NCBI GenBank assembly: GCA_036702865.1
Contig: DATNQD010000071.1
Span: 1-64,000 of the forward strand
DNA: 64,000 nucleotides
Direction: 5' to 3'
DNA from: Trichocoleus sp.
Lineage (GTDB): Bacteria; Cyanobacteriota; Cyanobacteriia; Elainellales; Elainellaceae
In this document: positions 1 through 64,000 of the stretch, in pieces
Layout of the letters: each line of letters starts with the position of its first letter
Position numbering within the stretch: position 1 is the stretch's first letter
Notes under the pieces: model-generated
Database searches by the model: none
What the model saw: the letters and a program-made list of their open reading frames with translations, nothing else
What the model was told of the DNA's origin: nothing
Position numbers and translations under genes: made by a program

Positions 1-47
1 TCCATGCCAAGCAAGATGGGGCCGCAGAACCTCTCGAAGTCGAGTAA
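1..47 (+). CDS. C-terminal tail of an upstream gene (partial)
   Basis: An open frame enters from the left edge and ends at TAA (45-47); the last residues read HAKQDGAAEPLEVE. A strong hairpin terminator follows 13 bases later, which supports this being a true gene end. The tail is too short to identify. Because the next genes concern phosphonate use and PhnZ needs a partner dioxygenase (PhnY), the missing gene is worth identifying, but that is inference only. Confidence 0.35.
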   Translation, partial: HAKQDGAAEPLEVE

Positions 48-59
48 CCTGATTCATAG

Positions 60-110
60 GGGTTTCATGCTTAAAGAATGTGGTAATTCTCATGAAACCC
101 TTTTCTCTTC
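60..110 (+). terminator. Rho-independent terminator
   Basis: A perfect 10-bp inverted repeat, GGGTTTCATG (60-69) and CATGAAACCC (91-100), is followed by TTTTCTCTTCTTC. The loop holds a further AGAAT/ATTCT pair. It sits just after the stop codon of the gene entering from the left. Confidence 0.8.
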
Positions 111-151
111 TTCACCTGCAAGCTTTTGTCCTGTACTTAGGCTAAATTGAT

Positions 152-685
152 ATGGCTAAATTTATTTTGTATGCTTGCCCGATCGGTGAACTCGCTAAAC
201 AGTTTGAAGATTACTTTGAGCAAAGCCAGCGAATTTGTGGCAAAAACGCCGCTCATCACTATATGCCGCACTGTACGCTCACAGGTTTTTTTCAAGATGC
301 AGAAGCGGCAATTCCCATTTATCTTCAAGCACTCGATCGCACGCTCACTAAAGCACAGCCCTATCCTCGACCTGCTGTCACAATTACCCAAATGACCTTT
401 CGTCCTGACTGGCATGGTCTGGAATTGCGATCGGACTGGTTAGCGCAGCAAGTTGTTGATTTTGCCAACTCAGTTCACTCTCCGACTCGTCTCGAGGAGC
501 TGCGGCTTAAAACCTGGTTGCATCTCAGCCTTGCCTATAAATTTCAGTCGGAACAGGCTGATAAACTTGCTCACCTCGCTCGGCAACTCATCCACACTGA
601 AGCCGCTGTGGAATGGGAAGTGCGATTCTATCAGCGATATCCCGACCATACCTGGAACTGTCATCAATCCTGGCTGCTCAAGTAA
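152..685 (+). CDS. 2H phosphoesterase-like protein next to phnZ
   Basis: 177 residues with the two short catalytic motifs of the 2H (LigT/cyclic phosphodiesterase) superfamily: H40-C-T42 (in PHCTLTG) and H124-L-S126 (in HLSLAY), about 84 residues apart as expected for this two-lobed fold. 2H enzymes act on cyclic phosphates or 2',5' linkages; the substrate here is unknown. The gene lies 22 bp upstream of a PhnZ-type oxygenase and probably shares its transcript, beginning just after the terminator at 60-110. A different 2H family (DUF1045) occurs in some C-P lyase operons, so a role in phosphonate breakdown is plausible but inferred. No strong ribosome-binding site is visible before this ATG. 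Family assignment is good, function open. Confidence 0.75.
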   Translation: MAKFILYACPIGELAKQFEDYFEQSQRICGKNAAHHYMPHCTLTGFFQDAEAAIPIYLQALDRTLTKAQPYPRPAVTITQMTFRPDWHGLELRSDWLAQQVVDFANSVHSPTRLEELRLKTWLHLSLAYKFQSEQADKLAHLARQLIHTEAAVEWEVRFYQRYPDHTWNCHQSWLLK

Positions 686-707
686 TGTTTGAATTCAAGG
701 AGCAAAT

Positions 708-1265
708 ATGCAACCAACGCTCGATCTAATTTTGCAACTCTTGGAAACGAAGGGAAATGCTCAATATGGGGGTGAAGCGGTCAATCAACTTGAACATGCA
801 CTGCAATGCGCCATGCTTGCGGAAACAAACAACCGCAGCCCAGAACTGATTACCGCCTGCCTGTTGCACGATATCGGACATTTAATTCACAATCTAGGTG
901 AAAATGTCGCCAAACAGGGAGTTGACGATCGCCACGAGCATCGCGCCATTCCCGTTTTGCAGACGCTATTTAGTGCAGCAGTCACAGAACCCATTCGGCT
1001 GCATGTCGAAGCAAAACGCTATCTCTGTGCAGCAGATTCAACCTATTGGGATACGCTTTCTGATGTCTCAAAACGCAGCCTGGAACTGCAAGGGGGCATT
1101 TTTTCACTCGAAGCAGCCCAGGAATTTATTCAGCAACCCTATGCCGAAGATGCAGTACAACTCCGAATCTGGGACGATCGCGCGAAAGTACCCCACTTCA
1201 CAACGCCAACGCTCGATCATTTCGCATCAATCCTTCGTACCTGCTACGAGAAGAGTGAAGCATAG
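708..1265 (+). CDS. phnZ: PhnZ-type HD-domain mixed-valent diiron oxygenase
   Basis: 185 residues. HD-domain oxygenase of the PhnZ family, which cleaves the C-P bond of 1-hydroxyphosphonates using a Fe(II)/Fe(III) centre to give phosphate and an acid. Ligand-type residues are in place: H30, H54-D55, H58, H76 and H99. Also present are the family-specific Tyr20/Glu23 pair (YGGEAVNQLEH), K103 (VEAKRYL), and a C-terminal Asp in LRIWDDRAK. Spacing matches characterised PhnZ closely. An AAGGAG ribosome-binding site precedes the ATG. It is preceded by a 2H-phosphoesterase-like gene and converges on phnE. PhnZ needs a PhnY/TmpA-type Fe(II)/2OG hydroxylase to make its substrate; none adjoins it within the window. 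The exact phosphonate is unknown. Confidence 0.82.
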   Translation: MQPTLDLILQLLETKGNAQYGGEAVNQLEHALQCAMLAETNNRSPELITACLLHDIGHLIHNLGENVAKQGVDDRHEHRAIPVLQTLFSAAVTEPIRLHVEAKRYLCAADSTYWDTLSDVSKRSLELQGGIFSLEAAQEFIQQPYAEDAVQLRIWDDRAKVPHFTTPTLDHFASILRTCYEKSEA

Positions 1266-1347
1266 GGAGTGTTGCTAAATAGGGGTATGATGTTTACTCT
1301 CATTCCCAAACGTTTTGTTTTCATTGGGCTTTCAAAATTCCCCAAAT

Positions 1348-2175
1348 CTAAATCAAATTTCGTCTTAATCGGGAGGAAAGAGTATCGATCAGAGCAACCG
1401 CCACAATCAGGCAGATCAATATTGCACAGACCTGCTGATATTTAAACGATCGGAAACTCTGATAAAGCGAAACGCCAATTCCCCCTGCTCCCACAATTCC
1501 CAAAACAGAGGCAGAGCGTACATCCGCTTCAAAACGGTAGAGCGTATAGGAAGTCCATAAAGGGAGAACCTGGGGAATGACCCCAAAGAGGATTTCTTGA
1601 AGCTTACTCGAACCTGTAGCTCGAATTCCTTCTACCGGACCTGGATTTATCGATTCAACCGCTTCTGAGAAGAGTTTACCTAAGGTTCCCGTTGTATGTA
1701 CAAACAGCGCCAGCACTCCAGCAAACGGGCCTAAGCCCACTGCAACGACAAAAACTAAGGCAAAAACCACCTCGTTGATCGCCCGCATCGCATCCAGCAA
1801 TCGCCGCACCGGAAACACAATCCAGGCAGGGCAAATGTTTTCTGATGCCAGAATGGAAAGAGGGACAGAAATGATCGCCGCCATCATCGTTCCCCAAACC
1901 GCCATCGAGATCGTTTCAATCGTGTCACTTAAGTAAGAACGCCATTCTGTAAAATCTGGTGGAAAATAGCGGCTGATGTATTCCGCCATGTTGCCTCCAC
2001 CCTGCATTAGTTCAACAAAACTCAGGTCGCTCTGAATGCCTGCAAAGACAAGAATAGCAATGCCAACAACAAGATAAAAAATTCGATTGGGTGTAATTAA
2101 TTTCTTCTCCCGCGCCAACATCTCTTGTACAGCTTGGGAAGCTAAACCATTATCTAGCGTAATTCGATCGCTCAT
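1348..2175 (-). CDS. phnE: Phosphonate ABC transporter permease PhnE
   Basis: 275 residues, inner-membrane permease of the phosphonate/phosphite importer. A cytoplasmic N-terminus (about 1-30) is followed by several hydrophobic helices. A BPD-transporter EAA loop lies in the segment EGIRATGSSKLQEIL before GVIPQ. The segment VLGIVGAGGIG near residue 225 is typical of PhnE. It follows phnD on the minus strand after 122 bp and ends the transport operon, facing phnZ tail to tail across 82 bp. Only one permease gene is present, as usual for PhnCDE-type systems working as a homodimer. Confidence 0.9.
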   Translation of the reverse strand: MSDRITLDNGLASQAVQEMLAREKKLITPNRIFYLVVGIAILVFAGIQSDLSFVELMQGGGNMAEYISRYFPPDFTEWRSYLSDTIETISMAVWGTMMAAIISVPLSILASENICPAWIVFPVRRLLDAMRAINEVVFALVFVVAVGLGPFAGVLALFVHTTGTLGKLFSEAVESINPGPVEGIRATGSSKLQEILFGVIPQVLPLWTSYTLYRFEADVRSASVLGIVGAGGIGVSLYQSFRSFKYQQVCAILICLIVAVALIDTLSSRLRRNLI

Positions 2176-2297
2176 ATCACAAACATCAAGGAACAGTACA
2201 GCAAATAGAATGAATCATCCTCTCTCGACAAAGTGGAATACCGAGAGAGGAAAATTGCTTTCAGAAAGCAGCAAACTCTAACAACCGCACAGCGCCT

Positions 2298-3347
2298 TTA
2301 TTTCAACACATTTAGCTTTTGGTTCAATTCATCCAGCTTTTGCTGCTTTGCCTGGGCTGTGAGGTTCTTATCGTTCTGAACTTCTAGAATATCTTTAGCA
2401 ACATTCAACTCACGAATCGTGTTCCACTTTTTATCTTCTGCTGGGGCAAACCCTTGCCAACCGAGCGGTTCCAGAACCGCAGCATCTTTGTAATCGTAGA
2501 AGAAATCTTTAATTTGTCCCTTTAAACAATCCGGTAAGTCTTTCCGATAGGCGATCGGGTCGCTGGGAATGACAGGAGAAGTCCAGATGACCTGAATTTG
2601 CTCAAACGCTTTAGCACCAGACGCTTTCAGAGCAGTCAGAGATTCACTGTTATTTGTCGCAACGTCAACTTGGTTGTTTGCAACCGCTTGAGCAGTCGCT
2701 TCATGGCTACCCGCAAAGATGAGCTGCTTGAATGCCTCTTTAGGGCTCACACTATTTTTTGCAAAAACATAATAGCTGGGAATTAGATAACCCGAGGTTG
2801 ATTCAGGATCATTAAACGCGAAGGTTAAATCTTTTGCGTGCTCTACAACATACTGGTCACCATTGCCTTTTTGAAGATCAATCTTAGAAACGATCGGATT
2901 TGCTTTGTTAGTGATGAGATGCGAATAATAGCCTTGCGTCCCATCTGCGTTGATGGTCTGGGCAAATGCTTCCGCATTGGAACGCTCTGCCGCTGTGACA
3001 TAAGACTTTCCGCCATACCAAGCAACCTGTACCTTATTCGCCCCCATTGCCTCAACTACGGCTGCATAATCTGTGGCGTAGAAGGCATTTACAGGACGTC
3101 CAATCGTCTTCGACATTGCCTGAATAAATGGCTCAAATTTGGGCTTTTGGTTCTGCTGAGACTCAGTAGAGATAATTCCGAAGTCGATCGATGCAATTTC
3201 TGGCGCACAGGTTTGACCAGAGGCTGATGTGCCGCTGTTCTCAGCTTGCTGGCTCGGCTGAGGAGCAGTACAGCTTACAAGCGTAGCAACACTAACGGCA
3301 GATACCGTTAATAAAGATGTCAATTTCTTGAACACAGGTACTTTCAC
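2298..3347 (-). CDS. phnD: Phosphonate/phosphite-binding lipoprotein PhnD
   Basis: 349 residues, periplasmic substrate-binding protein of the PhnD/PtxB family. A lipoprotein signal ends in the lipobox LVSC (Cys26), followed by a Gln/Ser-rich linker. The mature part has VAWYGGKSY and DPESTSGYLIPSYY; the STSG stretch forms the oxyanion-binding helix start in PhnD-type proteins. The start codon is GTG with AGGAGA about 12 bases upstream. It lies between phnC and phnE. Substrate (2-aminoethylphosphonate, another phosphonate or phosphite) cannot be told from sequence alone; the adjacent phnZ favours a phosphonate. Confidence 0.9.
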   Translation of the reverse strand: MKVPVFKKLTSLLTVSAVSVATLVSCTAPQPSQQAENSGTSASGQTCAPEIASIDFGIISTESQQNQKPKFEPFIQAMSKTIGRPVNAFYATDYAAVVEAMGANKVQVAWYGGKSYVTAAERSNAEAFAQTINADGTQGYYSHLITNKANPIVSKIDLQKGNGDQYVVEHAKDLTFAFNDPESTSGYLIPSYYVFAKNSVSPKEAFKQLIFAGSHEATAQAVANNQVDVATNNSESLTALKASGAKAFEQIQVIWTSPVIPSDPIAYRKDLPDCLKGQIKDFFYDYKDAAVLEPLGWQGFAPAEDKKWNTIRELNVAKDILEVQNDKNLTAQAKQQKLDELNQKLNVLK

Positions 3348-3366
3348 TTTAAATTATTTCTCCTGA

Positions 3367-3438
3367 CAATAGACATGAAATAAACAATCGACTTTTGTAG
3401 ACGATTTTCAGAAATGAAGTAAATATGCAATAGACATG
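3367..3438. repeat. Two direct copies of CAATAGACATG in the phnC-phnD gap
   Basis: CAATAGACATG occurs at 3367-3377 and again at 3428-3438, 61 bp apart, in the 124-bp gap between phnC and phnD. The core TAGACAT is shared with the palindromic site at 4483-4494. They may be degenerate PhnF-type half sites or simply a local duplication. Confidence 0.4.
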
Positions 3439-3471
3439 CAGTAGAGTAACTAACCGCAAGCAGGAACAAAC

Positions 3472-4287
3472 TCAGCTAATAAACGCTTCTGCATGACCTC
3501 TAAGAACAAGTTCCTCAGTCGCGGTGCCATAAATTTCGTTGAGTTTTGAATCATCCAATGCAACAACTTCTCCATCAAATCTGACTTCTCCATCTCTCAA
3601 AGCAACCGCCCGCTTAAAGTAGTGGCGCACCATTTGTACTTGATGCAAGGATGTGATGACTGTAATTCCCTGTTCTTGGTTCAAGACCGTCAGCAGTTCC
3701 ATCACTTTACGGGCAGATTCTGGATCAAGGGAGGCGATCGGTTCGTCTGCCAGGATAATGTGTGCACCCTGCATTAAACAACGGGCGATCGCTACTCTTT
3801 GCTGTTGGCCTCCCGACAGATCAGAGGCTCGCTTATAGGCATGCTGTAGGATTCCGACTCGCTCCAAGGCGGCTAACGCCTGCTCCTTTTCCTGCTGTGT
3901 AAACCAGTGGAAGGCAGAACGTAAGGGAGGAATTCGAGATAAATTACCAATCAACACGTTTTCTAGCACGGTCAGTCGATCTACTAGATTGAACTGCTGA
4001 AAGATAAATCCCATCTGACTCCGCAGCTTTCTCACATTCGAGTGAAGAGAACCGTTGGTCTGAATTGCAGCACCATAAATTTCAACAGTGCCTTGGTCTG
4101 CCTTTTGCAAACCGTTCAGATTTCTCAATAGTGTTGACTTTCCAGAACCAGATGCTCCGACGAGCGCAATCATTTCCCCATCAGCAACAGAGAAACTAAT
4201 ATTCCGCAGAGCAGCAATTTTGTTAAATGATTTTGTCAGATGTTTTACTTCAACAGCAGTGACTTCTAGCAAGTTCTGCATAACCAT
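3472..4287 (-). CDS. phnC: Phosphonate ABC transporter ATPase PhnC
   Basis: About 271 residues from the ATG at 4287. Contains Walker A GASGSGKST, Q-loop in GFIFQQFNLVDRLT (a PhnC-like signature), ABC signature LSGGQQQRVAIARCL, Walker B with IILADEPIASLD, and a switch His in SLHQ. It powers import by PhnE with PhnD as receptor. An in-frame TTG at 4311 would add eight residues, but AGGGGA lies about 12 bases before the ATG, so that start is preferred. First gene of the phnCDE transport unit. Confidence 0.92.
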   Translation of the reverse strand: MVMQNLLEVTAVEVKHLTKSFNKIAALRNISFSVADGEMIALVGASGSGKSTLLRNLNGLQKADQGTVEIYGAAIQTNGSLHSNVRKLRSQMGFIFQQFNLVDRLTVLENVLIGNLSRIPPLRSAFHWFTQQEKEQALAALERVGILQHAYKRASDLSGGQQQRVAIARCLMQGAHIILADEPIASLDPESARKVMELLTVLNQEQGITVITSLHQVQMVRHYFKRAVALRDGEVRFDGEVVALDDSKLNEIYGTATEELVLRGHAEAFIS

Positions 4288-4623
4288 GCAAGCATTTCGT
4301 CCCCTAATCAAGTGAATGTCAAGTCAACGTATCCTGGAACAGTGAGATCTACCAGTGGCACTATCTTGAACCCAAGACAGATAAACAGCCACGCCCCTTA
4401 CTAACAGAGAAAGGTTTGTAGCTATCGCCCAGTAACCCAGCAGGGTGAGTTAGGCTACTTCCTATCGATGTTCCTTCTAAGGATGTATAGACATCTAGAT
4501 AGAAGCTGCACCAAGCTTTATTGTGGATGCAGGTCTTTAAGAGAATGCGAATGCCAGATTAAGAACTGCTCAAGCTCAATTTAAGCTCCTAGACAGTTTG
4601 GATGCTTTCTTCAACCAAAGCAC
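4288..4623. promoter_or_regulatory. phnC upstream region with a HutC/PhnF-type operator
   Basis: At 4483-4494 lies ATGTATAGACAT, a near-perfect palindrome (ATGT-ATAG-ACAT). Its core GTATAGAC fits GT-N-TA-N-AC, the operator pattern of the HutC/PhnF subfamily of GntR regulators. It lies about 190 bp before the phnC start and 130 bp after the end of the phnF-like gene, so it is well placed to control phnCDE. The rest of this 336-bp gap shows no gene. Confidence 0.55.
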
Positions 4624-5346
4624 TTACGCTGAATCATTTTCAATCACTAACTCCATCCGATCGCCACGAAATCGCGTCACACCATACTCAATTCTTCTTC
4701 CGGCTTGATCGATGTTGATAGATTCTGTTAAGAGAATTGGTGCATTAGAGGGCAGTTCTAACAATCGAGCATCTTTAGGCTGAACGATTCGCGCTGAGAT
4801 TCGGGTACTGTGACGAATATGATCACAGCCATATTCTTGCTGCAATAGCTTAGAAATGGAATGATACTGTTGACAGTGCTCTAACAAATTGGGAAATAAG
4901 GAACTGGGAAAGTAGCTACTCGACATACTAATAGGTTGCTCATTGACAAGGCTCAGTCGCTCGAATAAAACAACAGGTGTATCAATTTCTAGCGCTAACC
5001 GCTTGGCAACTTTTGAGTCAGCAGGAATTGTTGTAATGGTTAGGGTTCTATATCTAACCTGTAATCCCTGAGCTTTGAGAGCATCGTTATAACGAACTCG
5101 CTTGCCCAATGCGTAGGTGATCGGAGTAGATGCCACAAACATTCCCCGCCCCCGATCAACCCGCACCAATCCCTCCATCCGCAAAACTTCGATGGCTCGC
5201 CGTAGCGTATGGCGATTAACACTAAACCGGATGCTTAATTCAGCTTCTGTTGGTAGCTGATCCCCTTTCTGGTAAACCGAACAACTAATATCATGCCGAA
5301 GCTTATCGGCAATTTGAATATAAAGGGGTACTGCGTCATGAATCAT
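4624..5346 (-). CDS. phnF: PhnF-like GntR/HutC-family transcriptional regulator
   Basis: 240 residues. N-terminal winged helix (about 8-75) with the GntR signature QLPTEAELSIRFSVNRHTLRRAIEVL and the wing DRGRGMFV. A C-terminal UTRA effector domain (about 95-236) follows, including PISMSSSYFP and a terminal TRFRGDRMELV. The HTLRRA recognition helix and overall match are those of PhnF regulators. It lies upstream of phnC on the same strand and probably represses phnCDE until a ligand binds UTRA. A palindrome just before its own start (5351-5370) suggests autoregulation. The effector is unknown. Confidence 0.85.
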   Translation of the reverse strand: MIHDAVPLYIQIADKLRHDISCSVYQKGDQLPTEAELSIRFSVNRHTLRRAIEVLRMEGLVRVDRGRGMFVASTPITYALGKRVRYNDALKAQGLQVRYRTLTITTIPADSKVAKRLALEIDTPVVLFERLSLVNEQPISMSSSYFPSSLFPNLLEHCQQYHSISKLLQQEYGCDHIRHSTRISARIVQPKDARLLELPSNAPILLTESINIDQAGRRIEYGVTRFRGDRMELVIENDSA

Positions 5347-5350
5347 AGAT

Positions 5351-5370
5351 ATTAGTTATACAACACTAAT
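5351..5370. promoter_or_regulatory. Inverted repeat directly upstream of phnF
   Basis: ATTAGT (5351-5356) and ACTAAT (5365-5370) form perfect arms around TATACAAC, five bases before the phnF start. On the minus strand it reads TGTATAACTA, sharing TGTATA with the site at 4483-4494. Possible autoregulatory operator. Confidence 0.4.
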
Positions 5371-5577
5371 GCCTTTGTTTTAAGTGCATAAGGGGATTTA
5401 ATTCATTGGCGACTCGCTCAATGTATACAGTTTTAGCGCAGACTGCAGCTCGATTTTATCCAACTCAGGCAGCAAGAATTGGTGATATGTCACTCCAGGG
5501 TAGCAACATCCGCAATACTGCTTGTGTCTGCGGCAGTAGTCCGATTGCCTTTTCTGCACCTATTAAGATGGCGCAAA

Positions 5578-8500
5578 TTAAGATGGCACGAATGAAATCA
5601 GGTCACTAACAGTCTTTAGAAGTTCATGGTCAGCATAAGGCTTTGTAAGATAAGCACTGGCTCCTAGCTGTAGAGCAAGCTGACGGTGCTTTTCACTGCT
5701 GCGAGATGTCAGCATCATGACTGGAATATGAGACTGGGATGACTCTTGCTTGTGGCGCATCAAAAACTCAAATCCGTTGAGACGAGGCATTTCAACATCA
5801 CAGGTTACCAGATCAATTGGGTGCTGTTGAAGTTGAACGATCGCCTCTAACCCGTCCTGCGCCTGCAAAACTCGATAGCCTGCCTTCTGTAAAGTTAAAG
5901 CTAGCATTTGCCGAACCGTAACAGAATCGTCTACCACAAGAATTTGATGCTTTTGTACATGCTGAGCCATTGCATCGATCGCAAATTGCCCACCCTTCGC
6001 ATTCAACAAAACATGAGATGAGGCAATATTGGCTGATGTTGCTTGGGATGGAACAACATAAGCTGGAATTAAATTGTCTTTCTGATCGTCCCGGCTTAAG
6101 CGAGTATGAGCCGTAAACGCTTGAGTTAACTCTTGCTGCGCCAGCATAACACTATCAATCACGAGCGTTAATCGTCCGTCTCCCAGAGTGCTGCAACCGC
6201 AAACATAACTAGGAGCGCCGATCGTGCTGCTAAGTGGACGAATGACCAGTTCTTGCTCGCCCAAAATCTGATCAACTGCTAATCCTAGATAACCTTTGTT
6301 CCAGGGCAGAATCAGGACAGGTTGCGTCTTTGCCTCCAAGATAGGCAGAAGACCTGGGTTTTGGGTTAAGTCAGAGTATGCAACAAGGGGAATTGCATAT
6401 TGAAATAAATTGGAGAATTGATAGAAAGGAACGGTTTGTTCTTCCTGGTCTTTACGCCAATGCAAAACAGTTTGATCGGTACGATGTTCGATTTGGTCTG
6501 CTTCGGGGAGCAAGATAGTTTCGATCGTGTCAGATAGCAAGGCATAAACCGCTCCACCGACTCGACAAATCAATAACCTAGCCGTTGTTAGCATTAACGG
6601 CAAATGGAGTGAAAAGGTTGTTCCTTGATGCCGCTCTGAGCGAGCCGTTACACTACCTTTAATCGTACGCAATTGCGATCGAACCACATCCAGCCCCACT
6701 CCCCGCCCAGAAAGATCGCTTACTTGGCAAACGGTTGAAAAGCCCGGTTCAAAGAGCAAATCCAATAGTTCAGCGTTAGAGAAATGATCAACCTGAGCCG
6801 AGGATAAAAGCTGAAGATCAAAAGCACGCTGACAGATCTTTTCCAGATCGAGACCCTGCCCATCGTCTTTCACTTCAATGATGGTGCGGTTGCCTTGCTG
6901 ATAAGCTGCAATTTCAATACAGCCAATTTCCGGTTTGCCTTGCTGCTGCCGATTTTTTGCTGGCTCTATTCCATGATCAAAAGCGTTCCGAACAAGATGT
7001 AAAAGTGGGTCAAACAGCTTCTCAGCGATGGCTTTGTCAACTAAAACTTCTGCTCCTTTAAGCTTCAACTCAACAGACTTCCCGTACGTTTTGATTAACT
7101 GCTGTACCAATTGTGGAAAGCGATTGAAAATTGTGCCGATCGGAATCATCCGTGCAACCAGGAGATCATTCCGAACATGGGTTAAAACCCGTCCTTGCCG
7201 TCTGAGCACTTGATCGGACTGTTGAGCAATCTGGTCAATTGTTGTGGTAATTGTTTCCAGAGGCACCAGTTCTTCTAGGGCAGACTGTAAGCGAATGTGC
7301 AGTTCTCCATAACGATCGAGTTCTAACGCATCGAATTGGTTAGGCAATATTGTGTTGAGAGGTAATGGCTCAGGTTGAACTCGTTCAGAAGTGATTAATT
7401 GACGATCGCACCAATCGCGCAGATCGCTTAAAGTTTGCTGGTGTTGGCGAACCTGTGCTGAAAGTTCTTGAATAATTCTTTGAGACTGCTCAGCCTGTAG
7501 CATCTGCCGATTTTGGTTAATCAGAAGTTCACCAACAGAATGATTCAGAGATTCCAGATTAGCCAAATCAACTCGCACTGTAACCGCAAGCGGTGAAACA
7601 TCTTTCAATGTATCTTTAGGAGATGATTCTGAGTAGCCAACAGCAATAGATTGAATCGGAGCCGCTTTTTTCTCTGTTATAGGGAATGTTGCTTTAAGAG
7701 AATTAGATAAATGATCGATCGCCGGCAATACATTGCTAGACTGAGAATCATCATGAAAGAGATCAATGTGCAATGCATCGCTGGATATGTCTAGATCCTG
7801 AATCTGGTTGGCAAACTCTTCAAGTTGTAACTCAATTGAATGATCAAATTGCAACGTATCTGAAGAAGGCGAACCATTCATCTCAGGTTCAATTGAAATT
7901 TGATTAAGATCAATCAGCGAATCATCCGTCAATCCAGAAATATGATTCGGTAACGTAGATTGTTGTGAGCCAGATTTGGGTGTCGGTGTAGATAAAATTG
8001 AGGGTTGAACTATCTGAGTTCCCCAAACAGGCTGATTGAGAAAATCAATAACTTGATGCCAAATCTCGATTATTCTAGTTTTAGAACTCACTTTAGAACG
8101 AGTTGTTGGAGCTACACCTTTAGATGCTCCCAAGGCATATTGCTGAAGCGCATTTGATGGCTCTCCCCCACAAGACCGATCGCCACTCAACACAGCAACC
8201 TGTCCCCGACGCAAATCCTCTAAAGCAAGTTGAGCAATGGTAATTGCTTCATTTGGATGAGTCTTAAGAGCAGTGAGTGTTGTCTGAGCAATTGCCCCAA
8301 ATCCTGGTAGCTGGAGTGACTCTGCCAGGCCAACAAAGACCTCTGCCTGAGTTTGTATAGCCTGAGCGATCGTTGTACTGTCATTGCTGCTCAGAACTGC
8401 TGCCAATTGATCCAGCCGTTCATTCACTCCGGTTTCAAACAGTGATTGCGTAATATCGAATCCTAATTCGACAGAACTGGGAAGCGCTGCTTGTGGATCA

Positions 8501-8907
8501 AAGTGATGTCCGAGTTTTGTTTTGAGCCGATCGAGTACTCGATTTGCCCGGTTTAAAGCCTCAGTATCGTCATATTGGGTTTGAGCAACTGCTGCAGCGA
8601 TCGGTAGGCGCAGACACTCGTATCCCTCAAACAGCAAAGCTTCTAACTCTGGATCGATCGGAACTTCTGGACGGTAGAGAGCTTTCAATACATCTTCTAA
8701 TGAATGAGCAATCGATCGAATGCTCTCAGCCCCAACACTGGCTGCGGCTCCCTTCAGCGTATGAGCTGCTCGCATCAAGCTGTGCACTCTAGCAGGCGTT
8801 CTATCAGTTTTGAGAAGCAGCAAATCTTGCTCAAGGGTCTGAAGCAGGTCTTGAGCTTCAGCCAGAAAATAGGAATAACTTTGCTCAAGAATGTTGGGGT
8901 CAAGCAT
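5578..8907 (-). CDS. pixL: CheA-type hybrid histidine kinase PixL (phototaxis)
   Basis: 1109 residues. Domain order: N-terminal HPt domain with phosphorylated His49 (RAAHTLKGAAASVG); a long low-conservation linker (about 250-440); CheA dimerisation and HATPase domains (HLVRNAFDHGIEP, DDGQGLD, GRGVGLDVV); a CheW-like domain (about 740-900); and a C-terminal receiver with phospho-acceptor Asp1037 (CDVEMPRLNGFEF). This is the architecture of Synechocystis PixL/TaxAY1 and pilus-type CheA hybrids. It is the last gene of a pixG-H-I-J-L operon, 40 bp after pixJ. It should pass the light signal from PixJ to the response regulators that bias type IV pilus motility. Confidence 0.88.
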   Translation of the reverse strand: MLDPNILEQSYSYFLAEAQDLLQTLEQDLLLLKTDRTPARVHSLMRAAHTLKGAAASVGAESIRSIAHSLEDVLKALYRPEVPIDPELEALLFEGYECLRLPIAAAVAQTQYDDTEALNRANRVLDRLKTKLGHHFDPQAALPSSVELGFDITQSLFETGVNERLDQLAAVLSSNDSTTIAQAIQTQAEVFVGLAESLQLPGFGAIAQTTLTALKTHPNEAITIAQLALEDLRRGQVAVLSGDRSCGGEPSNALQQYALGASKGVAPTTRSKVSSKTRIIEIWHQVIDFLNQPVWGTQIVQPSILSTPTPKSGSQQSTLPNHISGLTDDSLIDLNQISIEPEMNGSPSSDTLQFDHSIELQLEEFANQIQDLDISSDALHIDLFHDDSQSSNVLPAIDHLSNSLKATFPITEKKAAPIQSIAVGYSESSPKDTLKDVSPLAVTVRVDLANLESLNHSVGELLINQNRQMLQAEQSQRIIQELSAQVRQHQQTLSDLRDWCDRQLITSERVQPEPLPLNTILPNQFDALELDRYGELHIRLQSALEELVPLETITTTIDQIAQQSDQVLRRQGRVLTHVRNDLLVARMIPIGTIFNRFPQLVQQLIKTYGKSVELKLKGAEVLVDKAIAEKLFDPLLHLVRNAFDHGIEPAKNRQQQGKPEIGCIEIAAYQQGNRTIIEVKDDGQGLDLEKICQRAFDLQLLSSAQVDHFSNAELLDLLFEPGFSTVCQVSDLSGRGVGLDVVRSQLRTIKGSVTARSERHQGTTFSLHLPLMLTTARLLICRVGGAVYALLSDTIETILLPEADQIEHRTDQTVLHWRKDQEEQTVPFYQFSNLFQYAIPLVAYSDLTQNPGLLPILEAKTQPVLILPWNKGYLGLAVDQILGEQELVIRPLSSTIGAPSYVCGCSTLGDGRLTLVIDSVMLAQQELTQAFTAHTRLSRDDQKDNLIPAYVVPSQATSANIASSHVLLNAKGGQFAIDAMAQHVQKHQILVVDDSVTVRQMLALTLQKAGYRVLQAQDGLEAIVQLQQHPIDLVTCDVEMPRLNGFEFLMRHKQESSQSHIPVMMLTSRSSEKHRQLALQLGASAYLTKPYADHELLKTVSDLISFVPS

Positions 8908-8947
8908 GATGTATGTCAGTAGCGGGCTTCATGAAATAGAAGACAAA

Positions 8948-11900
8948 TTAACTCACCTTGAATTGTCCAGCGCTAATCTGCAACTGCTCAGCCGTCGCCA
9001 GTAGCTCCTGGAACGATGCCGAAATTTCGCTAGAACTAACCGAAGTTTGTTTCGCGATCGTTGCCACGTCTGCCATTACCTGAGTCACAGATTGTGCTTG
9101 CTGTGTCTGCGTGTGCGTTGCCTGAGTAATGTCTTGGATCAGCTTGCTGATTTGTGCGGTTGCTGTCACGATCGCCGTTAGCTGCTGCCGGGTTTCTTTG
9201 ACTAGATTGGTACCGCCAATCACCTGCTGAATCCCTGTCTCCATTGCAGTCGCAACTGAACTGGTTTCTATCTGAATTTCCTGCACCAGTTGTTCAATTT
9301 CCTTGGTCGCATCTGCGGATTGACGAGATAGCGATCGGACTTCATCTGCGACAACCGAGAAACCACGTCCATACTCACCTGCTCGCGTTGCTTCGATCGA
9401 GGCATTTAAAGCGAGGAGCTGCGTCTGAGTCGTGAAGTTACTAATTAGGCTGACCACTTTAGAAATTCTTTGGGAAGATTCGCTCAGCCGTTTGATCTTC
9501 TTGCTCGTTTCTGCAACCGTTTCCCGAATTTCTAAAATACCGTCTACCGTGCGGTTCATCGCAGTATCACCCTGCTTCACGGTTTGGTTGGCTTGCTGTA
9601 CAGCTTGCTGTACCTGTTGGGCATTTGCCGCAACGGCTTGAGTCGAATCAACCATTGCTTGGATTTGAGCCAGCGCATGACTCACTTCTTGAAATTGCAG
9701 TTGTGCCTGCTGCGAGAGATTGACAATTGCTGCTTCACTTTGCTGAGAAGTTCCAGCAACCTGAACTGCGGCGGTTTGCACCTGCATCACAACCTTCCGC
9801 AAACTCTGAATTGTGTTGTTGTAGGCATCTGCGATCGTTCCAACCTCATCTTCAGTAATGGGAACACGAACGGTTAAATCACCCGAAAACACGGGTTTTA
9901 CTGCCATTAGCAATTGAATGACTCGCTGTTGCAGCAGTTCCTTTGCACACTTTTCTCGATCGGCTGCCTGTGCCAACTGTTCAGACTGAGTCCGCAGTTT
10001 CTCTAGCGTTTCTGCCTGCTGCAAAGCAATTCCCATCTGTACAGCAACTTGGCGGAGCAGCTTTACTTCCGACTCCTCCCAGCGACGAGGACCTGCATTC
10101 TGATAAGCGCACAGCAAGCCCCAAAGCTCCTGTCCAGCAAAAACCGGAACCAGCACATATGCTCTTGCTTCAAACTGCTCTAAAATCTCGACGTGGCAGG
10201 GGGAATGTCCTGCTTTATAAATGTCGTCGATCGCCAACCATTCGTTATTGCGATAGCGTCCACCTTGCGTTTCTTGTAAATGTGTGTCCCTGACGTTGGT
10301 TCCTAACTCTGTGCCAACCAGCTTGCCCCAACCGCTTGTCACTGCCTCTGCGACAAAACTGCCGCTCCAGTCAGGGCTAAATCGATAAATTGCAACTCGA
10401 TCGGCTTTGATCAGGTGTCGGACTTCTTGCGTCGTTGATTTGAAAATAACGTTGACATCTAGAAACTGCCGGATGCGATCGACAATGGTAGACGTTGCCC
10501 GGTCCGTTTCTACCTGTTGCTGAATCTGCTGCAAGAATTCCGCCTGCTGGAGCGCAAGCCCTAGTTGAGCCACAATTTGAGAAAGCAAGTTAACTTCTGC
10601 TTCTTGCCACTGCCGAGCCGAGGAATTCTGATAGACCCCCATAATGCCCCACAGCTTTTGTCCAGTAAAGATAGGAGCCAAAACGTAGGCTTTTGCTTCA
10701 AATTGCTCCAAAATCTCGATGTGACATTGAGCGTGACCCGCTTTGTAGATGTCATTTACGACGAAGGTTTCGTTGTTGCGGTAGCGTCCACCTTGCGTTT
10801 CTTGCAGGTGCGTATCTTCCCAGGTCGTTTTGGTATCCGGTCCGACCAGCTTCACCCAACCGTTTCCAACGGCTTCTGCCACAAACTCTCCGCTCCAATC
10901 GGGATTAAAGCGATAGACTGCGACTCGATCGGTCTTCAACAGTTGTCGCACTTCCTGTGTTGTAATTCTGAAAATGTTGTCGATGCTGAACGACTGCCGC
11001 ATATTTTCAAAAATCTTGGCAACTGCTCGCTCTCGCTCTACTTGAAACTGAGCCTGGGCTAACAGTTCGGCTTGCTCTAACGCTAGACCAAACTGTACTC
11101 CCATCTGAGTCAGTAGGTTTATTTCAGAATCCTGCCATTGACGGGGTTGAGCATTTTGATAAGCTGCCAGCAAGCCCCACAGCCGATCGCCCTGAAATAC
11201 AGGCGCAATCACATATGCCTTTGCTTCTAATTTCTCTAGAATCTCAATGTGGCAGTTCGCATAGCCGCAGCAGTAAATATCATTGACCGCAAAACTCACG
11301 TTTTGACGATAGCGACCGCCTTGAGTCTCCATCAAACAAGTGTCATGGATTTCAGTTCCCATTACACTACTCCAGCCGGGGGCGGCAGAATCAGCGACGA
11401 AAACCCCACTCCAGTCTGGATTGAAGCGATAAATTGCAACCCGATCGGCATTCAGTAAGGATCTGACCTCTTGAGTTGTAGTTTTAAAGATGCTGTTGAT
11501 GTCAAGAGATTTGCGAATCCGTTCAATCACTTTAGCAATTGCTTTTTCTCTTTCTGCTTGCTGCTGCGATTGAGAAATCAATTCTGCTTGCTGTAATGCA
11601 ACTCCAAACTGTACCCCAACATGGGTGAGCAAGTTGAGTTCAGAATCTTGCCATTGACGTGGTTCGCTGTTCTGATAAGCTGCCAGTAAGCCCCATAGTT
11701 TTTCTTCTTTGAAGACTGGAGCAATCATATAAGCTTTTGCTTCTAAATCTTCCAGGATTTCAATATGGCAGGGAGCATATCCACAGGTGTAGATGTCGTC
11801 TACAGCAAAGCTTGTATTGTGGCGGTAACGTCCTCCCTTCGTTTCTTGCAAGCAAGTATCATTAATGACTTTGCCCATTGCGCTTGTCCAACCGCGAGCG

Positions 11901-13039
11901 ACAGAGTCTGCAATAAAAACACCGCCCCAGTCAGGATTAAAGCGATAAACGGCAACACGATCCGCTTGCAATAGAAGGCGAACTTCCTGAGCTGTGGTCT
12001 TGAAGATAGTGTCAATATCTAGAGATTGACGAATTTTTTCAATGACCGTTGTGAACGCTCTTTCTTGTGAAATCTGCTGTTGTAATTGAGCCTGAAACTC
12101 AGAAGTCTGTAAATTCAAAGCAAGTTCAATTACGATTTGATAAAGCAAAGAAATTTCACTTTCCAACCAGTTCCGATCGTAACTGCATTGCTGCACACTT
12201 AAAAGTCCCCAAACCTGTCCACCGACCAGAATAGGAACCGTCAAACTCGCTTTTACTTGAAATTGCGTTCGTAATTGTTGTCGGTGAGGCGTTGTTTGAG
12301 TCTTGCTATTGCCGTCGAGAACAATGATCTGTTGAGCCAAATAATCTTCTGAGCGATCGCTACCAAAGAAAGTAGCGGGTAGTTTTGTTTCTAGGATGGG
12401 AGTCCAGCCTCGTTCTGAAGCCTCTTTTACAACCGTTCCTTTGTCAGATGAATCAAACCGAAAGATTAAAGCTCGATCGGCTTGCAAAAGCTTTTGAACG
12501 GCGACAGTGGCATAGTTAAACAAGCTGTGACAATCCTTCGCCTTACGGAATTGAGCAGCGACGGTCAGTAGGAGTTGATGTTGAGCTTGCCGAGGATGAG
12601 CAGATTGAGAATTTTGATTAGATTGTTTGGATTGATTTGAGACAAACTCAACCAGCTTCACAAATTGCTTTTGTAGCTCAGGTTTTGCTAGCAATCCAGC
12701 TTGCTTCAGTTCATTTTTTAACTCCTGCAAAGCGGTGACTGCCTGAGAAACCTCTGGCGAGAGAAGATTTGATTGAGGCAACATTTTGCTGATACCAGTT
12801 GCAGCGTTGAGCTTAGCAGGAGAAGATTTTAAGATTCCATTACTGTTGTTGTTGACGTGACCGTTACTATTGCCGTTGCCATTGCTGTGACCAATTCCAT
12901 CCCGATAACCATTCATAGCGGTACTCAGTGGTACGTTTACTAACTGCTCAAATGCATTGTCTGCGTTGGGTTCAACCTGCTCAGGCTCATCATCAAACAA
13001 CGTCTCGAGCGTAATCTCTGGCTGGTGGGATGCAGTCAT
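8948..13039 (-). CDS. pixJ: PixJ-type phototaxis receptor with four cyanobacteriochrome GAF domains
   Basis: 1363 residues from the ATG at 13039. Asn/Gly-rich N-terminus; GAF1 (about 168-310, no bilin Cys); GAF2 (338-485), GAF3 (510-660), GAF4 (685-830) and GAF5 (857-1008), each with a canonical Cys-His chromophore site (Cys424, 596, 772, 948). GAF4 and GAF5 have the DTHLQET motif of red/green types; GAF2 and GAF3 instead have DTCL (Cys396, Cys568), each exactly 28 residues before the canonical Cys, as in dual-Cys DXCF types. A HAMP-like segment (about 1036-1090) and a methyl-accepting signalling domain with the [19 protein letters not shown] hairpin follow. No transmembrane helix is evident. 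An upstream in-frame start would overlap pixI. Light input for the adjacent PixL kinase. Confidence 0.9.
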
Positions 13040-13079
13040 AAATGATGCCTTTATTAGGTGAATAGATGAACTGAAGAGC

Positions 13080-13664
13080 TTAATGGAGGGAATGAACTTG
13101 CAGTACGGGAGCTTGCAACAGAGCAGAACCATTTAAGACAATGGTTTGGTCGTTAGATAGAGAACCTTGAACAAAGGGGAGTAACTGAGGCGGCAAGCGT
13201 TCGGCAATAGGCGATTGGATTTGTTCAGGATCATGTCGCTCAATGTCATGAACTTGTCTGACCACAAAACCTAGCGATTGTCCTGCCACCTGAACCACGA
13301 TCGCCATTAGGTTAGAGAGGGCGGTGTTGGCAGCAAAAAGGGACGGAAACCCAATCTGGCAACTCAAATCAACCAGCCAGAGCATTTCGCCTCGCCAGTT
13401 ATAAAGTCCTAGCACACAGGTCGGCATTTGGGGAACAGGAAGAATATCAGATATACCGATTGGTACTACTGCTGCAATTTGCTCAACCGCAAGTAGGGCA
13501 CTGTTTTGGGGACAAACCTGAAAGCGAAGAAACTTTTGTCTGAGATCCGGAGCAGGTGCTTCTGGAAACGGCGAGTTTAGATTAGCAGTATTGAGATCCG
13601 GATCGAGTAAATCTAAATTAAGGGCATCTAAGCCAATCACATCTAAATCAGGTGAATCTTGCAT
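13080..13664 (-). CDS. pixI: CheW-like adaptor PixI
   Basis: 194 residues, with an Asp/Leu-rich N-terminal stretch of about 40 residues and then a CheW fold. Typical features are [18 protein letters not shown] at the start, [18 protein letters not shown] in the middle (the CheW GxxxxRGxxxxVVDL pattern), and [16 protein letters not shown]. It should couple the PixJ receptor to the PixL kinase in the chemoreceptor array. Lies 10 bp after pixH and 40 bp before pixJ in the operon. Confidence 0.85.
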
Positions 13665-13674
13665 TGATTTTCTC

Positions 13675-14037
13675 TTATTTCAGCAATTGCTGAACCGTCT
13701 GGATGAACAGGCTTGGATCAACTGGCTTAGGGAGATAAGCACTAGCGCCCAACATATTGCCCCACATCTTATCAACATCGGTTCCTTTCGTTGAACAAAT
13801 GATCACTGGAATGTTACTCGTGTTCGGGTTTGCCTTCAGTTCTCGGCAGAGTTCAAACCCACTTTGACCCGGCAGAATGACATCTAACACAATTAAATCT
13901 GGCTTTTGATTATCAAGCTTAGTCTGAGCTTCTTCACCACTTTCAGCACTCATAACGGTTAGCCCTGCCTGTTGCAAGTAACGGGTTAGCAGCTGCATTT
14001 CAGTTAGGCTATCTTCAACAATCAAAACTGTTCTCAT
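13675..14037 (-). CDS. pixH: Single-domain response regulator PixH
   Basis: 120 residues, a stand-alone receiver: acidic pair E8-D9 (VEDS), phospho-acceptor Asp52 (LIVLDVILPGQSG), Thr/Ser in ICSTKGTD, and Lys in LPKPVDP. PilH/CheY type. Gene order places it as PixH, the second regulator of the phototaxis pathway, probably acting on pilus direction or as a phosphate sink for PixL. Confidence 0.87.
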   Translation of the reverse strand: MRTVLIVEDSLTEMQLLTRYLQQAGLTVMSAESGEEAQTKLDNQKPDLIVLDVILPGQSGFELCRELKANPNTSNIPVIICSTKGTDVDKMWGNMLGASAYLPKPVDPSLFIQTVQQLLK

Positions 14038-14129
14038 CTACTTATCTCCAAGAATAAAGCTCTAACAAACATTGCACTGCATCACGTTTCAATGCACCTA
14101 ATCTTTTGATCCAGTAACACTTAAAACCT

Positions 14130-15305
14130 TTAGATCTTTGAAGTATTCACTGGTAGAAACTTGCGAATTGCTGGTAGTACCTTTGCTGCATCGATCGGCT
14201 TGGACAAAAAGCCAGATGAACCAACAACTTTGGCTCGAACGCGATCGATAATGCCATCATTGCCAGTCAGGATCACAATTGGGGTTTCTTTCAAGGCAGA
14301 TACGCGACGGATTTGGGCGCAGATTTCATAACCGTTCGCGATCGGCATCACTAAATCTAAAAAGATCAACGCTGGTTTTTGCTCTAGCAAAATGGGTAAT
14401 GCTTGGATTGAGTCTTGAATTCCCAGAAAGCGGTATCCTGCCTGTGCCAGAATTTTCTCCATGATTTCACGCTCTCTAGCACTATCATCAACGCAGACAA
14501 TTAGCGGAGCAGTGGCAGGTATCAAGGGTGTGGCGGGTGCAGCAATGCCAGATTTAGGAGAGGAAAGGAAGAGTGGCGGCAACCGATCAGGGACTTGAGC
14601 GAGTCCAATGAGTCCTTTTCGGAAGAAAGGAATCAGCAATCGCATCACTGGCAATAAGTCATGCTTCATCAACACTGACAAATCACGTAGTGTCCGCTTA
14701 CCATCAATTACTGATGTCAGAGTTTTGTAGACTTTCTCATTTGCTTGCTGTTGCAGTTGTTCAGGTCGTCGTAGGACTGGAGCCAGATTCGGCGAATAAT
14801 CTGCTAAGCCCAAGCTTCGCCAAGCCTCCCATTCCTGTTGAGTTTCGTTGAGCAATTGTTCTGCATTGAGTGGAGCCAGGGAGGTATCGAGTACATCTTC
14901 TGGATAGCAAGACAGCGTAACAGGACGAGTCTCTTCCTGTTGGATCATGTCAAACAAAACCTCTGCAATGGTGTTACGAATCACAGAAGCGACTTGCTCG
15001 ACCGTAGCCTGTTGCTGCTTCGCTAAATTGAGCAATAAGTAATAGTCCCAGCACCTGGATTCTTCTATATCCAATTTGGCGATCGTATTTAGGTCAACTT
15101 GGGGACAGTGGCGAGTTACGTAGCGATACCATCGTCTGATGGGATGTAAGCCACCCATTGCCCAAACAATCCGACCCATATACAGGTAGATGCTCCACTG
15201 CTGGCTTTCGGTATTTTGGATATCTAATCTTCCCGTAAAGCGCATTCGGCTACGGATTCCTAACTGCCCACTAGGACAATCAATACTAGAACTGTCGGTA
15301 GTCAT
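14130..15305 (-). CDS. pixG: PatA-type response regulator PixG
   Basis: 391 residues. The N-terminal PATAN/DUF4388-like region (about 10-250) includes RFTGRLDIQ and GRIVWAMGGLHPIRRWYRYV. It is joined to a C-terminal receiver (about 268-388) with Asp317 (LIFLDLVMPIANGYE) and Lys in LSKPID. This matches the PatA/PixG family; in Synechocystis PixG heads the same gene order and PATAN-type regulators interact with type IV pilus machinery. First gene of the operon, 92 bp before pixH. Confidence 0.87.
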   Translation of the reverse strand: MTTDSSSIDCPSGQLGIRSRMRFTGRLDIQNTESQQWSIYLYMGRIVWAMGGLHPIRRWYRYVTRHCPQVDLNTIAKLDIEESRCWDYYLLLNLAKQQQATVEQVASVIRNTIAEVLFDMIQQEETRPVTLSCYPEDVLDTSLAPLNAEQLLNETQQEWEAWRSLGLADYSPNLAPVLRRPEQLQQQANEKVYKTLTSVIDGKRTLRDLSVLMKHDLLPVMRLLIPFFRKGLIGLAQVPDRLPPLFLSSPKSGIAAPATPLIPATAPLIVCVDDSAREREIMEKILAQAGYRFLGIQDSIQALPILLEQKPALIFLDLVMPIANGYEICAQIRRVSALKETPIVILTGNDGIIDRVRAKVVGSSGFLSKPIDAAKVLPAIRKFLPVNTSKI

Positions 15306-15761
15306 CCCCTAACTCCTGTCCGTATTCCTGCTTATGAAATGAAGCCCCGGTTTAGTAATGCCTTTCAATGGATTTGAAAGCTATCAGCCATCCCACAACG
15401 CAAATTCTGTCCATCAACTTCTACTTGTTAAAAACGATACTCTGTAACTAATCTTTAGGTTTCCCAATCCAGGCTCTACCTCACCAAGCAGCCCTATAAA
15501 GATCATGTAAAGGAGGCATTTAGGGTCGAGGCAGCCTAAACTCTTACAGAAAGTAGGGGTCAGGACTAGACAAACTAGACGACTCAACTCATTAACCCTA
15601 GACCCGATAGAAATTTTGCCCTAATTCTCTCAATGGGCTACTTGGACTTCAGGTTGGACTTCAGGCTGAAGATACGATCGTCTGTCTAGCTGTCTCTCTG
15701 AGCATTCGTTGTAGTAACAGCGATCGTCCTTTTGGGCATACTGAGTCAAAACGGAGAGGTT
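15306..15761. other. Divergent upstream region of pixG
   Basis: No gene seen in 456 bp between pixG (minus) and the small membrane protein (plus). A 12-bp tandem duplication TTGGACTTCAGG occupies 15642-15653 and 15654-15665. It must carry the pix operon promoter, but no convincing -35/-10 pair was picked out. Confidence 0.4.
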
Positions 15762-16196
15762 ATGTCGAATTCTAAGTGGATTGCTGCTGGAATAGCGATC
15801 GGCTTAACGGTTATCGCACTTATCGTCTTTATGCTATGGGCTATTCCGCAATACAACGTCTACGCTCAGCAACTTGCTGGAGAAGCCAAACTTCGTGAGG
15901 CTGAATCGTCGCGTCAGATTAGAGTGTTGGAAGCGAAAGCCCGAATGGAGTCTGCCCAACTAGAGGCTCAAGCAGAAGTGGAGCGAGCCAAGGGAGTTGC
16001 CCAGGCGAATCAAATTATTGGCAGCAGCTTAAAGAACAATCCAGAATATATTCAATATCTCTACATCACTGGCTTGCAAGAAAAGGAGGGCAACCAGGGC
16101 GATCGAACGGTGATCTATGTACCCACGCAAAACGGCTTGCCAGTACTGCCCATTTCAGAGGCGGGGCGCGCTGCTCAGTCTCCTGCTCTTAAATAA
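15762..16196 (+). CDS. Membrane-anchored coiled-coil protein, SPFH-tail-like
   Basis: 144 residues from an ATG preceded by GGAGAGG; a TTG at 15732 is less likely. One N-terminal transmembrane helix (about 6-28, AAGIAIGLTVIALIVFMLWAI) is followed by an Ala/Glu/Arg-rich coiled coil (about 35-85). The C-terminal part includes NNPEYIQYLYITGLQEKEGNQGD and then VIYVPTQNGLPVLPISEAGR. The coiled coil and the VIYVP segment resemble the C-terminal part of stomatin/prohibitin-type proteins, but the SPFH core itself is absent. Function unknown; probably a membrane scaffold. Confidence 0.7.
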   Translation: MSNSKWIAAGIAIGLTVIALIVFMLWAIPQYNVYAQQLAGEAKLREAESSRQIRVLEAKARMESAQLEAQAEVERAKGVAQANQIIGSSLKNNPEYIQYLYITGLQEKEGNQGDRTVIYVPTQNGLPVLPISEAGRAAQSPALK

Positions 16197-16719
16197 TCGC
16201 TGTTCCTGCTTATTGACCTATAGCTTGAAGCAGTTTTCCTCAGAACTCGTCTCTGTCTCCATGCTGGCGATTCCGGTTCTGTCAGCAATTCTCGCGATGC
16301 TGCTGTTTGCTCAACAGATCTGTTTGTTCAATGGTTTCGCTTTCCTGATTGTGTTAGCAGGGATCTATCTTGCTATTTCTGCACCTCAACAATCGTAGCG
16401 ATCGCAATGGCACTGTCTGACGGCATTGCAAAAAGGAATTCCATCTAGAACCTTTTCGCTAAAATCACTATAATTTTCGTTTTCCGAAGCTTGAGCCATT
16501 TTTGGCGTTATTGTCAACAGCGATTTCATAATCTCTACCTCAAGGCCTAAGACCGCCACAAGTGAAGATGCCTCAAGAGTTGGAGGAAAAGACGAGTTTA
16601 GCCCTCTAGGCTGGGGACGTGAGACGTGAATGGTAGCGAATTGCTTTGCAACACAGTCATTTCTTGCGCTTGAACAGTGTGTGATTTCCCTATTGCCCAT
16701 TCTTTTGAGAGGCATGCCA
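16197..16719. other. Gap with no convincing gene
   Basis: 523 bp. An open frame from ATG 16261 to 16398 would encode a 45-residue hydrophobic peptide, but it has no ribosome-binding site. No terminator or promoter was clear. Confidence 0.35.
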
Positions 16720-17859
16720 ATGACTTCATCTCAACCTTCATCTAAAAATGGCAATCGCAAGATCCGATATGCAGTTGTTGGGCTGGGTTGGTTTGCTCAG
16801 GACGCAGCAATGCCAGCCTTTGCTCAAACTGAAAATTCAGAACTGGTAGCACTGGTTTCGGATGATTCCACCAAATTGAAGGAACTCAGCCAAAAATATG
16901 GCGTGCAGCACACCTACTCCTATCAGGAGTATGAGGATTGTCTGACGAGTGGTGAAGTGGATGCAGTCTACATTGCGCTGCCCAATCATCTGCATTGTGA
17001 ATACACAGTACGAGCCGCAAATCAGGCAATTCATGTGCTGTGTGAAAAGCCAATGGCAACCACTGAAGATGAATGTGAGCAAATGATTCATGCCTGCGAA
17101 AGCAATGGTGTGAAGCTGATGATCGCTTACCGTCTCCATCTTGATCCTGCCAATATGCAAGCGGTTGAGGTGGTGCGATCGGGACAAATTGGTGAACCAC
17201 GCATCTTCAACTCAGTTTTTACGCAGCAGGTAACAGATAAGGACAACATTCGTTTGCAGAAAATTACTGGAGGCGGCACGCTGGGCGATGTTGGGGTTTA
17301 CTGCATTAATGCAGCACGGTATTTGTTTGAGGATGAACCGATCGAAGTGTTTGCGGTGGCAGCCAGTAAAGGGGAAGAGCGGTTTGCCGAAGTAGACGAG
17401 ATGATTAGCGCCATTCTGCGCTTTCCGGACGAGCGATTGGCAACATTTACTGTCAGCTTTGGTGCAGCTCAAGTTTCGACTTATCGAGTCGTTGGAACGA
17501 AGGGAGATTTGCGCCTGGATCCTGCTTACGCTGCAGTTGGAGAACTGAAACACTACCTGACAATTAACGGTGAAACGCAAGAGCAAACCTTTCCATCACA
17601 CGGTCAACTTGCTGGCGTGTTTACCTATTTCTCGGATTGTATCCTTCAGAACAAAGACCCCGAGCCGTCTGGGGTGGAAGGGTTGAACGATGTCCGCATT
17701 ATTTGTGCGCTTTACCACTCAATTCAGGTTGGTACGTTTGTGCGGCTTAATAACCTCGATCGCGACCAGTATCCTACTGCTGACCAAACAATTCAGCGTC
17801 CTCCAATTGAGGAAAAACCAGATTTGATTCATGCTGCCAGTCCCAGTACAGGAAACTAA
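16720..17859 (+). CDS. Gfo/Idh/MocA-family oxidoreductase
   Basis: 379 residues from ATG 16720, with GAGAGG at suitable spacing; 16714 is an alternative. An N-terminal NAD(P)-binding Rossmann domain starts YAVVGLGWFAQ. The family EKP motif appears as VLCEKPMATTEDE, followed by AYRLHLDPANMQAVE. The C-terminal alpha/beta domain carries GGGTLGDVGVYCINAARYLF with the catalytic-type Asp and His region. Members oxidise sugars or sugar derivatives, and this one resembles glucose-fructose oxidoreductase-like proteins. No secretion signal. The DUF2945 gene follows after 17 bp. Exact substrate unknown. Confidence 0.85.
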   Translation: MTSSQPSSKNGNRKIRYAVVGLGWFAQDAAMPAFAQTENSELVALVSDDSTKLKELSQKYGVQHTYSYQEYEDCLTSGEVDAVYIALPNHLHCEYTVRAANQAIHVLCEKPMATTEDECEQMIHACESNGVKLMIAYRLHLDPANMQAVEVVRSGQIGEPRIFNSVFTQQVTDKDNIRLQKITGGGTLGDVGVYCINAARYLFEDEPIEVFAVAASKGEERFAEVDEMISAILRFPDERLATFTVSFGAAQVSTYRVVGTKGDLRLDPAYAAVGELKHYLTINGETQEQTFPSHGQLAGVFTYFSDCILQNKDPEPSGVEGLNDVRIICALYHSIQVGTFVRLNNLDRDQYPTADQTIQRPPIEEKPDLIHAASPSTGN

Positions 17860-17876
17860 TTAGAGGATAAATTTCA

Positions 17877-18095
17877 ATGACAAACCAGTTCAAAAAAGGC
17901 GATCGCGTTGAATGGGATTCCTCCGGTGGAACCTCGCGCGGTGTGGTTAAAGAAATCATTACTGAGCCAAATGATTTCAAGAACCATCACTTTGAAGCGT
18001 CTAAAGAGAAGCCTGAATATTTAGTTGAAAGTGAAAAGAGTGGAAAAGAAGCAATTCATAAGGCGGAAGAACTGAGGAAGATAAAAGAAAAATAG
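17877..18095 (+). CDS. DUF2945 (HVA1 Tudor-like) small protein
   Basis: 72 residues: FKKGDRVEWDSSGGTSRGVVKEII, then a charged tail with EYLVESEKSGKEAIHKAEEL. This is the DUF2945/hypervirulence-associated Tudor-fold family, small cytoplasmic proteins of unknown function. It closely follows the Gfo/Idh/MocA gene and may be cotranscribed. In many bacteria DUF2945 neighbours DUF3140; a broken DUF3140-like relic follows here. Confidence 0.8.
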   Translation: MTNQFKKGDRVEWDSSGGTSRGVVKEIITEPNDFKNHHFEASKEKPEYLVESEKSGKEAIHKAEELRKIKEK

Positions 18096-18099
18096 CAAC

Positions 18100-18187
18100 G
18101 GGACATCATACCGACACCGAAAACGAAAGGACGCTACATGCACTCCGTGAAGCAGTCAATATGTCTGCGAAGGAACTGGAAAGCTGA
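18100..18187 (+). pseudogene. Relic of a DUF3140-like gene
   Basis: The frame ending at 18187 reads TLHALREAVNMSAKELES and then TGA. This resembles the start of DUF3140 proteins (F/REAVNM(T/S)xxELExW); here the Trp codon TGG appears as the stop TGA, and no matching sequence continues. No start codon is obvious. The assignment rests on about 18 residues and on the neighbouring DUF2945 gene. Confidence 0.45.
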
Positions 18188-18477
18188 GTATAAGTTCTTC
18201 CCGATCGGTATGATAATCAAACAAACCTAACAACGAGAACGGATAGCCGCAATCACTGAAAACACATTCTTACGATCGTGAATAGAATTTGTAGTGGCGT
18301 GGTTGATCTGGCTCAAATTTTTATTCAGGTTGAACCCATAACTTCGGTATTGAATACTTATAAAGCCTTTGACCAGCGCGAATTGGGCTGAGCAAAAGTG
18401 GAAAGAGCATTGGGAATACAAATATAGTTGATTGTTAATATCCTATTAAAATTTGGTACGGCGGAGTGGAAGCAGCC

Positions 18478-18678
18478 ATGGAAGAATATGCACTGCTTAG
18501 GGCATTACTTGCGGAACAAGCCAAATTGCTGAATCACATCAAAACATTGCTACAGCGCGTCCAAAATCTGGCAACTTCTTCTGAAAAGTCCTATCAGGGA
18601 CAGCCAATGTGTATGGATTCTAGTTGCTGTCGTAACCTTGATGATACAAACAACGATACAAACTCGGATCGTTCTTAA
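18478..18678 (+). CDS. Small coiled-coil hypothetical protein
   Basis: 66 residues from ATG 18478, with GGAG a little upstream; a GTG at 18466 is possible. The N-terminal half (about 1-35) is a Leu/Glu-rich amphipathic helix. The tail has Cys residues in MCMDSSCC and an Asn/Asp-rich end. Not recognised. It sits inside a stretch of decayed genes, so it may be real or a chance frame. Confidence 0.4.
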   Translation: MEEYALLRALLAEQAKLLNHIKTLLQRVQNLATSSEKSYQGQPMCMDSSCCRNLDDTNNDTNSDRS

Positions 18679-18739
18679 AGGTTTGAGTTTTGGCAGAATT
18701 AATTGATTTTAAGTATCTGATAATGGAGTTGAATGATGG

Positions 18740-18826
18740 CTGAGAAAAGATGATTCAGAAATTATTCATGGAACAAAGTTATTTGTAGATGGTGGATTGA
18801 CGCAAAACATGGATCAGAGTGCCTGA
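18740..18826 (+). pseudogene. C-terminal relic of a short-chain dehydrogenase/reductase
   Basis: The frame before TGA (18824-18826) reads HGTKLFVDGGLTQNM. This is the C-terminal signature of classical SDR enzymes (G-x-x-LFVDGG). Only about 25 codons remain, and the same frame is closed by TGA just upstream near 18734. The catalytic Tyr-x-x-x-Lys and Rossmann parts are missing. Confidence 0.7.
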
Positions 18827-18887
18827 TTTTAGTTTGCGTAACATATTAATTCAGCGAATTGTAAAAGCACTTTTTCAGATATCACTT

Positions 18888-19619
18888 ATGAGCAGCCCAT
18901 CCTCACAGAAGCATGAAGAATCTCTGGTGCAAGTGTCAGCGGGTTCAGTTGTGCTAGAAGGAAATTTGAGTGTGCCATTGAATGCGATCGGCGTTGTGCT
19001 ATTTGCTCATGGGAGTGGCAGTAGTCGGCATAGCCCCCGTAATCGCTCTGTGGCAGAAACTCTGCAAGCAACGGGATTGGCAACGCTACTGATCGATTTA
19101 CTGACAGATGAAGAAGAAGTGGTTGATAGCCGCACTAGAGAATTGCGCTTTGACATTGGGCTGTTGCGCGATCGCTTGATCAGTGCGATCGATTGGCTCA
19201 CCCAAAACTCAGACACCTGTGATCTCAGAATTGGCTGTTTTGGAGCCAGCACTGGGGCAGCAAGCGCACTCATGGCAGCCGCAGAACGTCCGGAAAGGGT
19301 TTATGCAGTGGTATCGCGGGGAGGTCGTCCAGATTTAGCCTATCCTGTTCTCGATCGAGTTCAGGCTCCAACCTTGCTGATTGTGGGGGAGAACGATCCG
19401 ATCGTGATTGATCTGAATCAGCAGGCAATGACGCATCTTCTTTGCGAAAAGCAGATTAAGATTATCCCTAAAGCCACTCATCTATTTGAAGAACCGGGAG
19501 CACTCTCTGAGGTCGCTCGATTCGCAGGGCTTTGGTTTCACCAGCATCTTTTGCCACCGAAAGAACTGGGACCACACCTGGCTAATTTGGATGAGGAAGG
19601 CAACTGGGAGGAACTATGA
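18888..19619 (+). CDS. Dienelactone-hydrolase-like alpha/beta hydrolase
   Basis: 243 residues from ATG 18888; an in-frame upstream ATG would overlap the SDR relic and adds a non-family extension. Oxyanion region VVLFAHGSGSSRHSPRNR, nucleophile Ser in CFGASTGAAS, Asp in VGENDPIVID, and His in KATHLFEEPG complete the triad. Typical of small cytosolic DLH-family hydrolases found beside phosphoribosyltransferases or stress genes. Its stop overlaps the next start (ATGA), indicating translational coupling. Substrate unknown. Confidence 0.85.
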   Translation: MSSPSSQKHEESLVQVSAGSVVLEGNLSVPLNAIGVVLFAHGSGSSRHSPRNRSVAETLQATGLATLLIDLLTDEEEVVDSRTRELRFDIGLLRDRLISAIDWLTQNSDTCDLRIGCFGASTGAASALMAAAERPERVYAVVSRGGRPDLAYPVLDRVQAPTLLIVGENDPIVIDLNQQAMTHLLCEKQIKIIPKATHLFEEPGALSEVARFAGLWFHQHLLPPKELGPHLANLDEEGNWEEL

Positions 19620-19834
19620 CGACCGAACATCCACCATACCGTGATGAACTGAGCCTATCAGATGCGGCTGAAGAACTGGGCAAAAAAGCATTGCAGCTTG
19701 GGTTAATTCACAGCTTTGTGGTGCGCCATTTTGCTGACAGTAGCCAGTTTTATATTCCCGATGAGCATCAAGAGGCACTGACTCCAGAAGAAGCCTATTT
19801 GCAGCTTAAAAAATTAGTTGAACGATCGGATTAA
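19616..19834 (+). CDS. Small conserved-looking protein coupled to the hydrolase
   Basis: 72 residues, starting in the ATGA overlap with the hydrolase stop, with GGGAGGA upstream. Acidic; probable helix LSDAAEELGKKALQLGLI followed by FVVRHFADSSQFYIPDEHQEAL. Not recognised. The tight coupling argues for a real gene functioning with the hydrolase. A broken pyruvate-oxidase-like gene begins 12 bp downstream. Confidence 0.65.
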   Translation: MTTEHPPYRDELSLSDAAEELGKKALQLGLIHSFVVRHFADSSQFYIPDEHQEALTPEEAYLQLKKLVERSD

Positions 19835-19845
19835 CGAGGTGAACT

Positions 19846-20288
19846 ATGACCACAACCGCCGCAGATCTCCTGCTTGAAACGCTTCTAAACTAAGACGTGC
19901 AGGTTATCTTTGGGTTACCGGGTGACGGCATCAACGACATCATGGAAGCCCTCTGTCAGCGTCAGGATCAGCTTCGCTTTATTCAGGTGCGGCACGAAGA
20001 AACCTCAGATTGTTGCGGGTGAATTCGGTAAGCGATTATCGGATACTGCGATCGTCTTTGCCGATTCTGGCATCAATACAGTTCATATTCGGCACGCAGG
20101 CTTCAATAGCTTGTGGGTTGCCTTATGCGATCGTCGATCATCTAGCGCCGCTGGTGCCACCCAAAATCAAGTCTGAGGAAGCCGAAAAACTGTCTGAGGC
20201 ACTCAAACGAGGGGAACCAAGCCGTGGAGAAATTGCCGCGAATATTGTCTAGCTCTCAGATATTTCAACCGTGCGAGAACTGATCTAA
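19846..20288 (+). pseudogene. Relic of a TPP-dependent pyruvate-oxidase-like gene
   Basis: Starts ATG with a good frame, MTTTAADLLLETLLN, then TAA at codon 16. The same frame continues VQVIFGLPGDGIND and RFIQVRHEE, the N-terminal hallmark of PoxB/acetolactate-synthase-type enzymes. After this the frame is lost. A middle fragment (AGEFGKRLSDTAIVFADSG) and the C-terminus (PPKIKSEEAEKLSEALKRG) follow in other frames, ending near 20288. A full gene is about 550-600 codons; about 150 remain, so most of the gene is deleted, with at least one internal stop and one frameshift. Confidence 0.85.
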
Positions 20289-20456
20289 AAGCGTTATTGA
20301 AATGCTAGAAGCCAAGCGATCGTCTGTTTCGCCTGCTAAAACGGTAAATATTTGCCTAAGATTGGTTTCCTTTCAGACTAAAGACAGTACGATTCGCATT
20401 TATATTTCTTTACTACTCGTCAATCGTGGTGTTGATTATTAGCCTGTTTATTTAAC

Positions 20457-21992
20457 ATGAGTCACAACTACTTCATTGGGGTTGATATTGGCACAACCAG
20501 TACCAAGGCAATTGTTTTTTCTGCCGTAGGTGACGTTAAAGGCATGGGAAATAAGGGTTATCCCCTGCTGGTGCCTCAACTTGGTTGGGCAGAACAAGAC
20601 CCAGATGCCATTTTTAAAGCGATGATCGCAGCAATTCGCGATGCTGTCAGTCAATCGGGTGTATTGCAATCGCAAATTGCAGCCGTTAGCTTTAGTGGGG
20701 CAATGCATAGCGTCATTGCGATCGATGCCCAAGGAGAGCCGCTACATCATGCCATTATTTGGGCAGATAATCGCAGTGTTGCCCAAACTGCGCGACTGAA
20801 ACAGGATGGTTTTGGGCATTCACTCTACCTCCGAACAGGCACTCCCATCCACCCCATGTCACCATTACCAAAACTGATGTGGATGCGAGAGGAGAACCCA
20901 AATATTTTTGAACGTGCAGTTCGGTTTATCTCGATTAAAGAATACGTTCTCTACCAATTGTTGAATCACTTCATTGTTGATTACTCGATCGCATCTGCAA
21001 CTGGATTATTGAATCTGGAGCGACTTCAGTGGGATGAAACCGCACTTGCAACGGCAGGGATTCGGGCTGAGCAACTCAGTCAACTGGTGCCGACGACCCA
21101 TGTTTTGCGGGGCATGAAACCAGAGTATGCGGCAGCAATGGGGCTTGCGCCTGACACGCCGATCGTTGTTGGGGCAAATGATGGATGTCTGGCTAATTTG
21201 GGAGTCGGAGCGATCGCCCCTCACCAGATTGCCATTACCATTGGCACAAGTAGCGCCGTTCGTGCTGTTATCCCTAAACCCAAAACGGATGAGAAGGAGC
21301 GAACATTCTGCTACGCGCTGACCGAAGATCATTGGGTGATCGGTGGACCTTCTAATAACGGCGGAATTGTTTTGCGGTGGCTGCGGGATAATTTTTGTCA
21401 GATTGAAGTGGAGCAAGCCAAGCAGCAAGGCATTGACCCTTATGATTTAATGGTGCAAGCCGCGACCCAAATTGCTCCCGGTGCAGAAGGATTAATCTGT
21501 TTGCCTTTCCTCTCAGGAGAACGGGCACCTTACTGGAACCCCAATGCACGCGGCATTTTCTTTGGAGTGGGATTACACCATCACAAAGCTCACTTCATTC
21601 GATCGGTGCTGGAAGGCGTTTTATTTGCAGTTTATAGCATTACGTTGGCATTGCGAGATCTGGCTGGAACTGCCCAAGAAATTCGGGCATCCGGTGGTTT
21701 TGCTCGTTCAGCCCCTTGGCGAGAAATGGCAGCAGACCTATTCGGCTCTGAAGTGCTGGTTCCGCAAGTGTATGAAGGTAGTGCATTTGGTGCAGCAGCA
21801 TTGGGAATGTATGCGGTGCAAGCGATCTCTCATCTAGAAGATGTGGAGAAATTGATCCAAATTGGCGATCGCCACTCACCCAATCTCGATTTTTTCAATA
21901 CCTATCAACAATTATTCTCGGTTTATGAGCGAGTTTATGCTGGCGTTGTCGAAGAATTCACAACATTAGCCGCGTTTCAACGACAAGAGTGA
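20457..21992 (+). CDS. gntK: FGGY-family gluconokinase
   Basis: 511 residues, full length for the FGGY kinase family. The N-terminal ATPase lobe begins YFIGVDIGTTSTKAIVF; FSGAMHSVIAID and WADNRS follow. The C-terminal lobe has GANDGCLANLGVGA, TIGTSSAVRAV, and GAEGLICLPFLSGERAPYWNPNARG. It ends ASGGFARSAPWREMAADLFG and then VYEGSAFGAAALG. The pattern matches gluconate kinases rather than xylulose or glycerol kinases. It phosphorylates gluconate to 6-phosphogluconate for the pentose phosphate route. It is the main intact enzyme in a stretch of decayed genes. Confidence 0.8.
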   Translation: MSHNYFIGVDIGTTSTKAIVFSAVGDVKGMGNKGYPLLVPQLGWAEQDPDAIFKAMIAAIRDAVSQSGVLQSQIAAVSFSGAMHSVIAIDAQGEPLHHAIIWADNRSVAQTARLKQDGFGHSLYLRTGTPIHPMSPLPKLMWMREENPNIFERAVRFISIKEYVLYQLLNHFIVDYSIASATGLLNLERLQWDETALATAGIRAEQLSQLVPTTHVLRGMKPEYAAAMGLAPDTPIVVGANDGCLANLGVGAIAPHQIAITIGTSSAVRAVIPKPKTDEKERTFCYALTEDHWVIGGPSNNGGIVLRWLRDNFCQIEVEQAKQQGIDPYDLMVQAATQIAPGAEGLICLPFLSGERAPYWNPNARGIFFGVGLHHHKAHFIRSVLEGVLFAVYSITLALRDLAGTAQEIRASGGFARSAPWREMAADLFGSEVLVPQVYEGSAFGAAALGMYAVQAISHLEDVEKLIQIGDRHSPNLDFFNTYQQLFSVYERVYAGVVEEFTTLAAFQRQE

Positions 21993-22054
21993 TAGACATA
22001 ACTCGATCGCAGTGTGTCCTTGAGCAGTTTGAGGTGCTGTCAATTGTCCTCATA

Positions 22055-22375
22055 CTAAAAGGAAAATAGTTCTTCTGCGCTCGAAGGATGAACGCCGAGC
22101 ATTTGTTCTCATGGAGAGCGATCGCGGCACTTTAAACAATTTCTGCTGTATTTTCACCAGCCATGTGAATCCCCAGAATTCGATCACTGTTTCCATCAAC
22201 TACCCCTTCGATCAACGCTTTTTGTTGATGTTTCGCCAAGCTATATCGAAGCTGTTTACAGTTTGTGCAGTCTTCAACAGCGTAAATGTGGGGCTGGGTG
22301 GTGCAGCTCTGTTTGTTTGTCTACCGCGATCGCTTTACCGTTTTCTCAAGGAGCTATCTCCTTCGATCCAACAGA
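22055..22375 (-). pseudogene. Relic of a glutathione-reductase-like flavoenzyme
   Basis: On the minus strand, pieces in shifting frames read AIAVDKQTELHHPAP, HIYAVEDCTN, ALIEGVVDGNSDRILG, IHMAGENTAEIV (then TAA), AAIALHE and MLGVHPSSAEEL. These match in order the C-terminal half of glutathione reductase or a related disulfide reductase. At least two frameshifts, an internal stop and a deletion before the active-site His (HPSSAEE) are present. The FAD-binding N-terminus is absent. The relic ends right beside the MerR gene stop. Confidence 0.85.
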
Positions 22376-22379
22376 CGTA

Positions 22380-23102
22380 CTATTGCATCGCCCTACCCAT
22401 ATATTCCATCAGTGCTGCATCGACAGTACCCTGACTGGCAACTTCGGCTCCCTCCTGCTGATACATCTGGTTTAAGGATTGCTCAATTCCAGGATCGCCG
22501 CCTGTGAACTCTGCAATTAGCGATCGCCAGCGTCGTGCTAGAGCTTGCACCGATTCACTCGCCGGATCAGTTCCATTTGCCATTTCCGCGCGAACTTGCT
22601 CAATCAGTTCCTGCCATTCTCCTTCGACTTGCCGAATTCGCTCCTGACCAAGCAGATTCTCTCTGGTTTTGAGATATTCTTGCTGTTCTGGGGTGTAATA
22701 TTTTCCAACCATTGTTGTAACCTCAATTAATTCAATGAATTCCCGGACTGAAACTGCCTCAGTCAATTGCAAGCGGGTAGCAATTACCTCTAGCCGTGCA
22801 TAAAGCTGCTGCTGTAAGGCGATTTGCTCCTTCAGTTGAGCGAGATGTAGCTGCACCACATGATGAGGGGAAAACTTGCTCTGCTCTAAACACTCCCGGA
22901 TTTGTTCCAGAGAGAAGCCAATCTGCCGCAGCGATACGATTTGCTGCAAACGGATGATGTCTGCATCGCTATACAGTCGATAGCCTGCTTCAGTGCGATG
23001 GGACGGCGAGAGTAAGCCAATCTCATCGTAGTAGTGCAGCGTTCGGACGGAGACTCCAGTTTGTTTGGCGAGATCGCCTACCTTTAAAGCAATTGGTTGC
23101 AT
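22380..23102 (-). CDS. MerR-family regulator with TipAS-like domain
   Basis: 240 residues. MerR DNA-binding domain at about 5-75 (LKVGDLAKQTGVSVRTLHYYDEIGLL, then GYRLYSDADIIRLQQI) and a coiled-coil dimer helix (about 78-115). The C-terminal region (about 125-240) with EQQEYLKTRENLLG, WQELIEQVRAEM, and LARRWRSLIAEFTGG is typical of TipAS-type ligand-binding domains. No metal-binding Cys cluster is present. GGGAGG precedes the ATG. The promoter immediately upstream has MerR-type long spacing, so it probably activates itself. Ligand unknown. Confidence 0.87.
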   Translation of the reverse strand: MQPIALKVGDLAKQTGVSVRTLHYYDEIGLLSPSHRTEAGYRLYSDADIIRLQQIVSLRQIGFSLEQIRECLEQSKFSPHHVVQLHLAQLKEQIALQQQLYARLEVIATRLQLTEAVSVREFIELIEVTTMVGKYYTPEQQEYLKTRENLLGQERIRQVEGEWQELIEQVRAEMANGTDPASESVQALARRWRSLIAEFTGGDPGIEQSLNQMYQQEGAEVASQGTVDAALMEYMGRAMQ

Positions 23103-23152
23103 TCCCTCCCTCCCTTTTCGCTCGGAGACTATTCCATTCCGTGGATGAGTCT

Positions 23153-23184
23153 ATGGTAAAAACCTAACGCTACGTCAGAGTCAA
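23153..23184 (-). promoter_or_regulatory. MerR-type promoter of the TipA-like regulator
   Basis: On the minus strand, TTGACT (23184-23179) and TACCAT (23158-23153) are separated by 20 bp, or 19 bp if TTACCA is used. The spacer holds the dyad CTGACG-TAG-CGTTAG (23178-23164). Overlong spacing with a central dyad is the hallmark of promoters twisted open by MerR activators. It lies about 50 bp before the regulator's start codon. Confidence 0.75.
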
Positions 23185-23310
23185 GGGGGTCAGCAAGGAA
23201 ATTGGACTTTGCTGAATCGAAAGATGAAGTTGCGAATTGAGTCCTTGCATTGCCGCCTAAATCGCCTTGAATATAGCAATGCCAGAAACTACAAACAATA
23301 ACAGTCGTAT

Positions 23311-24129
23311 TTACAGTGATGTTTTAAGCTCAGGAAGCGACGAAAGAAACGAGAGCGGTTGACTCATATTGGCAGCAAAGCCCAAAATCGCTCGATCGCG
23401 GTGTTCATACAGTAATTCGCCCTGAGCATTAAACAGGAAAGTTGCACCTCGTTGAGTCAGATAGGCAGAGTTTGGCACGTAGGTCTTCCAGTGACTCAGC
23501 ACTTCTCCCATATTTCGCAGTCGTAAGGTCGCCAGTTCCAACGGACGCTGAAAGCCTTTGCCTCCTGCCCACCGGAAGGAAGAGCCTTTAAGCAACGGTA
23601 GCGGCGGGGCTTGAACCATTTCCTCATCCCCAATTAGCTGAGGAGCCTGCCGATCGCCCCGATATCCCCGCAGGACTTCAGCCAACGTACCGGGACTACC
23701 AATTCCAGCACACATCAGCAGCAGGTTGAGCCAGGCAGTCTGTGTCGTAGAGAGTAGTGGTAACTTAAGCGACAGCCCACCATACAAACCAAGCTGCTGG
23801 TGCAGCACAGCTGTCGGATCTACAAACAAACAAGCGGGCGAAAAGCCAGTATAAGCACAAAACTGCTCCCCCGACGCGCGATCGCCAATTCCAATTGCCC
23901 GGACAACAATACCTGCCTGCTCAAGCTGTTGAGCCTCTCGCTGCAACCACCAGGCATATTCAAGACTGTCAAAATCTCCGAGTTGTGACCAGAGCAGCAC
24001 CAGTTGCCGGGGTGCAGCGCTGCACCCTTCCAGAAGGGGGACAATGGCTCCATCACTAATCCGTTGGCGTTTGGTCTGGCTGAAGCGATCGTATAGCTTC
24101 ATTGCACTGACCTGCTCATCTGCTGTCAT
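23311..24129 (-). CDS. AhpC/TSA-like (PRXL2-type) thioredoxin-fold protein
   Basis: 272 residues. The segment VVRAIGIGDRASGEQFCAYTGF then LFVDPTAVLHQQLGLYGG matches AhpC/TSA antioxidant-like proteins (PF13911 type). However, where these usually have an early Cys-x-x-Cys, this protein has LLWSQLGDFDSLEYAWWL, so the usual redox pair is not visible; the nearby Cys residues lie in LEGCS, FCAY and ACLF. The C-terminal part has SYLTQRGATFLFNAQGELLYEHRD. It starts immediately after the stop of a small upstream ORF (TGAATG), so the two are likely coupled. Activity uncertain. Confidence 0.7.
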   Translation of the reverse strand: MTADEQVSAMKLYDRFSQTKRQRISDGAIVPLLEGCSAAPRQLVLLWSQLGDFDSLEYAWWLQREAQQLEQAGIVVRAIGIGDRASGEQFCAYTGFSPACLFVDPTAVLHQQLGLYGGLSLKLPLLSTTQTAWLNLLLMCAGIGSPGTLAEVLRGYRGDRQAPQLIGDEEMVQAPPLPLLKGSSFRWAGGKGFQRPLELATLRLRNMGEVLSHWKTYVPNSAYLTQRGATFLFNAQGELLYEHRDRAILGFAANMSQPLSFLSSLPELKTSL

Positions 24130-24318
24130 TCAACCCTCTGCTAAAACAATACTGCACAACACTTGGTCTATGCTTCGATCGCCTTCTACAAGACAACGGA
24201 TGTAATACTCCGTTGCGTGAGTGAACTGAAGCAGTAAAGGCTCACCACTCCAGCTCGGCGACGACAGATTGCCAATCTGGAACTGATCATAACTGCCTGT
24301 TTGGTTCTTTTCACCCAT
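24130..24318 (-). CDS. Small hypothetical protein upstream of the AhpC/TSA-like gene
   Basis: 62 residues from ATG 24318. Content LLLQFTHATEYYIRCLVEGDRSIDQVLCSIV looks like a folded small protein, with no transmembrane segment. Its stop codon adjoins the next start (TGAATG), a layout typical of coupled genes. No clear ribosome-binding site and no recognised family, so moderate doubt remains. Confidence 0.45.
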   Translation of the reverse strand: MGEKNQTGSYDQFQIGNLSSPSWSGEPLLLQFTHATEYYIRCLVEGDRSIDQVLCSIVLAEG

Positions 24319-25256
24319 AGCGCCCAACATTACAAAAAATGCCAATTCTGATCCATTGTTGTTACTGAATTATTGTCACTGGCTGGAATGTAAAAAAAAC
24401 TATTTGGAGGATGTTTAAGCGAATTCATCAAAAATTTCTGTAGCCCATATACCTTAATGCCCCTAGCCATTGCATAGCGATTAAAGGGAGCAGGTGAGAG
24501 GAAACATGTTGGCATATCTCCCAAAACCGATCGCGGCAGTTATCCTATCAGTGGCTCAACCAAGTGGCTCAACTCTCTGTTACTCAGTGCTTCTGTCAGG
24601 ATAATTAGTGCAATATGCAACAACTTCACGCGAAACTTAAAGCAACTTTACCTAAAATTTAAAGGTAAAGCTTATGTTTTGGGCTAGTATTCAGACAATC
24701 TAATTTAGTACTTTCTAGAGGTAACACTCAGAAGTGCTTTTATGGCTCCAGTCACTCGCAGACTATGAATCGTTTTAGAAGAAACTGGACAGAAGAGTTG
24801 CGCCATTGTAATCGGGGGAGCGCTTATTTGTTCGCTCCGATGGTCAACTTTAACGTAATGGCTGAAGTGGGTGACACTCCACCATAATGCTGTGAGATAG
24901 CAATCCTATTTGAAGGGATGAAGCAGCGCTGTGTGTGAGATGCTTTCGTAACTCTCATGTTTTTCGATCGCTGAAGATTTCCGTAAAACTAAACTTGCCT
25001 GTTCCTTTGGCAGTGCAAAGTTTGGAAATAATCTTTCTCTGTGCATTAGCAAATTTGCTAACAGCTTATTGTCTTCTTTGGTTCTGGTTTTCCTGCAACC
25101 TGATTTCCTGTCTCATTCATCCTTGCTGCTGCTTCAGTGATGCCAGGACATCGAACAATTGGTTCTCAAATCGGTCTGTGTTAATTCACAACCTATCCAT
25201 AACACCCATTCAATTACTGCAAAATTCTGTCTTCTACCAGTAAAGGTTACTGAAAT
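24319..25256. other. Gene-poor stretch
   Basis: 938 bp without a convincing gene. A small hairpin GGAGCG (24817-24822)/CGCTCC (24833-24838) is not followed by a T-run. An open frame near 24935-25243 has poor composition and no ribosome-binding site. The acetyltransferase promoter must lie near the right end. Confidence 0.4.
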
Positions 25257-25934
25257 ATGAGCATTGCAGAAGCTTCTTTTCAGGAGAAAGTGCTGACTCC
25301 ACAGTCGCGTGCAATTGAGCAAACCCTAATAAACTTACTAGGATGGATACCTCGCCCTTTGGGTCCTTTGCTACGAGGTCAAATTTATCGTCCTATTTTT
25401 GCTCATCTTGGCAAATCAGTGTACATCCAATCAGGCGTAGAGGTATTGGGTGCTAATTTAATTGCGATCGGAGATGAGACAAAAATTCTTCGGGATGTTG
25501 TACTCAATATCCATAACATGAACAGTCAGCTTCACATCGGACGTGAAGTTTGCCTCGATCGTGGGGTAGACATTAGAACTGCAGGTAACGACTGTCGAAT
25601 TGAGATTGGCAATGGATCATATTTAGGACCTTATGTTTGTATGGCAGGGCCTGGACATATTCGCATCGGGGCAAACTGCTTGATCGCTGCTCATAGCGGA
25701 ATTTATGCCAACAATCACAGATCCTATGGCTTAAGCCGGGAAGGAATTGTGATTGAAGATAATTGCTGGTTGGGCAATGGGGTTAAGGTTTTAGATGGAG
25801 TGACGATCGGATGTGGCAGCGTTGTTGGAGCAGGAGCCGTAGTTACCAAAGATATTCCACCCAATTCTGTTGCGGTAGGAGTACCAGCAAAGGTGATCAA
25901 ATCAGCCGAGGAATGTCTAGCTCAAGGCTTGTAG
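25257..25934 (+). CDS. Left-handed beta-helix (hexapeptide) acyltransferase
   Basis: 225 residues. An N-terminal helical part of about 60 residues precedes repeated hexapeptides (IAIGDETKILRD; IEIGNGSYLGPYVCM; IRIGANCLIAAHSGIYANNH). The coil ends VTIGCGSVVGAGAVVTKDIPPNSVAVGVPAKVI, the canonical end of WbbJ/maltose-acetyltransferase-like LbH enzymes. The catalytic His is in YANNHRSY. Such enzymes transfer acetyl groups to sugars of capsule, LPS or exopolysaccharide. A GT4 glycosyltransferase lies nearby on the opposite strand, hinting at a small surface-polysaccharide locus. Confidence 0.85.
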   Translation: MSIAEASFQEKVLTPQSRAIEQTLINLLGWIPRPLGPLLRGQIYRPIFAHLGKSVYIQSGVEVLGANLIAIGDETKILRDVVLNIHNMNSQLHIGREVCLDRGVDIRTAGNDCRIEIGNGSYLGPYVCMAGPGHIRIGANCLIAAHSGIYANNHRSYGLSREGIVIEDNCWLGNGVKVLDGVTIGCGSVVGAGAVVTKDIPPNSVAVGVPAKVIKSAEECLAQGL

Positions 25935-26290
25935 CAGATCGTTTGTCTCGAAATAGGGCGATCGCTGAACATTAGCCTGGGCTTGTTCTTGGCTAGGTTG
26001 AACTCAAGTAAAAGGATGTTGCATTGGTTCGCAATCAGGCACAGCACAGAAAAGATCAAGCGCTGAAGGCACAAGCTGCTGAGAAACAGGTAACTCATAC
26101 TGCAGTTGCAAGATCATTAATGAACTGAGCCAGATGATTGCGAACTATGCTTTACACTTGCAAGTTTTTGTCGGTAATAGTTCGACATTACCAATGCAAA
26201 AGCTGATTTTACAATCTAGTTTTTATGCTAGGTTTGACGACAATGCTGCCTGTCAATCTTCACCACAATCGTACTTGCGTTAGTGCAGTT
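25935..26290. other. Gap between convergent genes
   Basis: 356 bp with no gene and no clear terminator hairpin seen. Confidence 0.35.
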
Positions 26291-27454
26291 CTACCCGACT
26301 AGATGAAGAGGTATTTCTTCACTTAAAACATTCAAAGATGGTGTTAGCACAGGAAGCTTGGTGAGGCTTTCGAGCTTTAACACAAGACTATCGACGTAAA
26401 GCTCACTAGTATGAGCACTGAGGATGAGATCATAACCACGCTCAGCCAAGGCTTCAGCCTGTTCAGGATTATGGAGCAATTTCAGAATTGCTTGTTGCAT
26501 ACTCGATGCGTCTCCTGGTTGAACCCCAATTACATATCCCTGATCAATCAATTTTTCAGCTAAACCGGGAGTACGAGTCATGACAACCGGCTTTCGACAA
26601 GCCATCGCTTCCATCAACACTGTCAGACCAGCAGAATAGTGATTGTTCAGTAAGCTAATTACTACTACATCTGCATCACGGTATAACTGTCGCAGTTCGA
26701 GCCAGTCATGCTGACGAATCAGCATATTTTGTGGAGTTACCTCTGGAAATGTCACACAGGTTTTTGCAGATGCGTTCGGAGAAACGGCACAAATCCTAAC
26801 ATCGACATCCAGATCTTGAGTCGCAATACCGAGCGTTTTATAGTCTCGCTGTTCTAAACCAGCACTCGCGATGATCGGACGAGATTTGTCTGCTAAGGCT
26901 GCACCTGGCGTAAAGAACTTGACATCAGTTTGTTCAGGGAAGAGATGGACTTGATCAGGCGCTAAGTTTAGATAGCAACTCATGGAATCCGCCTTCGCCT
27001 GAGTATTCGTTAGAAAGAGAGCAATCTGTTGTTCGAGTGAAAACAGTTTCAGCACTGTCCGAGTTCGGAGGCGATCGGGTGCCATGACTGGGACAGCTAG
27101 CTTTGGTCGCTTTCCTGCCATTTTGCAAAGAATTGCTAGAGGAATTCCAACATCTTCTCCTGTGCAAAACACCAGGTCATTATCATCAAGCTGTGCAACC
27201 AGAGCACGACCTAATGCCCAATGTTCGGGTTGACCAAAAATTCGAGCGCACAATTTGTCTAAAGCTGAAACTTGATACTGCTCTGGACTATGAACGATCG
27301 CGCCTAACTGCTGGCTTACATCCCACATCACATGTCGGGGACGTTTTCCTTGCTGAGCTTCTTGATTAACCGCTTCTAGATTAAAAGGCACACTTAAAGC
27401 AATGTAATATACCAAAACAACCCCCAGAAGTAATTGAACAATGAACTTTATCAA
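26291..27454 (-). CDS. GT4-family glycosyltransferase
   Basis: 387 residues with a TTG start. An N-terminal hydrophobic helix (about 3-22) may anchor it to the membrane. The C-terminal GT-B half shows the retaining GT4 pattern: LRQLYRDADVVVISLLNNHYSAGLTVLMEAMACRKPVVMTRTPGLAEKLID followed by GVQPGDASSMQQAILKLL, with Glu in LMEAMAC matching the E-x7-E motif region. The start is uncertain: no ATG lies near the TTG in frame, and the next Met is at residue 43. Probably builds an exopolysaccharide or glycolipid; donor and acceptor unknown. Confidence 0.8.
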   Translation of the reverse strand: MIKFIVQLLLGVVLVYYIALSVPFNLEAVNQEAQQGKRPRHVMWDVSQQLGAIVHSPEQYQVSALDKLCARIFGQPEHWALGRALVAQLDDNDLVFCTGEDVGIPLAILCKMAGKRPKLAVPVMAPDRLRTRTVLKLFSLEQQIALFLTNTQAKADSMSCYLNLAPDQVHLFPEQTDVKFFTPGAALADKSRPIIASAGLEQRDYKTLGIATQDLDVDVRICAVSPNASAKTCVTFPEVTPQNMLIRQHDWLELRQLYRDADVVVISLLNNHYSAGLTVLMEAMACRKPVVMTRTPGLAEKLIDQGYVIGVQPGDASSMQQAILKLLHNPEQAEALAERGYDLILSAHTSELYVDSLVLKLESLTKLPVLTPSLNVLSEEIPLHLVG

Positions 27455-28393
27455 GCATGAAAAGTAAGCAGGTGGGGGAATGTATAGCCCACATGCTACA
27501 ACTGAAGCTCAACCAGTAGACAGCTTCGTAGTTCCTCTACTCTCTACCAGGCATTTGCAATTAAAATGTCCGTTAAGGCACAACCCTTTAGGCAAAGAAT
27601 TACTGATACTTCAAGCAACTCTTTTTACAAAAGGATCAAAAACAAAACGAACTATTGGAACAAAAACTCAGAAAGATAAACCCTAGCCAAAAGCTAGAGC
27701 ATCGATAAGGCAGGAATTTGCGGTATTAAGGCTAATGCCAGAATAGAATTTAATCCCAGAGCGCTACTAAGTAGATTCTCTGATTTACGGATGTTATCAA
27801 GTGAAGTTTTAACTTCGATTCCCAGAAGGATATACGGAAGCAGATAAAAGTATCAAGTTTTTAAAATTCATTTCGCAATTACCTAATATTTCTAAGGCTT
27901 TACTTCATCAAAACTTTGTAGCAATAACTACAATATTCTGTTACAAACCCCTAACAGCTTTATGAACCCAGGGTGTAGGAGGACGAAAAGGGCAACTCTG
28001 CCTCCTACGTGAGCTATATCCGTAGAACTACTGATCACCACTCCTGACGCGCTGAAGAAGCTTCATTTTTGCGATGCCAACGTATAAATACTGAGAAGCC
28101 TGCGATCGAGAGCGGCAATCGGCAGCAGTTTCAACTATTAGTTCCGCTCGATCAATCTGTCCTTGAATTAAGAGGCAAGGTCACAAAAGGGGAGACGAGC
28201 GGACAATGTGCTGTTGAGATTTTGCTTAACAGTAACCCTGTCATTTTGCCAATCGAGCATTCTCGCTACCAGTCTCCCGTCAACTGCCCGGTCAGCCTAG
28301 TCTGCGGCTTGATTGCTTACTATCCTATCCCCCGAGCAGCTGTTTTTCATTATTGATGCAGCTTTGCCTGCTTTTAATTAAGTCGAACTGACG
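27455..28393. other. Gene-poor stretch upstream of the glycosyltransferase
   Basis: 939 bp with no convincing gene. A perfect 8-bp inverted repeat GTAGGAGG (27974-27981)/CCTCCTAC (28000-28007) could form a hairpin but has no T-run. A plus-strand open frame at about 28069-28356 has no ribosome-binding site or recognised motif. Confidence 0.4.
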
Positions 28394-29896
28394 TTAATCC
28401 AAAGCTTCCACGATCGATTCATCCGATTGATCCCGATAGGGTTGGATCTCTGTTTGGAGGCGGTTAAAGTCGAAGAGTTGGGTGCGTCCAGTACTTGCGG
28501 CAAAGGCATTCCAGCCAATAATCACGATCGTTGAAACAATGACTGGCACAATAAAGCTAACCAGTAAATCACCTGCAAATGGCAGGTTTGTCCAGGCAGT
28601 AAAGTCGGGCGTGGGAAAGAAGAGAACTCCTGCCGCGATGCCGATCGTCGCACTCCAGAAGGCAGTCATCCCAGTCAGACGGCGCGAGTACAGTCCATAC
28701 AGTACAGGCACCACAGCTCCAGCACAAACCAAATCTGCCAGCAAGAATAAATAAAGGACATTAAAACCCTGGGCTGCAATTAAGATTGCCGGAACTCCGA
28801 TCGCCACCGTAATCAGGCGCGAGGCGCGCAGCAAGCCGCTAGTTTGCAGATGAGGCATGAGACGAATGAGATCAATGGTAAATAAACTGGCAATTCCATT
28901 GAGCAGCGAAGACATCGTACTCATCACCAGTGCCAATGCCAGCACAAGCACCACAAGCAAAAACCAGACCGGTGGCGAAAGCCGTTCAATCAGCGAGAAG
29001 AAAGCGCGATCGTCTGTAAAGCCAAACTGACTTGCCAACAGACCCAGAAACCCGGCAATAAACAGCATGGGTAATGTGCCGATCGCCGCACCCAGGAAAG
29101 CGCGAGTCACGGTTTTGTTATTACGACAGGCATAAATTCGCTGCCAGTTGGTCTGGTTGAACATTTCTGCCGCAATGATTGCAATGATTAGCGTTCCGCC
29201 AAATTTAATGCCCGGAACATTGCCGAGCGATAGCAGCTCAGGGGTGTTGAGTTGAATGGGTTGCAGCGCCGCATCAAATCCGTTCAGGGCAATGACAGCC
29301 ACGCCCAAACAAATGACCAGCAGCGGCACAATCACCACAAGCTGGATAGCATCTGTAAACACGGCTGCTCCCAAACCGCCATAGGTTGTGTAGATAAAGG
29401 TTGCTGTAATCACCACCAGGGCTGTCCAACCGAGTGGAACATCCGCCATGATTTGGACGGCTTTCGCAATTCCGGTCAGTTCTGCAGCCAGGTAGATGAA
29501 CATGTAAAACAGGATAATGACCAGCGTTAGCACATACATCGCATTTCCAAACCGAAACAGGACATATTCATTCAGTGAATGTCCGTGGGGCATCAGTTGC
29601 CGAATGCGAGGACCGATATAGGAAATGATGGCAGCAGGGGCAGCTTGTCCAATGCCATAGCCAATGATCCCGGCGATACCGCTGGTTGCTCCAACTTCAG
29701 GAGTGCTAAACAGAATCCAAACTCCCATTGCGGAAGCCAAGATCGTGGCAAATGCCATCCAGCTACCCAGACGGTTACGATTAATTAAATATTCTTCCAA
29801 GTTAATGCTTTGTTTGCTGGCTTGAATCAAGCCGAGCAGCGCAAACAGCCCTGCCGTGACCAGTGTGGTCAGCAGTCCGATCGACTGAATCGTCAT
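28394..29896 (-). CDS. Sodium:solute symporter (SSS family), probable thiamin-related transporter
   Basis: 500 residues with about 13 hydrophobic helices; SSS-family landmarks include SASMGVWILFSTPEVGATSG-like early helices (here ILASAMGVWILFSTPEVG) and YTTYGGLGAAVFTDAIQ in the sixth. The helix MFNQTNWQRIYACRN and the loop ALVMSTMSSLLNGIASLFTIDLI near the eighth helix complete the set. Na+ or H+ coupled import of small organic solutes. A TPP riboswitch lies directly upstream, so expression falls when thiamin pyrophosphate is plentiful. This makes thiamin or a precursor such as HMP the likely substrate, although family membership alone would equally allow urea or other solutes. Confidence 0.85.
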   Translation of the reverse strand: MTIQSIGLLTTLVTAGLFALLGLIQASKQSINLEEYLINRNRLGSWMAFATILASAMGVWILFSTPEVGATSGIAGIIGYGIGQAAPAAIISYIGPRIRQLMPHGHSLNEYVLFRFGNAMYVLTLVIILFYMFIYLAAELTGIAKAVQIMADVPLGWTALVVITATFIYTTYGGLGAAVFTDAIQLVVIVPLLVICLGVAVIALNGFDAALQPIQLNTPELLSLGNVPGIKFGGTLIIAIIAAEMFNQTNWQRIYACRNNKTVTRAFLGAAIGTLPMLFIAGFLGLLASQFGFTDDRAFFSLIERLSPPVWFLLVVLVLALALVMSTMSSLLNGIASLFTIDLIRLMPHLQTSGLLRASRLITVAIGVPAILIAAQGFNVLYLFLLADLVCAGAVVPVLYGLYSRRLTGMTAFWSATIGIAAGVLFFPTPDFTAWTNLPFAGDLLVSFIVPVIVSTIVIIGWNAFAASTGRTQLFDFNRLQTEIQPYRDQSDESIVEALD

Positions 29897-29923
29897 AGTT
29901 TATTCAATTCCTTCTGATAAACA

Positions 29924-30005
29924 GCTTCCCTCCGCCGGTGCTAACCGGACTCAGGTTCTAAGGGTCTAATCTCAGCCTGATAGAAAACTCAGGCACCCCT
30001 AGCTT
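29924..30005 (-). promoter_or_regulatory. TPP riboswitch (THI element)
   Basis: The minus strand carries the TPP aptamer in order: AGCT opening P1, AGGGGTGCC, CAGGCTGAGA, ACCCTTAGAACCTGA (the TPP-binding THI box), CCGGTTAGCACCGG hairpin and CGGAGGGAAGCT closing P1. All conserved blocks are present. An AGAAGGA ribosome-binding site follows about 12 bases before the symporter ATG, so control of either translation or transcription is possible. Confidence 0.95.
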
Positions 30006-30127
30006 TGTGGTGAAAATTGTATCACTAAACAGAAACTCGAACTTTAATCCTAAAATTTGTAACCCTTTACCCCGAAAAAAAAGGTGCTGCCTAGGATCGA
30101 GAAGTTTCACGTTCTGATCGAGCTTCC

Positions 30128-30928
30128 ATGACAAACCGCTACAGTCAGCAACAGATTCAAGAATTGACTCAAACCGTATTACAGGATGGATTTTGCATTC
30201 TGCGAAACCATTTTTCTCTAGAGATTTTGACCGTGTGGCAGCAAGCCTTCAAGCCGCTACTCGAAGATCACATTGCTCGGGAAGGCAGCCTGCAAAACCG
30301 CGGGTCAGCTCGCTATTATGTCACCCTCCCCTTTATTGCTCCCTTTGCCGATGCCCAAATTTATGAAGATGACGATATTTTGGCGATCGCAGCAGGGTTA
30401 GTGGGTCAGGATGCGGTGATGTGTCAACTCGCAACAGACACGCCTCTCTTAGGCTCCGACTATCAAACCATTCATCGAGATGCACCGCCCCTCTTTCCTG
30501 AGATCCCACAGGAAACACCGCCCTTTCAACTGGCAGTCAATTTTCCACTGATTGATGTCACGATAGAAAATGGGCCGTTTGAAGTGGCACGCGGCACCCA
30601 TATGATGACGAAAGAAGAAGGCTTACAGAAGTTAGAATCAGGAGCCATCCAGCTAGAACCCATAACTTTAAAGATGGGTGATGTGATGATTCGCGATGTC
30701 CGAGGGCTGCATCGGGGTACACCCAACCGCACGTCTGTTCCGCGTCCAATGGCAGTGATTGGCTATAGCCGCCGCTGGCTCTACCGACCGGAGGTCTCGA
30801 TTCAGGTTCCTCGTGCTACATGGAATACCCTTTCCGATCGCGCTCGTCATCTGCTGCGATTCAATCCGGTTGTTGATTCTCTAACAGAAAAACCCGTAGC
30901 TGAGGTGTACCAAGCATACGCTTACTAG
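30128..30928 (+). CDS. Phytanoyl-CoA dioxygenase (PhyH) family Fe(II)/2OG enzyme
   Basis: 266 residues with a double-stranded beta-helix core. Iron ligands: H116 and D118 (TIHRDAPPLFP) and H195 (RGLHRGTPNRTS), with an Arg shortly after for 2-oxoglutarate. The segment FPLIDVTIENGPFEVARGTHM is typical of PhyH. Substrate unknown. PhnY/TmpA, the usual partner of PhnZ, also belongs to this superfamily, but this gene lies 29 kb away, so no link is claimed. Confidence 0.82.
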   Translation: MTNRYSQQQIQELTQTVLQDGFCILRNHFSLEILTVWQQAFKPLLEDHIAREGSLQNRGSARYYVTLPFIAPFADAQIYEDDDILAIAAGLVGQDAVMCQLATDTPLLGSDYQTIHRDAPPLFPEIPQETPPFQLAVNFPLIDVTIENGPFEVARGTHMMTKEEGLQKLESGAIQLEPITLKMGDVMIRDVRGLHRGTPNRTSVPRPMAVIGYSRRWLYRPEVSIQVPRATWNTLSDRARHLLRFNPVVDSLTEKPVAEVYQAYAY

Positions 30929-31053
30929 CCGCTGCGATCCTTCTCTAAGGTGGAGGATTTTCTGCCTCAAAAAACAATGGTGAAGTGAACCGCTTTGGCT
31001 TAGAATGGGATGCTCTGTGTATTTAGATCCAGATTCATTCGATCGCGCATCTC

Positions 31054-31911
31054 ATGACCGCTGACCCTATCCAAGCCTATCTTCGTTCGATCGGCAGAAC
31101 GCCCTTGCTCACGGCTGCCGAAGAATTGGAGCTTGCCAGAGACGTGCAAGCAATGTTGCCCCTATTGGAAACAACTTGTCCCAGTCCACAACAGCTTGCC
31201 ATCATTCACCAGGGTAAGCGAGCCAAAAATCGCATGATTCAGGCAAACTTGCGTCTGGTGGTGACGATCGCTAAGAAGTATCAAAATCGTGGCTTAGAAC
31301 TGCTTGACTTGATTCAAGAAGGCAGTATTGGGCTAGAACGGGCTGTCGAAAAATTTGATCCCGCCAAGGGATACAAGTTTTCAACTTATGCCTACTGGTG
31401 GATTCGTCAGGGGATCACCAGAGCGATTCAAACGGACACGCGCACAATTCGGCTGCCAATCCATATTCAGGAAAAGCTGAGCAAAATCAAAACAACAACC
31501 CGATCCCTGGTCGGGCAATTGGGACGAAAGCCCAGCCCTGAGGAGCTTGCTGAAGCTCTGGAAATCTCGCCAGCAGAACTACGAAGCCTGCTTGCCCAGC
31601 AGCGACAATGTGCCTCTCTCGATGCCTTCATCGGTGAAGAGCAGGAGACCAGATTGGGTGACTTGATTGCTGACGAGCAGCAGCAATTTCAGATGGAAAC
31701 CATGACCCTGCAAGATCAATGCCAGCAATATTTGTCTTGCCTCAATGAGAAAGAACGTGAGGTGATTGTCTTACGGTTTGGCTTAAACGATGGTGAGGCA
31801 AGAAGTCTGGCAGAAGTAGGTGCAGTGTTTGGGTTTTCTAGAGAGCGAGCCAGACAGATTGAGTCAAAGGCAATGAAAAAGCTGAAGCAAACCGCAAGCA
31901 CATCTGTTTAA
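31054..31911 (+). CDS. Group 2 sigma-70 factor
   Basis: 285 residues. Region 1.2 ([28 protein letters not shown]). Region 2 carries [62 protein letters not shown], shown here only as its place, residues about 68-128. Region 3 ([14 protein letters not shown], then [13 protein letters not shown]) and region 4 ([16 protein letters not shown], then [17 protein letters not shown]) complete it. No long region 1.1, which marks a non-essential RpoD-like sigma of the cyanobacterial SigB-E class, used in stress, carbon or nitrogen responses. A strong terminator follows. Confidence 0.9.
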
Positions 31912-31984
31912 TTGTCAGATTTAACTAACTGTTGGAATATGCCTGTTTGCTGAGAAAACAGGCTGTTCAAAAAATGATTGATAT

Positions 31985-32039
31985 AAATCAGTGGGTGATT
32001 CCTTCTCTTTATGAGGAGAGCGTCATCCGCTGATTTTTT
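31985..32039. terminator. Bidirectional hairpin terminator
   Basis: AAATCAGTGGGTGA (31985-31998) pairs imperfectly with TCATCCGCTGATTT (32023-32036). There is an inner CTTCTC/GAGGAG stem and a T-run on one side with an A-run on the other. It separates the convergent sigma factor and the DUF stress protein. Confidence 0.85.
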
Positions 32040-32062
32040 GCATCTGCTTCACTTCCCTTAAT

Positions 32063-32572
32063 TCAGCGAGCTTCGCTGTAGCCTTGCAAATTTTCAGGCT
32101 CAAACTGCCTCAAAATTGGGGTTGCCTGCTTCACCAGATCTTCGCTGCCTGTAACGATGATCAAATACTTCCCGGCATTCAGGCGATTGCGATAGGGTAA
32201 TGCATCACCGCTACCCGAAAATAGACCTACCCCACCCCCAACAAAATAAGCGCCCGATGCGCCTGCAATTGCCCCAAACAATCCGCCGATCAGGTGATTT
32301 CCAACTGGACTGATCGCAGGAACGATAGAGATATCCGTCAGAGCATTGAAGGCATAACCTGCAATAAAGCCGAAGGGCAAGACCCAGAACAGCAGCCCTT
32401 TCACGCCTTTCTTCGCTTCCTCAGTCGGGTTAATCAGCCCATACTCATCAGCACTTTTGTAGCCTCTGCCCAAAATACTGACTTGTTCAGGAGTCAGCCC
32501 TTGTCGCTCTAATGCTGAGTAAGCTGCTTCTGCCTGGATGCGATCGGGTAAGACTGCAATTAAATAATTCAT
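32063..32572 (-). CDS. GsiB/17M-like stress-type membrane protein
   Basis: 169 residues from ATG 32572, preferred over an in-frame TTG at 32584. Starts YLIAVLPDRIQAEAAYSALERQGLTPEQVSIL, an FeS-independent ferredoxin-like fold seen in general-stress 17M-type proteins. Two Gly-rich hydrophobic segments follow (about 60-130, including GLFGAIAGASGAYFVGGGVGLF). The end is a second small alpha/beta domain (KYLIIVTGSEDLVKQATPIL). Likely an inner-membrane or membrane-associated stress protein; function unknown. Confidence 0.75.
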   Translation of the reverse strand: MNYLIAVLPDRIQAEAAYSALERQGLTPEQVSILGRGYKSADEYGLINPTEEAKKGVKGLLFWVLPFGFIAGYAFNALTDISIVPAISPVGNHLIGGLFGAIAGASGAYFVGGGVGLFSGSGDALPYRNRLNAGKYLIIVTGSEDLVKQATPILRQFEPENLQGYSEAR

Positions 32573-32602
32573 AAACATCTTCAATTAATCCTGCAACTCA
32601 TT

Positions 32603-32701
32603 CTAAGACTGTGTGTCAATGAACGGTTGCAGCAGCAGCATTACAGTCCCAACGACTAAAAAGGAAGCTGTAACCCAAACAAGCATTAAGTTTAATTGCA
32701 T
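32603..32701 (-). CDS. 32-residue single-span membrane peptide
   Basis: The small frame MQLNLMLVWVTASFLVVGTV continues MLLLQPFIDTQS and stops at TAG. It has one clear hydrophobic span (about 5-26). AGGAAAC lies seven bases before the ATG, a good ribosome-binding site. It lies upstream of the stress-type membrane protein on the same strand. The size resembles small subunits of photosynthetic or respiratory complexes, but I do not recognise it. Confidence 0.6.
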   Translation of the reverse strand: MQLNLMLVWVTASFLVVGTVMLLLQPFIDTQS

Positions 32702-32779
32702 TTTAGTTTCCTGCTTTTTAATTTTAGAGTCAGTTAATTCAGAGCCAGCGAACTTTATTTTTTAAGTGATAGTAATTAC

Positions 32780-32835
32780 GGTAAGGACGACAACCGGATC
32801 TCACCTCTGTCGGAGGAGGGTCATCGCTTTAAGTT
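32780..32835 (-). promoter_or_regulatory. Possible structured leader of the small membrane peptide
   Basis: On the minus strand, CCTC-CGACA-GAGG forms a small hairpin (32816-32804) whose loop CGACA can pair with TGTCG (32792-32788), making an H-type pseudoknot or two alternative stems. A short frame MTLLRQR also starts here. It does not match a riboswitch I know. Predicted only by eye. Confidence 0.3.
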
Positions 32836-33002
32836 TAAGGCTGATTTGTAATAGCTTGAGAGTAAAATATGAATCATTAAGGTGTGAGGATCAAGCTTAA
32901 TTTGCTCAAGGTTTTTCCAACTTAAGGAATAGGTAAAATAATGACTAAACCCCTTATTCTTTAAAGGTGAGCAGCTTACTTCTTCAAGCTTGAGCAGGAG
33001 AA

Positions 33003-33059
33003 ATGCTTATTAGACAAGCAGTTGAAGCAGAAGAAGATGGTGTGATTGAGTTGTCTTAG
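33003..33059 (+). pseudogene. Possible N-terminal relic of a GNAT acetyltransferase
   Basis: After GCAGGAGAA, the ATG at 33003 opens MLIRQAVEAEEDGVIELS and then TAG. This resembles GNAT starts. In another frame FVTAKEDNPTDRKICRVLLV follows, so a frameshifted, truncated gene is possible. Weak evidence. Confidence 0.3.
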
Positions 33060-33184
33060 TTTTTGTGACCGCTAAAGAAGATAATCCTACCGATCGCAAA
33101 ATTTGTAGAGTATTACTTGTTTCAAAATGGGTTTCTACCTTTCGAGGCATGTCGTTCGCTTCACTTTTTCCCTAACTTAGATTC

Positions 33185-33373
33185 ATGAGTAAATCTGACG
33201 TTCTGCGCTATGTTCTCAAGCGATATCAAGATGGCGAAATAACTCGTCAGGAATTTGAATCTTGGATGGAATATCACTCGACTGCCCAAGTTCGAGCCAA
33301 GATTGAAACGACCGCAAAACGGCTAATCAATCGGTCACCCAACTGTCATGTCCAATCTTTTGTTAGTCGTTGA
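33185..33373 (+). CDS. Small SHOCT-like hypothetical protein
   Basis: 62 residues. The segment VLRYVLKRYQDGEITRQEFESWMEYH resembles the SHOCT-type pattern (short helix, G-E-I-T-x-x-E-F). The 3' end overlaps the next gene start by 26 bp in a different frame. No strong ribosome-binding site. Probably real, function unknown. Confidence 0.5.
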   Translation: MSKSDVLRYVLKRYQDGEITRQEFESWMEYHSTAQVRAKIETTAKRLINRSPNCHVQSFVSR

Positions 33374-33884
33374 TGTCCAGTGCGGTTTCATCAACGATTT
33401 CACGCATCATATTCCTCAGCGCGTTTTACAGCTTATTCAGCAAGGCAATCACGCGCCGATCGTTTTTACACGTTTTCTCAACCAACCCGATGGACCCTAC
33501 AGCCAACTGTTGGGCTGGCATGATTGCGATCGTGCCCCGGCAACTGATCTGGCTCCCGAACTCAAAGAGATTGCAGATCCCGACCTGGTTTTTGCCAAGC
33601 CTGGTCTTTGTGGGCTGTCAGATAGCCTGATCCAGTTTTTAGAAGACCATCAGTTCAAGCAGGTGACGGTGGTTGGCATTGATACGGATATGTGCGTCCT
33701 TAAAATTGCCATGGATCTCTTCGATCGCGGCATCGAACCGATCGTCCTGACAGACTGTTGCGCGAGTACAGCAGGGCTACAGGCACATTTGGCAGGTCTA
33801 GCGGTGCTGAGTCGGAATATCGGGGCACAGCGATTACAGGAGGTTGGGTTAGGTGGGGGAATGTTAGCGGCTCCGCAACGCTGA
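33348..33884 (+). CDS. Isochorismatase-family cysteine hydrolase
   Basis: 178 residues. The catalytic triad of the family is visible: Asp9 (LLVVDVQ), Lys84 (VFAKPGLCGL) and Cys116 (VVGIDTDMCVLKIAMDLFDRG), with the cis-peptide GIDTD region. Members hydrolyse nicotinamide, N-carbamoyl compounds or isochorismate; which one is unclear. Its end overlaps the 3' end of the convergent alpha-amylase gene by 21 bp. Confidence 0.85.
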   Translation: MSNLLLVVDVQCGFINDFTHHIPQRVLQLIQQGNHAPIVFTRFLNQPDGPYSQLLGWHDCDRAPATDLAPELKEIADPDLVFAKPGLCGLSDSLIQFLEDHQFKQVTVVGIDTDMCVLKIAMDLFDRGIEPIVLTDCCASTAGLQAHLAGLAVLSRNIGAQRLQEVGLGGGMLAAPQR

Positions 33885-35489
33885 TAGCAGATTAGTTCCA
33901 GCATCTTCCGATTCAATCAAGACCCAAACTGAAACTGAGCCTCCCTGACAGCGAAACTCGCCCCAGCCATCCGCGTTGGTGTAGACGGGTTCTTTGACAT
34001 GTTCAGTGATGTCGTAGAAAGCCGCGTTCGGTTTCCCAACTTCCATCCATTTGCTGCCGCCTAGCCCATCACTCAGGATCACTGCCATTGCGACCGGATG
34101 TTCTGCTGTGCCAAGCCTTGTCCAGCCGATAACATCATAGTGATCAAAGTAGTCGTATTGAGCGCCATAAGCGAAGTGAGTTCGGGCAAAGAGGAGGCGA
34201 TCGATCATCCATTGGTGGCTGTTTAATCCATGTTCAGGTGCGCCATAGTAGTCTGGATGGAAGACGCAGGGATAGCCTTCTGCCCGCAGCAGCGTAATTG
34301 CATAGGCGATCGGTTTAAACCAGGGGGCAACGGGAGACTCTAACGCCTGCCCTGGCTGAGTATCGTGGTTGTCTACAAATGTGACGGCAAACAACGGCAG
34401 GTTTTTCATCAAGGTGTTATCCAAGATGGTTCGCATATCGTAGTATCCGCGAGACACACTGGCGCGATACAGATTGTAGTGAAGCGGCACGTCGAATAGG
34501 TTGAGCCGTCCTCCTGCATTACCGATATACCAGCTCAGGGTATTAAAGTCTTCTGTCCAATATTCACCGACGCAAAACAGATCTTTTTGGGCATAGTTTT
34601 CCAGATGGTCGAGCCAGTCGTTAAAGAAGTCGCCCTGAATATGTTTGATTGCATCCAGCCGAAATCCATTAACGCCTGCGGTTTTAATGATCCACTCACC
34701 CCAATACTTCAGTTCGCCGCGCACCTGTTCATGATTCATATCCAGGTCGCAGCCCATCAGGTAATCGTAATTGCCCTGGCGTAAGTCCACTTTGGTCTCA
34801 AAGTTTTTATCCTTCATCCGGTAGACAGCCCGGTAATCCTGACGGTTGCTGTTGAAATCTACCGAGTCAAAATGCCACCAGTGCCACTTCATGCTGGAAT
34901 GAGTATCCCCCCGACCCGGAAAGGAAAAAGATGTCCATGATTTGATCTGCTGGGCACCCTCTAGCTGACGGTTGCGATCGTTTGGATCAAACGGAATTGC
35001 CTCAAACTCTTCCTCTGCATCGGCACCGATCTTGTGGTTGAACACAACATCTGCATAGACCTGCATTCCGGCTTGTTGGGCAGCTTTGACCGCAGCAACA
35101 TACTCATCTTTGGTGCCATATTTGGTACGCACTGCTCCCTTTTGCTCAAACTCACCCAGATCAAACAAATCGTATGCGGCGTACCCCACATCATTGATCC
35201 CTCGATCGCCTTTGTAGGCAGGCGGCAGCCACAAAGCACTAAATCCGGCTTGCGCCAATGCAGGTGCCTCTTGTTGAACCGTCTTCCACAGGCTGCCATC
35301 GCTGGGGCTATACCAATGAAAATACTGCATTATTGTGCCGTTGAATTCAGCACTGGGCTTACGTTCTGCAACTTTGTCGGCGTTTGCTGCCAGCCAGGCT
35401 GCTAGCGTTTTACTTGCCTTTTGCAGCGTTTCAGAGTTTGGGGGAAGGGTGTTGAATCTTTGACGAAGCTGTTCAAATGCGTTAGTCAT
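33864..35489 (-). CDS. Intracellular alpha-amylase (GH13)
   Basis: 541 residues without signal peptide, so cytoplasmic. A helical N-terminal extension of about 45 residues precedes the (beta/alpha)8 barrel starting NGTIMQYFHWYSPSDGSLW. GH13 conserved regions: DVVFNHK; nucleophile Asp279 (GFRLDAIKH); general acid Glu309 (VGEYW); and Asp376 (FVDNHDTQP). This pattern is that of AmyS/liquefying-type alpha-amylases. It would hydrolyse internal 1,4 links in glycogen-derived glucans. A treY-like gene at the right end of the window also concerns glucan metabolism, but is far away. Confidence 0.93.
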   Translation of the reverse strand: MTNAFEQLRQRFNTLPPNSETLQKASKTLAAWLAANADKVAERKPSAEFNGTIMQYFHWYSPSDGSLWKTVQQEAPALAQAGFSALWLPPAYKGDRGINDVGYAAYDLFDLGEFEQKGAVRTKYGTKDEYVAAVKAAQQAGMQVYADVVFNHKIGADAEEEFEAIPFDPNDRNRQLEGAQQIKSWTSFSFPGRGDTHSSMKWHWWHFDSVDFNSNRQDYRAVYRMKDKNFETKVDLRQGNYDYLMGCDLDMNHEQVRGELKYWGEWIIKTAGVNGFRLDAIKHIQGDFFNDWLDHLENYAQKDLFCVGEYWTEDFNTLSWYIGNAGGRLNLFDVPLHYNLYRASVSRGYYDMRTILDNTLMKNLPLFAVTFVDNHDTQPGQALESPVAPWFKPIAYAITLLRAEGYPCVFHPDYYGAPEHGLNSHQWMIDRLLFARTHFAYGAQYDYFDHYDVIGWTRLGTAEHPVAMAVILSDGLGGSKWMEVGKPNAAFYDITEHVKEPVYTNADGWGEFRCQGGSVSVWVLIESEDAGTNLLSALRSR

Positions 35490-35626
35490 ACCCTGTGCAA
35501 CCTCAAATGACGACCTTTCCTTCTACTGGCTTACTCTAAGGCAGAAATCCTAAAATCCAAGTTGATAAAAGATAAAGCTTCAGGATTGAACCATTTTGGG
35601 TAGTTTGATCCTGCCGATCGCAATAT

Positions 35627-35842
35627 TTATTCTGCTTCTGCGGGTTTAGTGTAGTCATCGGGTAGATGCTGAATGCCGATCGCGCCGGGTTCGCCTGAGT
35701 CAAGGGCGCCATGTCTCAATTCGGACAAAGCGCCTTCAGCCAGAATCACAATTTCTGAAATTCCTTGTGAGCCAGCAATAGAAGCGATTTGAACAAGCGT
35801 CAAGCGGATGTTTTCAAACTGGTCGAGCGTAAGTTGAATCAT
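35627..35842 (-). CDS. Small hypothetical protein
   Basis: 71 residues from ATG 35842; an upstream extension to 35893 is less likely. Begins MIQLTLDQFENIRLTLVQIA and contains ISEIVILAEGALSELRHG, suggesting an alpha-helical fold with an acidic tail ending KPAEAE. Not recognised. Confidence 0.5.
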   Translation of the reverse strand: MIQLTLDQFENIRLTLVQIASIAGSQGISEIVILAEGALSELRHGALDSGEPGAIGIQHLPDDYTKPAEAE

Positions 35843-36415
35843 GGTTTGCGCTAACGAAAGTACTGAGCTAGAAACAATTGAACTGCTATTCAAAACCTAT
35901 TAAATCACAGCCCAAACTGCAAAAGATTGCTTGAACGCTATTATCGTACAGCAATCTTAATTTGGTCATCGTTGAATTCATTAATCATCTTCAGATCATC
36001 CGATTTCTGAAGAAGAGAAACAAAACATTGATCGCGATCGATTATCAATTTAAGTTTTTGTAATTGCTGCTTTAGATTGAATTGATAAAATAGCGAAGTC
36101 TTAATTCACATCGGATATATGCCTTTTTTCATCAGTTTAGCCAGGTAGTTTCAACCGCTATTTTATTCTCTGGTCACGATCGAGTAAATTCATGAAGTAA
36201 GATCACTAAAACAAAAAAATCATCAACTTCAAAATATCTTGCGATCAGAATTGATTTCCTCATTGCTATATTCCTTGAATTCTATTAATTAATAAGGCTG
36301 AAATTACCGTTAATCTCTCAAAATTACTTGCAAAAAACCCAATTGCCATGATGAAATCAAGAGAGTGCTTTCAGATTGATTAGCACATCAATGAATTTCA
36401 TAGAGAACAGCTTTC
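35843..36415. other. AT-rich upstream region of the desaturase
   Basis: 573 bp, distinctly A/T-rich compared with its surroundings, with no gene. Long AT-rich leaders are common before cold-induced cyanobacterial desaturase genes; no specific promoter was identified. Confidence 0.4.
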
Positions 36416-37537
36416 ATGCCAGAAACACAAACAAGAGTCGCTTTCACCCAAAATATTGGATTTAGAAAAGAACTCAATCAACGGGTTAATGCTTACTTTC
36501 GCTCCGCCAACCTCACCACCCGCGATAATCCCGCAATGTACCTAAAAACTGCGGTTATCTTTAGCTGGGTTATCTCTGCCTGGGCATTCACGCTGTTCGG
36601 TCCGCCAATCCTCTGGATGAAAGTAATTGGTTGTATTTTATTGGGAGGTGGCATTGCTGCCGTTGGCTTTAGTGTTGGGCATGACGCGAACCACGGAGGT
36701 TATTCAAGCCGAAAGTGGGTTAATAGCCTCATGGGTTTAACCTATGACGTAATTGGCGTATCCAGCTACCTCTGGCGCTATCGCCACAATTATTTACATC
36801 ACACCTACACCAATATTCTGGGTCATGATGTTGAGATTCATGGTGACGGATTGGTGCGGATGACGCCCTACATGGAACAGCAGCCCTACCATAAACTGCA
36901 ACATCTTTTTATCAACTTCGTCTACGCGATTATTCCTTTCTACTGGTCGATCGCTGATGTTCAGATGATGCTGTTTAAGCGGCATTACCATGAGCATACC
37001 CTGCCTCAACTCAAGACCTCCGAAGTCCTGACGATGCTGATTGGTAAAGTAGTCTGGCTCGGACTGTTCCTCGGAATTCCTGTTTTGGTTGGCTACAGCC
37101 CCCTGCAAGCACTGGTTGGATTCACAATTACCTATATGGTTTATGGGGTGCTGATCTGCAATGTTTTTATGCTGGCGCATGTTCTGGATACAGCAGAATA
37201 CATCCAGCCTGAACTAGATTCAAATGCAATTGATGATGAATGGGCAGTTTTTCAAGTGAGAACGACCGTTGACTTTGCACCCAAGAATGCCTTCCTCAAC
37301 TGGTATCTGGGCGGATTAAATTATCAGGTTGTGCATCACCTCTTCCCGCAGGTTTGCCACATTCACTACCCGCAAATTGCCCCAATCTTGGCAGAGGTTT
37401 GTGAAGAATTTGGTGTCAAGTATCAGGTTTATCCAACCTTTCGATCGGCACTTGCAGCAAACTATCGCTGGCTGAAATATCTGGGAACTGCACCCACGCA
37501 ATTGAACCAGCCCATCCTTGACTTAAGCAATGGTTAA
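36416..37537 (+). CDS. DesD-like (delta-6 type) acyl-lipid desaturase
   Basis: 373 residues, an integral thylakoid or plasma membrane diiron desaturase. Three histidine boxes: HDANHGG (from H89), HNYLHHT (H124, H128, H129) and QVVHH (Q304, H307, H308). Gln as the first residue of the third box is characteristic of front-end (delta-6/DesD type) enzymes, but without the cytochrome b5 domain, as in cyanobacteria using ferredoxin. Two pairs of membrane helices lie between the boxes. It introduces a double bond in membrane-lipid acyl chains, producing gamma-linolenic-type fatty acids if truly delta-6. Regiospecificity cannot be fixed from sequence alone. Confidence 0.85.
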   Translation: MPETQTRVAFTQNIGFRKELNQRVNAYFRSANLTTRDNPAMYLKTAVIFSWVISAWAFTLFGPPILWMKVIGCILLGGGIAAVGFSVGHDANHGGYSSRKWVNSLMGLTYDVIGVSSYLWRYRHNYLHHTYTNILGHDVEIHGDGLVRMTPYMEQQPYHKLQHLFINFVYAIIPFYWSIADVQMMLFKRHYHEHTLPQLKTSEVLTMLIGKVVWLGLFLGIPVLVGYSPLQALVGFTITYMVYGVLICNVFMLAHVLDTAEYIQPELDSNAIDDEWAVFQVRTTVDFAPKNAFLNWYLGGLNYQVVHHLFPQVCHIHYPQIAPILAEVCEEFGVKYQVYPTFRSALAANYRWLKYLGTAPTQLNQPILDLSNG

Positions 37538-37806
37538 TTGAGGCTAGGACGAATTCCTTTACGAGCCGGACGTTCCATCTGTTTGCGGCGTGGGGTGGAA
37601 CGTTCTCCGGTTGCAGTTGGTTCAACAGCTTCGGGTTCAGTTGCTCTTAGGACAAAGACACGATATCCCGCAATGTTGTAGAGGTTTTCGCAGATGCAGA
37701 TAAATCCTTGTGCTTGAAGTTGAGCAGCACGCTCATCTCTCGCCTGACGGGCAGCAGCCTCATCTTCCCAGTCCGTTTCGAGGAATGTCTCTTGAATTGC
37801 TGCCAT
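37534..37806 (-). CDS. Small hypothetical protein overlapping the desaturase stop
   Basis: 90 residues from ATG 37806. Begins with AAIQETFLETDWEDEAAARQARDERAAQLQAQGF, then ICENLYNIAGYRVFVLRA, a compact alpha/beta pattern, and a basic C-terminal tail (RRKQMERPARKG). Its stop codon overlaps the convergent desaturase stop. Looks like a conserved cyanobacterial small protein; function unknown. Confidence 0.6.
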   Translation of the reverse strand: MAAIQETFLETDWEDEAAARQARDERAAQLQAQGFICICENLYNIAGYRVFVLRATEPEAVEPTATGERSTPRRKQMERPARKGIRPSLN

Positions 37807-38058
37807 GTGTTGTACCAAAGACTAATGTGAACCGGGTAGGCTTTCCATTGTACGGTCTTACCTATGCCTCACTTTCAGAAGTTGTTATGAGTGATACAAA
37901 AATTCTTAGAGCAGAGGCAAAGAATTGAGTGGGTTGGGGTCTGGTTATCTCGATAGTTAGAGCAACAAATGACACTGAGGTTTGATGTGAAGGTAGACAC
38001 ACCCTGAGAGCGTCACAGAATCATGCCAGCATCATGAATGGTAGAGCAAGGCATACCC

Positions 38059-39912
38059 TTAGCTAATCGTGACGTTAAAGGTTCCAGAGGTTGAGAGAGA
38101 ACCATCACTGACCGTAAAGCCAAAAGTATCGCTTGGAGTTGTGCCGTCGTAGAAGAACACCTTATTGAAATTGACTAATGTTCCACCAATCCAGACTCCG
38201 TTTGCACCCGACAATGCAAATAGCGCTTCCTCAACTGCACCTCCGGCAACCGGCTTGGTTACACCATTGCTATAGAGCGAAACCTGATAATGTCCGCTGC
38301 TATTGTCATACCAGGCAATGTTTGAGCCCGATAGTCCACTAATGGTTGGTGAACTGGCTAGCGTCGTGGTGATACGAGTTGTGTTGCCGCTGCCAAATTC
38401 ATAGAGATAGATGCCATCAAAATTGTTGCTCAAGACTTGGTTTCGAATAAAGGCGATCGAAGAATCAGAGACGATCGTATTGTAGTCATTAAAGTCAGGG
38501 TTGTTGCTGATTACATTAAACCCACCGACGTTGGGATCAGAATCATAGAGAATGTCAGACTGGGATGAGGCACTGTAATAGCGCTCCCACACCACCGTTG
38601 AACCAGCAATTCCAACTAAGGAATCAGAGTAGGCTGCATTCTTGGCAGCAACTCGAATCGGTGTACCACCACCGTCTAAATTATAGAAGTAGATGCCATC
38701 GAGATCCGCAGGCGTCAAGTCATTGCGGGTAAAGGCAACTTTGGTGCCTGATAGTTTCACCTGGGTATCGTCATAACTGATACTGCCATCGATCGTGCCT
38801 GATGTTCCTGTGCTGAGACGATAGTATCCAACATCGCTCTCGGTCGTGTACTGCTTCTGCCAAGCGATAAAGGTATCTGAGATCTGGGGATTTGTATCCT
38901 CGATGCTGTTGTTGGTCACGCGAGTTGTGACTCCGGTGCTGCCGTTGTACAAATAGATTTCAGCCGCAGTTCCAGTGTCACTTTTCCAAACCACATTTGA
39001 GCCAGAAATTTGAGGCAGGGTGTCGTTTACACCGTTGTTGGTGACTTGGGTAACGCTGCCAGTGCCGCCATTGTAAAAGAAAATTTCGGAGTCGCCTGTG
39101 CCATCATCTGCTGCCCAGACAGCATTTGCACCAGAGATCTTCGGAGGACCAGAAAGATTGAGTTGTCCTGCACTGGCGATCGGTTTCACCGCCTTCTGCT
39201 GATAACTAATCCTGCTGCTATCGATATCTGCTTGGGTAAATGTACCGCCTGCGGCGAGCGGGCTACCATTCAACAACAGGCTTCCGGCCTTTGGCAAGCT
39301 TGTCACGGTATAGGTGAGTTGGCTCGCATTCTATTGGGCATCTGTGGTGTTAAGAATGCTGCCAGCGATCGTCCCTGTTGCACCCCGACCAATTGTGAGT
39401 GGGCTGTTTGTGGCAATTGTGGGAGCTGTATTCACAACACCGCCCGTACCACCTGTACCACCTGTACCACCTGTACCACCCGTACCACCTGTACCACCCG
39501 TACCGCCTGTACCACCTGTTCCTGTTACGGCAGTTGCACCCATTGCCAACTGGTAGGATGTGGCTGCACCCCGGGCATTCACCCGGACAAAATAGGTTCC
39601 GGCATCGACCGTAGCATCGATCGTTTCAGGCTTCTTCCCAGAACGGAGCGATCGCTGTAGCACTGAACCAAGGCTATTAAACAAAGTCAAGTCTGCGTTT
39701 TTTGACAGTCCTTTCAGGTTCAAATTGAAACTGCTTCGACTTGTTAAATCAACACGAAAGAAATCAGATTTATCTGTACCGCCGATTGTCTCTTTAATGG
39801 TTCGAGGAACACCATTTACCAGTTTAAGCAATCGAGCTTGACCAAGCTTATTTCCTGCATCTTTAGGCATAAATTTACGGGGGCTTGCATAAGTGGATGA
39901 ATTGATCCTCAC
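38059..39912 (-). pseudogene. Broken extracellular PPC / cadherin-like / beta-propeller protein
   Basis: About 617 codons in one frame split by TAG at 39331-39333 (DAQ-stop-NASQLTYTV). Order: PPC-type beta-sandwich (about 30-115, IGGTDKSDFFRVDL... SYQLAM); a Gly/Thr linker from 9-bp repeats; and the first half of a cadherin-like module (LTYTVTSLPKAGSLLLNG, GGTFTQADIDSSRISYQ). A TolB/WD40-like propeller of about 320 residues comes next, with blades ISGSNVVW and VTQVTNN. The second cadherin half (SDTFGFTVSDGSLSTSGTFNVTIS) ends it. The start is GTG at 39912 or ATG at 39870, with no classical signal peptide. The stop may be a real inactivating mutation, a sequencing error, or read through. Confidence 0.75.
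39446..39517. repeat. Eight tandem 9-bp repeats (Gly-Gly-Thr linker)
   Basis: Eight copies of GTACCACCT, three with single-base changes, encode a Gly-Gly-Thr run on the minus strand between the PPC and cadherin-like parts of the broken exported protein. A likely site for copy-number slippage. Confidence 0.85.
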
Positions 39913-40119
39913 ACTGAAGATTAAGCTCTCCGGAGGAACTAGGTAAATATTCGTTAACCCGTGAATCCACTCAACTAGAAATACGTCGCTCGGTTAGTTT
40001 TATTGCGGAGGAGGTATTAGAGATTAGAAAGTAGGAATTTGAGGATAGACAGTTTGCTCGGTTTTTTGCCCGATCGAGTCAGTTGGATTACGACTACAGC
40101 TTCTATACCATTCACTTCT

Positions 40120-40509
40120 ATGAACAGAAAAACCATGTGGCAACCTCAGATACATCGCCTTCTGCCTCAGTTGCTTCTGATGCTGCTTGTGATTGCAGTC
40201 ATTTTATTCTCCTGGCAACGCATTACCCCTGCCCAAATCAATCAATCTGACTTAAGAGTTTCTCGCCTGGAGTCAGAATTGCTTTCGCTTCGCAGTCGCC
40301 TCAGCCAGATTGAAGCTGCGCTCGGCAGAACTTCACCCAACCCTGACCGCAGTTCGCTCTCAGCTCCATCTCTTCCAGCCCCCGCTGCCGGAGCCTATCC
40401 CACACCAGCCATGTTCGATCGTCTAGCAACCCTGGTGATTGAACTCCGCGAACGAGTCAATGGCATTGATGCTCGAGTTGTTGAACTCGAAAGGCAAGGG
40501 ACGCGCTAA
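40120..40509 (+). CDS. Membrane-anchored coiled-coil hypothetical protein
   Basis: 129 residues from ATG 40120; earlier in-frame starts give an unlikely N-terminus. One hydrophobic helix (about 16-35, LLPQLLLMLLVIAVILFSW) is followed by a heptad-like stretch LRVSRLESELLSLRSRLSQIEAAL. A Pro/Ser-rich linker and a second helix LVIELRERVNGIDARVVELE complete it. Likely a periplasm-facing anchored coiled coil. Its stop abuts the stop of the convergent GGT-family gene. Not recognised. Confidence 0.65.
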   Translation: MNRKTMWQPQIHRLLPQLLLMLLVIAVILFSWQRITPAQINQSDLRVSRLESELLSLRSRLSQIEAALGRTSPNPDRSSLSAPSLPAPAAGAYPTPAMFDRLATLVIELRERVNGIDARVVELERQGTR

Positions 40510-42102
40510 CTAACCCGCTAATGCCAACCCATCTGCTCGGGGTTCTGAAGCAGCAATGAGGACTCCCTGCCGCTGCAAAATCATCTGTCCTTTGCCAAAA
40601 CTGCGAGCTTCAGCGGTGAGGTGTACGTCATGTCCTCGATCGCTCAAGCCTAAAACGATCGATTTAGGAACGGTCTGTTCCAGAAAAACCGTCTTTCCAG
40701 ATGTAACCTGCCATCGCGGAGCATCTAAGGCAGCTTGCGGATTCATGCCATAGTCTCGCAGATTGATTGCCATCTGAACGTGACCCTGTGGCTGCATATG
40801 GGCTCCCATCACGCCCATCGGTCCAAGCGGTTCACCATTTTGGGTCAAGAAACTGGGGATGATGGTATGAAACGGACGTTTACCCGGTGCTATCTGATTG
40901 GGATGTCCGGCTTGTAGCGTAAAACCTTTACCGCGATTGTGGAGGGCAATGCCCGTTTCGGGGATGAGAATGCCGCTGCCAAATCCCTCATAGTTGGACT
41001 GGATGAAAGACACCATCAAGTCTCGATCGGCTGCGGCTAGATAAACCGTTCCACCCGTGGGCAGGTCAGCTTCAGCAAACTGGGCTTGTGCTCCAATCAG
41101 TTGACGACGCTGGGCAGCATAGGTTTTATTCAAGAGGCGATCGATTGAAACCTGCATATGCTTAATATCTGCAATGTGCTGATGCGTATCTGCAAAGGCG
41201 AGTTTCATCGCTTCAATTTGTAGATGAAAGCTTTGGACTGAATCACGCGGATATTTTGCTAAATCGCATCCTTCTAGAATGTTTAAAGCCATCAGCGCAG
41301 CAATTCCCTGTCCATTCGGCGGAATTTCCCAAACCGTTAAATCATGATAGGTGGTGGAAATGGGCTGCACCCAATCTGCCTGATGCGCTGCAAAATCTTC
41401 GCTGGTCAGCCATCCCCCCGTATCTGACGCAAATGCCGTGATGCGATCGGCTAATTCACCCCGATAGAAACTCTCGCCTCCCGTTGCAGCAATCTCTCGC
41501 AGCGTCTGCCCATGCCCTGCACTCCCCCACACTTCTCCCGCTTTAGGAGCACGATCGCCCGGATAAAACACCTGCTTGAAGAACTGAAATTCTGGTTTGG
41601 TTTGCGGCACAAACACCGCTTCCATTGCTTTCCAGGCACGCGCAGTTTCAGGCGAAACCGGAAAGCCGGACTCAGCGTAGCGAATTGCAGGCGCAAAGAG
41701 TTGTTCAAACGGCAACTTGCCCCACTTTTCCCAGAGCGATCGCCAAGCAGATACCGCCCCTGAGACTGTGACAGGCAGCCATCCCAATAGTGGCATTTGC
41801 GCCATTCCAGTAAAATGCTCCAGGCTCAGCCGTTTTGCACTGTGACCAGAGGCATTTAAGCCATGAAGTTGCCCATCCCAAACAAGCGCGAAGGCATCTG
41901 AGCCAATGCCGTTGGAAGTGGGTTCAACGACAGTCAGGGCGATCGCCATTGCAATTGCCGCATCAACTGCATTCCCCCCTGCCCAAAACATTTCCATCCC
42001 TGCCAAAGTAGCTAGTGGTTGACTCGTTGCCGCCGCATAGTTGCAGCCCATCACGACACGACGACCAGAGGCGTAGGGATATTCAGTCAGGTTGTCCAGC
42101 AT
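40510..42102 (-). CDS. Gamma-glutamyltransferase-family N-terminal nucleophile hydrolase
   Basis: 530 residues, without signal peptide, so probably cytosolic. Large-subunit part with AGGNAVDAAIAMAIALTVVEPTSNGIGSDAFA near residues 41-72. The predicted autoprocessing site and nucleophile is Thr352 (PTGGTVYLAAADRD), followed by SGILIPETGIALHNRGKGF and the small-subunit end. This organisation matches YwrD-like GGT-family proteins more than secreted glutathione-degrading GGT, because the usual T-T-H-x-S motif is G-G-T-V-Y here. Probable role in gamma-glutamyl or acyl-amide hydrolysis; substrate unknown. Confidence 0.82.
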   Translation of the reverse strand: MLDNLTEYPYASGRRVVMGCNYAAATSQPLATLAGMEMFWAGGNAVDAAIAMAIALTVVEPTSNGIGSDAFALVWDGQLHGLNASGHSAKRLSLEHFTGMAQMPLLGWLPVTVSGAVSAWRSLWEKWGKLPFEQLFAPAIRYAESGFPVSPETARAWKAMEAVFVPQTKPEFQFFKQVFYPGDRAPKAGEVWGSAGHGQTLREIAATGGESFYRGELADRITAFASDTGGWLTSEDFAAHQADWVQPISTTYHDLTVWEIPPNGQGIAALMALNILEGCDLAKYPRDSVQSFHLQIEAMKLAFADTHQHIADIKHMQVSIDRLLNKTYAAQRRQLIGAQAQFAEADLPTGGTVYLAAADRDLMVSFIQSNYEGFGSGILIPETGIALHNRGKGFTLQAGHPNQIAPGKRPFHTIIPSFLTQNGEPLGPMGVMGAHMQPQGHVQMAINLRDYGMNPQAALDAPRWQVTSGKTVFLEQTVPKSIVLGLSDRGHDVHLTAEARSFGKGQMILQRQGVLIAASEPRADGLALAG

Positions 42103-42229
42103 AGCGTGAGATGCAGATTGGGTAGATAGCGCGCCTGTAGTATTCTATAGCGGGTGACAGCGGGAAAGCAGATAGAAAGGGAGAGAAGCGTAGCACTAAG
42201 AGAACGATCGCTGCATCTATTCGATCGCT

Positions 42230-42802
42230 TCAGGCTTTTTTTGATGAGGTGGGGTAGAGCCAGAAGCCCAACAGATGAGTTAACCAGGGCATTACCGGAT
42301 AGGTAAGCAGGGCTGAGACGAACGTCACTGAAATCAGTAAGCCTAAGAGAGCAGGCAACCCTTGCAGCAGTGGGTTGAGCAATGCGTTTGCCAGTAGAAT
42401 GAGCGGATAAACCGCCAGCACACCTAGAACAACTTTTTTGTAGTAGGCAGGCTGGGAAGTTTGCTGCGATCGATTGGGCGGCAGCGTAAACCAGAGTTCT
42501 AGCCCCGCTGGCTGGTGCTGGTGGGTTCGACTAACAATCAGGTGACGTGCTTTGTCTAGCCAATCACGGTAAACCGAGGAAGTTTGCCAAGCTCTCCAGT
42601 GGGCGTAATCGTCAAACTTAACGATCACCACATATTCGGCATAACGGTGGTCACGCGGACGAATAACTTCCACGCCAACATAGCCATCAAACTGCTGGGC
42701 GGCATTGTTGATGCCCTTCACCCAGGTTTCATACTCTAAAATTCGGTCTGCTCGAACGACTTCTGAAATAACTAGTGTTATGGGGTCAGATTGCTGCCAC
42801 AT
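42230..42802 (-). CDS. ABM-domain protein with membrane tail
   Basis: 190 residues. N-terminal antibiotic-biosynthesis-monooxygenase-like domain (about 5-100): VISEVVRADRILEYETWVKGI, DGYVGVEVI, YVVIVKFDDYAHWRAWQ. A C-terminal half with two to three hydrophobic helices (about 120-180) follows. Such ABM-membrane fusions are common in bacteria and their function is largely unknown; monooxygenase or haem-related chemistry is possible. Confidence 0.75.
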   Translation of the reverse strand: MWQQSDPITLVISEVVRADRILEYETWVKGINNAAQQFDGYVGVEVIRPRDHRYAEYVVIVKFDDYAHWRAWQTSSVYRDWLDKARHLIVSRTHQHQPAGLELWFTLPPNRSQQTSQPAYYKKVVLGVLAVYPLILLANALLNPLLQGLPALLGLLISVTFVSALLTYPVMPWLTHLLGFWLYPTSSKKA

Positions 42803-42915
42803 CGCTCGCCTTTAAAAATCGGGTGATCTTGCGCTGAAAGCAAAGCTTCCACGACGTTTAATCAGCATAGGCGAGCCAGTGCAAACAATGTGTGAACAGG
42901 CAAACAAAGCAGCTG

Positions 42916-43443
42916 TTAAAACAGCACCATAGACCGCTTTGCCGATCGTGCCGAATCTGTTGCCTGCTTTGCATTCTGAGTCCAGGCTGCTGTTGCGGCT
43001 AGAACAGTAGATGCGTTCAAGGTCACTGGATAGGGCGGTGAGTCAGTCGAGGAGAGCAGATTCTTCGTTTTGCTTTCCACTAGGCTGACAAGCCAAGGCA
43101 AAAATTCGAGAATTTCTTCGGGTAATACAGTTAACTCAAATGCCCATTTTTTGTTCAGGCCCCGACAGGATAGCCCTTTTCTGGCAGTTGAAAGATCACC
43201 TGCTCCCTTATTGATTGCCAGCCGAATGACAAAAGGACTTTGCGACTGTAAATCATCGGGTGCCGTGTAGGCATAGATATTAACGTAGTTCAAATGCTGG
43301 TTGTCATCTAGCCAAGATGCAATAAGCGCACTACTGTTGTAAGAACTACCACTAACTTTTACCGGAATTGCCATCTCAGCTGCAAATTGTGTGTAGAACT
43401 CACGTCTTAAATTTGCAATCGTCCGTATTGTGTCTGGAGTCAC
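42916..43443 (-). CDS. Conserved-looking hypothetical protein
   Basis: 175 residues with a GTG start. N-terminal helix MTPDTIRTIANLRREFYTQF, then SSYNSSALIASWLDDNQHLNYVNIYAYTAPDDL. The middle part is KKWAFELTVLPEEILEFLPWLVSLVESK. It resembles a soluble alpha/beta protein. Not recognised; no neighbour clearly tied to it. Confidence 0.55.
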   Translation of the reverse strand: MTPDTIRTIANLRREFYTQFAAEMAIPVKVSGSSYNSSALIASWLDDNQHLNYVNIYAYTAPDDLQSQSPFVIRLAINKGAGDLSTARKGLSCRGLNKKWAFELTVLPEEILEFLPWLVSLVESKTKNLLSSTDSPPYPVTLNASTVLAATAAWTQNAKQATDSARSAKRSMVLF

Positions 43444-43613
43444 AGGTACTTCACCAACGTATTAAATTGCTTTGCTCTATAGCAGTGAATCGGTGGCAGA
43501 ATAAAAACTTCAAGGCTGGCTAGAAGTTCACTTAATCAGCTTATCCTGACACACCTTTCAACTGCTATAGCAGATAACTAACAAGGCTTTTCTCGCTTAC
43601 ATACAACATGTAA

Positions 43614-43802
43614 TTAATAGCGAAATCGGCGTTTGCGCTGCTTATGTTTTGCTAATTCTTTGCGCTTTTCTTTTTCTTGAGGCGTTTCAAAATGTCGGTT
43701 CTTTCGCATATCCTGAAAGATACCTGCTTTTGATACTTGACGCTTAAATCGTCGTAAAGCAGATTCAATCCCTTCATTCTCGCCAACAACGATTTGAGTC
43801 AT
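43614..43802 (-). CDS. rpsU: Ribosomal protein bS21
   Basis: 62 residues, very basic C-terminus ([17 protein letters not shown]) after the family core [29 protein letters not shown]. Belongs to the small ribosomal subunit near the 16S rRNA 3' end. AGAGGAA precedes the ATG. It lies downstream of an RRM protein gene, the familiar cyanobacterial rbp-rpsU arrangement, often cold-induced and cotranscribed. Confidence 0.95.
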
Positions 43803-43931
43803 ACGAATTATTCCTCTTATGGATGAATCTAACCAGGGGAGAAAGCAAAAAGTCTCTGACAGAGCAGAGCAGCTGCCTTCATCCGCCAGAGACTCTCAGT
43901 TTTGTGCCCGAAGCACTAAATCAGGAATTGA

Positions 43932-44249
43932 TTAGCGTCCACCCCGTCGGTTGTTGCTCCAGCCGCCGCCACCGCCGCCGCCACCGCCACCAGACGAACC
44001 TCTATCTTCACGAGGTTTCGCTTTATTGACTTTCAGGTCGCGCCCCATCCACTCAGCTCCATCGAGCGCGTCGATCGCTGCTTGTTCTTCAGCTTCAGTA
44101 CCCATCTCGACAAAAGCAAATCCGCGAGGCCGTCCTGTTTCCCGATCAGAGGGTAGTTGAACCCGACCAACAGTGCCATACTCAGCAAAAACTTGCTTAA
44201 GATCGTCTGGTGTAACCTCGTAGGACAGATTACCAACGTAAATTGACAT
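43932..44249 (-). CDS. rbp: RRM-domain RNA-binding protein (Rbp) with Gly-rich tail
   Basis: 105 residues. One RRM (about 1-78): RNP2 in SIYVGNLSY and RNP1 in [10 protein letters not shown]-terminal tail holds ten consecutive Gly then WSNNRRGGR. This is the cyanobacterial Rbp family, known in Anabaena for cold induction and in Synechocystis for mRNA localisation at thylakoid membranes. The downstream rpsU lies 129 bp away on the same strand. Members with a Gly-rich tail form one of the two known subgroups. Confidence 0.93.
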
Positions 44250-44499
44250 GCAACATCATCTCCAGAATCAAAACAGGTAGAGAAGTTAGATCCGGAGAAA
44301 CATGAGTCTAAGAATGTCAAGAAAACAAACTAGCGTTTCAGAGCCGAAAATACCCTTTACGCTATGACTATAACACAGCCATTTCAGGGAGAGCGCTCCG
44401 AAAATCGCGATAATCCTGTCGTAGCCTTAGGTAGGCAATAATTCGCAATGATCGTCTGATAGCAACCGAGTTACAGCAGTCAGGTATGTCAGGCAGGGT

Positions 44500-45123
44500 T
44501 CACTTTGCCGATCGCCCTTTGGCAGCTTGCGCTTTTTGTACTGCTCTTGATTCCAGCTTAAACTCTGGGATTTCGCTCAGTTGCGCTGCTTCTAAACTGT
44601 ACTGTTCACAAACGACACTCAACCGAATTCCAGAACTTATCACCGGATTAATGGAGTGCGTTAAATTCCCTTGAAAAATTACTAAAGTATTCGACTGAGG
44701 CGTAATTTTTCCTACCTGCCGTCGATGATCGCGCAGCACCAATTCCCCTCCAGCTAAATCAGTTGGAACAGTGACATAAAGCACACTCACAACATCAGGC
44801 GGATCAATCGTTTTACAGTAAGACCGCAGCGATCGATCAATATGCGGGTCAACCCGCGAACCTGACTTTAACAGCAGTGGATTGAGGTAAAAAGCGTTGC
44901 AGTGGGGTTGAAGGGCTTGCTCCAGATAGGGCATGAAATAGGGAAATTGTTCTGCCACTGTGGATAAGTGCGATCGATGAAACACGATCGAAAAGCCTTT
45001 TGTTTGAACAAAATCACGGTTTAAATTATTGACGGTGAAGTAAGGGCAAGCGTGAATTTGTTTCTGTAATTTGTCGAGATAAGCCTGAGAAAACAGGTTG
45101 GATTGTTGTTGATAATAAGGCAT
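44500..45123 (-). CDS. 2OG-Fe(II) oxygenase, prolyl-hydroxylase-like
   Basis: 207 residues from ATG 45123; a TTG upstream would overlap the RluA-like gene. Iron ligands H and D in VDPHIDRSLRS and a distal His in GNLTHSINPV, with Arg in SGIRLSV for 2-oxoglutarate. Also GGELVLRDHRR, typical of prolyl-4-hydroxylase-like and PKHD-type enzymes. The substrate is unknown. It follows the RluA-family gene after 14 bp and may be cotranscribed. Confidence 0.8.
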   Translation of the reverse strand: MPYYQQQSNLFSQAYLDKLQKQIHACPYFTVNNLNRDFVQTKGFSIVFHRSHLSTVAEQFPYFMPYLEQALQPHCNAFYLNPLLLKSGSRVDPHIDRSLRSYCKTIDPPDVVSVLYVTVPTDLAGGELVLRDHRRQVGKITPQSNTLVIFQGNLTHSINPVISSGIRLSVVCEQYSLEAAQLSEIPEFKLESRAVQKAQAAKGRSAK

Positions 45124-45137
45124 TTCAAATCGAGGAA

Positions 45138-46049
45138 CTATAAACAATTCAGCACAGGCGGAGCCGGACAGGTCAAACTGATCGATCGCTGGTCGCGTGG
45201 ATGTTGGAACATGAGGTGATAGGCATGGAGATGGTAGCCACAGTCACCTGGAACAGGAAGTTTTTTGGAGGGATGGCTGGGCAGAAGTGGCACACCACCG
45301 ACATCGTAGAGCGGATCACCCATCAGAGGATACCCAGCAGCAGCAAGATGAATCCGGATTTGATGCGGACGACCAGTGAGAATCGTGACTTCTAATAGGG
45401 TTGTTTGTGGAGTGCGCTGAACCACTCGGCATTCACTTTTTGCCCAGAGTCCATCTGGTGTTGCGCCATAGACATAGCCTAAAACCGGATGCGGAATTTT
45501 GCCAATCGCTTTATCCACCACAAATCGATCGGGTAAGTCACTCTGTCCCACCAGTGCCCGATAGGTTTTACAAATTTGCCGATCGCGCATTTGTTGACTG
45601 AGGCTAGATTTTGCCAGAGGCGATCGAGCCAGCAACATCAGCCCAGAAGTACCCCGACCTAAGCGATGAATCGGAACGGGCGTTTCTTGGGGATAGCGGC
45701 GTTGCAGTTGTCTCAACAATGTATGTTCTAAAAATCCGCCTCCGGGCAGCACTGGCAATCCGGCGGGTTTAGCAACGACCAATAAATCGGCATCTTCATA
45801 CAGCACCTCAAATGCTAACGGCACATCAGGCTCTTGCCAGGGAGGACGGTGGTAGGTCAGCCATTGCCCTTTTTCAAGCAGGGTTTCAGGGGTTGTGGGC
45901 TGCTCGTTTAACAAAATCTGTTCTGCCTCGATCCGGGTTTGCCATTCCTGCGAATTCGAGTGCTGATATCGCTGCTGATAGTATGCCAGTACCGTTAAGC
46001 CAGCATGCTTGCGATCGACCTGTTCCCGATAAGTCCAACCCTGATTCAT
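45138..46049 (-). CDS. RluA-family pseudouridine synthase-like protein lacking the catalytic Asp
   Basis: 303 residues. Contains the family fold: VLYEDADLLVVAKPAGLPVLPGGG, then VPIHRLGRGTSGLMLLA, TYRALVG and LEVTILTGRPHQIRIHLAAAGYPLMGDPLYD. In active RluA enzymes the motif is HRLDxxTSG, with Asp as nucleophile-like residue. Here position 131 is Gly (HRLG, codon GGT where Asp would be GAT). All other motifs are kept. Either the protein is an inactive RNA-binding relative or the subfamily uses other chemistry. It probably binds rRNA or tRNA. Confidence 0.85.
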   Translation of the reverse strand: MNQGWTYREQVDRKHAGLTVLAYYQQRYQHSNSQEWQTRIEAEQILLNEQPTTPETLLEKGQWLTYHRPPWQEPDVPLAFEVLYEDADLLVVAKPAGLPVLPGGGFLEHTLLRQLQRRYPQETPVPIHRLGRGTSGLMLLARSPLAKSSLSQQMRDRQICKTYRALVGQSDLPDRFVVDKAIGKIPHPVLGYVYGATPDGLWAKSECRVVQRTPQTTLLEVTILTGRPHQIRIHLAAAGYPLMGDPLYDVGGVPLLPSHPSKKLPVPGDCGYHLHAYHLMFQHPRDQRSISLTCPAPPVLNCL

Positions 46050-46155
46050 TCGATTTGATTGATTCCCTCAAGCCCTGTTTCAATCTAACCACTCGCTCAA
46101 CGAGAGTGACAATTTCTGTCATGATGAGGTCTGGTTACTAAGAGGAAATCAAACG

Positions 46156-46392
46156 ATGCGATGTGCCGTTGTGAGTCGAGCAGGACAAACCCTAGCCTAT
46201 GGTCGGCTGCTGCTGCAAAAAACTGAGGATGGCGATCTGCGGCTTGATTTGCAAACCGATGGGGGGCGATTGATTAAAGGCGGCATTGTTGACCCCGATG
46301 GGGATATGGCTTCTGCAAGTCAGGGTTTGTTTCGACAGTTTTTTGAGGTCTGGGGGATGAGTGATCTGATCTTGAATGTGATGATTCGATAG
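46156..46392 (+). CDS. Small hypothetical protein
   Basis: 78 residues with an AGAGGAA ribosome-binding site nine bases before the ATG. Sequence CAVVSRAGQTLAYGRLLLQK, then DGDLRLDLQTDGGRLIKG suggests a small beta-rich fold. Not recognised. Confidence 0.6.
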   Translation: MRCAVVSRAGQTLAYGRLLLQKTEDGDLRLDLQTDGGRLIKGGIVDPDGDMASASQGLFRQFFEVWGMSDLILNVMIR

Positions 46393-46546
46393 CAAGCAAG
46401 GGTGAGGCAGCAGGGACAGGGAGGGGCGGCAAGAATGAGAGTTAAGGAAGGGTTATAAGAGATAAATAAAATTTATATTTTATGCATATACTCATTTCTT
46501 TAGTCTATGAATAAACTGGTTGCTAGAAGTCTATCAGTTCACTGCC

Positions 46547-46891
46547 ATGTTCGGGTTTGTTCAAGGGTTTGTTCAAAACGTTCAATCGAACATTCAATCG
46601 ATCGCCGCTGCAACAGCAAAATTTTTTTCGGCACTAGACCTGCTCTATCCTGTGCGCCAGTGGTTCAATCAGCTTGAGATCCAAGACGCTGCACTTGCTC
46701 ATTTCATCTGTCGCGTTGTTCCGGTGCAGTGTCCGTTTGAGCGAGAAATTTTTCTGTTCAATTGGAAGGTGGCGCACATCCCGCCACTCTGTAAGCTAAA
46801 TCCGCTCTACGAAGAGGTCGTGGCGCTGCGGTTTCGGGCGCTTTGCTATCTGGCAGATGAATGTGGGGAAGATGTCCGTTGCTATTGCTGA
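46547..46891 (+). CDS. Mo-dependent nitrogenase C-terminus-type protein
   Basis: 114 residues from ATG 46547. Core with PVRQWFNQLEIQDAALAHFICRVVPVQCPFER, then HIPPLCKLNPLYEEVVALRFRALCYLADECGED. This matches the PF06967-type family widespread in cyanobacteria and named after a nitrogenase-linked founder, although present in non-fixing species. Cys residues in the HFICR, QCPFE, PPLCKL and DECGEDVRCYC segments may bind metal. No nif genes occur in this window, so no nitrogen-fixation role is claimed. Confidence 0.8.
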   Translation: MFGFVQGFVQNVQSNIQSIAAATAKFFSALDLLYPVRQWFNQLEIQDAALAHFICRVVPVQCPFEREIFLFNWKVAHIPPLCKLNPLYEEVVALRFRALCYLADECGEDVRCYC

Positions 46892-47345
46892 ACACTAGAT
46901 CAGTTGAACACTTCATCCTAATGGTGAATCGGTCACGAGGGAACGACCAATTCTTCATTCCTGGCTTAAGCAACCGAAAGGGAACAATCTCTCATAAAAC
47001 TTCAACGAATACTTATTGTTCAGTTTCAGACTCCAGCGCAACCATCAACTCGCAACACTTAAGCTACCGATGTAGCGCTTCATGGGTAAAGCTCAACATA
47101 TTCAACCTGTAAAGCACGAGTATTCAGGGTGCTGCATTGCTTCATCTTATTCTTGGGGTATAGAAAGTTACCTTCCTCCAGACTGAATGATTTGCTGCTG
47201 TTGGACGGTTACTTTAAATCTACGGGTGCAACAGATGCAGAGTTCCTAACAGCAAGGTCTGTTAGACATCAAAGAAAAAGATTTTCGCTCTATTACACAA
47301 GCTTTTGCACATACTCGTGCTTTTGATACTGAGGTGGAATTGAAC
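46892..47345. other. Gap with no gene
   Basis: 454 bp; no convincing gene, hairpin or promoter was seen. Confidence 0.35.
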
Positions 47346-47798
47346 ATGAAAAATTTACGTGACCGAGAAGTTTATGACAATGAGCTACGGCGACAGGCTC
47401 AACTCGATCGAGAGAATAACAGCGCAGCAGGAGGTGTTGCACTGGGGATTGTGATCGCTGGTTTAGTGGGTGCAGGAATCGCAGCTTATGCCCTCCTGAA
47501 TAAGCAACCCGAAGCCCAAGCACCTCAGCAAAATACAGTCATTGAGCGAACCAAAGAACTGGTTCCAGTACCTCAGCCTAAAACTCCTGATGTCAAGGCT
47601 CCTGACATCAATATCACTGTCCCTGACCCTGTGAAGCCAGCTCCGGAAACTGGGTCAACTCAACCAGATTCAAACGCTCGATCGTCTTCTAACAATGATT
47701 CATCCAGCGATAAGTCAGCGAAGAGTGATTCATCCACGTCTAAGGGTGATTCATCTACGTCCGGTTCGAAAACTGCACCTGTTTCCGAAAATCCATAG
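47346..47798 (+). CDS. Membrane-anchored Ser/Pro-rich hypothetical protein
   Basis: 150 residues from ATG 47346 with GAGGTGG upstream. A charged N-terminus (about 1-28) is followed by one Gly/Ala-rich transmembrane helix (about 30-52, GGVALGIVIAGLVGAGIAAYALL). A Pro-rich then Ser/Asp-rich low-complexity tail (about 58-150) may be disordered. Probably an anchored periplasmic or cytoplasmic tail; function unknown. Confidence 0.65.
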   Translation: MKNLRDREVYDNELRRQAQLDRENNSAAGGVALGIVIAGLVGAGIAAYALLNKQPEAQAPQQNTVIERTKELVPVPQPKTPDVKAPDINITVPDPVKPAPETGSTQPDSNARSSSNNDSSSDKSAKSDSSTSKGDSSTSGSKTAPVSENP

Positions 47799-47834
47799 TT
47801 ATCCATAATCGGTTCCTATCGTTTTTCTGGTAGA

Positions 47835-47896
47835 GGCGAAGCATTTGCAGCAAAACAGTTGCACTGATTAGAATACATTGGCGAAGATGCTTCGCC
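47835..47896. repeat. Palindromic GGCGAAGCAT repeat
   Basis: GGCGAAGCAT (47835-47844) and ATGCTTCGCC (47887-47896) are a perfect inverted repeat; GGCGAAG-ATG-CTTCGCC (47880-47896) also forms a tight hairpin. The unit resembles the GGCGAAGCATT short repeat common in cyanobacterial intergenic DNA. It lies between two convergent genes and could stop transcription both ways. Confidence 0.65.
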
Positions 47897-47971
47897 CTTA
47901 CTCCTATCCGCACTAGCAAAAAGCGACCGCCTGACAAAGACGATCGCTGATAAAGATAGAAGTCCGTTATC

Positions 47972-49657
47972 CTACTTCACGATCCCCAGAATTGGAACGA
48001 CTTCAGGCTCAGCTCCTTTCGGAAGCAAGAAGTTCTTGGCGTAGATTTGAGGATTGGTTTGAGCAACTTGCGTGTACGATTCGCGTACTTGAGCGTTGAC
48101 TGCAACCATTTTCGCATCGTAAAGCTGGGTTGCCAGTTTGGGATAGAAGCCAATCCCAATAATCAATGCCAGGAAGCAGGCAGCAATGAAGACTTCGCGG
48201 GGTTTTGCATCACTGAAATCTGCGTCGGCAGGCAATACACAATTTGTGCCGAAGCAAACTGCCTCTTGATCGATTTGTTGGGGTGCTCCGGGGGTAACAA
48301 CATCACAGGTAGGCGCTTCACCACCTGCATAGAAAACCTGTCTCAGCATAGAGAGCAGATAGATAGGGGTAAGAATCAGCCCGACTGCGGCAAGAATGAC
48401 GGTCACCGTACGGAACGTAGGGCTGTAGATATCGCTTGTCGTCACACCTACAAAAACCGCAATTTCACTCGCAAATCCACTCATTCCAGGGAGAGCCAGC
48501 GATGCCATTGATGCTGCTGTAAAGAGCGCAAACACTTTAGGCATTGCTTTCCCGATACCGCCCATTTCATCCATTGACAGCGTATGAGTGCGATCGTAGG
48601 TGACACCCGCCAGGAAGAACAGCGCTGCTGCAATCAAACCGTGCGAAATCATCTGGAGCAGTGCGCCGCTAATGCCCACATCCGTGAAGGAGGCGATCCC
48701 CAGCAGCACAAAGCCCATGTGCGAAATCGAAGAGTATGCCAGACGACGCTTCATGTTCGACTGAGCAAAGGAGTTAAACGCGCCATAGATAATGTTGATA
48801 ACGCCCAAGATCGCCAGGATTGGAGCGAAATAAATGTGCGCGTGCGGTAGGAGTTCTAGATTGAAGCGGATCAAACCATAACCGCCCATTTTCAGCAACA
48901 CGCCTGCCAAAATCATCGAGACGGGCGCAGAAGCTTCACCGTGAGCATCGGGCAGCCAGGTATGCATTGGGAAGACTGCCAGCTTCACACCAAACGCCAC
49001 TAGCAAGCCTGCATAAAGCAAAAGCTCCATTGTCAGGGGGAAACTCTTCGTTGCAATTTCAGCAATATCAAAGGTGTGATAATCGCCGTAAAGCCCGAGT
49101 GCCAGAGCCGCAACCAAAATAAAGATTGAGGAAGCTGCCGTGTATAGCAGGAATTTTGTGGCTGCATAACGACGCTTTTGTCCGCCCCAAATGCACACCA
49201 GCAAATAGACTGGGATGAGTTCTACTTCCCACATGATGAACAGCAGCAGGAAGTCCTGGGCGACAAACACCCCAACCTGCGCCGAGTACAGCACCAGCAT
49301 CAGGAAATAAAAGAGACGAGGCTTGCGATCGACCTGCCACGCTCCAAAAATTGCCAGCGTTGTGACGAAGCCAGACAACAAGACGAGAGGCACAGAAAGC
49401 CCATCGACCGAAACCGCCCAGTTCAGACCTAACTGGGGAACCCAAGCATATTTTTCCGCGAGTTGGAACGTTGCACTGCTCGCATCGTAATGCTTCCAAA
49501 AGGCGTAACACATCAAACCGAAGTCCGCGATACCTACGCCCAGGGCATACCATCGAACGCGCTTGCCGGTTTTATCAGGCAGCACGGGGATGAGCAAGGA
49601 AGCAACGAGGGGAAGCAGGATGATCGCGGTTAGCCAGGGGAATCGATCCACTATCAT
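47972..49657 (-). CDS. ndhD: NADH/plastoquinone dehydrogenase subunit NdhD
   Basis: 561 residues, about 14 membrane helices. Proton-pumping antiporter-like subunit of NDH-1. Signatures include [63 protein letters not shown] and [25 protein letters not shown], with the conserved Glu and Lys residues in them. Length and C-terminal extension match cyanobacterial NdhD1/NdhD2 rather than the CO2-uptake NdhD3/4, but paralogue identity is not certain. No ndhF or other ndh gene is adjacent, as often for ndhD paralogues. Confidence 0.93.
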
Positions 49658-49878
49658 GGCGATGAGTAAAATTACTTATCTTTGAATTAATGTTATTTTA
49701 CTAAACTTTGTATTGATTTATTCAATAATCTTTACTCTGATGGATTCAGTCTTTATCCCGGATGACCATAGATAAAAATCTAATGTTTTTTCGTCAATGA
49801 TAGATATAGGAAAATGCTGATGATTTGAGAGTGAGTAATTAGTAATTGGCACAAAATTTCTTTATCCTCAATTCGCCA

Positions 49879-52068
49879 TCATTCCTTGCCTTTTCCCTTT
49901 TTGATTCCCTTTTTGCTGCCCTTCTTCACCACAGCCTTTTCCTGATCCGCCAAGCTGCCGTACTTGGGACTCCAAAATTCTCCTTTCGCAGTGTAGAAAT
50001 AAACTGCATCTTTGTGTTTTGGAGTTTGCCTTGCCTGCCGATCGGAGCAGCGTAGCATCACTTTTTGCTGTCCTTCTTTTTGGTAGGTGTATTCTTCCAG
50101 CGGTTTCCGGCAAACGGGACAGGCATATTCAGTTGGTTTAGCAGGCGTAGTCGGTGCGGAGGATGCAGCGCGAGGAGGTTCCCATTGCTGTTGGCGATCG
50201 TTCCAGAACAACACGGAATCGGGGCAATGCTGGCACTTGAGGAAAAAACCGTGGGATAATTTGCGGCTCGGCACTTTTGCCATTTTTTGGTCGCAGTGCA
50301 GACAGGCTGTGTCAGAAAGCTCTAGCTTGGGCTGAGTGGGATGGGCGATCGATTCAGTCAGCATGAGTTTCTGTGCCTGTTCTAATGCTGGAGCAAAATA
50401 GTCGCGGTTCCATTGCAGCAGCCATTGTTCCCAGTTCACTTCACCTTGGGCAATGCGATCGAGCGACTGTTCCATTTCGGCAGTAAACGCTGGATCAACC
50501 AGTTTGACCAGTAGTCTTTCCAGGGCAGCATCTAATTCCAGCCCTAAATCAGTCGGCTGGAGCTTGCCTTTGAGCATTTGGACATAGTTGCGCTGTTTCA
50601 ACGTCTTGATCGTGGGGGCATAGGTGGAAGGACGACCAATTCCCTGCCGCTCCATGAGCTGCACCAGTTTGGGTTCAGAATAGCGAGGGGGTGGCTGGGT
50701 TTGCTTTTGGTCTGCTTGAGCTTGCTGCAACGTTAAGTCTTGCCCTTGAGCCAGGTTGGGCAGTTCTGTATCAGCGTGCAGATTGTTCCAGTAGCGGGCA
50801 TAGCCTAAAAACTCGATCACTTGCCCTCTGGCTTCCCAGTAGAGTGAGCCAGACTGCGTCACAATGCGCGTTTTGCGAAGCCTTGCCGGATTGCACTGTG
50901 AAGCAACCGATCGCTTCCAGATCAGCACATACAAAGCAAACTCATCGGCGGATAGTTCGGGCTTCAGTTGCGCCGAAGGACGGTTAATATCGGTGGGGCG
51001 GATCGCTTCATGTGCCTCCTGTGCCCCTTTACGGCTGCGATGCTGGGTCGCCTGCTTCGGTAAATTATCGGGGTCGTGGGATTCAAGCCACTGTCGCACC
51101 GTTTGACAAAACTCTGGACTGAGGCTGACACTATCGGTTCGCATGTAGGTAATCAAGCCCTTTTCGTAAAGCGATTGTGCGACCTGCATGGTCTGATCGG
51201 GGCTGAAATGCAGCTTTGATCCAGCGGCTTGTTGCAGCGTGGATGTGGTAAAAGCGGCTGGGGGAGTCTGACGGGTGATTTTTCCTTCGACTTTAACGAT
51301 TTGATGCGGCTCAGATTGGGCAATCGTAATCAGTCGATCGGCTTCTGCCTGAGAAAGCACGCGATCGGATTCGGGGGCATCTTTCGGTTCTCCGGTGTCA
51401 TCAGCGGAACTGTCGCCGGACTTAGCCGCATTGAGTTTGACGCGATAGAAAGCGCGAAAGCCTTCTTGATATTCCACCCAAACCGACCAAAAATCCTGCG
51501 GCTGAAAGGAACGAATTTCTCGCTCTCGCTGACAGATCAAATGTAGCGTCGCACTCTGCACCCGCCCCATTGATTTTGCGCCAATGTTCAGCTTCCAAAC
51601 GACATGCTTACTGCCCTTGTAGCCCACCAATTTATCAAGACAATCTCTGGCGCGTCCGGCGGCAATCAAGTCAGTATTCAGCGGCCGAGGTTTGGCGATC
51701 GCCTGCTGTACTGCCTGTGTTGTAATTTCGTGATAAACGACTCGCTGCGGATTTTTGAGCCGTAATTCCTGCGCCAGATGCCAGCTAATGACTTCTCCTT
51801 CCCGGTCTTCATCACAGCCCAGAAAAACGCGATCGGCTTGTTTTACGGCTTGCCGCAAATCTGCCAAAACCTGCTTTCCCTTGGTTCCGCGCGGCACATA
51901 GCGACACTGAAGCGGGGTACTGTCTAGATCAAACCCCAGTGCATCTTCACCATCATCGGCTAACTCACGCACGTGCCCCATACTGGCTTTGACAATCCAC
52001 CCACTGCCCAAAATTTGCTTGAGTTTGGCAATCTTCCCAGGGGATTCAATCAGAAGCAGGTTCGGCAT
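49879..52068 (-). CDS. topA: Type IA DNA topoisomerase I
   Basis: 729 residues from ATG 52068. TOPRIM domain (LLLIESPGKIAKLKQIL, then CDEDREGEVISWHLAQ with the D-x-D-R-E-G-E metal site). The DNA gate carries the active-site Tyr in LITYMRTDSVSLS. The C-terminal part has two zinc ribbons, CLHCDQKMAKV...KCQHC and CPVCRKPLEE...LRCSD, and a Lys-rich tail (KKGSKKGIKKGKGKE). It relaxes negative supercoils. The usual TDPDREGE reads CDEDREGE here, a mild deviation. Shorter than many TopA, so this may be a second paralogue. Acts on the chromosome in the cytoplasm. Confidence 0.92.
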   Translation of the reverse strand: MPNLLLIESPGKIAKLKQILGSGWIVKASMGHVRELADDGEDALGFDLDSTPLQCRYVPRGTKGKQVLADLRQAVKQADRVFLGCDEDREGEVISWHLAQELRLKNPQRVVYHEITTQAVQQAIAKPRPLNTDLIAAGRARDCLDKLVGYKGSKHVVWKLNIGAKSMGRVQSATLHLICQREREIRSFQPQDFWSVWVEYQEGFRAFYRVKLNAAKSGDSSADDTGEPKDAPESDRVLSQAEADRLITIAQSEPHQIVKVEGKITRQTPPAAFTTSTLQQAAGSKLHFSPDQTMQVAQSLYEKGLITYMRTDSVSLSPEFCQTVRQWLESHDPDNLPKQATQHRSRKGAQEAHEAIRPTDINRPSAQLKPELSADEFALYVLIWKRSVASQCNPARLRKTRIVTQSGSLYWEARGQVIEFLGYARYWNNLHADTELPNLAQGQDLTLQQAQADQKQTQPPPRYSEPKLVQLMERQGIGRPSTYAPTIKTLKQRNYVQMLKGKLQPTDLGLELDAALERLLVKLVDPAFTAEMEQSLDRIAQGEVNWEQWLLQWNRDYFAPALEQAQKLMLTESIAHPTQPKLELSDTACLHCDQKMAKVPSRKLSHGFFLKCQHCPDSVLFWNDRQQQWEPPRAASSAPTTPAKPTEYACPVCRKPLEEYTYQKEGQQKVMLRCSDRQARQTPKHKDAVYFYTAKGEFWSPKYGSLADQEKAVVKKGSKKGIKKGKGKE

Positions 52069-52213
52069 ATTCAAACCTAAAGGTTGCTAAGGCGACGTAT
52101 TAGTAATTATGTACTGAATTTGGGGAATTGGTAAGGCGAGACAATGTGCAACCTGAATCCGATCGATTGTAATCAACCTGACCGACCCATAGCAAAAAAT
52201 TAAGAATCCCCCC

Positions 52214-52245
52214 TTGACTCTCCAGTGCAGTAGAAGGTTCAGCAT
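52214..52245 (+). promoter_or_regulatory. MerR/CueR-type promoter of the copper ATPase
   Basis: TTGACT (52214-52219) and CAGCAT (52240-52245) are separated by 20 bp (19 bp to TCAGCA), with CTCCAGT-GC-AGTAGAAGG in the spacer. This resembles metal-responsive MerR-family promoters (TTGACTCTCCAGT...GAAGGTT). It lies about 60 bp before the ATPase start. Confidence 0.6.
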
Positions 52246-52302
52246 AGAGTTATCGCATTTTCTCGATCGCAGAACTGTCTCATTGCCAAACAGGGGGGAA
52301 TC

Positions 52303-54564
52303 ATGGAAAACGCTACTTTAAAGTTAAGGGGCATGAGTTGTGCAGCTTGTGCCACAAACATTGAATCGGCAATTCGGTCTGTGCCGGGTGTGAGTCAGGG
52401 TGATGTAAACTTTGGGGCAGAACTGGCACAGGTTCAATACGATCCGCAAACAACAGATTTAGCCGCTATTCAGCAGGCAGTTGAAGATGCCGGATATGCT
52501 GCTGCTGCACTGGAAGCTCAGGATATTTTTGCAGACGAAGATGAAACTGAAAAAGCGGCAAGACTTGCTCAAGAAAATAACCTAAAGCGCAAAGTTTGGG
52601 TTGGCGCAATCATCAGCGTGATCTTGTTAGTTGGCTCCATTCCAGCGATGACAGGTTGGATGATTCCGTTCATTCCCGCCTGGTTGCATAACTTCTGGCT
52701 GCAAGCTGCATTAACGGCTCCAGTGCAATTTTGGTGTGGCAGAACTTTCTATATCAACGCCTGGAAAGCTTTCAAGCGCCACAGTTCAACCATGGATACC
52801 TTGATTGCATTAGGAACCAGTGCCGCTTATTTTTACTCGCTGTTTGTAACGCTGTTTCCCAGTTTTCTGATCGCTCAGGGTTTAACGCCTCACGTTTATT
52901 ACGAAACTGCCGCGATCGTCATCACGCTTATCTTGCTCGGACGTTTCTTGGAGCATCGGGCCAGGGGTCAAACTTCGGAGGCAATTCGTAAGCTAATTGG
53001 CTTGCAGGCTCGGACAGCCAGAATCATTCGCAGAGGACAGGAAATTGATGTGCCGATCGCTGCGGTGCAAATTGGCGATGTGGTGCTGGTGCGACCGGGC
53101 GAGAAAATTCCGGTGGATGGTGAGGTGATTGAGGGAACATCCACGGTGGATGAATCGATGGTGACGGGTGAGAGTGTGCCGGTGAAAAAGCAGCCTGGAG
53201 ATGAGGTCATTGGGGCAACAATCAACAAAACTGGCAGTTTTCAGTTCCGCACCACTCGGATTGGCAAAGATACGTTTCTGGCGCAGATTGTTCGATTGGT
53301 GCAGCAAGCGCAAGGCTCAAAAGCCCCGATTCAACGATTGGCAGATCAAATTACAGGCTGGTTTGTGCCTGCGGTAATTGCCATTGCCATTGCCACCTTT
53401 ATCATCTGGTTTACGCTGATGGGAAATGTCACCCTGGCAACGATCGCGATGGTCGAAGTGCTGATCATTGCCTGTCCCTGCGCTTTGGGCTTAGCTACAC
53501 CTACTTCCATCATGGTGGGAACTGGGAAAGGAGCAGAGAACGGAATTTTGATTAAAGGCGCAGAAAGTTTAGAACTGGCGCACCGCATCCAAACGATCGT
53601 TCTGGATAAAACGGGCACGATCACAGAAGGAAAGCCAACCGTCACAGATTTTGTCACAGTTAAAGGAACGGCAGATCACAACGAGTTAAATTTGCTGAAC
53701 CTGGCAGCAACAGTAGAACGCTATTCTGAACATCCTCTAGCAGAAGCCGTCGTTCGGTATGCCCAATCCCAGCAAATCGCGCTGACAGAAGCAACCGGAT
53801 TTGAAGCAGTTGCCGGAAGTGGAGTACAGGCAACCGTTCATCATCAGCTCATTCAGATTGGAACGCAGCGATGGATGCAGGAGTTGGGGATTGAAACAGG
53901 CAGCCTGGAGCAGCAAAAACAGCGATTGGAGTATTTGGGCAAGACCGTAATTTGGATCGCGATCGATGGCACAGTCGAAGCAATTATGGGCATTTCAGAT
54001 GCACTGAAACCTTCCTCGAAAGCAGTCGTCCGGACGCTACAAAAACTTGGTTTAGAAGTCGTGATGCTGACCGGGGATAATCGTCCCACGGCTGAAGTGA
54101 TCGCCCGTGAAGTGGGAATTGGCAGAGTTTTGGCAGAAGTGCGACCCGATCAAAAAGCAGCAACGGTGCAACAACTCCAGTCTGAAGGCAAAATTGTGGC
54201 GATGGTGGGAGATGGCATTAATGATGCGCCTGCCTTGGCTCAAGCAGACGTTGGTCTGGCGATCGGTACAGGAACCGATGTGGCAATTGCGGCAAGTGAC
54301 ATTACACTCATCTCTGGCGATCTTCAGGGCATTGTCACTGCTATTCAGCTTTCTCGCGCCACGATGCAAAACATCCGTCAAAATCTCTTTTTCGCGCTGA
54401 TCTATAACGTAGCTGGTATTCCAATCGCCGCAGGGATTCTCTATCCGTTTTCGGGTTGGTTACTCAATCCAATCATTGCCGGAGGAGCGATGGCGTTTAG
54501 CTCGGTTTCAGTCGTCACGAATGCACTGCGGTTGCGAAACTTTCAGCCGCGATCGATTGTTTAA
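52303..54564 (+). CDS. copA: Copper-transporting P1B-type ATPase
   Basis: 753 residues. One N-terminal HMA domain with GMSCAAC (Cys13, Cys16), then eight membrane helices. The CPC metal path is at 391-393 ([13 protein letters not shown]), the phosphorylated Asp435 is in DKTGTITEG, the nucleotide-binding HP motif is in SEHPLAEAV, and [20 protein letters not shown] closes the P-domain. Together these define Cu(I)-type P1B-1 pumps, such as PacS, CtaA or CopA. Whether it exports copper or feeds thylakoid plastocyanin is not decidable here. GGGGGAAT precedes ATG. The small exported protein that follows is likely cotranscribed. Confidence 0.92.
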
Positions 54565-54601
54565 TCAACTTAATCAACAGGAAAACTTAGCTGGAGGAAC
54601 G

Positions 54602-54865
54602 ATGAATTATCGCTATAGCGTTGGCTTGCTTGCCGGAATCATGCTGCATCTCAGCCTTGCCTCAGCCACAGTTGCTCAGATGCCAATGAACCAGGCTGAA
54701 CCTTCCTCAGCCGCATCCAATCAGTTCCAGCAAATTGAACAGCCGATCGCCCTGAAAGCAGGCGTTGTGATAGGCGGATTGGGATTAATTGGCTTAGAAC
54801 TCTGGTGGTTTATTTGGAGCAAGCCACGGACTTCCACAAAACCGAGGCTGGAATCAAGAGACTAG
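54602..54865 (+). CDS. Small exported membrane protein downstream of copA
   Basis: 87 residues with a strong CTGGAGGAACG ribosome-binding site, 37 bp after copA. N-terminal signal-like helix (about 6-26), a Gln/Ser-rich middle, and a second helix (about 53-72, AGVVIGGLGLIGLELWWFIW). The C-terminal end is basic. Not recognised. Position suggests a copper-related accessory role, but no Met- or His-rich metal motif stands out. Confidence 0.65.
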   Translation: MNYRYSVGLLAGIMLHLSLASATVAQMPMNQAEPSSAASNQFQQIEQPIALKAGVVIGGLGLIGLELWWFIWSKPRTSTKPRLESRD

Positions 54866-55001
54866 CAAAACCTCGCTTTAAAGTTGAGTCTGCAAGAGAT
54901 TCGAGGAAGCTGCACATTGCAGCAGGGGATTGAATTTGCTTCAACTTGCCAACTGCTTCGGCTGAATGCAACTGTCCTCGATCGCCTGATCCAACCTGAA
55001 A

Positions 55002-55550
55002 TTAACTGGCTGCTTTTTTGCGTCCTCTTGTTGCCCCTGTACGAGTTGTAGCGCGGGTGCGCGTTGTTGCCTTCGTTTTCGCAGCAGATTGGGATTGCTC
55101 AGAAGATTCAGCCTTTGCAGATTTCCGTCTTCTGCGTGGGGTTGATTCCGTGGGGGTTGGTACATCCTCCGGGGCATCTGCTGTTGCAGTTTCATCTGTT
55201 TGAGCCGTTACCGTTTCATCTGTTTGGGATGTATCGACTGCGCGTTTTCTACCCCGCCCCCGTTTGGATGGGACTGCACCTTCTTTTTGGGACTTGCTCA
55301 AGGAGAGATAGCGTTTGAGCGAGAAAACTGAAATTGCAATTCCGTTGTCTGCCAAAAGTTGGGTCACTTCTTCGTAGCTGTAGCCGCGATCGAGAGCAAC
55401 TGTAATTGGCTCTTGCAACTGATTAATTGCTTCTCGCAGTGACCAAGACTCTTTCGGTTTTTCTGGCAGTGATTCAAGTGCAGAGGTGACTTGATGAATT
55501 GCAGGTTTGGAGATGTTTGCAGCCGCAGTCGATCGTTTGCGAGGAGCCAT
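55002..55550 (-). CDS. AT-hook-like basic-tailed DNA-binding protein
   Basis: 182 residues. N-terminal helical region (about 35-88) containing SLREAINQLQEPITVALDRGYSYEEVTQLLADNGIAISVFSLKRYLS. It reads as a helix-turn-helix-like unit similar to those in some plasmid-type mobilisation proteins. An acidic/Thr-rich linker follows, with Arg/Lys-Gly motifs SKRGRGRKRAVD and RRRRKSAKAE. The extreme C-terminus is repeats of TRTRATTRTGATRGRKK. RGRGRK resembles an AT-hook. It may be a nucleoid-associated or histone-H1-like protein. Function inferred from composition only. Confidence 0.6.
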   Translation of the reverse strand: MAPRKRSTAAANISKPAIHQVTSALESLPEKPKESWSLREAINQLQEPITVALDRGYSYEEVTQLLADNGIAISVFSLKRYLSLSKSQKEGAVPSKRGRGRKRAVDTSQTDETVTAQTDETATADAPEDVPTPTESTPRRRRKSAKAESSEQSQSAAKTKATTRTRATTRTGATRGRKKAAS

Positions 55551-55812
55551 AGATTTCTTCAGAGAGTAGTAATTTTTGACAGTTCAGATCAATCATTTTT
55601 GATCGCTTATTTCCAGCTTACATACAAATTTGAACTATGATTCATAATTCTGTCCATTTTCTGTGTATTCATGCGGCTATTTATGCTTCGCCATATCGTT
55701 GTTCAGAGTGTATTACTGACCCGTTCGGAATAGGGCATCATCATTCTGTAGCTTTTACCGAAGTACAGGAATTTGAATTCAGCAAAACGATATCGATCGA
55801 GGAGATGAGCTA

Positions 55813-56664
55813 ATGCAATTGCAGCGGTTTGATACACCCCAAGCGTTCTATCATCATGCTCAGTCTTACTTGCTCCAGCATGAAGCAGAGCATAATCTTT
55901 TACTGGGAATCCTGCATACACTCCAGCATCACCCCGATCGCGATGCTCAGTCTCCTTATCTCGTTAGCGTTGAAGCAGCAGAAAAAATCGTTGCTGTAGC
56001 ACTCCAGACCCCGCCTCACAAGCTAGTGCTGTCCAAAGCCACTGAGCTTGCAGCAATCGAATTAATCGCTCAAGATGCTCACCGTCATTTCCATGCTCTC
56101 CCAGGCGTCAGTGGACTTATCCCAGAGGTGCAAGCCTTTATTGAGGTATGGCGAATCCTCACGGGGCAGTCGGCTCAGCTTGCCATGCAAATGCGAATTC
56201 ACCAACTCACCGAAGTGCAGCCTCTCCCTGCCGTCAACGGGAGACTCAGACTTGCCACCGCAGCCGATCGCCCCTTATTGCTGGAATGGTTTTCGGCATT
56301 CATTACCGAAGCGATTGCGTCATTTGGAGCAAATGCAGAAAAGTTAGTTGATGGTGCTTTGCAAAAACAGAGCCTCTATTTGTGGGAAGATTCTGTCCCG
56401 GTATCATTTGCCGGCGGTAATCTCGCTTCATCCTCTGCGGTTCGGATCGGTCCTGTTTATACGCCTCCAGAATTTCGCCGTCAGGGATATGCAACTGCTT
56501 GTGTTGCGGCATTAACCCAACAATTACTCGATCGCGGCTATGAGCGCTGCTTTTTGTTTACCGATTTGGCAAACCCAACTTCTAATCACATTTATCAAAC
56601 GATCGGCTATCGCCCAGTTTGTGACTGGCACGATTACTCGTTTGGGAAGGGGACAGAGGAGTAG
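55813..56664 (+). CDS. GNAT-family N-acetyltransferase
   Basis: 283 residues with GAGGAGATG upstream of the ATG. The N-terminal half (about 1-135) is a non-catalytic-looking GNAT-like domain. The second half has RLRLATAADRPLLLEWFSAF and the acetyl-CoA binding loop in PPEFRRQGYATACVAALTQQLLD, followed by FTDLANPTSNHIYQTIGYRPVCDW. The R-x-x-G-x-A/G signature is intact. Substrate unknown. Confidence 0.85.
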   Translation: MQLQRFDTPQAFYHHAQSYLLQHEAEHNLLLGILHTLQHHPDRDAQSPYLVSVEAAEKIVAVALQTPPHKLVLSKATELAAIELIAQDAHRHFHALPGVSGLIPEVQAFIEVWRILTGQSAQLAMQMRIHQLTEVQPLPAVNGRLRLATAADRPLLLEWFSAFITEAIASFGANAEKLVDGALQKQSLYLWEDSVPVSFAGGNLASSSAVRIGPVYTPPEFRRQGYATACVAALTQQLLDRGYERCFLFTDLANPTSNHIYQTIGYRPVCDWHDYSFGKGTEE

Positions 56665-56742
56665 GATATCTAAGCTTTTGTTGAATCAGGATTGGTGCGA
56701 AGTGTGTCCTGTCTTCTGTTCTTTGTTTCCTATCACCGTTTC

Positions 56743-57087
56743 CTATCGTCGCAAAGCATCCAGATTGAGAGCCAGCTTGTTGCCCAGCCAAAGCGCATGA
56801 TCGGTATGGTCTGCTAAATCATCACCTGTTTCAGCATGAACCAGAATATCCAGTCCCGATCGGTTGAGCATCAGCCAGGGCACAATCTGAGCAAACTGAT
56901 CTGGAGCAAAGGCAACCTGATACATCGACTGTGGATGAGGTCCGATCGGTTGATCGTGCCAGCGTCCCAGTTGCACCACGAATTGGTTGCCCAGTGCTTC
57001 GCGGATTTGGGCGGCAGTGGTTCGGCTCTCAGGCTGGTAATAAATATGGGCGTGAAATCCCTGAATTGCGATCGCATGATCTTGCAT
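56743..57087 (-). CDS. DOPA 4,5-dioxygenase-like protein
   Basis: 114 residues from ATG 57087. Core: GFHAHIYYQPESRTTAAQIREAL, then LGRWHDQPIGPHPQSMYQVAF and LDILVHAETGDDLADHTDHALWLG. The His residues in HAHIYY, RWHDQPIGPH, and VHAETGDDLADHTDH are those of the DOPA-dioxygenase-like family (PF08883). Substrate in cyanobacteria is unknown. It begins 8 bp after the M56 protease stop on the same strand, so it is likely in that operon. Confidence 0.78.
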   Translation of the reverse strand: MQDHAIAIQGFHAHIYYQPESRTTAAQIREALGNQFVVQLGRWHDQPIGPHPQSMYQVAFAPDQFAQIVPWLMLNRSGLDILVHAETGDDLADHTDHALWLGNKLALNLDALRR

Positions 57088-57095
57088 CGTCTGAA

Positions 57096-57941
57096 TTATC
57101 CATGAAACGGAACAGTCAGGAGCGGCAGCAACACTAAGCCCAGCCAAAGCCATGATCGCGGTTTTTCTTCATAGTCGGGAGCATGATCTAACAAAGCTTC
57201 GATCCGTTCTTCCAATCGACTCAAAGCAAGATCAGCATTAAACGCAGCACAAACCGAGGGAGACATTGTAGAAGTGGACTGAACGATCAGCAGCAGTGCT
57301 TCAGCAATCAGCAGGGCATCTACCCGTTGAGCCGCCCAGCGATCGGCGCGGAGTTCTCGCAGCAGTAAGAGTTCTTGCCAGAGCGTTTCTGTATGAGGCA
57401 GCCAGAGGGTAATTTGCCGCAGCCAGCCCAGCCAGAAAAACCAGAAGGTGTCGTGATAGTGAGCATGTGCCTGTTCGTGCGTTAGAACTGCCTGGAGGTG
57501 TTCTGGAGTGAGGGTTGCGAGTAAGCCACGACTGACAACCAGTTCAGATCGCCAAAATCCAACTTGTGCGGCAAACAGGGCAGGCGTTTCTAAAATCCGT
57601 CCGTTCGTCTTTGTGGGTTCCAGATCGAGCAGTTCCAGCGGATAAGTACGAACCTGCTGCAACGATCGCCATCCGCCCCAAACAAGCCGTAAAAGCTCCA
57701 CTGCGGCAAAACTCAAAAAGCTGCCTGCCAGCAAATCGCCTAACCAACCTGCGGAGATGCCCATCATGGCACCATCCATGCCCATCCATAGAACCGCGAG
57801 TGAAGTGGTGAGCAGCAGCAGCGGCGGCAGCAGAAAGGCTCCAAGGGCAGCATAGCCCTGACAGGTTTGGGCTGATTTGACTTTTAAAAGCCGCACTACC
57901 CAGGCAATGATGACAGCAAAACCCATTAACACGGCGTGCAT
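57096..57941 (-). CDS. M56-family membrane metalloprotease (BlaR1/PetP-like)
   Basis: 281 residues. N-terminal helices (about 3-20, 30-52, 62-82), then the zinc motif HEQAH (155-159) in VLTHEQAHAHYHDTFW and a downstream Glu in ELRADRWAAQRVDALLIAE. A last helix sits at the C-terminus (about 263-278). No extracellular sensor domain of BlaR1 type. In Synechocystis an M56 protease (PetP) cleaves the BlaI-type repressor PetR in response to copper. This gene overlaps the BlaI gene stop by one base (TAATG), the same arrangement. Target and signal here are inferred. Confidence 0.85.
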   Translation of the reverse strand: MHAVLMGFAVIIAWVVRLLKVKSAQTCQGYAALGAFLLPPLLLLTTSLAVLWMGMDGAMMGISAGWLGDLLAGSFLSFAAVELLRLVWGGWRSLQQVRTYPLELLDLEPTKTNGRILETPALFAAQVGFWRSELVVSRGLLATLTPEHLQAVLTHEQAHAHYHDTFWFFWLGWLRQITLWLPHTETLWQELLLLRELRADRWAAQRVDALLIAEALLLIVQSTSTMSPSVCAAFNADLALSRLEERIEALLDHAPDYEEKPRSWLWLGLVLLPLLTVPFHG

Positions 57942-58360
57942 TACTGTTCCTCCCTGGCTTGCCGAGCCGCCTTCAACCGTTGAGCAATGGCATCGAGCTT
58001 ATCAACGCTGGCGCAATCGAGTTCATCGGCAAAGGCAGCGACTACATCCGGATTGCCAACTGCCAAAAATCGCTGAAGCTGATCATGTGCCTGGAGCGCT
58101 TGAGCCTGACTGCGCGAAACAACCGGATACCACCGAAACGCCCGGTCTTGCCGATCGCAATCCAACCAACCTTTCTCAGTCAGACGCCGCAATATGGTTG
58201 TGACAGAAGCATAAGCCAACTCTCGATCGGGATCAGCCAGGATGCGATCGTGAATTTCCTTCACAGTTGCAGAACCCAGTTGCCAAAGGATTTCTAGAAT
58301 CTCTGTTTCTAGGGGTCCAAGGGATAAATGTTTAGGACGCGGTTGAGGCAAGGAGGACAT
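57941..58360 (-). CDS. BlaI/MecI/CopY-family repressor (PetR-like)
   Basis: 139 residues. Winged helix-turn-helix (about 13-75): LSLGPLETEILEILWQLGSATVKEIHDRI, then YASVTTILRRLTEKGWLDCDRQDRAFRWYP. A C-terminal dimerisation helix follows. Overlaps the M56 protease start by one base, a regulator-protease pair. By analogy with PetR it could repress copper- or electron-carrier genes; the operator is not established, but a hairpin palindrome lies upstream at 58493-58508. Confidence 0.85.
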   Translation of the reverse strand: MSSLPQPRPKHLSLGPLETEILEILWQLGSATVKEIHDRILADPDRELAYASVTTILRRLTEKGWLDCDRQDRAFRWYPVVSRSQAQALQAHDQLQRFLAVGNPDVVAAFADELDCASVDKLDAIAQRLKAARQAREEQ

Positions 58361-58492
58361 GGATGGCAGCTAAAAATTGAAAAGATTAGAACTGGAAAAA
58401 TCAGAACCTTGAAAATCGCTTTAAGCAATTAGCTTACCTTGCCACCCCAAAATTTGAACCGAAATCTGCCAGGATTCTTCTAAGTTTTACAG

Positions 58493-58508
58493 CCTGTCTT
58501 TTGACAGG
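58493..58508. promoter_or_regulatory. Palindrome upstream of the BlaI-type repressor
   Basis: CCTGTC-TTTT-GACAGG is a perfect 6-bp inverted repeat in the divergent 283-bp region between the repressor and the TPR gene. It could be a BlaI-type operator or a short hairpin. Confidence 0.35.
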
Positions 58509-58643
58509 AACCACAGCCATTCCGCAGGATAGAAGCGATCGGGCAATTCAGTCATTAACTCATCGAACGGATGACTTATCTATTTCATTTCTCAGGTTAA
58601 AGCAGTGGATTCAAACATAGGTCTTATCTTTAAGGGCTGACTC

Positions 58644-59567
58644 ATGAGACGTTTTCTCGTTTCTGGTGTAGTTTCTAGCATTTTGGCAGTCTTCATGTTC
58701 CTGTCGCTGATGCCCAGTGCTTTGGCAGATGCAAATCTAACCAACCCAGCAATCAGGGAACTGACTCAGCCAAATTGGCTGCGCTCCGGCATTACAGCCT
58801 ATGAGCAAGGCGACTATCAGACTGCAGTAGCCGCTTTTTCAGCAGCGATCGAGCAGGGAGAAACGATGGCAGTTGCCTACAGCGATCGATGCTTGGCGAA
58901 CCTGGCGCTGGGCAATCATGCAGCAGCACTTGCAGACTGTACACAAGCGCTAGAACGCAATCCGGATGATAGCGAAGCTTATCTCAATCGCGGTTTAGCC
59001 TCTTATCGATTGGGCAATTATGCGGCGGCAGTGTCAGACTATGCTCAGCTTCTGCAAATCAACCCGCTTGATTTTCGCGCCTACTACAATCGCGGTTTGG
59101 CTCTCACTGGCTTACAAAACTATCAAGCTGCCATCCTTGATTTTGAGCAAGCACTGCGGCAGGTTTCCCCATCTGACCCTGTGATCTCAGCCGAAATTCT
59201 GGTCGATCGCGGCTTAGCACAACTCCCAAACGACCCCCAACAGGCAATTGCAGACTTCACGACTGCCATTCAACTTAATCATGCAGGGATTCGGGCACTG
59301 TATAACCGGGGCTGTGCTCATCATCAGCAGCAGAATTTGATGGCGGCGATCGAGGATTTTAGTCAGGTGTTACAACTAGCTCCCGATTATGCAGAAGCGC
59401 TGCTCAGCCGAGGATGGATTCGATATCAGCAGGGTGAAACTGTGGCAGCAGTCAAAGATCTGCAGCAAGCAGCTGATTGTTTTTGTCATCAGGGCATGAT
59501 GGTCGCTTATCAAAAAACACTCAATTTACTGGGAAAAATTCGCTCTCCTCAAATTGCAGTGGGTTAG
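58644..59567 (+). CDS. Secreted or lumenal TPR-repeat protein
   Basis: 307 residues. Signal peptide (about 1-28, ending SALADA). Seven or so tetratricopeptide units of about 34 residues, recognisable by repeated A-Y/L-N-R-G (for example SEAYLNRGLASYRLGNYAAAVSDYAQLLQINPLDFRAYYNRG...) and spaced accordingly. Likely an exported scaffold for protein-protein contacts. Divergent from the BlaI/M56 pair; partner unknown. Confidence 0.83.
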   Translation: MRRFLVSGVVSSILAVFMFLSLMPSALADANLTNPAIRELTQPNWLRSGITAYEQGDYQTAVAAFSAAIEQGETMAVAYSDRCLANLALGNHAAALADCTQALERNPDDSEAYLNRGLASYRLGNYAAAVSDYAQLLQINPLDFRAYYNRGLALTGLQNYQAAILDFEQALRQVSPSDPVISAEILVDRGLAQLPNDPQQAIADFTTAIQLNHAGIRALYNRGCAHHQQQNLMAAIEDFSQVLQLAPDYAEALLSRGWIRYQQGETVAAVKDLQQAADCFCHQGMMVAYQKTLNLLGKIRSPQIAVG

Positions 59568-60123
59568 CAAAAACCGAAAAGTTCTCCCTGCTCTCGTTCC
59601 GGACTGCAGATCTCCTCACCTTCATTCCATGCTGCAGCGATCGTTTTGGCTCCCCCACTCCTGACGGCTTCTGTTAGCTTGGGAAGAGAGTTGCAAATTG
59701 GACATTGCTCAGATAGTCATACCAAAACTCAAGCAATGCCGCGAACCAATTTTCAATCTGCGCCAGAAGCGATCGGGCAATCCAGTCCCCCAAACACCAG
59801 ACATGCTCATCTTGATGTAGACGGCAAGCAGGTAAGTAGGTGGGTCAGATTAAATATAAGATCCCCTCGCTTAAAAGCCTTACCCATCCCTACCCCCATT
59901 CTGAAAAGTATCCTCAGTTTAATTACACCCACCTACTTAACACATCTCTATGAAGACTGGTACTACTTAAGTGAGTTGTCGCCCAAACACCATGAAGTTA
60001 GGGTTGGTCTGAGTGTCACCGAGCATCAAGAACTTGTTTATCAGGGACAGCCAGTCGTTGATACTGAAGTGATTGATCTGCCCTCCGTAAGAACCGTCTC
60101 CTTTATCGAACCAACCGTTCACA
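59568..60123. other. Intergenic region with a palindromic repeat
   Basis: 556 bp. Holds the MITE-like element at 59833-59939. A plus-strand open frame at 59646-60149 runs through that element and has no recognised domain; its downstream end overlaps the next gene, so it is not called. Confidence 0.4.
59833..59939. mobile_element. 107-bp MITE-like palindromic element
   Basis: Perfect 13-bp terminal inverted repeats TAAGTAGGTGGGT (59833-59845) and ACCCACCTACTTA (59927-59939). Similarity continues inward (GGGT-NN-(A/G)ATTAAA on both arms). It has the size and form of a miniature inverted-repeat element. No clear target-site duplication, and only one copy was seen in this window. Confidence 0.6.
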
Positions 60124-61353
60124 ATGCTCGATTTTTTGCTCCTCCTTAGCCTGGGTTTTTTGGGCAGCTTTGGTCACTGCGCTGGCATGTGTGGTCCGAT
60201 CGCCGTGGCATTCTCGCTTTCCAATCAGTCTGATCCTTCGCCGTCTCGCTGGGAACAGGTGCGCTTTCATCTGTTGCTCAATCTAGGGCGCATTCTCAGC
60301 TATGTCTTCATTGGTGCAGCGATCGGGGCAGTGGGGTCTGTGCTGATTGCAGGCGGACAAATGGCGGGTATCGGAAGTTTGCTGCGGCGAATCATGGCAC
60401 TGCTAACAGGAGCAATGCTGATCTGGTTTGGGTTAAGCCAGGTTGCTCCCCGCCTCGTTCCTCATGTGCCGCTGCTGCATCCGCTCCTTCAGGGCAAACT
60501 GCACGATCGGCTGAGTCGGAGCATGGTCAACCTGTCGATGGATTCGCAATGGTGGACTCCCTTTTTGCTGGGGACGGTTTGGGGTCTAATTCCCTGTGGC
60601 TTTCTATATGCTGCCCAGATTAAAGCAGCGGAAACGGGAAATCTTGGGCAGGGCATGATGACATTGCTGGCGTTTGGTTTAGGCACAGTGCCGATGATGC
60701 TGGGAGTGGGCGTTTCTGCTAGTTGGATCAGTGCCGATCGCCGCAGTCAGCTATTTCGTCTGGGCGGATGGATTACGCTGACGATCGGAATTCTCACCCT
60801 GGCACGAACTGGCGAGACGATGAGCGATTTTACTGGGTATGGATCGCTAATTTGTTTAGTCCTGGCGTTGATTGCGCGTCCCCTCAGCCGAGTCTGGTCT
60901 GCTTTGTTGCGCTATCGGCGGGTTTTGGGCGTTGGAGCCTTTTTGCTGGCGCTGGCGCATACACTCCACATGATCGATCACAGTTGGGAATGGAACTTTG
61001 AGGCACTTGCCTTCATGCCTGTTCAGTATCAGTGGGGCATTGGAGCAGGGGGGATAGCATTGTTGGGGATGCTGCCCGCAGCGCTGACGAGCTTCGATCG
61101 TGCTCAAAAAATCTTGGGCTCGCTGTGGCGATCGATTCATCTGCTAACGGTTCCGGCTTTGCTGCTGGCGGCAGTTCACTGTATTCTGGTAAGTCCCCAG
61201 TTTTTAGGCGCATCTGAAATGAGTTCCTGGAACTGGGTTTGGGTTGCGGGGTTAGGGGCGATCGTGCTCGGCGTTTTGCTGCTGCGCTGTCGCTGGGTTT
61301 GGTCAATGTTCGCGTTAGAGAGGTTTTATGTTCCACCCACACAAGCTAAATAG
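60124..61353 (+). CDS. SafE/UreH-like membrane protein fused to a possible haem-binding domain
   Basis: 409 residues, about ten helices. The N-terminal half (about 1-205) has GHCAGMCGPIAVAFS near the start and GLIPCGFLYAAQ in the middle, hallmarks of the sulfite-exporter/UreH-like (COG2836) membrane family, whose members often accompany copper and cytochrome-oxidase genes. The C-terminal half (about 260-400) has several helices with His residues (ALAHTLHMIDHSW, RSIHLL, AAVHCILV) like ferric-reductase or b-type cytochrome domains. The next gene overlaps by 26 bp. Possibly involved in copper or haem handling; inferred. Confidence 0.7.
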   Translation: MLDFLLLLSLGFLGSFGHCAGMCGPIAVAFSLSNQSDPSPSRWEQVRFHLLLNLGRILSYVFIGAAIGAVGSVLIAGGQMAGIGSLLRRIMALLTGAMLIWFGLSQVAPRLVPHVPLLHPLLQGKLHDRLSRSMVNLSMDSQWWTPFLLGTVWGLIPCGFLYAAQIKAAETGNLGQGMMTLLAFGLGTVPMMLGVGVSASWISADRRSQLFRLGGWITLTIGILTLARTGETMSDFTGYGSLICLVLALIARPLSRVWSALLRYRRVLGVGAFLLALAHTLHMIDHSWEWNFEALAFMPVQYQWGIGAGGIALLGMLPAALTSFDRAQKILGSLWRSIHLLTVPALLLAAVHCILVSPQFLGASEMSSWNWVWVAGLGAIVLGVLLLRCRWVWSMFALERFYVPPTQAK

Positions 61354-61801
61354 TTTACTCAAGTGGATTTTGGGTGCTTCGATCGCGCTTTCTCCGGTGC
61401 TGATCTGGAAAGCGATCGAACCGCAACGAACCGACGCTCATGAAGTCGAGGTTTCTGGAGATGTGGGTGCAACAATGCACATTGAGCCAAACGACAATCC
61501 TAGAGCAGGGCGATCGAACCTGGTTTGGTTTGCGGTGATGAAAAAAGGTGGACAGCCCGTTTCGCTTTCAAGCTGTAATTGTTCCCTGGCAGTCTACAGC
61601 CAACCCCGCAGGCAAAACGACACACCCATTCAACAACCTGCACTTCAGGCGACTACGGCTCAAGGCAGACAGAATGTCCCCAGCGCCAATGTGACGTTTC
61701 CCCGAGCTGGAGCTTATGAGCTGGTGCTACGCGGTAGCCCTAAGACCGCAGGCGCATTCTCACCGTTTGAATTACGTTTTGCGGTGACTGTTGCTCAGTA
61801 G
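61328..61801 (+). CDS. Exported Ig-like protein, coupled to the SafE-like gene
   Basis: 157 residues with AGAGAGG before the ATG. N-terminal membrane anchor or signal (about 13-31). The mature part is beta-rich (VEVSGDVGATMHIEPNDNPRAGRSNLVWFAVMKKGGQPV) with a C-x-C (SSCNCSLAVY). The end is ANVTFPRAGAYELVLRGS, giving an Ig-like fold recalling CopC/YtkA-type periplasmic proteins. The CxC could bind copper. Overlap with the upstream membrane gene implies they work together. Function inferred. Confidence 0.65.
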   Translation: MFHPHKLNSLLKWILGASIALSPVLIWKAIEPQRTDAHEVEVSGDVGATMHIEPNDNPRAGRSNLVWFAVMKKGGQPVSLSSCNCSLAVYSQPRRQNDTPIQQPALQATTAQGRQNVPSANVTFPRAGAYELVLRGSPKTAGAFSPFELRFAVTVAQ

Positions 61802-61841
61802 ATAATCCCCACTAGACAGTAGACGAATAGACACCAGTCCT

Positions 61842-62324
61842 TTAACGCAACTGCCCAGTCGCCCAAGGATTGGTCTGAGCTGGAGCCGTTTGCTGAATTG
61901 CTGCCGCTTCTACACTGGAATAGCTGCTGATATGGACAAAGCTGGGCGTGAAGAGAAACACATGGCTGCTAAGCTGGCGCTGGTGTCCATCGATCGCAAA
62001 TGCCCCACCCGACAAATAATCGGCGCAGCGTTGAGCCTGGATTGCATCCAATAAGCTGAGATTGAGCACAACTGATTTTCGTTCGCGCAGTGCCGTTACT
62101 GCCTGAGCCACATCATCAAACGATTTGGGCTGCATCAGCACCATTTCCATCATCGCTCCCGGTAAGCCCACCACCTTGCTGTGAGGCGATCGGCGCACCA
62201 GCGGCACAGGTTCAGTCGCGCCCTCTATCAGGAGGACTTCACTCACTTCCTCGTCATAGCCGTCATACTCTTCGTAGACGTCACTAAATCCGAGTGTCTC
62301 CCGTAGCCGTTGAAAGAGATTCAT
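61842..62324 (-). CDS. sepF: Cell-division protein SepF
   Basis: 160 residues. N-terminal membrane-binding amphipathic helix (MNLFQRLRETLGF), an acidic linker, and the SepF core (about 55-140): VVLNLSLLDAIQAQRCADYLSGGAFAIDGHQRQLSSHVFLFTPSFVHI. SepF (Cdv2 in cyanobacteria) tethers and bundles FtsZ at the division site. Complete. Confidence 0.93.
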   Translation of the reverse strand: MNLFQRLRETLGFSDVYEEYDGYDEEVSEVLLIEGATEPVPLVRRSPHSKVVGLPGAMMEMVLMQPKSFDDVAQAVTALRERKSVVLNLSLLDAIQAQRCADYLSGGAFAIDGHQRQLSSHVFLFTPSFVHISSYSSVEAAAIQQTAPAQTNPWATGQLR

Positions 62325-62594
62325 GGCGGGGCATCCTTAGACCAGATCATTTGTTCTTATTTTAGTGCCACTTGGAAACCAGGGGTAGAGATGGAGAGTT
62401 AGAGCCAGGGATTAGAGCCTAGATCAAGTATTTTTCTCCGGTTTGACCCGATCGAAGTTTTCCAGGCTCAGATTTTCCAGACTGACTATCCGGACAATAG
62501 ATTGGCTAGATTTTAGCGAATAATTGCTCTACTGCATCATTTTCCTTGACGAAGATCTGAGAAATTCGGATCATGGCAGGCTGACCAAATTCCA
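62325..62594. other. Gap upstream of sepF
   Basis: 270 bp between sepF and the 3' end of the treY-like gene, both on the minus strand; no gene or clear terminator seen. Confidence 0.35.
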
Positions 62595-64000
62595 TCATTC
62601 CTGCGGTTGGCTCACCAGCAGTGCGACTGGGAAATGCTTCAAAATCTCCTTGACCCAAAGCGTATCTTCCCCCTGAATCTCCTGACCTGTAATGGCATCA
62701 CGCCAAACGAGAGAAGAACCGGGCGGTTGCAGCAGGCGAGTTTCATGCCAGACCTGTTCGCCCATCGGATACTCTCCTTCCTTCACCAACGGAGTCAGCA
62801 GACGCGGCACAATCACGATCGCCTTGGTTCCGCCCAACTCCCGACTGAAAGCCACAATGTGAGACTTCAAACTGCCCACGATCGTTAGCTTTTCATAGGT
62901 GCCACGCTGAAACAATTCGGCATAAGCGTGACGGGCTTGCAGAGCTTGGTAGATCAAGAAAAGCTTAACTCTGCCATCTTCTGGGCTTTTCAGCAATTGG
63001 GGGATGAGGCTCAGTGGGTCAGAAACAGACTGAATCTCTTTGAGGTAACCAATCCGCTTTTCATAATCGATATCGCGACGGTTGTCCGGATCAACCAGGC
63101 TCAAATCCCAAAGTTCAGAGCCTTGATAGAAGTCTGGTACACCAGGAGCAGTAATCTTGAGCAGCGTTTGAGAAAGCGAATTGCAAACCCCGTAGTGCTG
63201 AATTTTGTGCTGGAAGGGGCGAAACTCTTGCAGGAAGAGATTATCGTCGGTGTTTTTCAGAATCCGATCGACAAATTGCACGTAGGCATTCTCGTAAGCC
63301 GCATCTGGACGCTGCCAGGAAGAATGTACTTTTGATTCACGGCAGGCTTTAATCACGTATTCCTTGACGCGATCGATAAACTTGTCATATTCAGTTGCAT
63401 CAAATGGATAAGCACCCAGCAAAGTTTGATACAGGAAATATTCATCGTTGCGAGCTGGGGCATCCAAACCGTGCAACGTATCTTTGAGTGGGGCGTTGAT
63501 GGCGTGCCAGTTTTTGATCTGGTGTTCCCACTCCTGCGGGATTTCCGAGAGGGTATTGATCCGCGCCCGGACATCTTCGCCGCGCTTGGTGTCATGGGTT
63601 GCTGTTGCGCTCATGGCATGAGGCCACTGTGAGGAGCGGTTTTGGTTATAAGTGTGAAAATCTTCAATTGAGATGCCAAAGCGCCCCGGTTGAGAACCCA
63701 CTTCGTTTAAAGAAATGAGGCGATTGTAGACATACATCACCGTATCTTCAACACCTTTCGCCATCAACGGCCCCGTAAACTGCTGCATTCTCATAATGAA
63801 GTAGATCCAGAGATCTTTGTCTTCCTGAGAGAGGCGCTCATCAAAATCGAGCAGCAGGAACTTTTCAATAAACGACAGTTCGTTGATGAAGTTTGGAATG
63901 TTCTCTTTTGCTTTCTCAATCACTTGCCGCAGACATTCCTGATCGGCTTTACTAAACCCTTCTGAGGTGACGTAAGTCCGGTAGATTGGGAACATCGCCA
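62595..64000 (-). CDS. treY: Maltooligosyltrehalose synthase, C-terminal part (cut by the window edge)
   Basis: The frame runs from the stop at 62595-62597 to the right edge; about 466 codons are present and the N-terminal barrel start lies outside. GH13 and TreY-specific features: FTGPLMAKGVEDTVMYVYNRLISLNEVGSQP, ATATHDTKRGEDVRARI, ITAPGVPDFYQGSELWDLSLVDPDNRR. TreY rearranges the end of maltodextrins to a trehalose unit, released by TreZ. This supports a trehalose pathway for desiccation or salt tolerance; treZ is not in view. Confidence 0.92.
   Translation of the reverse strand, partial: AMFPIYRTYVTSEGFSKADQECLRQVIEKAKENIPNFINELSFIEKFLLLDFDERLSQEDKDLWIYFIMRMQQFTGPLMAKGVEDTVMYVYNRLISLNEVGSQPGRFGISIEDFHTYNQNRSSQWPHAMSATATHDTKRGEDVRARINTLSEIPQEWEHQIKNWHAINAPLKDTLHGLDAPARNDEYFLYQTLLGAYPFDATEYDKFIDRVKEYVIKACRESKVHSSWQRPDAAYENAYVQFVDRILKNTDDNLFLQEFRPFQHKIQHYGVCNSLSQTLLKITAPGVPDFYQGSELWDLSLVDPDNRRDIDYEKRIGYLKEIQSVSDPLSLIPQLLKSPEDGRVKLFLIYQALQARHAYAELFQRGTYEKLTIVGSLKSHIVAFSRELGGTKAIVIVPRLLTPLVKEGEYPMGEQVWHETRLLQPPGSSLVWRDAITGQEIQGEDTLWVKEILKHFPVALLVSQPQE

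Follow-up and report, generated by a model that had tools for sequence, protein, structure and literature searches.

The analysed window (64,000 nt from contig DATNQD010000071.1 of the cyanobacterium Trichocoleus sp.) contains a petR/petP-like gene pair and, on the opposite strand, a row of genes that ends with a membrane protein, referred to below as SafE-haem (gene safE), and an exported protein with a CxC motif (gene cxc). The features are:

52303-54564 (+): copA (TIGR01511)
57096-57941 (-): petP-like gene for an M56/M48-type membrane metalloprotease with an HEQAH motif (Pfam M48 and M56 scores, invariant residues)
57941-58360 (-): petR-like gene for a BlaI-family regulator (PF03965, E-value 3.4e-31)
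58485-58505 (-): proposed PetR box GTCAAAAGACAGGCTGTAAAA, exact match, between the divergent petR and TPR genes
58644-59567 (+): gene for an exported TPR-repeat protein (profile match), the first past the box on the safE side
59568-60142 (+): remnant of a gene for a small exported His-rich protein, interrupted and without its 5' part (homology to relatives)
59833-59939 (no strand): MITE-like stretch of 107 bp with 22-nt inverted arms (86% complementary), inside the remnant gene
60124-61353 (+): safE, fusion of a SafE/DsbD_2 membrane domain with a ferric-reductase-like haem domain (PF13386 and PF01794)
61328-61801 (+): cxc, exported protein with CNC at residues 83-85; overlaps safE by 26 nt

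The TPR gene, the degraded gene and the box are additions to the initial annotation of the range 56743-61801, which opens with an unrelated gene (56743-57153) for a DOPA-dioxygenase family protein (PF08883).

The regulator-protease pair

The start of the metalloprotease gene overlaps the end of the BlaI gene by one base (57941, by ORF positions), which confirms the overlap indicated in the initial annotation. The metalloprotease exceeds the cut-off of the Pfam M48 profile (26.8 bits versus 20.3) and stays below that of M56 (23.6 bits versus 31), and its residues H155, E156, H159 and E196, together with M53, M59 and H280, are invariant in all 24 aligned homologues. A regulator gene of the BlaI family whose end overlaps a gene for a membrane metalloprotease is the arrangement of PetR/PetP. 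The pair includes the sole BlaI gene of the genome, homologues of petR occur in 31 of 36 genomes of the order, and in relatives the pair is divergent from petJ and safE; petJ is also placed beside PetRP in the available text of a neighbourhood survey (PMC9252766). The best explanation is that the pair probably represents the putative PetR/PetP system of this cyanobacterium.

Genes divergent from petR

The TPR gene occupies the same position in relatives. In one of them (G026) it is reduced to a remnant behind the same box, hence it is not essential to the link between the box and safE. The small His-rich gene exhibits in relatives the conserved sequence EGHAHLYxxGxKITRLYGNWYYL; its remnant in the window has no Pfam or NCBIfam match, and the MITE-like stretch adds residues that are absent from the homologues.

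The product of safE matches PF13386 with 164.1 bits (cut-off 24.9) and PF01794 (Ferric_reduct) with 37.3 bits, and it indeed carries the expected HCxGMCG motif, as HCAGMCG at residues 18-24. H18, C19, M22, C23, C158, H279 and H339 are invariant in 26 of 26 sequences. The part that had been described as a "His-rich helical domain" is, judging from the profile matches, better regarded as a ferric-reductase/MsrQ-like haem domain; the NCBIfam MsrQ profile scores 43.6 bits where 130 are required, and the relationship is limited to the haem domain. The predicted structure of SafE-haem (mean pLDDT 69, no PDB match at E up to 0.001) is too poor to interpret, and the sequence search of the PDB returned one chance match.

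An exported CxC protein overlapping safE had been correctly recognised. The predicted mature form begins at His38, and the second His, His51, is invariant. No Pfam family, CopC included, matches it at E up to 0.1, and comparison of the family with PDB sequences yielded nothing beyond chance similarity to STING (E 0.2-0.5), i.e. no relative at the sequence level. The model of the mature domain (pLDDT about 97) is a CrdA/FetP/P19-like β-sandwich, with CrdA (Z 12.6), FetP (11.4), HftA (11.3) and FtrA (10.8) as the top VIA matches and PmoD (8.7) lower. These Z-scores, up to 12.6, place the mature domain in the CrdA/P19-FetP fold, with only 8-16% identity to the copper proteins compared. The Met-rich motif MXXMPGM, given for CrdA in the available text of PMC9182242, is absent from the CxC sequence.

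A DNA box shared by petR and safE

Listing of the petR upstream regions of related genomes led to the discovery of a box, GTCAAAAGACNNNNTGTMAAA. The copy at 58485-58505, at a distance of 124 bp to petR and of 138 bp to the TPR gene, is the only exact one in the window and one of only two in the genome at ≤1 mismatch. On the petR strand the box is found (≤2 mismatches) in 18/30 petR upstream regions and is missing from 12, with 0/30 for the reversed-pattern control.

Among 80 named safE loci, 72 have an antisense box within 1 kb upstream (≤1 mismatch, median 140 bp) and 8 have none, while neither the reversed pattern nor a sense-strand box was found at any of the 80. Over 23 non-redundant segments from these loci, the box positions carry on average 1.75 bits of information per base, compared to 0.53 and 0.30 in the flanks. 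In the order, the box lies within 3 kb in 23/28 safE loci (control 0/28), several of which read box-petJ-tpr-safE; generally in relatives the box precedes, with the same polarity, either safE-cxc directly or a petJ-tpr-safE-cxc run. Since petR was found in the sequence fetched around safE (up to 10 kb on each side) at only 1/80 named loci, the presence of the box at safE is not due to synteny with petR.

In 194 genomes, tallied by hand, the box was present in 61/65 of those with petR and in 18/129 of those without it, compared to 10/65 and 11/129 for the reversed pattern. In safE-bearing genomes, it was found upstream of safE in 25/36 with petR and in 0/8 without (≤1 mismatch allowed in the latter; p = 4e-4); 11/36 safE loci of petR-bearing genomes of the phylum are without the box. 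The two genes also occur separately: 27/65 petR-bearing genomes of the phylum have no safE, and 8/46 safE-bearing genomes have no petR. At the sequence level it is established which genes are present, that the box exists and is conserved, and that it co-occurs with petR; we infer that PetR would bind the box and that the genes would respond to copper.

Other targets of the box in relatives are petJ, MbnP-MbnH (in G034 and G028 with the box and in the same operon as safE), TonB receptors and PepSY_TM proteins. No box with ≤4 mismatches on either strand was found in the 29 usable petE promoters of a set of 30 (a different site would escape this search), nor one in the fetched locus of the best petJ-like gene of this genome, which lies on another contig. 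Of the shared motif suggested in the initial annotation for petE, petJ and safE, what stands is a box common to petR, petJ and safE-cxc in relatives; it extends neither to petE nor to the petJ-like locus of this genome. The likeness to PetR/PetP, also suggested there, is upheld by this common box, the sole BlaI gene and the divergence from petJ and safE in relatives, and weakened by the same two absences.

Proposed function and alternatives

In the published Synechocystis model, PetR is degraded by PetP as long as copper is available; under copper shortage PetR builds up and switches on petJ and other genes. We propose, with a probability of roughly two in three, that PetR activates a copper-starvation regulon, in which safE-cxc serves as a module for periplasmic copper capture, reduction and transfer. 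Placed between petR and the TPR gene that diverges from it, the box would put tpr-(remnant)-safE-cxc under PetR. As the box has the same polarity towards safE-cxc as towards petJ, safE-cxc would be switched on by copper shortage, in relatives alongside petJ, TonB receptors, MbnP-MbnH and PepSY_TM proteins. Periplasmic copper could be bound by the exported CxC protein via two histidines, the N-terminal one and His51, with the CxC motif as a possible further thiol ligand or redox site. SafE-haem may carry electrons, Cu(I) or both over the membrane, so that the pair would capture, reduce and hand on scarce copper. That the genes are switched on at low copper is inferred, as are all the biochemical steps. 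Several observations count against this explanation. The box is lacking in all 29 petE promoters, although PetR is reported as the petE repressor in Synechocystis, as well as in the petJ-like locus of this genome and in the shares of petR upstream regions and safE loci given above, and petR and safE each occur in genomes without the other. In the window 1.6 kb lie between the box and safE, with a degraded gene and an insertion in between, owing to which co-transcription from the box to safE is only proposed. The low identity in the fold match of the CxC protein, its lack of a sequence-level relative in the PDB and the poor SafE-haem model count in the same direction. Promoter and terminator scans of 58300-61900 found none.

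A broader version, to which we give even odds, is a PetR-driven cyanobacterial copper-acquisition regulon, in which one conserved box joins petJ, MbnP-MbnH, a TonB receptor of the outer membrane, a reductase of the PepSY_TM type, a periplasmic protein rich in His and the SafE-haem/CrdA-like pair, the latter for copper reduction and carriage across or along the inner membrane; the recognisable PetR targets here would then be copper-handling genes and not the plastocyanin/cytochrome c6 switch.

Or perhaps SafE-haem is not a copper reductase or importer but a conduit for electrons or thiols (CcdA-like plus MsrQ-like), which keeps the CxC protein reduced and aids maturation or repair of periplasmic redox proteins, e.g. 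cytochrome c6 or the terminal oxidase with its CuA centre, and is induced by PetR as c6 replaces plastocyanin? The DsbD_2 and MsrQ-like haem domains, the invariant membrane cysteines C19, C23 and C158, the order box-petJ-tpr-safE and, in one relative (G035), a cytochrome c assembly gene preceded by a box with 1 mismatch agree with such a role. We nevertheless regard it as unlikely, at perhaps one chance in four, given that the partner CxC protein is modelled on copper-binding periplasmic proteins, that the box set also includes MbnP-MbnH, TonB receptors and PepSY_TM proteins, which suggest metal acquisition, and that the MsrQ score is far below its cut-off.

It is considerably less probable that the box belongs to another regulator and that petR and safE adjoin by inherited gene order only. 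Binding of PetR to the box is a prediction, and 12/30 petR upstream regions are without it, but the box counts follow the presence of petR while those of the reversed pattern do not, the box is missing at safE in 8/8 genomes without petR (≤1 mismatch), and it is kept at safE in G026, G029 and G030 although petRP is 0.58-2.7 Mb away. Least probable of all is a cluster for detoxification of excess copper, comprising copA efflux, a CrdA-like copper-binding protein and a repressor that opens when copper is high. Only ~2.5 kb separate copA and the pair, CrdA is reported among the determinants of copper resistance (available text of PMC9182242), and the BlaI protein matches CopY/TcrY with 47 bits, under the cut-off. 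However, among the examined loci of the order a strong copA match near the block occurs solely in the window's own locus, so copA was rejected as a conserved member of the system, and its assignment to a copper-handling region was not substantiated; there is no box near copA, the only good box of the window being elsewhere. The box at petJ and TonB/PepSY_TM genes suits copper shortage, and PetR is reported as an activator of petJ at low copper (available text of PMC7896320).

Comparison with known systems

The PetR/PetP system of Synechocystis sp. PCC 6803 likewise has a BlaI regulator next to a BlaR1-type protease (for the protease here a candidate type, in view of its M56 score), and in relatives petJ lies next to petR and shares its box. 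Its reported regulon, however, comprises four genes, with petE repressed (a commentary, in its available text, gives only four proteins under PetRP control; PMC7896320), whereas the box stands here at petR, at tpr-safE-cxc and at a PepSY_TM gene, and none was found at petE. According to the available text on the CrtA-CrpH operon of Bordetella pertussis, it combines a TonB receptor and a PepSY_TM protein at low copper, i.e. the families that carry the box here, and thus offers a copper-starvation precedent for the main reading; it differs in being regulated by the upstream ORF CruR and not by BlaI/M56, and safE-cxc is not described in that text. MbnP-MbnH, absent from the window, resemble the present system by having the box and an operon with safE in the two relatives mentioned. 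The CopC-CopD/YcnJ importers also pair an exported copper protein with an N-terminal His and a polytopic membrane protein for use at low copper, but the membrane partner here is DsbD_2 plus Ferric_reduct, and the CxC protein is without a Pfam match. With CrdA/P19-FetP-FtrA the CxC protein shares the predicted fold (Z 9.7-12.6), from which it is set apart by low identity, the CxC motif with the predicted N-terminal His, and the lack of the CrdA Met-rich motif. Titles and abstract openings of the papers retrieved on PetR/PetP, copper starvation, DsbD_2, MbnP-MbnH and CrtA/CrpH do not describe safE-cxc as a PetR target.

A copper switch known mainly for swapping two photosynthetic electron carriers appears also to control membrane and secreted proteins that likely aid the capture or use of scarce copper. 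If true, PetR would have to be seen as a regulator of copper starvation instead of a mere carrier switch. CtaA is the only well-characterised copper importer of cyanobacteria according to the available text of a review (PMC12292863). Should PetR govern a conserved group of exported, membrane and outer-membrane proteins, cyanobacterial copper uptake becomes testable gene by gene, and the box would provide a ready list of candidates, predicted to rise as copper falls.

Gene organization of the PetR/PetP-like region

ORF analysis and profile searches of contig C71 in the 5.93-Mb Trichocoleus sp. genome (G000) revealed the following genes:

57096-57941, minus strand: membrane metalloprotease, PetP-like (ORF and profile search)
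57941-58360, minus strand: BlaI-family regulator, PetR-like (ORF and profile search)
58644-59567, plus strand: exported TPR protein gene (tpr), divergent from the BlaI gene
59568-60142, plus strand: degraded small gene between tpr and safE, remnant of an exported His-rich gene
60124-61353, plus strand: safE-haem, with PF13386 (SafE part) and PF01794 Ferric_reduct (second half)
61328-61801, plus strand: exported CxC protein gene (ORF)

The BlaI gene, the single one detected in a search of the whole genome, precedes the protease gene and has one base in common with it (57941, minus strand), which agrees with the overlapping regulator-protease pair of the initial annotation; the exported CxC gene was also correctly described there as overlapping safE-haem (by 26 nt). 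The assignment of copA to the same copper-handling region was not upheld, as it adjoins the block in G000 alone among the loci examined. Residues M53, G54, G57, M59 and the C-terminal H280 of PetP are invariant in all 24 aligned homologues and are candidates for copper sensing. A DOPA-dioxygenase family gene (56743-57153) on the same strand overlaps the final 58 bases of the protease gene.

Among 36 genomes of the order, petR and safE are each present in 31 (for safE including weak partial matches in G013 and G024 and a contig-edge fragment in G002), and the CxC family in 32. In 11 genomes, including that of Trichocoleus, a single fetched locus contains both petR and safE, divergent every time, and in many of these the genes leading from petR to safE are petJ, tpr and safE in that order. 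The window accordingly carries a 'petJ operon' that has lost petJ itself; the best petJ-like gene of G000 (49% identity) is located on contig C22, and its fetched locus contains no copy of the box described below.

A putative PetR box upstream of safE

Comparison of the upstream regions of 30 listed petR genes yielded the common sequence GTCAAAAGACNNNNTGTMAAA (the box), absent from 12 of the 30. At up to one mismatch G000 has two copies, one at 58485-58505, 1.6 kb upstream of safE, and an exact one on contig C60 (30087-30107; loci L195, L166), 54 bp upstream of a PepSY_TM gene. A Bordetella protein of the PepSY_TM family is linked to copper starvation. While petR lies on the box strand, the genes that face it are on the opposite one; across the order these are petJ-like (11), PepSY_TM (10), TPR (8), MbnP (6), safE directly (5), TonB receptor (5) and TauD-like (2), plus singletons, with MbnP, MbnH, PepSY_TM and the TonB receptor confirmed by Pfam and NCBIfam for the representatives tested. 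The gene order is box-MbnP-MbnH-safE-cxc in G034 (L135 3544-7819) and box-petJ-tpr-MbnP-MbnH-safE in the named Oculatellaceae Prado106 (L321 116-5320); both runs place the copper-linked MbnP-MbnH pair in cyanobacterial photosynthesis-linked operons. In a single case (G035, L235 2576-2596) a one-mismatch box was found 42 bp upstream of a cytochrome c assembly gene (PF01578).

Among 80 safE loci of named genomes (the best 80 of 446 candidates, mostly Nostocales), 72 exhibit an antisense box with at most one mismatch within 1 kb upstream of safE (49 exact, median distance 140 bp), while neither the reversed pattern, used as a negative control, nor a sense-strand box was found in any of the 80. 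Of these loci, 78 have the CxC gene after safE, and one includes petR within the fetched sequence. In 23 non-redundant windows from this set, the information content is 1.75 bits per base in the box vs 0.53 and 0.30 in the flanks. In the order, the box occurs within 3 kb upstream in 23/28 safE loci (control: 0/28). A phylum sample of 194 genomes contained petR in 65 and safE in 46, with both in 38; 27 of the 65 petR+ genomes are without safE. The safE-locus test covered 44 of the 46 loci (G000 and G030, already seen in the order, were omitted). Because the petR+ and petR- groups differ in genome size and lineage, the phylum counts represent non-independent events: the box is upstream of safE in 25/36 petR+ vs 0/8 petR- genomes (Fisher p = 4e-4; 28/36 vs 1/8 at up to two mismatches), and genome-wide, by hand tally, in 61/65 vs 18/129 (reversed control: 10/65 vs 11/129). 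The shared-motif search proposed in the initial annotation was thus borne out in relatives for petR, petJ and safE, but not for petE, whose promoters lacked the box in 29 of 29 cases at up to four mismatches. Also counting against the link are the 12 petR upstream regions that lack a box, the 27 petR+ genomes that lack safE and the 1.6-kb distance to safE in the window. These comparisons provide good support for the box as a regulatory link between PetR and safE-cxc, and from co-occurrence and position we infer that PetR binds it. In titles and abstract openings, the literature searched, with the original PetRP paper outside its scope, gave no description of the safE-cxc operon as a PetR target.

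The CxC protein and SafE-haem

The CxC protein (61328-61801) gave no family match in Pfam or NCBIfam profile searches. Among 38 homologues, His51 and Cys85 are invariant, 34 exhibit a His directly after the signal-peptide-like ending 'A', followed by HxEP, and 31 match the CxC pattern used. The model of the mature domain (block-mean pLDDT 95–98) identified CrdA and FetP as top Foldseek matches (VIA-align Z-scores: CrdA 12.6, FetP 11.4, HftA 11.3, FtrA 10.8, P19 10.1, PmoD 8.7). All of these matches are metal proteins of extracytoplasmic location, and several of their structures contain copper. Likeness of a predicted fold alone does not prove copper binding. A second family member, with 38–39% identity, a CHC motif and a His after the predicted signal peptide, is encoded outside the PetR region (C42:26771-27136, L096); paralogues occur also in other genomes, with two divergent ones in G004 and G006.

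In SafE-haem, H18, C19, M22, C23, C158, H279 and H339 are invariant (26/26). The top NCBIfam match of its second half is the MsrQ haem subunit, with a score far under the cut-off, and the His339/His352 spacing presumably resembles that of MsrQ-type haem ligands.

Possible function of safE-cxc

According to a commentary and a further paper on Synechocystis, PetR acts as repressor of petE and activator of petJ, and in the presence of copper it is degraded by PetP (PMC7896320; PMC13421787). Since the box has the same polarity towards safE as towards petJ, safE is predicted to be activated at low copper. Publications on other bacteria describe copper acquisition at low copper by the TonB receptor CrtA and the PepSY_TM protein CrpH of Bordetella pertussis (PMC13038864; PMC12914433), a model for copper import by the extracytoplasmic CopC and membrane CopD domains of Bacillus YcnJ (PMC13344008), and MbnP-MbnH accompanying methanobactin operons, where their role is unclear (PMC3621798). 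By analogy, SafE-haem and the CxC protein might trap extracytoplasmic copper, reduce it and transfer it onward, a role in copper acquisition that we consider likely but unproven. Alternatively, though with lower probability, the pair may serve as an electron or thiol relay in the maturation of cytochromes or the oxidase.

The remnant His-rich gene

Between tpr and safE, positions 59568-60142 correspond to what is left of a conserved gene for a small exported His-rich protein; the window copy has lost the 5' part and is broken by a 107-bp MITE-like stretch with 22-nt inverted arms. Full-length homologues (155–179 residues; loci L218, L295, L182, L121 and L132) begin with a signal-peptide-like segment, include a region rich in His and share the motif EGHAHLYxxGxKITRLYGNWYYL, in some with slight variation; the one profiled gave no Pfam match above the cut-off and no NCBIfam match. 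In several genomes the His-rich gene itself lies a few hundred bases downstream of the box.
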